Source: a virus
IMG/VR virus record: IMGVR_UViG_3300010430_000560
Span: 1-20,102 of that record
Length of the DNA stretch: 20,102 nucleotides
Strand: one strand, 5' to 3'
Positions within the stretch are counted from its first letter, which is position 1. Each line of letters opens with the position of its first letter. The notes under the pieces were generated by a model. The model searched no databases. It was not told the DNA's origin and was given only the letters and a program-made list of their open reading frames with translations. Shown one piece after another: positions 1 through 20,102 of this stretch. Made by a program: the position numbers and the translations under genes.

Positions 1-23
1 ACGTTTTTCCAATCGAATGCCAT
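1..23 (-). CDS. start of a further phage gene (partial, cut by window edge)
   Basis: An ATG at position 23 follows the tailspike stop by 17 bases and is preceded by a purine-rich AAAGAGAAAG stretch that can act as ribosome binding site. Only seven full codons are visible and read MAFDWKN. From memory, some small phage membrane proteins of the holin type begin in a similar way, and a lysis gene after the tailspike would be sensible, but seven residues cannot decide this. The start call rests on spacing and the purine-rich leader alone. Confidence 0.45.
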
Positions 24-40
24 TTTCTTTCTCTTTATGG

Positions 41-2089
41 TTATGAAGTGGCGGCGGTAGGAATGCGAATTAAAAACCAAGCGCGTTGCTTACCGGCGGT
101 CGGGAATGAGCTAATTGTTGTTACAGTAAATCCAGTGGTTGTTTTACTTGTTATGTAGCAATGAAAACCACCACTCCATTGGGTCAGTCCTTCAGATAAA
201 ATAATCTCGTAATTAGTATCGGGTTCACTCGCTCCAAAAACTACGGCATTTGAATTATTCGTTCCACCCGGCCAAGTCGCTAATCCATGAAAATTCTTTG
301 AGGCAGTTGTTGTTGTTGATAATCGATTAACATTGACCAAACCAAGTGAGGAACCATTAAACGTTACATGATCAAAACGCTCTGGTCCGGTCGATAATAG
401 GTTTTCTGCGACTAGTGAAGTGACATCCGCACCGGGCGTGCTTAATTCCGATGTAACGCAAGCACCAATTCTGTTGTTAGAAACGATAGCTTTTGTCGCT
501 CCACCAACACCTACGCCCAACACATAAATTCCGCGAAGTGAAACGTTGTTTGTAATTAAGTTATTGTTCGTAATTAATGTTTCATCTGTTGAACCTATAT
601 GTATACCAGTATCGACAGGCTCAATGATTATATTATTGGTTACATTTGTTCCGTTTGATGCAGGATCACCACCTGTTAGCCGGTCAACGGTAATTGCATT
701 ATCTTCTATTTTATCAAGGATATTATTAGAAATAATTGTGTTATCACTGGTTTTTACGGCAATACCTGTACCAGTTGAAACAACAGCTTGATTGCTTATA
801 TAATTGTCAGTAATAATGACATCAAATGCTATAGTTGTTACTTTAGCAACTTCTATACCTTCGGTTGTAAATCCAGTAATATTATTCCCTGAAATTATGA
901 CATCTGAGGCTTGTAAAACTCTGATTCCGTGGGTTGCACCCGACATAATATTATTCTGAATTGACGCTCCACTTGCATCGACTCGAACACTGACATTTGC
1001 TAGTGTATTACCCTCAAAATGATTGCTTTGTATTTGAGTATTGACAGCATTAGCACTTGTCACTTGTATGCCTTCAGACCCATTCTGAATATGCGTATCA
1101 AAAATATCGACATCGCCTACCGTTACAGTCGCGCCTATTCCTTCGATGGTTTGACCAGCATTATTAACGTCAATGGTAATATCGCGCATCGTTGAACCAT
1201 CAGAACCCACGCCAAATGTTATGAAATCCGCATCTGAGTTTGCGGCCATTTTTAATGTGCCAACACCAATAAAATGAATCTTTTTAGTAATCGTATCAGG
1301 TTGTATAACGGCAATACCATCAGGTACGAATAATGTCCCGCCTGCCGTTATTGCTGCAATACAATTAGTATATGCGGTATTATCATCCACCCCATCCATT
1401 TTAGCGCCATAACGTCGTAAATCGCCTATTGGGAATTCGTAATTGGTTACTCCAGCCTCCGTACCAGGATAGAAACGATAGTGGATTGCACGATCAGCAT
1501 CCACTCGCTGAATGGATAATGAAACAGTCGTCATTACAGGGTCGAGAACAGCCGCCGCACCTGTACTGTCTTGGATATCAACTAATGATACTGTAGTGTC
1601 TCCCGCAAAAGATGACGCGAATATGGTTGCATATCGGTTGTTTCCACCAGATAACCAGACTTTGCGTCCTTTATGGAAATCAGCGGTAACATCTATTCCT
1701 GTAATATTAAACGTTGTACCAGAAACATAAACCGCAGTGATACCTGTCAGCCATTGGCCTGATGCACCAGAACCGGCACCCCCAGTATCCGTAACATTAT
1801 CCACCGTCCAAATTGGTGTTGTAGGCGGATCAGTATCGGTATCGGTTGTATAAACGACTTTATAAGATAAGCCCGGCGTAAAATACACATCAATTGGCGT
1901 ACCTGCATTACCGGGTTCACCCCTGGCATTTAAGATAATCGGGTTTGGATTGGCAACAGCAAGGCTAGAATCCGTAAAGGTATCTTGTTTCGTCGTTGTA
2001 CCTGCTATATAAAAAAACAATTGATGGCCAGTGGCCAATATACTATTGGCATCATCAAATGTCGGTCTTACGTATGGCATTAATCCCAT
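41..2089 (-). CDS. tailspike / beta-helix receptor-binding protein
   Basis: Product of 682 aa. Residues 1-100 look like the head- or tail-binding N-terminal domain of podovirus tailspikes: an MPYVRPTF opening, then a GHQLFFYIAGT segment and a short beta-rich repeat ending in IWTVDNVT. Residues 110-210 form a second beta-rich domain. At 223-240 the DLRRYGAKMDGVDDNTAY segment matches the typical entry into pectate-lyase-like right-handed beta helices. Residues 250-570 carry the short N- and I-rich coils of such a helix (for example IISNNILDKI). The last 100 residues are a separate beta-rich domain, probably for trimerisation or binding. Role by family: trimeric fibre that binds or cleaves surface polysaccharide; catalytic residues were not identified. 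It is last after the ejection genes, comparable to P22 gp9. A terminator ends 13 bases before the start. The first ATG has GGGAAA upstream; an in-frame ATG at 2080 (residue 4) is an alternative. Confidence 0.85.
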   Translation of the reverse strand: MGLMPYVRPTFDDANSILATGHQLFFYIAGTTTKQDTFTDSSLAVANPNPIILNARGEPGNAGTPIDVYFTPGLSYKVVYTTDTDTDPPTTPIWTVDNVTDTGGAGSGASGQWLTGITAVYVSGTTFNITGIDVTADFHKGRKVWLSGGNNRYATIFASSFAGDTTVSLVDIQDSTGAAAVLDPVMTTVSLSIQRVDADRAIHYRFYPGTEAGVTNYEFPIGDLRRYGAKMDGVDDNTAYTNCIAAITAGGTLFVPDGIAVIQPDTITKKIHFIGVGTLKMAANSDADFITFGVGSDGSTMRDITIDVNNAGQTIEGIGATVTVGDVDIFDTHIQNGSEGIQVTSANAVNTQIQSNHFEGNTLANVSVRVDASGASIQNNIMSGATHGIRVLQASDVIISGNNITGFTTEGIEVAKVTTIAFDVIITDNYISNQAVVSTGTGIAVKTSDNTIISNNILDKIEDNAITVDRLTGGDPASNGTNVTNNIIIEPVDTGIHIGSTDETLITNNNLITNNVSLRGIYVLGVGVGGATKAIVSNNRIGACVTSELSTPGADVTSLVAENLLSTGPERFDHVTFNGSSLGLVNVNRLSTTTTASKNFHGLATWPGGTNNSNAVVFGASEPDTNYEIILSEGLTQWSGGFHCYITSKTTTGFTVTTISSFPTAGKQRAWFLIRIPTAATS

Positions 2090-2102
2090 AATAATTTCCC
2101 AT

Positions 2103-2130
2103 AAAAAAAGGCCACATAAGCGGCCTTTTG
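2103..2130 (-). terminator. intrinsic terminator between ejection protein gene and tailspike
   Basis: Read on the minus strand the sequence is AAAAGGCC, an 8-base loop (GCTTATGT), then GGCCTTTT running into a T tract. The arms at 2122-2129 and 2106-2113 pair perfectly over 8 bp, and positions 2109-2103 give seven consecutive T on the transcript strand. It sits 23 bases beyond the stop of the 925-aa gene and ends 13 bases before the tailspike ATG. The inverse orientation has only a four-T tract, so it should act mainly on minus-strand transcripts. Confidence 0.85.
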
Positions 2131-2152
2131 TTAGATATGATTTTGAGTGTGT

Positions 2153-4930
2153 TTAGGGGGTATTGGCTTGCTGTTCTTGGTCGTAGGCTATTGCAGCGGA
2201 TTTAGCCATTCTTGGCGTTGCTCGGATACCTTTTTCTATCGCCCATTGGCCTAACCGACTTGCCATTTTTGGTGGTAATCCCACTTTCTCTAGTTTTGTA
2301 ATATCGCTGACTAATTTTGCTAAATCGGGATCATATAATGCTTCTTCAATTAAACGTTCAACATTACCCTGATGTAGTTTATATAAATATTTTGATCCAA
2401 TATCAACACCAACATAACTTAAACTTGTTTTCCCATATAATGCCGCCCACCGTAATTGCGCAAATGCCGATGGAACGGATGTTCCAATCGCTTCTTGTAA
2501 TTGATCAATTGATGCTTTATTCGGATTCAATCGCATAATTGTTGAATGACGATTAAGAATATTCATAGCTTCTGCGACATTTTTTAGATTATTGTAATGA
2601 GCAGGTTTTAATTGATTGAATATAGGTTTTAACGTTTCTTCATTATCTGTTAGAAATTGCCATGGGTTATTTTGATTCATTATATGATCAGCAAATGTTG
2701 ACGCTAGACTTTCTTTAGCTTCTTTTGATTTCATTGACCGAAGCAATATTCTCATGGCACTTTTATCGGTTAAAGCATATTCAACAGCCCCATCTATATC
2801 ATCATAGCCTGCTATTTTTGCATAAGGACTTGCTTTGAATTCGTCATTTGCCTTTTGTTTAATAAATCGTTTATATCTTGTATTCACTTTTTGTTGACGT
2901 TTTGCCATATTATCCAACATCGTTTCCGTATGAGAAAATACGGCTTTCGTCGTTGGCACTTTATCCAAGACTTCTTTATAATCTCCCATGAAAGTATCCA
3001 CGGCGCTTTGAGACAATTTACCTTGTTTAACGGTTTTTTGCGAAAAGGCATCCATTATGCCATCTCTTAATAATAATTGTGCTTCTGGAACATCCTCGTA
3101 TAATTTATTAAACTGATCCAATCCTTCAGAAGTGCCTTTTTTAAGAATATTCCTACTAACAATTAGTCCTTCAGGTGTGGGTTTATTTCTACCAATACCT
3201 AATATTTCTGCCCCTAATCCTTGTTTAAATACATTAGAATATTCTTCACGATAAAATGTATCAACCGCTCCCTTATGCTTGGCAAAATTCCCATACACTG
3301 GATCATCAAATTTGGCTAATTTATCATCTAATGTATTTTTAATACCGCCCAAATGAAACAATTTGGTTCCATCATCGACTCTTAAGGCCCGGTTATATTC
3401 CCGGCTGATTTCTCTGTAAAGCGAATGAATCTTACGGAAACTGGCGATATTCGCCGTTGGCTTGGAAGTTAAACCTGGAGGTAATTCGACTAATCCAGAA
3501 GCACTTTCCGCGCCTTCGCTTAATAGACTTTTAATCTTTTTATAAACACCTGGCACCGTATCAAAGAAATATTGATCATCGGCTTGTATATCGACAACTA
3601 ATTTTCGGATATCCGAAACATCGTCCATTACTCCCAACTCGTCGGCTGCGTCATACAATTCATCATATTTAGCGTTTTTAGCTTTTCTGACTACTTCCAT
3701 TTTTTCTTTGGCAATTTTTCTTAATCGTTTTCCACCAGCTTCAGTGGCCTTACGTCCATACGTTTTGGCTAATTCTCTTTGTTGTTGCTCAATTTTCCTA
3801 AATTCCATTCGGATGTCGTTTTTTGTGGATTTAAACACCTTTTTTGCAGTAAATTCTTTAATTGCTGGCTCTGGAAATGCTCGACGGTAATAGGCTTGTA
3901 CTGCATCCACATTAGCTAATTCGTTTTTCATTGCGCGGTTAATGTTTGCTACATTCTTTTGATCCACACTTTGTTGCATTGCTGTCATACCGGGCGAATC
4001 AGCGGCTTGAGCGGGACTTGGCTTGAAATTTTCTATTTCTTCCCCTAATTCGAGAGAACGATCAATGTTTTTACTTGAATTTGGGTTTTCACCAATTGCG
4101 GCAGCTACTTGTTTTCTGGCACGATTTCGCGCAAATGCACCACCATAATCATCAGCTAATGCTCTTACATCATCAATGCCTCTTGTTTTAAGAACACGCA
4201 TTAATAACTCTGGTTTTAGACCATGTTTATTTAATAGATTAATAATCCCTGCGCCTCCTGCGGTTGTAAGTGTTCCCATCCCTGCGCCAGATAATTCACC
4301 TAAAAAGCGATATTCTTCTCCATAAGCATCGGCAAAGATATCACCTTGCCATTGAGCGCCTAGTCCAGCCATAGTGCTTTCTGTACCTTCCAAAATGGCC
4401 GCACGTTTAATTTCTGCCATGGTTGCCTTTGCACCCAACAATTTATTAATCATTGCGCCGCCCATTATGACGGACCCACCCAAGAATTCTGATACTTTTC
4501 CGACATATTTTTCTGTTGTTGTTTTACGTTCTTGTGGTTCACGCATTAACAACTTTTCCCAGCCTTCACGAATCATTTTTGAACCACCAATTGGGTCAGC
4601 ATCCATATCCAAGCCCGGTATTTGATCCATCAGCCAATTTGTTGCATCAACCAAGTATCCAGGTAAAGCGGCCACATCAGCAAAACCTTTTTTCATGCCT
4701 TCTGATATTACATTTATATTAAAATCTTCTTGTTGTGCGGGGGCTTCAGGTGTTATTGATGGTTCGCCCTGCATTTCGGCTTGCCCTTTTTCTTTTGCTT
4801 TATATCGTTCAAGATAGGCGGCTGCACCACCTGTTGGCGCTGGGGCAATTGATTCGCTTATCGTGGGTTCTGGCGCTGGTTGTCCCGCTTGTTGTGCCTT
4901 ATATCGCTGTAGATATTCTGCTGCACCCAT
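2153..4930 (-). CDS. large DNA-ejection (injection) protein, P22 gp16-like position
   Basis: Product of 925 aa, longer than P22 gp16 (about 610 aa). The N-terminus has a 16-residue motif twice (residues 2-17 and 35-50) joined by a proline-rich linker. Residues 75-105 (GMKKGFADVAALPGYLVDAT and onward) and two small-residue, glycine-rich stretches near 148-170 and 209-235 look membrane-active, as is common in the first third of phage ejection proteins. The rest is mainly charged and helical (about 270-900) with no enzyme motif that I recognise. By family such proteins are packed inside the head, leave before the genome and help DNA cross the host envelope. The start overlaps the previous stop as TAATG, so translation is probably coupled to the 391-aa gene. 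The assignment rests on gene order, size and composition rather than a diagnostic motif. Confidence 0.7.
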   Translation of the reverse strand: MGAAEYLQRYKAQQAGQPAPEPTISESIAPAPTGGAAAYLERYKAKEKGQAEMQGEPSITPEAPAQQEDFNINVISEGMKKGFADVAALPGYLVDATNWLMDQIPGLDMDADPIGGSKMIREGWEKLLMREPQERKTTTEKYVGKVSEFLGGSVIMGGAMINKLLGAKATMAEIKRAAILEGTESTMAGLGAQWQGDIFADAYGEEYRFLGELSGAGMGTLTTAGGAGIINLLNKHGLKPELLMRVLKTRGIDDVRALADDYGGAFARNRARKQVAAAIGENPNSSKNIDRSLELGEEIENFKPSPAQAADSPGMTAMQQSVDQKNVANINRAMKNELANVDAVQAYYRRAFPEPAIKEFTAKKVFKSTKNDIRMEFRKIEQQQRELAKTYGRKATEAGGKRLRKIAKEKMEVVRKAKNAKYDELYDAADELGVMDDVSDIRKLVVDIQADDQYFFDTVPGVYKKIKSLLSEGAESASGLVELPPGLTSKPTANIASFRKIHSLYREISREYNRALRVDDGTKLFHLGGIKNTLDDKLAKFDDPVYGNFAKHKGAVDTFYREEYSNVFKQGLGAEILGIGRNKPTPEGLIVSRNILKKGTSEGLDQFNKLYEDVPEAQLLLRDGIMDAFSQKTVKQGKLSQSAVDTFMGDYKEVLDKVPTTKAVFSHTETMLDNMAKRQQKVNTRYKRFIKQKANDEFKASPYAKIAGYDDIDGAVEYALTDKSAMRILLRSMKSKEAKESLASTFADHIMNQNNPWQFLTDNEETLKPIFNQLKPAHYNNLKNVAEAMNILNRHSTIMRLNPNKASIDQLQEAIGTSVPSAFAQLRWAALYGKTSLSYVGVDIGSKYLYKLHQGNVERLIEEALYDPDLAKLVSDITKLEKVGLPPKMASRLGQWAIEKGIRATPRMAKSAAIAYDQEQQANTP
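4781..4927 (-). repeat. duplicated 16-residue N-terminal motif in ejection protein
   Basis: Residues 2-17 of the 925-aa protein read GAAEYLQRYKAQQAGQ and residues 35-50 read GAAAYLERYKAKEKGQ: 11 of 16 positions are identical. The linker between them is rich in proline, alanine and serine. The repeat is seen directly; its meaning (for example a packaging, docking or cleavage signal) is unknown. Confidence 0.8.
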
Positions 4931-6105
4931 TACTTACCCCAATCGTAGTTAGGAAAGACTTCTTCGGCTAAATCGATTTTCTCTTGATCGGTTAAATATT
5001 TGTTACCCATAATTTCATCGGGTGAATCGTATTTTGCCACCGCATGAGAATCCAATTTATCTTTATTCGCCAGATAGCGAAAATAATCTTTACTATCATC
5101 TTTCATTTCATTGTACATAGCTTCAATTTCATCTAATGCCTCTAAAGCCATTTTCTTTTGTTCAGCACTGTAGGTTCCTAATAATGTTTTGCTAAAAAAT
5201 CCTGCAATACGTTGCTGTAAATTACCGAAGTTATTGTATTGTTTTAATTCTGCTAATGCTCTAACATCTGAATTAGCTACTTTAGATAAAGTGGCTTGTG
5301 CCATTTTAGCTGTCAATGGTGAGCCTTTTTCTACCGCTGTTCTTGCTAATGTTATTTGATCCAATGCACCAGAAATTTCTCCCGTTTCTTTGGAGTATTC
5401 TTTGCGTAAATCCACAGTGGATTTTTTTTGTGAGCGATAGGATTTTGCTCCCGCTGCTTCTTCAGCTAATCCAATACGTTTTTCACCCTGTTCTAACCGT
5501 TCTTGCGCTTGTTTAGCCCTAGTATCAGCTGATTCCTGTAGACGTTGTTCTTTTCTCAACTTAAATGCATCAACGGCTGCTAATGAGGAATAACGATATT
5601 TTGCAATATCGGCAATATTAAAATTTTCTCGGTCTACCATTTCATCGACATCAGAATTAGGATAACGTTTATCAAAGATTTCCATTGATCGTTTTAAACC
5701 GTCCAAATCTTTTACATCTTTTAATACATGTGATAAAAATTCCGCTTCCTCCTGCGCGGCCTCTCGTTTATTTTCATCGATATTCTGTGTTTGCAGAGAT
5801 ATTTGATTCGCCATTTCTTGGGCTTGCAAATATTCCTGCTGATATCCGCCCGCTTTTAATTTTTCCATCCATTCTTCAGTGGTTTCAGATGATCGACTGA
5901 TTTCATCCAATTCTTGTTGCTTTCCAAATTTGCGACGTGATTCCTCGATTTCCAGGTTCCGCTTTTCAGCTTGCTGTTCCGCTTGCTGTCGATCAATATC
6001 AGTGGCTTGGCGCGTTCGTTCTGCTTGAGCCATTTGCGCCATTCTCAACGGATAACTTTGCCCACCCTTACCCTGTTGTGCAATTAATTCTATGATATCA
6101 GCCAT
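4930..6105 (-). CDS. internal virion protein, probable DNA-ejection protein, coiled-coil rich
   Basis: Product of 391 aa, highly charged and rich in Q, E, K and A. Residues 20-85 and about 180-235 have long heptad-like stretches (for example RQQAEQQAEKRNLEIEE) expected to form coiled coils; residues 255-345 are helical with conserved-looking alanines. No signal peptide or membrane segment is seen. It lies between the 280-aa and 925-aa proteins, the place of the middle ejection protein (gp7/gp20 group) in P22, which is the main reason for the call. The start has a good ribosome binding site: AAGGGG lies within and after the stop of the previous gene, eight bases before the ATG. Its stop overlaps the next start (TAATG). 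No sequence motif proves the function. Confidence 0.6.
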   Translation of the reverse strand: MADIIELIAQQGKGGQSYPLRMAQMAQAERTRQATDIDRQQAEQQAEKRNLEIEESRRKFGKQQELDEISRSSETTEEWMEKLKAGGYQQEYLQAQEMANQISLQTQNIDENKREAAQEEAEFLSHVLKDVKDLDGLKRSMEIFDKRYPNSDVDEMVDRENFNIADIAKYRYSSLAAVDAFKLRKEQRLQESADTRAKQAQERLEQGEKRIGLAEEAAGAKSYRSQKKSTVDLRKEYSKETGEISGALDQITLARTAVEKGSPLTAKMAQATLSKVANSDVRALAELKQYNNFGNLQQRIAGFFSKTLLGTYSAEQKKMALEALDEIEAMYNEMKDDSKDYFRYLANKDKLDSHAVAKYDSPDEIMGNKYLTDQEKIDLAEEVFPNYDWGK

Positions 6106-6117
6106 TTGTTAATCCCC

Positions 6118-6960
6118 TTAAAATCCTGCCATGCCGCCACTTAATGCACCCATACCACCAGCATCGGATTGCATATTACTGCCGGTATACGTTGAGCCAC
6201 CGCCACCACCCCAGCTACCACCACCAAAGCCAGATTGCATAGGGCCACCGCCGCCACCACCACCGCCACCACCACCACCACCTTGATTACCTAGCATTCC
6301 AGAACCACTACTGCCCCGTTGAGAACCAAAGTAGTTTTCAACACCACTTGCTGCGGCTTCAGATTGCGCCAAATGGACACTGGCATTGATATCACCCAAT
6401 CGCATCTCATATTCACCCATTTGCTTACCATAGCCCGTATAGCTACCTGAGAGGTATTGTGAGGCTCGCTCGCCAATAGCCAATTGACCCCCAATATTAC
6501 CCATATATGCGTTGAGTGTTCCTAAATCAAACCCACGACCCTGTAAGTAATCCTGATAAGCCCCGCGATAATCGGCTGATGCAAAGTTTTCTGCGTAGCG
6601 TTTAGCGGCTTTAATCTGAGCGCCAGAGAGGTAAGACTGAGTATTTCCGTCAGCTATTCCAATAGACTTTAAACCTTCTTGCAGACGGAATTCATAAGCG
6701 GGTGTTTTTTCATATTCAAAACTTTCGTAAGCAGGTTTTTCCATCATTCTTTCGTAGCGGTCCATGGCGCTACGATAGGTTTCCATGCCTTCCATGCCAA
6801 ATTCCGCCCATGGGCGTTGCTCGGCTTCTACCCTGCCTTGTGCTTCTTCAGCACGTCGCATCGCATTTTTGGTGCCTTTTTTGGCCTCACGTCCTGCTCG
6901 CCAAGCGCCGTATTGTCGAAATACCGTACCTGCAACTGAACCTATTTGTGACCAACTCAT
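6118..6960 (-). CDS. DNA-transfer / ejection-type virion protein with polyglycine tail
   Basis: Product of 280 aa. Residues 1-75 are basic and helical (GAWRAGREAKKGTKNAMRRA). Residues 85-170 hold the pattern AYEFRLQEGLKSIGIADG, then SGAQIKAAKRYAENFASADY and a second helical stretch up to GERASQYLSG. From memory this pattern is typical of the small DNA-transfer proteins in podovirus and prophage tail modules. The last 65 residues are almost only G, S and a few aromatics, with 13 consecutive glycines at 227-239. The P22 counterpart would be one of the small ejection proteins (gp7 or gp20 group). AAAGGT lies nine bases before the ATG. It stands first in a run of three genes that together resemble an ejection set. 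Confidence 0.65.
   Translation of the reverse strand: MSWSQIGSVAGTVFRQYGAWRAGREAKKGTKNAMRRAEEAQGRVEAEQRPWAEFGMEGMETYRSAMDRYERMMEKPAYESFEYEKTPAYEFRLQEGLKSIGIADGNTQSYLSGAQIKAAKRYAENFASADYRGAYQDYLQGRGFDLGTLNAYMGNIGGQLAIGERASQYLSGSYTGYGKQMGEYEMRLGDINASVHLAQSEAAASGVENYFGSQRGSSGSGMLGNQGGGGGGGGGGGGGPMQSGFGGGSWGGGGGSTYTGSNMQSDAGGMGALSGGMAGF
6244..6282 (-). repeat. GGT/GGC trinucleotide run coding 13 glycines
   Basis: Thirteen consecutive codons, all GGT or GGC, including an uninterrupted run of five GGT at the upstream end. Simple triplet runs like this can change length by replication slippage without breaking the frame, so the tail length of the 280-aa protein may vary between isolates. Confidence 0.9.
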
Positions 6961-6972
6961 AATGTATTACCT

Positions 6973-7299
6973 TTATGTCGTGACGGTTATTGTCGAAACA
7001 TTCATAGCAAGATTATTTCCGCTTGCTTGTACAGACATCGTTCCATTTGGTTCTAAAACATGCCCTTCAATATCAAAGCAAGACCATGTTTGTAAATTCG
7101 CTATTGTTTTTGTTGGAAGAAATAAGGTTTCAATTATTCCTGATGTATCTATCCATAAATTTACCGTTAAATCCCCACCGGAATTATTGATGAACGTGAG
7201 TTTTCTTATTTGGCGTTTTGCTGTAGAAGGCCCAACGATTTGCGTTTTTGCTGTTGGTATCGAAGCATTTGCATAAGCGTAAGTGGGTGCGGAAGCCAT
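6973..7299 (-). CDS. small beta-rich virion protein, unknown
   Basis: Product of 108 aa. I do not recognise a named family. The central part (RKLTFINNSGGDLTVNLWID) and the end (TMSVQASGNNLAMNVSTITV) alternate hydrophobic and polar residues like the small beta-sandwich proteins often found in phage structural operons. There is no signal peptide and no cysteine pair. Four bases separate it from the previous stop. The ribosome binding site is weak (AACGG overlapping the previous gene's end), suggesting translation depends on ribosomes arriving from the upstream 259-aa gene. A minor tail or head surface protein is a reasonable guess from context only. Confidence 0.65.
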   Translation of the reverse strand: MASAPTYAYANASIPTAKTQIVGPSTAKRQIRKLTFINNSGGDLTVNLWIDTSGIIETLFLPTKTIANLQTWSCFDIEGHVLEPNGTMSVQASGNNLAMNVSTITVTT

Positions 7300-7302
7300 A
7301 AT

Positions 7303-8082
7303 TTATACCGTTGTTTCGTATTGGACTATTTCAAAATCTACGGATATCGCACCCGTTCCTGTACCAAATCTTCCCATATAACCAATATCTACTGGACCAA
7401 CAAATGGACCCTGTGGAGCGGCAACGTCAATTGCTAATGAAAAACCTGTTACGCCCACTAATTCTAAACCCGCTTTCATTGCGCTAAATGGGGCTGCGAC
7501 TATATCTGCGTTATCTCTGGTGAAAAAGATAACATCTGCTGATTTGTTAGAATCTACTGACAAATAGTGGGGATAAACAACAGCGGATTTTCCATTAGGT
7601 ACAGTATATACACCGCATTGTGTTTGCCCTCTTGGGAACCCTGCCGATGGAATTAATAACCATGTTGGCCCTGCACCGGCTGTTCGTAGCGTCAAATCAC
7701 CAACATGCGATGGGACCGTTTGTGTGGCATAACTACCAGAATCGGTTACTTTCATTCTAAATGCGCGAGTTAAATTAATAGGTACGCTCACAGCGCCCAA
7801 ACCATTCATATTTACTGTTTGCGAAACGTAATTCCAACCAGCATCTAATCCCTCGATTGTTACTGTTCTTGCCCCGGCCCCAGCCAATGTGTCGCTTGCA
7901 CTTGACGAAACAATTTCTAACGCTACCGCTGCGGTTGGTGTTTGATACAAACCACCCCTCGCTATAGGAACAAAGGTTGTTCCTACTGCGTCATTTGTTC
8001 CAAATTTATGTACTTCGTCATATTCATCGATTAATCCACGCGTTACGTTAAGCCAAAAACTATCGTTGGGGCTAAAACTCAT
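7303..8082 (-). CDS. conserved-type phage structural protein, beta-rich
   Basis: Product of 259 aa from the ATG at 8082. A longer reading from a GTG at 8094 is possible but less likely: the ATG forms an ATGA overlap with the upstream stop, as several neighbours do. The text includes VHKFGTNDAVGTTFVPIARG near residue 25, then SDTLAGAGARTVTIEGLD followed by a second beta repeat, and YTVPNGKSAVVYPHYLSVD near 160. From memory this order (FGxN opening, a GARTVxIxGLD segment, a YTVPxGK segment) is common in uncharacterised virion proteins of environmental podoviruses. Function is unknown; it probably sits on the tail or head surface. It lies between the gp10-like hub gene and the ejection genes. 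Confidence 0.7.
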   Translation of the reverse strand: MSFSPNDSFWLNVTRGLIDEYDEVHKFGTNDAVGTTFVPIARGGLYQTPTAAVALEIVSSSASDTLAGAGARTVTIEGLDAGWNYVSQTVNMNGLGAVSVPINLTRAFRMKVTDSGSYATQTVPSHVGDLTLRTAGAGPTWLLIPSAGFPRGQTQCGVYTVPNGKSAVVYPHYLSVDSNKSADVIFFTRDNADIVAAPFSAMKAGLELVGVTGFSLAIDVAAPQGPFVGPVDIGYMGRFGTGTGAISVDFEIVQYETTV

Positions 8083-8525
8083 ATGACGTACCACTCATTA
8101 TCAATGGAAGAATAAATGCATTGGGCTGCTTCATAGTTAGTGATTAGTTTATAGTTTGTTGTTCCGTCGATTGCGCTTGCGCTAATTGTTACAGTACCTA
8201 ATCCTGTGGCTCGCTTGACTGTCACTTTTTCTTCATTGATAGGATTGGGATTTAAGGTAATCGTGATGTTGGATGTCGCAACGATAATGGAATTACCATA
8301 GGTGGTGAAATCTGTTCCCGTTGAAATGAATTGGGTGTCACTGTCAAAAAAAGGTGTTCCCCAAGAATACGTTGCAATACTTTCTTCGGTATCTGACGTT
8401 ATTGCATCCGTTGGGCCGCCTGTTCTTTCCCACAATTGGTTTAGAAAGATAAACGCTAAATCAGTTAATCTTCCGTCGTCATTGGTAAACTTAATCTGAG
8501 AATCAAAAAGATATACTTCAGTCAT
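8079..8525 (-). CDS. small tail protein in the tail-needle position
   Basis: Product of 148 aa. Residues 15-38 (DGRLTDLAFIFLNQLWERTG) form a short amphipathic helix-like opening; the rest alternates like beta strands and closes with YEAAQCIYSSIDNEWYVI, an ending that I recall from knob or fibre proteins. In P22 the gene after gp10 encodes the tail needle gp26, but that protein has a long heptad coiled coil and none is visible here. It may be a reduced plug, a fibre tip or an unrelated tail protein. It overlaps the gp10-like gene at its start (ATGA) and the 259-aa gene at its end (ATGA), so its translation is coupled on both sides. Confidence 0.6.
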   Translation of the reverse strand: MTEVYLFDSQIKFTNDDGRLTDLAFIFLNQLWERTGGPTDAITSDTEESIATYSWGTPFFDSDTQFISTGTDFTTYGNSIIVATSNITITLNPNPINEEKVTVKRATGLGTVTISASAIDGTTNYKLITNYEAAQCIYSSIDNEWYVI

Positions 8526-9913
8526 GATTCTGTATTTCCGCTTGCTTCGGCATCCAATATGACGGTTCTAACAGGATCAGCGATTCGTAGTTTAAAGACA
8601 CGTTGATAAAACGCGCCTAAATTGTGGAATTTCAATCGAGTAACGTATTCACCAGTTTTACCTAATGTGGCGAATTTCTCCTTTGACCATGTTTTGCCAC
8701 CGTCATCAGAATACGTGAGCATTGCCTGTGGGTTTTCAGTACCATTACCAACACCACTTTCAATATCGACTTCCAATCTATCCATAAAGACACGTCTTCT
8801 ATCTCCATGGATAGTAGGCGTTGAGGCTGTTCTAAAAATAGTCTCACCGTTATCGTCATATAACCCTAAACTTGATTGATAAATCTTTCCGTTACGGTAA
8901 TCACTAACATAATGTTTTTCATTTAAGAAAGCATAAGCCCCACTTAAATGCCGTCCTGTGAGTCCGGTTCGGCGTTGGTGCCATGCTCTGCCAACGTCCC
9001 TGATTGATGCATCATAAACCCACGTGGCATTTCCTTCAGGGAATGCCATTACCAAAAAGGAGTGGCCTTCTTCTTCGTAGGAATACGAATAGGCGTCAGC
9101 ATATGTTGGATAGGAATTAATGGCCGTTTCAATTGCATGAGTTGAAATACGGGTCGCTTTAAACCCTACGCCGTTATAAACAACTCCATCATCACCTAAC
9201 CAATAAATCGAGTTATCCAATTGAATGGGCGTATGGATTGCCCCACAACCTTTTTCAATCGCGGTTCCTGTGACTTCAGAGAATGGAAAATTTAACTCAT
9301 CGCCTGTATAGGCCCATATATTGGTTGCGGAAGTACCGAACAGCCAAATATAGGCATGATCCGCCAAACTACTGACGAGTAAATCAGGATTTGTGGTAAT
9401 TTGACCAAAGTTTAAAGCGTCAAAATGAAGACCGTCATAAGTATTACTGATGAAAAATTGATTCGTACCTTTGCGAATAAAAATAAAACGGGTATTTCGA
9501 TAAATCACAATGTCGCATGGAAACCATGCTGGGTCAGTGATACGAAGCAGACCCAATGAATCTGAATAAATGTAACCATCTACCCCATTGACCACACATA
9601 ATTCTTTACCGCTATCCGCAAAACTGACACGACCAGAACCGGCCACTGTGCCTAATGATGTTACAACACCGGCGGCTGATATTTTATAGAGAATGGTATC
9701 GGAGACAGCGTATAACTCCCCCAAATATTCATGCATTCCACGAATTGGAAAAGCCCCTAAATTCGCAAATAATTCGGTTCCTGGCGTTGGATACGAAACA
9801 ATTGATGCTTTGGATGAGTCCGGGTTAATTTCAACATAGTAATTGATAAGCTCTTGAGCATTGGCGTTTAAGGATCGGGTAGCATATGCGCGTTCACCAA
9901 AAGGTATCTTCAT
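8522..9913 (-). CDS. packaged DNA stabilisation / tail hub protein, P22 gp10-like
   Basis: Product of 463 aa, close to P22 gp10 (472 aa). The opening, with ERAYATRSLNANAQELINYY followed by YPTPGTELFANLG and IRGMHEYLGELYAVS, is the pattern I associate with the P22 gp10 family: a protein starting with residues that list the sources of DNA stability and then reading as a beta-propeller-like series of short strands. Further repeats include GRVSFADSGKELCVVNGVDG and YWLGDDGVVYNG. Gp10 forms the hexameric hub under the gp4 ring that closes the portal and holds tailspikes and needle. Its position directly after the gp4-like gene, with an ATGA overlap, is as in P22. The C-terminal 100 residues (LEVDIESGVG, SDDGGKTWSK, FHNLGAFYQRVFKLRIADPV) fit the same family. 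Confidence 0.87.
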   Translation of the reverse strand: MKIPFGERAYATRSLNANAQELINYYVEINPDSSKASIVSYPTPGTELFANLGAFPIRGMHEYLGELYAVSDTILYKISAAGVVTSLGTVAGSGRVSFADSGKELCVVNGVDGYIYSDSLGLLRITDPAWFPCDIVIYRNTRFIFIRKGTNQFFISNTYDGLHFDALNFGQITTNPDLLVSSLADHAYIWLFGTSATNIWAYTGDELNFPFSEVTGTAIEKGCGAIHTPIQLDNSIYWLGDDGVVYNGVGFKATRISTHAIETAINSYPTYADAYSYSYEEEGHSFLVMAFPEGNATWVYDASIRDVGRAWHQRRTGLTGRHLSGAYAFLNEKHYVSDYRNGKIYQSSLGLYDDNGETIFRTASTPTIHGDRRRVFMDRLEVDIESGVGNGTENPQAMLTYSDDGGKTWSKEKFATLGKTGEYVTRLKFHNLGAFYQRVFKLRIADPVRTVILDAEASGNTES

Positions 9914-10617
9914 CGATTAAATTGTGGTTGTAGATAGATTGACGTGTTTTCAGCATCCCAACCCAACACTTCATCAAGAAATGTTTTCGCTTGTGCCGTT
10001 ATTTGTGAAACCTTATTGGTCGTCACACCATTGCGATGGGCTATTCTTGCTGCTAATCCCCATTCAATAGCTTCTTCCCATTCAACAGGAAAATCCAAAT
10101 CATCCGTCGTTGATACCATGTCTTCAAAAGGCCGTTGATAAACTAATTCAATGGTCTTACCGGCTGTATTGGCATCGGCAGTATTAAAGATATAAAGAAC
10201 CCCTAAATTGTCTTGAGGATCGTAATAGATTTCATTGGGAATACCTTCAGATGTCTTATCGCCCAAATTCCAATATTCTTCTCTTGATATGATTTCCAAA
10301 GGGCTATCATTGGACGTGGTTTCTCGATACCACGCATCCGTAATCATTAAAGGACGTTCTGTTAATCCTGTCCCACCAGGACCGCACGTATAGCTTTGCG
10401 TGCCTTGAGTTAAGGTAATGGTTCCCCGTTTAAGTGCAAACAATTCTAAACCATGCTTTATGAATCCTTTCAGCATTTGGTTTAATACTTTCTGTGCGGA
10501 GCGCAATTGTTGGTCTGATAGTGGTTCGCTGGGGTCAATCACACGACATGTTTCATAGGCACCCGTGATAATATCCAGCATATTCGAACGAAACGTGGTT
10601 ACACCTGAAGTCGCCAT
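9910..10617 (-). CDS. tail accessory / head completion factor, P22 gp4-like
   Basis: Product of 235 aa. Helices at the start (LDIITGAYETCRVIDPSEPL then SDQQLRSAQKVLNQMLKGF) lead into a beta part with LTQGTQSYTCGPGGTGLTER and a C-terminal helical pair (EWEEAIEWGLAARIAHRNGV). This order is that of the P22 gp4-like tail accessory factors, which bind the portal ring after DNA packaging and start tail assembly. P22 gp4 is shorter (about 166 aa) and has been reported to have cell-wall hydrolase activity; no such active site is evident here. The ATG directly follows the previous stop (TAAATG), with AAGGGG upstream inside the 799-aa gene. The ATGA overlap with the gp10-like gene supports coupled production. 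Confidence 0.85.
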   Translation of the reverse strand: MATSGVTTFRSNMLDIITGAYETCRVIDPSEPLSDQQLRSAQKVLNQMLKGFIKHGLELFALKRGTITLTQGTQSYTCGPGGTGLTERPLMITDAWYRETTSNDSPLEIISREEYWNLGDKTSEGIPNEIYYDPQDNLGVLYIFNTADANTAGKTIELVYQRPFEDMVSTTDDLDFPVEWEEAIEWGLAARIAHRNGVTTNKVSQITAQAKTFLDEVLGWDAENTSIYLQPQFNR

Positions 10618-13017
10618 TTACTTAGCCCCTTCTAATGCTTCAATTCGCGTTAATAATTGATCGATATGAGCGGCTTGTAATTCGACGGTTTCCCATAACT
10701 TTTGAACCATCTTGCCGGTTGGTAATGGACCATCTTCAATCCATTCCTCTTTAGAAGGCATTGTTGGTAAATGTTTCTTGGTTTTCCAAAAGTCGGTAAA
10801 CTTGGTTACATCGATACGATTATCGATGTCATCAACAAATCGTCTTGCCGGTTCATGGAATGTTTTTAATTCTTCTTTATTGGGTACAAATCCATCCCAT
10901 TCAGATAAATCGATTTTGCCGTCAACGATGTAATGAGGTACATAACACGTGAGTAATACACCATCATCATAAACAGCGGTTGCATTGAATGTTCCTGATC
11001 CTTGAGAACCACCTGTGGCACCAACCATGAATGCGCCTTGGTCGGAAGCTATCGTCATTGCTGTAGACGATGCACCAGATAAGAAATTTATACTTGCACC
11101 AGCTTTAGATGTACCTGCGCTTAATACACCACCGTTATAATTCCATTGTAATAAAGCACCTAAATTATCAGTTGGTGAACCGAAATAAATGCTAGAATTA
11201 GCGGCATCTGGCGCTAGAATTGATATTCCTGAATTAGCGGAATTTTCTGCAATTATTTCATTGGCGTCAATATGCGCTGTTACCGTTCCCGCCGATCCTG
11301 TATGGACATGACATTTTCCATCGGAGGTTCCAATACCTACGCCTAAATTCTGTGACGCATCAAGTGTCATTCCCAAGACATCATTACCTGAATAGAAGTC
11401 TAATTTCGCATTAGCCGTAGCGGTTCCCAATGATGCTGCTAAACCACTGTAATTCCAATTATAATAAGCGGCGAATTCATCTGAGGGTGAACCAATAGCA
11501 ATAACGCCAGTACTAGCGTCAGGCGTTAACACGCTAATACCACCATTAGTGCTGTTTTCAACAATTAAATCGTCTGCTAGGTTATTTGCTGTTACAGCTC
11601 CAGCTGTTGCTGTATGGACGTGTAATGTGCCGTCGGGATTTGTTAAATCACCAATACAGACTTCTTGATTAAACGCTATTCTTATCGCTGTTACATTACC
11701 TGATTTTAATTCTAAACTTGAGCTAGGTGCAGAGGCACCAATTGAGGCTAAATTTGCTGTTGGATTCCATGTATAAAAGGCACCAAAATTCGCGCTTGGC
11801 GATCCAAAATATAGATTAGATGAATTTGCATTAGGTGAAAGGATGCTAATGCCAGTGTTTGCGCTATTCTCGACAATCAATTCATCTGCTGAAGCACTCG
11901 CGGTAACTGTTCCTGCTGTGGCTGTCTGAACGTGCATCGTTCCATCGGGTATGGTATTTATTCCTAACGGTCCATTCACTCGATGCGCATCGTCAACAAC
12001 AATCACTTCTTGATAACCCGATGTCATGACACGATTGCTCGTACCATCTCCCGAAATTGCTACAAATAACCCATTTCCATAAACAACATCATTCCATGTA
12101 TTAGCCGCCGCACCAGTACGGATTGTCCAGTTAATTCCGTCTGGTGATGTCATTACATTGTCGGTTCCCCCACCAGCAGTGTCCCGACCAACAGCAACGA
12201 ATACACCATTACCCCAAGTAACATTATTCCACTCGGTATTAAGGCTTGTTACACGGATTGTCCAGGTAATGCCGTCAGGTGATGACATCACACCGTAATC
12301 AACGTCAATTGATGATACGGCTACAAACATACCATTGCCGTAAACAATCCCGTTCCATGAATTATCGGCAGCACTGGTGCGACTCGTCCATGTAACAGCG
12401 TCGGGTGATGTCATAACTCGATCACCTGTTCCTGTCTCGCCAACAGCGACGTATAATCCATTGCCATAGGTTACGGCATTCCATACCCTGGCAACCGGAA
12501 GCGTTTGTCCCGTCCAGGTAATACCGTCTGGTGATGACATGCAACCGCTAGTTGTGTTCTGACTCGAAACTGCGACAAATAATCCATTACCATAAACGAT
12601 TGAAGACCATGACGAGCTTAAGGGGGGTGTACGCAGTGTCCAAGTAATACCATCATATGATGTCATGACTCGCGTGCCGCCAACATTAGCAACCACGACA
12701 AATACTCCATCACCATACGCCACGCTTTGCCAACTAACATCGGCGGCGCTGGTTCTTATTGTCCAATTAACGCCATCTGGAGATGTCATTACGCGATTGC
12801 CGGTTCCCGTTTGAGCTATGGCAACAAATAAACCATTTCCGTAAGTGACAGATTTCCAATTATTATCAACCGGATTGGTTTGGCTTGTCCACGATACCCC
12901 TAATATCTCATCTGTAGCTTCAATCGTTATTACTCGACTATTCAAATCGGTAAAATTACCATCCAATTCACTATGGGTTAATGGACTATCTTTTACATTT
13001 CGTAATACAATTGTCAT
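10618..13017 (-). CDS. tail fibre-like protein: propeller repeats, 104-residue repeats, C-terminal assembly domain
   Basis: Product of 799 aa with four regions. Residues 1-35 (VLRNVKDSPLTHSELDGNF) match the widespread phage fibre attachment opening SPLTxxExDxNFxxL. Residues 43-336 are seven repeats of 41-45 residues with the core WNxVxYGNGLFVAVG and SPDGITWT, as expected for a seven-bladed beta propeller with Asp-box-like turns. Residues 358-669 are three repeats starting at D358, D462 and D566 (DGTxHVxTATAG, then ENSxNxGISIL and FGSP). Residues 676-799 (FNATAVYDDGVLLTCYV, a KKHLPTMPS stretch and a final heptad helix VELQAAHIDQLLTRIEALE) resemble C-terminal trimerisation or chaperone domains of fibres; no peptidase S74 cleavage dyad is seen. 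Likely a trimeric adhesin. It overlaps the previous small gene as ATGA. Confidence 0.82.
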   Translation of the reverse strand: MTIVLRNVKDSPLTHSELDGNFTDLNSRVITIEATDEILGVSWTSQTNPVDNNWKSVTYGNGLFVAIAQTGTGNRVMTSPDGVNWTIRTSAADVSWQSVAYGDGVFVVVANVGGTRVMTSYDGITWTLRTPPLSSSWSSIVYGNGLFVAVSSQNTTSGCMSSPDGITWTGQTLPVARVWNAVTYGNGLYVAVGETGTGDRVMTSPDAVTWTSRTSAADNSWNGIVYGNGMFVAVSSIDVDYGVMSSPDGITWTIRVTSLNTEWNNVTWGNGVFVAVGRDTAGGGTDNVMTSPDGINWTIRTGAAANTWNDVVYGNGLFVAISGDGTSNRVMTSGYQEVIVVDDAHRVNGPLGINTIPDGTMHVQTATAGTVTASASADELIVENSANTGISILSPNANSSNLYFGSPSANFGAFYTWNPTANLASIGASAPSSSLELKSGNVTAIRIAFNQEVCIGDLTNPDGTLHVHTATAGAVTANNLADDLIVENSTNGGISVLTPDASTGVIAIGSPSDEFAAYYNWNYSGLAASLGTATANAKLDFYSGNDVLGMTLDASQNLGVGIGTSDGKCHVHTGSAGTVTAHIDANEIIAENSANSGISILAPDAANSSIYFGSPTDNLGALLQWNYNGGVLSAGTSKAGASINFLSGASSTAMTIASDQGAFMVGATGGSQGSGTFNATAVYDDGVLLTCYVPHYIVDGKIDLSEWDGFVPNKEELKTFHEPARRFVDDIDNRIDVTKFTDFWKTKKHLPTMPSKEEWIEDGPLPTGKMVQKLWETVELQAAHIDQLLTRIEALEGAK
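11023..11946 (-). repeat. three tandem 104-residue repeats
   Basis: Repeat starts are at residues 358, 462 and 566 of the 799-aa protein, an exact spacing of 104 residues each time. Each unit runs DGxxHVxTxxAGxVTA, an IxENSxNxGIS segment, a GSPxxxxxAxxxWN segment and a closing beta pair. Sequence drift between units is clear, so the duplication is old rather than recent. Confidence 0.8.
12010..12891 (-). repeat. seven tandem propeller-type repeats of about 42 residues
   Basis: Seven units begin with the conserved WT at residues 43, 85, 126, 168, 210, 252 and 297 of the 799-aa protein. Unit lengths are 42, 41, 42, 42, 42, 45 and about 40 residues. The core of each is W(N/Q/S)xVxYGNGxFVAV followed by MTSPDGxxW. 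The count of seven fits a closed seven-bladed propeller. Confidence 0.88.
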
Positions 13018-13310
13018 GGGTATGTATATCCTTCATCCATATATAATGAACCACCGATTGCGGTATCATCTAATTCGACATAAGGTGGAAGTACAACAAA
13101 TTCATCTTCTGATTCTGGCCGGGTCCATTCAACTGATTGAGTATCTTTAATACCGCGTCGTCTTTCTTGGGGATGGCGCATTTCAAAATCTTTACGGCAA
13201 ACGTATACCCCGTCCCAACGTCTTAAACCTTCAGAGGCTTTGTATTTGAATCCGCAGACATCGCAGATGAAATTCCAATCGCCGTGTTTGTAAAAGTCAG
13301 CCTGGCCCAT
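13014..13310 (-). CDS. small cysteine-bearing phage protein, possible zinc ribbon
   Basis: Product of 98 aa. The segment NFICDVCGFKYKASEGLRRW, followed by DGVYVCRKDFEMRHPQ, gives C16-x2-C19, then C38 with D41 and H46 as further possible ligands. The W-x-G-x-x-V-C-x-x-D-x-E-x-RHPQ pattern is one I recall from short conserved proteins in phage structural regions, where it may bind one zinc ion. The C-terminal half is acidic and probably flexible. A structural or assembly role is inferred from the position between two adhesin-like genes; the exact task is unknown. The start is preceded by GTGGGAT, and the stop overlaps the 799-aa start (ATGA). Confidence 0.7.
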   Translation of the reverse strand: MGQADFYKHGDWNFICDVCGFKYKASEGLRRWDGVYVCRKDFEMRHPQERRRGIKDTQSVEWTRPESEDEFVVLPPYVELDDTAIGGSLYMDEGYTYP

Positions 13311-13330
13311 TTAATATCCCACTAATATTT

Positions 13331-16273
13331 TTAGTAATTGAATATTTTTCTGCTTATTTGTTCATATCCTAATTCTGTTAAATGTTCTGGACCGCCGCCG
13401 TCATACCAGCCGCTACTTGTCATTTCATTGAAATTTGTTAGTGTAGAGATGTCTACGCTATCAATGTTAGGTACTGTTGCCGCATAGACTTCCATCGCTA
13501 GTCTATAAGATATTAATTCTGCGTCGTCTGGATCGCTTATAGGGTGACTTGGTACAACCATCCAATATATTCCACCATCGGAATAATTAGCATTCCAAAC
13601 TGATTCAACTCTTGAGACTAATGCTTTGAAATTGTCCACATAGGCTTCTGCGCTATCTGGGTCTATTATTGCGTCGGGTCCAAGAGATGGCGTTGATGTT
13701 TCATTGCGGTCATTTATACCTGCATTGACCATCATGACTATTTTAGGACTATAGCCCGCTGATTCCTGAAGTCTTCTTGCTTCTGATAAATTCAATAATA
13801 TGGAATTGTCGTGGGCCGCTATAAATGCCGCCGCCATATCGTACATACTTGTACCCCCTAATGAATACATGCTTGTATACGATATCCCGAACGTCCTTGC
13901 TTCTATTTCTCCGCGCCAAAAATAACTTAAATAAGGGGCAGTTACCGTTGTTCCGACATGACCAAATCTACAGGCAATTTGATCCGGTCTTGGTCCTACC
14001 CCAGAATTTAATGACGTAAAGGCAACTTCTTCTACACCTGTATTCGTACTAATCGGTGAACCAGTGACATAATTTGTCCAAGGTGATTTTTCTAAACGAA
14101 TCCCTGGCGTAAAAGAACCTGCGCCCGCATCAAACGTTCCATAGCAATAATGAATTTTAAAATCTTCATTTAATACATTGAAAGGGTCTTCGGTTGAAGG
14201 CGTTGTAAGAAATAAACCAAACCCTTGGACAAAAGTGGCTGCTGCTAAATAAGAATAATTTTGGGGAAATAAATTACCATCCATATAATTATCAAGCACT
14301 GTCGGCGCACCTGTTTCTGCTGCTGCTGCATCTCGATCACCTCCTGCTGCATAATAACCTAGCGCCTGTCCCGCACCGCCACTCTCGCCTGTGGTTAATA
14401 TTCCGGTCGCATATAATCCGAATGTCTTCGATAATGCAAATTGCATCCCATGATCCCACCCAATACCACCAAACGCTTGATTCGAGTCACCAATTGCCAA
14501 TATATCAATACGTCGTTCGTGTGCTTCTTCCAGTACTCTACCGACTGTACTCGTCATAAATGTACTAGAGTTTATTATTGATGGCCCATTTAATTGCCTT
14601 GGATGGAAAGGACCATAAATGCTTTGCAAACCACCAATATCTATATCGAAACCTGGAAACGGATTTCCATTAGCTGATTGTTTTAAATTATTAGTGATTT
14701 TACCAATATTCAATAAGGCTGAATCGCTTGATAATTCGTAATTATTATTTGCTCGATCCTCAAGATTGGTATCTGCCCAGGTTTGTAAATTAGCATTCGT
14801 AAAACCCGACGTTGCCGCCGCCCCACCTTCAACACTGCAAAAATCTGTGTTATAAGTTGTGGCTCCTGCTCCATCTCCAAAGATTTCTTCATTTGCCACG
14901 CCACCATTCCCAATAATACAATTGTCCATTTGAACAGTGAGCGAATAAGTAAGATTCTCATTATTGAAACGGCAACCATCTACATTGCCTGCACTAGCCG
15001 TATTATCAACGAATGTGCATCCCGCTAACGTAATGGTCTTATTTCGTGTTGATGTTGTGACGTGATTATGGCCATAGAAGGCTTGGCCTTTCTGACTTGC
15101 TGTAGCACCTGCTCTGCGAGTAGTACCATATACAAGCAATCCATAACCCGTGAAATCTCCATAACCACCTGTATAAATTGCCCCATGTTTACAAGTACAA
15201 TTAGCGGCCACCACATTTTCTAAAGTGCCTTCTGCTCCATCTGAGGCATAATAGGCGGGTCCAAAATCCCCTGTGCATCGGGTCACACTGACATTTTTAT
15301 ACGTACCTGTAGCATTCACTGTTGTGGCTAGAAAAATACCGCCAGTTGAATTGTCTCCTGTGCTGGGTGTACTTATACAATCCGTTGCAACAACATCTTC
15401 CACCTCATATGTAAATGCCGCATAACACAGAATAGCCCCGGCTGTACCACCCGTCCAAGTGCATCCCGATATATCGACATTGTAAATTTTAACGTCCACA
15501 CTCGCGATACATTGAATAAAAGAACGGTGCGCGTTTGTTGCCGTTTGAATGGATGTCACATTGGAAATACTGATTCGACTCGTTGTATCACCAAATTGTA
15601 TATCGGCCCCATCTGCCCAAATGAATGCGCGATGGGTCGCTCCATCATACGAACCGTGTATTCTGTTGAATGTACAACCACCAATAAATCGAACGGTGCC
15701 TGTTCGAAATCGTCCAATCACCACCCCACCCGTACCACCGGATAAACGGATATTTGAAAAATCACATGCATTAAAGGTAAACACTCTGCTAGTGCTTACG
15801 GCACCATAAGCAATTAATCCCAAGTCATTGCTACCCGATGGCAATGTGCATGTAATATCATCAAATTTACAATTATTGTATGTTACATCCGTCATTGCAC
15901 TTGAGGCTTGAAACATTACATACTGCCCAGTAACGGCTGTCGTGCGTTTGAATGTAATATTATTTAAAACAAGTGTTGATGAGGCTACGGCAGTATTCAT
16001 ATTAACGCCATTTGATGTAGTCATCTGAAAATCTACAATACAATTCGCCGCATTACTCCCTCGGCTTGACCATGTTTTCGCATTATCAAACTTAATACCT
16101 GTTAATATCGACGTGATAACAAACGTATCATCATCAAGGATCATTTCATCGCCATCGGTTAAAGCAGCCGACCCTGTTTCTAATGAGGCATAACAATTTG
16201 CATTCGTCCAATCATCAGGGGTTGAAGCGCCTGTTGTTTTGGTTCCGCTATTTTTTACGTGGAAAACTGCCAT
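13331..16273 (-). CDS. beta-helix virion protein fused to SGNH/GDSL esterase-like module
   Basis: Product of 980 aa. Residues 1-540 are a right-handed beta helix: short N-, T- and C-rich coils such as LVLNNITFKRTT and VVAANCTCKHGAIYTGGYG. Residues 544-563 carry a motif shared with the upstream protein. Residues 590-980 look like an SGNH hydrolase: block I at G595-D596-S597-N598 (LAIGDSN), a possible block II at G806-G807 (YSLGGTS), block III at G852-I853-N854-D855 (NAGINDRNE), and block V near H964 (GPEHLTELGY). D958 lies six residues before H964 instead of the usual three, so the Asp partner is uncertain. By family such modules remove acetyl groups from surface polysaccharide, which would help the phage reach its receptor. 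Translation is coupled to the 589-aa gene by TAATG. Confidence 0.8.
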   Translation of the reverse strand: MAVFHVKNSGTKTTGASTPDDWTNANCYASLETGSAALTDGDEMILDDDTFVITSILTGIKFDNAKTWSSRGSNAANCIVDFQMTTSNGVNMNTAVASSTLVLNNITFKRTTAVTGQYVMFQASSAMTDVTYNNCKFDDITCTLPSGSNDLGLIAYGAVSTSRVFTFNACDFSNIRLSGGTGGVVIGRFRTGTVRFIGGCTFNRIHGSYDGATHRAFIWADGADIQFGDTTSRISISNVTSIQTATNAHRSFIQCIASVDVKIYNVDISGCTWTGGTAGAILCYAAFTYEVEDVVATDCISTPSTGDNSTGGIFLATTVNATGTYKNVSVTRCTGDFGPAYYASDGAEGTLENVVAANCTCKHGAIYTGGYGDFTGYGLLVYGTTRRAGATASQKGQAFYGHNHVTTSTRNKTITLAGCTFVDNTASAGNVDGCRFNNENLTYSLTVQMDNCIIGNGGVANEEIFGDGAGATTYNTDFCSVEGGAAATSGFTNANLQTWADTNLEDRANNNYELSSDSALLNIGKITNNLKQSANGNPFPGFDIDIGGLQSIYGPFHPRQLNGPSIINSSTFMTSTVGRVLEEAHERRIDILAIGDSNQAFGGIGWDHGMQFALSKTFGLYATGILTTGESGGAGQALGYYAAGGDRDAAAAETGAPTVLDNYMDGNLFPQNYSYLAAATFVQGFGLFLTTPSTEDPFNVLNEDFKIHYCYGTFDAGAGSFTPGIRLEKSPWTNYVTGSPISTNTGVEEVAFTSLNSGVGPRPDQIACRFGHVGTTVTAPYLSYFWRGEIEARTFGISYTSMYSLGGTSMYDMAAAFIAAHDNSILLNLSEARRLQESAGYSPKIVMMVNAGINDRNETSTPSLGPDAIIDPDSAEAYVDNFKALVSRVESVWNANYSDGGIYWMVVPSHPISDPDDAELISYRLAMEVYAATVPNIDSVDISTLTNFNEMTSSGWYDGGGPEHLTELGYEQISRKIFNY
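14585..14644 (-). repeat. shared beta-helix end motif, copy in the 980-aa gene
   Basis: Codes residues 544-563, IDIGGLQSIYGPFHPRQLNG, at the border between beta helix and SGNH module. By hand alignment about 49 of 60 bases match the copy at 16285-16344, and 19 of 20 residues are identical. Confidence 0.9.
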
Positions 16274-18042
16274 TATCTAATTACCCCATTTAACTGCCTT
16301 GGGTGGAATGGGCCATAGATAGATTGCGAACCTCCAATATCAATACTAAACGCGGCGAATGGTTCTCCGATAAAACTTACTGCTTTTGCGGTTAAGCCTG
16401 CATTCGGAGAAACACCAACACCAGTAGCACCTTTTTTTAAGGTGTAATCAGAATTAAATACATCTTCTTCGGAATCGACTTCTACGCCGTTTGTTTCTCT
16501 TGCGGCAAGCCATAATGCGACTGTTGAATAAGTAGTCGCTTGATACGTAAAGACCGTAGCTGGTAATGTTCCAGTAATTAAATAATGGTTGTAATCAAAT
16601 GTTGCTGTTTGATTCGTGTTGATAGTGATTAATTGATTTAATGCATTTGCTTCGGCATAAATATAATTGTTATCGAATTCTGCACCTGTGGTGTTTGTAG
16701 CACCATCGATTGCCGCGCCAAAAGCCACTGCATCTGTATCTGAATCAATTATCGCGGTATTGTTATAAAAATCGTCATTTGTCCCGCCCTTGTTGTAATA
16801 CATAACATTACTTGATCCACCAAGCCCGCACTGTTTAACGAGATTTCCCGCTACTTTCGTCGTTGCTGAAAGTTTCGCCATAATTCCGATATCGACAAAA
16901 CTTGCCGTATTTCCATACATTTCACAACTGTCATTTTCGACAATAAAAATGCCATGTAAATTATTTGATACGCCTGTCGCGTCACCGATAGCAGTACAAT
17001 TTATTATTTCTGAATTATCGGATACGTTGGCCTGTCGTGCGCCACCATCACCACCCACCGTAATACAACCACCCGCACCCGTTGTTGCGTCCCAACCATA
17101 TGCCCTTACCGTCGAGTTGTGAATTTTTTGTCGCTCTGCTGTTAACCCAGCATCATTACCAAACAAACGTATCCCGTTAATGCTCCACGTTGCACCGCTC
17201 GCCGCCTGTGTGAATGTTAAATCGCAACCTTCCACTAATGCGTCAGGGCAATTAGCAATGAAAATGCCATACATCAGACTATCTACTGCAACATCTGTTG
17301 AGTTAATGCTTATATTCGCTGTAACGTTTTTAACTTCAGCTTGAACACCGGCTACAGAGGCATCCCAATAGATTACTCCACTACCGTTAGTGGCCCATTT
17401 TGAATGATTTATCGTGGCACCGTCTATTGTGAGTTTGCCTGCCGCGTGGGTTGGAGAATAGACCATTCCACGACTCGTTATTCTGTTTATTGTATAGCTG
17501 CAATCATTAAAGGTTATATTGGCTAATCCATTTGCGCCTACATTAATGCCATAAAACACCATATTTCTGAATTCGCATCTTGTCGCCGTTATAGATGGAG
17601 CCGTACCCGTACCCCCTAATGTCCATATTCCATAATTTCCATCATCCCCACCTTCCGCCGTCGATAATCTTCCTAAAATTAAATCTCGCCATTCGACCGA
17701 CTTGCTGCTATCCCAGCCCGTCGCGTTATTCATTCGTACTGTGGAAGTCGCTACACCCGCTATGATTGTTACTTCACCAGCATTTTCCGGTCTAACTAAA
17801 CATGAATCAAACCCTGGATTCGCTGGCCATATCCAATATTGATTAGCCGCATCGATATCTGCACCAATATAATTACCGTCATTTATGATGATAGTGATTG
17901 CGCCACTAGTGGCGTAAGCTGCATCGCTAGCTGCATCTAGGGTTAGGAATGCGTCAGTTTTTGATTCGCCACCATTCCCATCATTACCAATGAAATATCC
18001 ATTATCTGTTGATTTGCTCACATAGTAGGTTTCATCGGCCAT
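16273..18042 (-). CDS. beta-helix virion protein, probable adhesin or fibre
   Basis: Product of 589 aa. Residues 4-40 (YYVSKSTDNGYFIGNDGNGG then AFLTLDAASDAAY) resemble the entry segment of phage and bacterial beta-helix proteins. From about residue 60 to 550 the sequence consists of short N- and G-rich beta coils (IINDGNYIGADI, ITATRCEFRNMVFYGINVG, EMYGNTASFVDIGI). The last 23 residues carry IDIGGSQSIYGPFHPRQLNG, which also marks the helix end in the 980-aa neighbour; here the protein stops three residues later, so it lacks the esterase module. Role: probably a surface fibre or spike; no catalytic residues recognised. The start has AAGGTG eight bases upstream inside the end of the previous gene. 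The stop overlaps the next start (TAATG), suggesting the two are made in linked amounts. Confidence 0.78.
   Translation of the reverse strand: MADETYYVSKSTDNGYFIGNDGNGGESKTDAFLTLDAASDAAYATSGAITIIINDGNYIGADIDAANQYWIWPANPGFDSCLVRPENAGEVTIIAGVATSTVRMNNATGWDSSKSVEWRDLILGRLSTAEGGDDGNYGIWTLGGTGTAPSITATRCEFRNMVFYGINVGANGLANITFNDCSYTINRITSRGMVYSPTHAAGKLTIDGATINHSKWATNGSGVIYWDASVAGVQAEVKNVTANISINSTDVAVDSLMYGIFIANCPDALVEGCDLTFTQAASGATWSINGIRLFGNDAGLTAERQKIHNSTVRAYGWDATTGAGGCITVGGDGGARQANVSDNSEIINCTAIGDATGVSNNLHGIFIVENDSCEMYGNTASFVDIGIMAKLSATTKVAGNLVKQCGLGGSSNVMYYNKGGTNDDFYNNTAIIDSDTDAVAFGAAIDGATNTTGAEFDNNYIYAEANALNQLITINTNQTATFDYNHYLITGTLPATVFTYQATTYSTVALWLAARETNGVEVDSEEDVFNSDYTLKKGATGVGVSPNAGLTAKAVSFIGEPFAAFSIDIGGSQSIYGPFHPRQLNGVIR
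16285..16344 (-). repeat. shared beta-helix end motif, copy in the 589-aa gene
   Basis: Codes residues 567-586, IDIGGSQSIYGPFHPRQLNG, just before the stop codon. It differs from the copy in the 980-aa protein at one residue (S for L), although about 11 of 60 bases differ. Confidence 0.9.
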
Positions 18043-18044
18043 TG

Positions 18045-18509
18045 TTATACACCTTGCGTAACCATGATGATTTGGACTTGTGCTGAAACGCCGTCTACTA
18101 AGGCAAAATGGGTCGCATTAGCGGGTATACTTAACGTTACAGGTATCGCCACACCACCAGCGGTACTATCCCCTGAAGGAATAATGATTCCGGTTGTTCC
18201 AACAGCCGCAGCGATATTAAGATTGGCAATCGCATTTGCAGCTGATGTACCAAACGCCAACACCGCGAATTCTTCCAATCCGGTAACTTCCAAACTCTGC
18301 AACAATAATTTAGACGCACCTGAAGCAATCGCCGTCGCTACGCCTGTCGCGGTTGTCGTAATTTTTCCGGTATAACTGGAAGGTACAAAATCACTATTGG
18401 ATTTCATCCCCCCGCTCATCACATTGATTGGGGTTGTTTGTGCCTTGCCTGTATCATTCTGTAAGACATCGTAAACGTCTTTACCATGGACAATTGTGTT
18501 TGTTCCCAT
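18045..18509 (-). CDS. small virion structural protein, possible decoration protein
   Basis: Product of 154 aa. The N-terminus (HGKDVYDVLQNDTGKAQTTP) is polar; the rest is rich in A, T, V and I with strand-like alternation, including LLLQSLEVTGLEEFAVLAFG and VAIPVTLSIPANATHFALVD. From memory, segments of the type VxFGTSAANA are common in small beta-sandwich proteins near phage capsid genes. A place on the capsid or at the base of fibres is likely from the context, but no named family is recognised. The ribosome binding site AAGGGGA lies five bases before the ATG, among the strongest in the window, which fits a protein needed in many copies. Confidence 0.65.
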   Translation of the reverse strand: MGTNTIVHGKDVYDVLQNDTGKAQTTPINVMSGGMKSNSDFVPSSYTGKITTTATGVATAIASGASKLLLQSLEVTGLEEFAVLAFGTSAANAIANLNIAAAVGTTGIIIPSGDSTAGGVAIPVTLSIPANATHFALVDGVSAQVQIIMVTQGV

Positions 18510-18519
18510 AACAATCCCC

Positions 18520-19023
18520 TTATGACGTTACGACTTCATCATAGATAATGATGATATCGAATACGGCTGTATCAGAACCGGCAGAGCAGGTATATGTCAC
18601 TGGGTCGCCACCTGCCGTAATACAAGAACGTCTAGCATTGGCCACATCTGCACCTGTGCCGGTTTCTTCAAACAATAGAGCGCCTAATGTTATTGCACCA
18701 TCGGCCAAATCACCCATAACAAGCCCCAATGTAGCGATTGAAGCTGCCGCCAAGAATCCATTGGGATCATTCGAAGTACCTGCCGTACCTACGTCTACCG
18801 TTTCGGTAGCATCGATGGCGATAATGTTTAAATACACATCATGAACAATTGCATTTGTTGGTAGAGTAAACCCCGTTGTTGTTTCTGCTGTTTGCGCATC
18901 ACAGCGTATTGTTGCTGTTCGTCTTACCAATTTTGTCGCGGCTGCACTTGCAGAATCATAGGTTGCACCGCCTTTATACCCTTTTTTTGTTGCCACACCA
19001 GTTGGAAAATTAGTACCACTCAT
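18520..19023 (-). CDS. small virion structural protein next to capsid gene, possible decoration protein
   Basis: Product of 167 aa. After a polar start (TGVATKKGYKGGATYDS) the sequence has strand-like stretches TTGFTLPTNAIVHDVYLNII and ATETVDVGTAGTSNDPNGFL, ending in TAVFDIIIIYDEVV. The combination of FTLPxNAxVxDVYL with VDVGTAGTSNDPNGFL is a pattern I recall from conserved unnamed proteins placed after major capsid genes in environmental phages. A head decoration or cement role is inferred, not shown. AGGAG lies seven bases before the ATG and is part of a short hairpin (19027-19040). The capsid gene terminator stands upstream, so this gene is expressed by read-through or from a promoter I could not see. 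Confidence 0.68.
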   Translation of the reverse strand: MSGTNFPTGVATKKGYKGGATYDSASAAATKLVRRTATIRCDAQTAETTTGFTLPTNAIVHDVYLNIIAIDATETVDVGTAGTSNDPNGFLAAASIATLGLVMGDLADGAITLGALLFEETGTGADVANARRSCITAGGDPVTYTCSAGSDTAVFDIIIIYDEVVTS

Positions 19024-19026
19024 AAT

Positions 19027-19040
19027 ATGCTCCTGAGCAT
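19027..19040 (-). promoter_or_regulatory. hairpin covering the ribosome binding site of the 167-aa gene
   Basis: Transcript strand reads ATGCTCAGGAGCAT, with ATGCT and AGCAT pairing around a CAGG loop; the AGGAG ribosome binding site lies in loop and 3' arm. A five-base-pair stem is modest, so the effect on initiation, if any, would be mild. Confidence 0.4.
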
Positions 19041-19068
19041 CCCGTTAAGGACAGTTTAATTTTGGAAT

Positions 19069-19100
19069 AAAAAGAACGCCTCGGAGGAGTTTGAGGCGCT
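19069..19100 (-). terminator. intrinsic terminator after the major capsid gene
   Basis: On the minus strand AGCGCCTC (19100-19093) pairs with GAGGCGTT (19082-19075) around a 10-base loop, with one G-T pair, followed by CTTTTTATT. It begins 14 bases after the capsid stop codon. A terminator here would give more capsid message than message for downstream tail genes. Confidence 0.8.
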
Positions 19101-19114
19101 AAGAGAGATAAAAC

Positions 19115-20029
19115 TTAAGCAGGACCAGAACCGTAGATAGCCCTTGGATCACCTGTTGTTACACTGAAACGAACAGTAGATTTCGCTTTGGCGTTATCCG
19201 TATTAAAATCGTTGTCCTGCGTGAAATCCACTGCACGACGGGCGAAATAACACATACCAGAAGATGGTACGTTGGTTCGGATAAACCAATTGTTTGCATC
19301 AGTGAAGTAATGGTTAACCTTAATACCACCCGGCAATGCATTGGTTGCCTTGAGCACATTAGAGGCATTATTGGCTGTATCGTTTTGAAGAATAGACTTC
19401 ATAATACGATTGGCCTCAAACCATAGTTGACGTGGAACATGCAAGGATTGACCCATCAGCGAGATTTTTAAGCCTCGATCATTGGTTGCACCCATTATTT
19501 GTATCAGCAAATCTTCAATAGACGTTTCTGATAATGCCGCAGGGACAGCCAATGCATTGGACCATGTGCCACCCGTTGAATTGGGATGATCCACTACAAT
19601 GAGTGCCGATCCGTCGCCGTAGGTATAAGAAGCATTAAAAGCCCGGTTATACACATTCGCGCAGACATTCTCTTGAGTCTGTCTCATTGAGAAGGCCAAT
19701 GATTCGGCACGCCTCATAGACACATCCTCATACAGATTGTCGTCCATTTCTTCGCGGGTAACGATATAACCCAAACCGTAAACGATATGGGTTGCCCGTG
19801 TTAAATAACCCTGTTGGTGCGAATCATAAATAACCGCACCGCCTTGTGATTTAATGGGAGCCAATCCAAAAGAAGTACTTTGGACCAATTCTTCATACGC
19901 TTTATTCGAATCTTTCTTATCGAATAAATCGAAACATTCCATAGGATGTTCACTGTATTTAAGACCCCAAAAATCATATACCCCAGGCCATAACGCCTTG
20001 GGATGGTTGCCTGTTGTAATAATAGCCAT
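19115..20029 (-). CDS. major capsid protein (Mu gpT-like type)
   Basis: Product of 304 aa. Characteristic parts: HPMECFDLFDKKDSNKAYEE, then GGAVIYDSHQQGYLTRATHI and YGLGYIVTREEMDDNLYEDV, the helix RRAESLAFSMRQTQENVCAN leading to YNRAFN, DGSALIVVDHP and a C-terminal PRAIYGS. This order of an acidic N-terminal arm, a YGLGxxVTREExDDxLY segment and a long helix before a DGxAL turn is what I associate with the Mu gpT group of HK97-fold capsid proteins. P22 coat gp5 is longer (430 aa) and unlike. It would form the icosahedral shell. The start is secure: AAAGGAGA lies six bases before the ATG. A terminator follows the gene. No protease, scaffold or portal gene is within the window; they are expected just upstream, beyond 20102. 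Confidence 0.82.
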   Translation of the reverse strand: MAIITTGNHPKALWPGVYDFWGLKYSEHPMECFDLFDKKDSNKAYEELVQSTSFGLAPIKSQGGAVIYDSHQQGYLTRATHIVYGLGYIVTREEMDDNLYEDVSMRRAESLAFSMRQTQENVCANVYNRAFNASYTYGDGSALIVVDHPNSTGGTWSNALAVPAALSETSIEDLLIQIMGATNDRGLKISLMGQSLHVPRQLWFEANRIMKSILQNDTANNASNVLKATNALPGGIKVNHYFTDANNWFIRTNVPSSGMCYFARRAVDFTQDNDFNTDNAKAKSTVRFSVTTGDPRAIYGSGPA

Positions 20030-20035
20030 TTGATT

Positions 20036-20043
20036 TCTCCTTT
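20036..20043 (-). promoter_or_regulatory. strong ribosome binding site of the capsid gene
   Basis: AAAGGAGA on the minus strand, six bases before the capsid ATG, overlapping the stop codon of the upstream reading frame. The near-perfect match fits very high expression of the capsid protein. Confidence 0.8.
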
Positions 20044-20102
20044 AAAGACCAAGTACGCCGACTGAGCCATATTGATGAACGTTAAAGGAACATAACCATT
20101 TC
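20042..20102 (-). CDS. 3' end of an upstream phage gene (partial)
   Basis: One minus-strand frame is open from the window edge to a TAA at 20044-20042 and reads KWLCSFNVHQYGSVGVLGL. The stop overlaps the capsid ribosome binding site, which is the usual tight spacing in this operon. From position a scaffold, protease or head decoration protein is likely, but 19 residues give no family. A second frame ends earlier, at a TAA around position 20082, and cannot be fully excluded. Confidence 0.5.
   Translation of the reverse strand, partial: KWLCSFNVHQYGSVGVLGL

Follow-up and report, generated by a model that had tools for sequence, protein, structure and literature searches.

The question raised by this locus is how a tailspike gene would come to be transcribed when a hairpin with the form of an intrinsic terminator is packed against its ribosome site, inside a run of virion genes that all read in one direction. 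The window, that is, the whole stretch of viral DNA analysed here, is a contig of 20,102 bases with 16 main ORFs, every one of them on the minus strand and in a P22-like order. The features needed for the argument are the following, the arms and loop of the hairpin and the GGGA motif having been read from the sequence:

19115..20029, minus strand: major capsid gene, 304 aa (phrog_371, 1.8e-7; PF25209, 4.2e-8)
19077..19098, minus strand: second terminator-like hairpin, directly after the capsid gene (z -3.8; 53 nt before the next start)
9910-10617, minus strand: head-tail adaptor-like protein
8522..9913, minus strand: P22 gp10-like head-closure/stabilisation protein (phrog_578, 3.5e-112)
6118..6960, minus strand: DNA-ejection protein, P22 gp7-like (phrog_598, 9.2e-12)
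gp20/gp16 position, minus strand: 391-aa gene, no family match above the cut-off
2153..4930, minus strand: 925-aa gene, upstream of the tailspike gene (stop codon 2153-2155)
2106..2129, minus strand: terminator hairpin, 10-bp stem with one G·U, 4-nt loop (RNAfold -16.0 kcal/mol in context, z -3.8)
2129-2120, minus strand: 5' arm of the hairpin, AAAAGGCCGC
2119-2116, minus strand: loop of the hairpin, UUAU
2115-2106, minus strand: 3' arm of the hairpin, GUGGCCUUUU
2103..2109, minus strand: T/U tract of 7 T, 4 of which are able to pair with A's
2097..2100, minus strand: likely ribosome-binding site GGGA, 7 nt 5' of the ATG
2089-2087, minus strand: tailspike start codon ATG
41..2089, minus strand: tailspike gene, 682 aa, with the N-terminal domain common to podovirus tailspikes and then a right-handed beta helix (PF13229, 2.4e-14)

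The hairpin is flanked on both sides by virion genes of the same strand, the capsid, gp10-like and gp7-like genes coming before it and the tailspike after it. Several genes without an assigned role lie between the capsid gene and the head-tail adaptor-like gene, and, within the otherwise P22-like order, the genes of 391 and 925 aa just before the tailspike are both without a family match. The 925-aa protein has no relative among the phage records either, and neither this protein nor the tailspike has one in the viral contigs, as judged by a single-sequence search; its position, and the gene order of other phages, suggest that it is a DNA-ejection protein of the P22 gp16 type.

The stop codon of the 925-aa gene and the tailspike ATG are separated by 63 nt, and the hairpin between them has the G+C-rich stem and, directly after it, the U tract by which a terminator is recognised. 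Its core begins 26 nt from that stop codon (23 nt counting the A-U pairs), and the stem ends 19 nt before the start codon. The first-pass annotation had placed the end of the T tract at 2103 and the ATG at 2089, with 13 nt between them, and these coordinates are right; the interval consists of an A and a T, the GGGA and a 7-nt spacer. It had also spoken of a perfect 8-bp hairpin, of which the hairpin stands and the description does not, the stem being of 10 bp with one G·U. No promoter fits in the interval, as had been proposed, since 13 nt is too little room, and by elimination the tailspike would have to depend on read-through, antitermination or a promoter lying upstream. The same dependence had been extended to the gene after the tailspike, and here the proposal fails, as the window holds no such gene (the tailspike stop is at 41 and the contig ends at 1).

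None of 200 shuffles was as stable as the 2106-2129 hairpin. With loops of up to 9 nt it has the best sum of stem energy and U-tract score on its strand, and among 100 dinucleotide shuffles of the whole window, scanned on both strands, none contained a hairpin equal on both measures, while five contained one equal by their sum. With loops of up to 14 nt, a longer hairpin within a gene (11502-11548) attains a slightly better sum, but it was rejected as a terminator for its poor T-tract score (-2.32, vs -4.52 for the 2106-2129 hairpin). The latter is the window's best terminator candidate with a proper U tract. A packaged terminator scan of the window does not list it, apparently because the A-U pairing uses up the T's; the 21 sites given by that scan, where 16.5 +/- 3.9 are expected, are not clearly above chance. 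As a control, the scan used here recovered 6 of the 10 annotated P22 terminators on their annotated strand, t_ant and t_late included (-8/-3.5, loops up to 9 nt), and 7 of the 10 with -7/-3.3 and loops up to 14 nt (sar, aI and a23 being missed); it also lists further P22 sites that carry no terminator annotation. Searched at the gathering score, the whole window gave no match to the curated RNA families of Rfam 15, and the 24-nt hairpin pattern had no exact match in the viral contigs.

On the plus strand an A-C mismatch interrupts the stem, and the tract reads TTTTGTTAG; folding gives -12.0 (z -1.67), with 12 of 200 shuffles as stable, and the scan score is reduced to a core of -7.9 kcal/mol and a tail of -3.31. 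The hairpin is at best a weakly bidirectional terminator, and its orientation favours transcription in the late sense, because the sense strand has a G·U where the antisense strand has the mismatch, and has the better T tract.

The window has one other fair terminator, weaker than the one before the tailspike, in the hairpin at 19077-19098, which was overlooked with loops of up to 9 nt and found with loops of up to 14 nt. The nearest relative found, an IMG/VR contig of 27 kb (L007; gp10-like protein 85% identical, capsid-region tblastx match 93.5% identical), shows two terminators, one immediately behind its capsid gene, 54 nt ahead of the next start, and one a gene further on, 29 nt ahead of the start that follows it. 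Taken together, the post-capsid hairpins of the window and of this relative indicate that terminators at module boundaries occur elsewhere in the late operon of this phage group. The relative contains no match to the 925-aa protein or to the tailspike, its contig stopping short of the tailspike junction. In P22 a stem-loop occupies the matching place after the coat gene, 18 nt before orf69, and in podovirus AS11 a terminator is predicted after the major capsid gene (PMC5537680, in the text available).

The layout before the tailspike is more than a one-off, since it is found in other phages too. The survey covered loci that encode the tailspike N-terminal domain, drawn from IMG/VR (the best 80 of 534 and the best 80 of 586 confirmed candidates), from GTDB genomes (16) and from named phages; of the 197 sequences scanned, window included, 193 have the domain and 191 are usable, with at least 100 nt upstream. 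Its thresholds (core -7 kcal/mol, tail -3.3, loop up to 14 nt) were set before the survey and after the window had been inspected. A terminator stem lies within 60 nt of the start codon in 23 of the 191 usable loci, again with the window included, and shuffling of the upstream 100 nt leaves a mean of 0.3 loci of 191 (20 repeats). All but one of the 23 (L158) still pass stricter thresholds of -8/-3.5, and three more loci have a terminator only at 61-400 nt upstream. L060 and L112 come from a single contig, and a few further contigs likewise entered twice; grouped at 80% protein identity, the loci form 92 clusters, with a terminator-bearing member in 16.

The spacing to the start codon is 16-23 nt in 20 of the 23 loci, the exceptions being 9 nt in L030, where the start codon is doubtful, 32 nt in L107 and 50 nt in L158; in other words, in 22 loci the hairpin stands beside the ribosome site, at 9-32 nt. 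Among the carriers are contigs with the titles Burkholderia, Luteimonas, Achromobacter and Sulfuricaulis, as well as Xanthomonas phage PBR31 and Pseudanabaena phage Pan3, and the hairpin sequences are unlike between distinct groups. The hairpin is dispensable, to judge from the 168 of 191 tailspike loci that are without one and from the three rows nearest to the window on the tailspike tree (L016, L017, L018), none of which has it. BA3-like phages (L002-L005, L014) have the tailspike 1-2 nt after the previous gene and no terminator before it; L002, L004, L005 and L014 have terminators after the tailspike or after the last late gene, and in L003 none was found. Among eight named records with P22-type tailspikes, HF4s carries, at 25 nt, a terminator with a weak tail, SEN22 has one at 163 nt and L one at 380 nt, and the other five have none within 420 nt.

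As to whether the layout belongs to tailspikes, the same-strand gene junctions of L016-L190 and the window were compared. A terminator is present at 18 of 147 tailspike junctions vs 19 of 590 others, or, after dereplication, at 12 of 71 vs 9 of 285 (Fisher p 1.1e-4). At these nine other junctions the distances are 20, 23, 28, 53, 67 and 221 nt, with three terminators just inside the called ORF, and they are rough because each start was set so as to give the longest ORF. One group of 11 loci also shows the same compact layout in front of a 236-aa gene, at 28 nt. The layout is best seen as a general way to place a terminator inside a phage operon, commoner before tailspikes in this sample.

The tree of tailspike N-termini (109 rows, 17 with a terminator), which is built on few columns and is short and poorly resolved, with many unresolved forks, requires 12 changes of the trait, of which well-supported branches force at least 3. 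The 17 include L108, whose hairpin falls just under the survey threshold and outside the 23, and leave out L158, which is counted in the 23. The trait is clustered on the tree (shuffled mean 16.1 changes; none of 500 as low as 12). This pattern, together with the differing hairpin sequences, points to repeated gain or loss, as of something useful but not essential. A mobile cassette with a single origin is not favoured, given that the hairpins differ between groups and the tree needs 12 changes.

A second regularity concerns the upstream side. In the compact gaps, the core hairpin is 16 nt from the nearest upstream stop codon in L021 and 22-27 nt from it in L020, L022, L029, L030, L060 (with its copy L112), L096, L155, L157, L183, L188 and the window, where L155, L157, L183 and L188 are one group. 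The statement is drawn from 22 loci and excludes the longer gaps of 48-219 nt (L032, L062, L106, L107, L110, L191, L197) and the doubtful upstream ORFs of L098 (5 nt) and L168 (overlapping). In E. coli, the terminator tR2 hardly works when a stop codon is a few bp away, has an efficiency of 0.12 or 0.8 at 17-18 bp according to sequence, and reaches its maximum beyond about 27-30 bp, with an efficiency of about 0.9 beyond 30 bp (PMC4824070, in the portion accessible). The compact gaps fall within the distances over which tR2 escapes repression by the ribosome and gains its full activity. They look like roughly the smallest gaps that allow a working terminator and a ribosome site, or like a setting tunable by the trailing ribosome.

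An intrinsic terminator in a late operon, even one before a tailspike, is of an already known kind. In P22 (BK000583), t_ant (annotated 16012-16035) is likewise an intrinsic terminator in the late direction, upstream of tailspike gene 9 and after the ejection genes, and the level of tailspike is believed to depend on how frequently late polymerase gets across the ant region (PMC2629481, citing Adams et al. 1985, in the part available). It differs in standing 174 nt from the start codon, as against 19 nt in the window, and in being annotated as the terminator of ant, which has no counterpart in the window's 63-nt gap directly after the 925-aa gene. The terminator of Salmonella phage L likewise belongs to a late operon for which a single promoter is assumed, but it follows the procapsid module rather than preceding the tailspike, and its role is stated to be unknown (PMC8022706, accessible text). 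The tR2-like terminator of the P22 nin region resembles that of the window in standing inside an operon (here one with annotated antitermination) and shortly before the next gene, ninB, at 24 nt; it differs in belonging to the early operon and in lying inside ninA.

Closer in spacing are two phages of the survey. Xanthomonas phage PBR31 (MT119766) has internal proteins followed by the tailspike, with a hairpin 19 nt before the ATG, but here two tandem terminators occupy a gap of 254 nt that also holds a small antisense ORF; the main text of the PBR31 paper does not contain the word 'terminator'. Pseudanabaena phage Pan3 (ON968454) has an ejection protein and then a hairpin 18 nt before the tailspike ATG, and differs in its 112-nt gap, its cyanobacterial host and a distant tailspike N-terminus on a long tree branch. 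In the literature covered, into which subscription journals mostly do not enter, terminators directly before a tailspike or tail-fibre gene were found for P22, epsilon34 and L and for no others. As far as these searches show, what is new is a terminator packed against the tailspike ribosome site, at a nearly fixed spacing, that recurs in quite different phages.

How, then, would the tailspike be expressed? The simplest account that fits known phage biology, and the most likely, is that of a terminator within an antiterminated late operon; we give about an even chance to its full form, in which an intrinsic terminator at a module boundary stops ordinary polymerase but not polymerase that is antiterminated, the tailspike coming from read-through. 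The late operon would run from the capsid through the ejection genes to the tailspike, on the minus strand throughout. An unmodified RNA polymerase would release its mRNA just past the 925-aa ejection gene, and one modified by an antitermination system of the phage would pass the hairpin and copy the tailspike, whose translation would start at a ribosome site of its own, set tightly against the U tract. Such a terminator would keep the tailspike off or low as long as late antitermination is lacking, and would curb stray transcription into it. What the analysis shows is a hairpin, the strand on which it reads best, an interval too short for a promoter and a layout met again in other phages; actual termination, the existence of an antiterminator and the origin of the tailspike from read-through are what we infer.

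Phages with annotated antiterminators offer a parallel. P22 has its hairpins at the distances given above before orf69, ninB and gene 9, and the scan finds seven plus-strand terminators in PBR31, at 20, 28, 25 and 19 nt before start codons, with one at 50 nt (forming a tandem pair with that at 19 nt), one at 116 nt and one within a gene. PBR31 carries a gene annotated as antiterminator Q, for which PHROG and Pfam both give no match. Against this account, the search for an antiterminator came up empty in the window, which holds late genes only, and among the 27 distinct proteins of the 27-kb relative, 3 of which were scanned against both libraries, with many small ORFs lying outside the scan; the large majority of tailspike loci that do without the hairpin, and the presence of the layout before genes of other kinds, also count against it. 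P22-like phages have intra-operon terminators despite a single known late promoter, and the roles suggested for them, which are stated to be unknown, are partial termination or the stopping of stray transcription that is not antiterminated (PMC8022706, in the text seen).

Partial termination is also the substance of the chief rival, a plain attenuator which, with no antitermination, would let a fixed share of polymerases pass and so hold the tailspike message below that of the head and ejection genes. The evidence of the sequence is the same for this as for the antiterminated operon, the authors of the phage L study name it as one possible role (PMC8022706, text as available), and the lack of an antiterminator among the proteins of the 27-kb relative speaks for it; yet the many tailspike loci without a hairpin indicate that such an adjustment is not generally needed, and hairpins of a comparable sort go together with late antiterminators, by annotation or description, in P22, PBR31 and phage L (for phage L, PMC8022706, in part), so we consider it unlikely, though the first to be kept in mind. 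A promoter of the tailspike inside the 925-aa gene, with the hairpin as a leader attenuator or a hurdle to read-through on a short transcript, seems improbable: a sigma-70 scan gives two weak minus-strand sites with 9 of 12 consensus positions (2936-2909 and 3264-3236), but lists none on that strand between 2127 and 2908, promoter-like sites are fewer in the window than in shuffles (42 vs 56.2), and the transcript of any upstream promoter must still pass the hairpin. Promoters of a phage RNA polymerase, sought as a repeated motif, were rejected, no such motif standing before genes in the 7 direct-repeat families listed.

The hairpin might instead act on RNA, shielding either the upstream message at its 3' end or a processed tailspike message at its 5' end, a reading of comparably low probability. 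It would agree with a stable hairpin beside the ribosome site in nearly all the terminator-bearing loci, and an antiterminated polymerase would leave exactly such an RNA; against it, the U tract is present although protection does not need it (the scan selected for this tract), and the start region is not consistently more open. The first-pass annotation had also suggested an influence on ribosome access, and this was not upheld: when the predicted openness of positions -14..+6 was compared, at 22 loci, with that obtained after shuffling the hairpin arms 40 times, it exceeded the shuffled mean in 12 and was slightly lower in the window (0.37 vs 0.41). With averages of 0.50 vs 0.46 and a clear effect only in L155, L157 and L168, which are one group, a general function as ribosome-access element or insulator was rejected. 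Less probable still is a scar of module exchange, by which the terminator would mark the point where a tailspike or a small extra gene was swapped, with little present effect. The junction is the site of P22's variable sieA/ant region, some loci have there a small antisense ORF with a hydrophobic stretch, and the trait comes and goes on the tree, but the same short spacing and the U tract, repeated in unlike sequences, are not expected of decaying scars. That the hairpin serves the other strand, ending an antisense transcript from within the tailspike gene, is very improbable: it recalls the antisense RNA of prophage BTP1, which crosses the junction of injection gene and tailspike and confers immunity (PMC7067206, in the text accessible), and the plus strand does score; however, the mismatch, the poorer T tract and a fold only somewhat better than shuffles count against it, and only 2 of the 23 terminator-bearing loci (the window and L168) score on both strands.

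A wider view can be stated, which we hold as doubtful: that a terminator fused to a ribosome site is a standard control cassette before the receptor-binding-protein genes of many unlike podoviruses and prophages. Its compact form (a stop codon, the hairpin about 25 nt later, and then about 20 nt to the ATG) would make transcription of the tailspike depend on antitermination. It might also depend on whether the ejection gene before it is being translated, since the stop codon of that gene is about as far away as a terminating ribosome can be and still keep the hairpin from folding. The cassette would have been gained repeatedly as tailspikes were swapped, a newly acquired spike being kept silent outside late lytic growth.

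The tailspike determines the choice of host and is often exchanged between phages. Laboratory exchanges of tailspikes that keep or drop the 60-nt segment may shift the dosage of the spike unnoticed. A recurrent stop signal beside the tailspike ribosome site gives a handle on the role of late-operon terminators, a question described as open in print (PMC8022706, as far as its available text goes).

Antisense open reading frames, at least 30 aa long and carrying a strongly hydrophobic stretch, were found in the gap before the tailspike gene in 11 of the 20 tailspike loci whose gap measures at least 70 nt (P26218, L008; Xanthomonas phage PBR31, L191; and loci L032, L062, L100, L101, L103, L104, L106, L107 and L110). 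The products from P26218, PBR31 and L107 appear similar by eye, each having a hydrophobic run after K/R-PF. Five of the gap frames were compared with PHROGs and three with Pfam, and none gave a match. Since in P22 the antisense gene sieA, for superinfection exclusion, lies directly downstream of gene 16, it is conceivable, by analogy, that the antisense frame before the tailspike would likewise be a small exclusion gene.

In Lumpael (Salmonella phage, L203), a 7-bp G+C-rich hairpin (GGGGGCC AGGT GGCCCCC) lies just before locus position 1489, its end, by eye, 5 nt from the tailspike ATG, and the only clearly Shine-Dalgarno-like bases are seen in its loop; judging from the sequence, it is possible that this hairpin acts as a translational switch.

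The window holds a second terminator-like hairpin, with the same placement in the nearest relative found (L007), P22 (an annotated stem-loop) and Vibrio phage 1.211.A:

19077-19098, minus strand, terminator-like hairpin directly 3′ of the capsid gene

Six imperfect 40-nt repeats, spaced 123-135 nt apart, occupy 12118-12793 inside the 799-aa gene, whose product matches EPTP (PF03736) and is perhaps a beta-propeller-like protein. The relative's contig (L015) carries two genes of note, on opposite strands:

9861-10655, plus strand, sulfotransferase-domain gene, upstream of the terminase gene
4494-5000, minus strand, DnaJ-domain gene

According to one report (PMC7067206), immunity to the Salmonella prophage BTP1 is conferred by an antisense RNA spanning the injection-gene/tailspike junction; in BTP1, too, the junction serves as a site of regulation.

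Follow-up and report, generated by a model that had tools for sequence, protein, structure and literature searches.

The question raised by this locus is why two neighbouring beta-helix proteins of one virus carry an almost identical stretch of 20 residues, at the end of one protein and in the interior of the other. The window, that is, the whole stretch of DNA analysed here, is a 20.1-kb virus record. Since it encodes a major head protein (PF25209, phrog_371), a head-tail adaptor-like protein, a P22 gp10-like stabilisation protein (phrog_578) and a DNA-ejection protein, the virus is probably a podophage. The two genes of interest, for a 589-aa and a 980-aa protein, share a TAATG at positions 16271-16275 (minus strand), with the stop codon of the former running into the start codon of the latter, as the initial annotation had read it. 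The shared end motif that it described was confirmed together with its coordinates: 19 of the 20 residues are identical, and 11 of the 60 bases differ (49 of the 60 agree).

Table. Features of the window related to the motif, with their positions and the evidence for each.
Feature	Positions	Strand	Description
682-aa beta-helix protein	41-2089	-	PF13229, NosD; N-terminal 100 residues match phrog_26190; without motif
980-aa protein	13331..16273	-	beta-helix body, motif, SGNH-like C-terminal module; without family match
C-terminal module of 980-aa protein	13334..14584	-	residues 564-980 (417 residues); SGNH-like blocks GDS 595, GIND 852, HLTELGY 964
Motif copy 1, IDIGGLQSIYGPFHPRQLNG	14585-14644	-	residues 544-563 of 980-aa protein; read directly
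End-piece of 980-aa protein	14591..14671	-	residues 535-561; blastp 63% over 27 aa, E 3e-8 to L002; 48%, E 8e-5 to L007a
589-aa protein	16273..18042	-	beta-helix character, motif at end; weak NosD/beta-helix-repeat matches
Motif copy 2, IDIGGSQSIYGPFHPRQLNG	16285-16344	-	residues 567-586 of 589-aa protein, then VIR-stop; read directly
End-piece of 589-aa protein	16291..16500	-	residues 515-584; blastp 41% over 71 aa, E 2e-11 to L002; 28% over 92 aa, E 2e-4 to L007a
154-aa small protein, ends VTQGV	18045..18509	-	directly upstream of pair; resembles small proteins upstream of L002 and L007 motif proteins

The motif likeness between the two proteins is far beyond chance. Their full local alignment had a score of 199 (maximum of 91 in 200 shuffles), which dropped to 101 once the motif was masked. 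When the segments were tested separately, the motif alone gave z = 21 and the helix bodies z = 3.5, the latter being near the values obtained for an unrelated beta-helix protein from the window used as a control (z 1.8-2.6). The base differences between the two copies were all synonymous except for one TTG/TCG codon, and three of the bases belonged to a single AGC/TCT serine swap. For the 29-aa tails of the two proteins, the NG86 method gave a dN of 0.16 and a saturated dS of about 3. Because the synonymous sites are saturated, recent copying of the motif is effectively excluded, in agreement with the protein-level selection that had been proposed for it. Had the segment been duplicated recently, or passed from one gene to the other by gene conversion, the adjacency of the genes and the near-identity of the residues would be accounted for, but the probability of this is very low, given that the base differences are nearly all synonymous and that the motif is also present in other phages.

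We scanned viral contigs with degenerate patterns of the motif and found it in two further contigs (L002 and L007), so the restriction to this pair by which the initial annotation would have been refuted was not observed. Three proteins outside the window, all with beta-helix character, contained it. In L002, a 566-aa protein ends with GEPFPDWDIDIGGSQSLFSPFHPVNL and a stop. L007 has a tandem pair of motif proteins, as in the window: a 461-aa protein (L007a) that ends with NGKPVPDYFIDIGAVQSTFNPIHPANIG and a stop, and an adjoining 763-aa protein (L007b) in which NGEPLPDTFIDIGAVQSTANAGHPKNL is followed by about 150 aa. The motif set so far comprises five proteins from three contigs, with the consensus G-E-P-x-P-D-x-x-I-D-I-G-[GA]-x-Q-S-x-x-x-P-x-H-P-x-N-L and ten invariant columns in the alignment of the five tails. 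In an all-against-all blastp of the three contigs, the end-pieces were the only significant matches (27 to about 90 aa, E 4e-16 to 0.004); this comparison drew on 4.8 kb from L002 and 13 kb from L007, with one extra gene taken from the initial 6 kb of the contig of L007. The motif had z values of 9.7-21.3 in all 10 pairs of motif proteins, and the bodies reached at most 3.5. Since only the end-pieces matched significantly, and the bodies were no more alike than beta-helices generally are, a short C-terminal piece is kept constant on the different helix bodies of otherwise unlike phages.

The whole 589-aa and 980-aa proteins had no relatives among 50,697 phage records (tblastn, INPHARED) or 2.9 million viral contigs. 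The tblastn searches of phages and plasmids with the tail only and with the consensus tail returned no matches or matches at chance level, and the exact GPFHPRQLNG pattern occurred in no other viral contig. Three phage matches of the tail tblastn search were unrelated once read. The pattern match in L003 was a chance one, lying antisense within a redoxin-like gene, and those in L006, L008, L009 and L010 also proved to be chance once the reading frames were inspected. The motif would aid the annotation of unmatched phage proteins, as it locates relatives where whole-protein searches fail.

The sequence that comes after the motif differs among the five proteins. Three of them have a bare or near-bare end: the 589-aa protein with its 3-aa tail (VIR), and the L002 and L007a proteins, which stop 0-2 residues past the motif. 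The 980-aa protein continues with the SGNH-like module, and L007b with a coiled-coil start and a small beta module. The C-terminal module of L007b is homologous to a separate 131-aa gene located just upstream (30% identity, E 7e-15). The 131-aa gene and the copy fused into the 763-aa helix protein lie side by side at positions 1791-4479 of L007 (minus strand). The motif had been proposed as a joint for the exchange of C-terminal modules, and the fact that the five proteins, with unrelated bodies and from three contigs, continue in three different ways (stop, SGNH-like module, coiled-coil with small beta module) supports this view; the motif looks like a joint between the helix and an optional module. 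The related proposal that the 589-aa protein formerly had a C-terminal module past the motif and later lost it became improbable. Its neighbour, the 980-aa protein, does have a module at exactly that point, but the bare end is the commonest form after the motif and seems to be a regular one, as in L002 and L007a, and VIR has no similarity to the start of the SGNH-like module. We consider it very unlikely that the motif is an intramolecular-chaperone or processing site at which the protein is cleaved. Some tailspikes release a C-terminal chaperone, and the motif sits at a module boundary in the 980-aa protein; however, the 589-aa, L002 and L007a proteins have nothing left to release, and no chaperone or protease family was found past the motif in any profile library searched.

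Of the claim that the 980-aa protein carries an esterase-like module, the part based on sequence motifs held, while the profile tests were negative. The GDS, GIND and HLTELGY blocks were found in the right order in 0 of 200,000 shuffles, with a pattern that was written after the sequence was seen. The module had no Pfam match at E 5, PF13472 (SGNH hydrolase) included, and an HMM built from PF13472 matches did not separate it from shuffles. SGNH hydrolases usually have an Asp three residues before the His (DxxH); in the module of the 980-aa protein there is no Asp at -3, and the nearest one is at -6. A search for homologues of the module in 294 planctomycete genomes found none, and it was uninformative because it lacked a positive control. 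SGNH-esterase receptor-binding proteins are known from phage G7C (gp63.1) and from Klebsiella prophages (PMC13123978), and, like the 980-aa protein, they are phage appendage proteins whose C-terminus is formed by an SGNH-like module. The 980-aa protein differs from them in that the resemblance is limited to the catalytic blocks, with neither a profile match nor the Asp at -3. We infer that the predicted module may have esterase activity and a function at the host surface, where it would probably act on polysaccharide.

Bacterial beta-helix proteins often end with the layout SPaIDaG...DqrG.aR...DIGAyE, which is modelled as choice-of-anchor Q (NCBIfam NF041518), with membership assigned at a whole-protein score of at least 25 bits. 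The first half of the motif resembles this ending, yet the phage proteins are non-members by the rule of NF041518 itself: L007a had 13.2 bits (E 0.08), below the cut-off, and the profile search gave no NF041518 match for the 589-aa, 980-aa, L002 and L007b proteins. The full layout (SPAIxAG...DIGA) is present in L007a as SPAIAAG...DLNGKPVPDYFIDIGA. Both groups have the order SPaIxxG ... D/N-G-x-P ... DIG[GA] near the end of the helix, and in both a stop or diverse further sequence comes afterwards; in planctomycete NF041518-type ends, the stop comes within 0-18 aa or the protein continues for up to hundreds of residues. In contrast to choice-of-anchor Q, the phage motif has Q-S in place of E, an additional PxHPxNL tail and a phage gene context, and the scores of its proteins (13.2 bits or nothing) are far under 25. 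The PxHPxNL tail had no counterpart in the bacterial endings inspected. The alignment of the phage tail profile with eight choice-of-anchor-Q members was weak (hhalign, E 0.0024, prob 12%), and most bacterial choice-of-anchor-Q proteins were not detected by the phage tail profile. Over 392 planctomycete genomes, that profile gave three weak matches (L030, L031 and L032). One of them, L031 (E 0.003), has a choice-of-anchor-Q end and itself scores 23.8 bits against NF041518. The other two, L030 and L032, were not motif-protein-like. Judging from these likenesses, the phage end-piece may work like a choice-of-anchor-Q-type ending and may descend from one.

The most probable explanation, in which we place reasonable though not high confidence, is that phage appendage proteins with a right-handed beta-helix share a conserved end-piece of about 30-70 residues at the C-terminus, and that the motif is its core. 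The first half of the motif (G-x-P...IDIG[GA]xQS) would stand in for the solenoid's last turn or its cap, like the bacterial SPaIdaG...DxxGxxR...DIGAyE, and the second half (PFHPRQLNG, generally PxHPxNL) would be an extension specific to phages, at which the protein either ends or is joined to an optional C-terminal module. The 589-aa protein would thus use the end-piece as a plain end, while the 980-aa protein would have the SGNH-esterase-like module added to it. The role as a cap is plausible from the order of the sequence elements; the identity of PFHPRQLNG in both window copies counts against it, as a mere cap need not keep this segment so constant. A trimer clamp, which the initial annotation had also put forward, would be another possible role. 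The sequences show that selection on the protein has conserved the end-piece, that it recurs on differing helix bodies of phages otherwise unlike each other, and that what stands behind it varies.

The support for beta-helix bodies varied among the motif proteins. L007a passed PF13229 (right-handed beta-helix) with 27.6 bits at a cut-off of 25.9, the 589-aa protein had weak matches only (NosD, E 0.011; para_beta_helix, E 0.084), and the 980-aa and L002 proteins matched no curated beta-helix profile. AF2 models, with an input alignment of five divergent rows, were unusable (mean pLDDT of 34 and 40 for the 589-aa and 980-aa proteins, respectively). The model of the 980-aa protein had regularly spaced strands at residues 100-390 (block pLDDT about 45-68), and the top PDB fold matches of this low-confidence model were beta-helices such as the P22 tailspike and polygalacturonase, all with E of 0.001 or more. 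Its BFVD fold matches were ignored, with TM-scores below about 0.25. The N-terminal parts of the 589-aa and 980-aa proteins had no family match, and no conserved virion-binding domain was found in them; their sequence is helix-like from the start. The podophage tailspikes of P22, HK620 and CBA120 (TSPs) are right-handed beta-helix appendage proteins as well, but they have a conserved N-terminal attachment domain, whereas the motif proteins have a conserved C-terminal piece and no recognised N-terminal anchor.

We also examined whether the tail could be a docking or assembly peptide that binds one common virion partner for both helices, perhaps the upstream VTQGV protein. In each of the three contigs, the gene immediately upstream of the motif proteins encodes a small protein (131-154 aa); the 154-aa protein of the window resembled that of L002 (z 8.3) and the 131-aa protein of L007 (z 5.9), with 0 of 300 shuffles as high in either case. 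The tails are more alike within one phage (23/29 and 19/28 identical) than between phages (11-17 of 27-29), and the copy of the L007 small protein fused behind the motif is a gene-fusion hint of partnership. Together, these observations make a docking role possible, and it would suit proteins that begin directly as helices. However, an old duplication also explains the within-phage likeness of the tails, the motif is internal in the 980-aa protein and L007b, and by profile the small proteins of the window and L007 were only weakly alike (hhalign, E 0.005, prob 7%), so that we regard docking as rather unlikely. Still more doubtful is a wider version, in which the end-piece would be a cassette for both C-terminal docking and module exchange: anchor-less helices would assemble through the PxHPxNL tail with the small adaptor encoded upstream, and several helices would form one mixed appendage, the reverse of N-terminal tailspike attachment.

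The surface proteins of phages evolve through part swapping, in which most known fixed points are anchors at the N-terminus. If the end-piece reading holds, such evolution would have a natural joint in a short, conserved C-terminal segment that is carried by unrelated helices and to which different modules can be attached. We regard the end-piece as a variant on beta-helix endings and phage module swapping that were already known. Domain mosaicism has been described for phage receptor-binding proteins (PMC10684548), and the motif agrees with it in being a shared part with differing partners in otherwise unlike phages; it differs in the nature of what is shared, which is the short end of a helix rather than an entire domain or an anchor at the N-terminus.

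Finally, we compared the gene order of the window with that of Rhodoferax phage P26218; the stabilisation proteins of the two are 38% identical. P26218 has three small genes between the coat gene and two genes ending in the stabiliser, and the corresponding interval of the window is occupied by the two motif proteins together with the small proteins and a fibre-like protein of 799 aa. In the latter (10618-13017, minus strand), W-T-x-R-T...W...V-x-Y-G-N-G-x-F-V-A blades occur repeatedly (EPTP, 44 bits); behind them come three repeats around NPDGTLHVHTATAG...DLIVENS and then a C-terminus resembling that of a tail fibre. A gene for a 98-aa protein with a Cys-rich, zinc-ribbon-like pattern (CDVC...C; 13014-13310, minus strand) is located between those for the 980-aa and 799-aa proteins. 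The likely conventional tailspike is the 682-aa beta-helix protein, which, unlike the motif pair, has a family match in its N-terminal part. Next to the L007 pair, a 769-aa beta-helix-like protein without the motif is encoded (L033, 444-2753, minus strand). A 148-aa protein of the window (8079-8525, minus strand) and a 167-aa protein of L007 (4555-5058, minus strand) were weakly alike (z 4.2, 0 of 300 shuffles as high).
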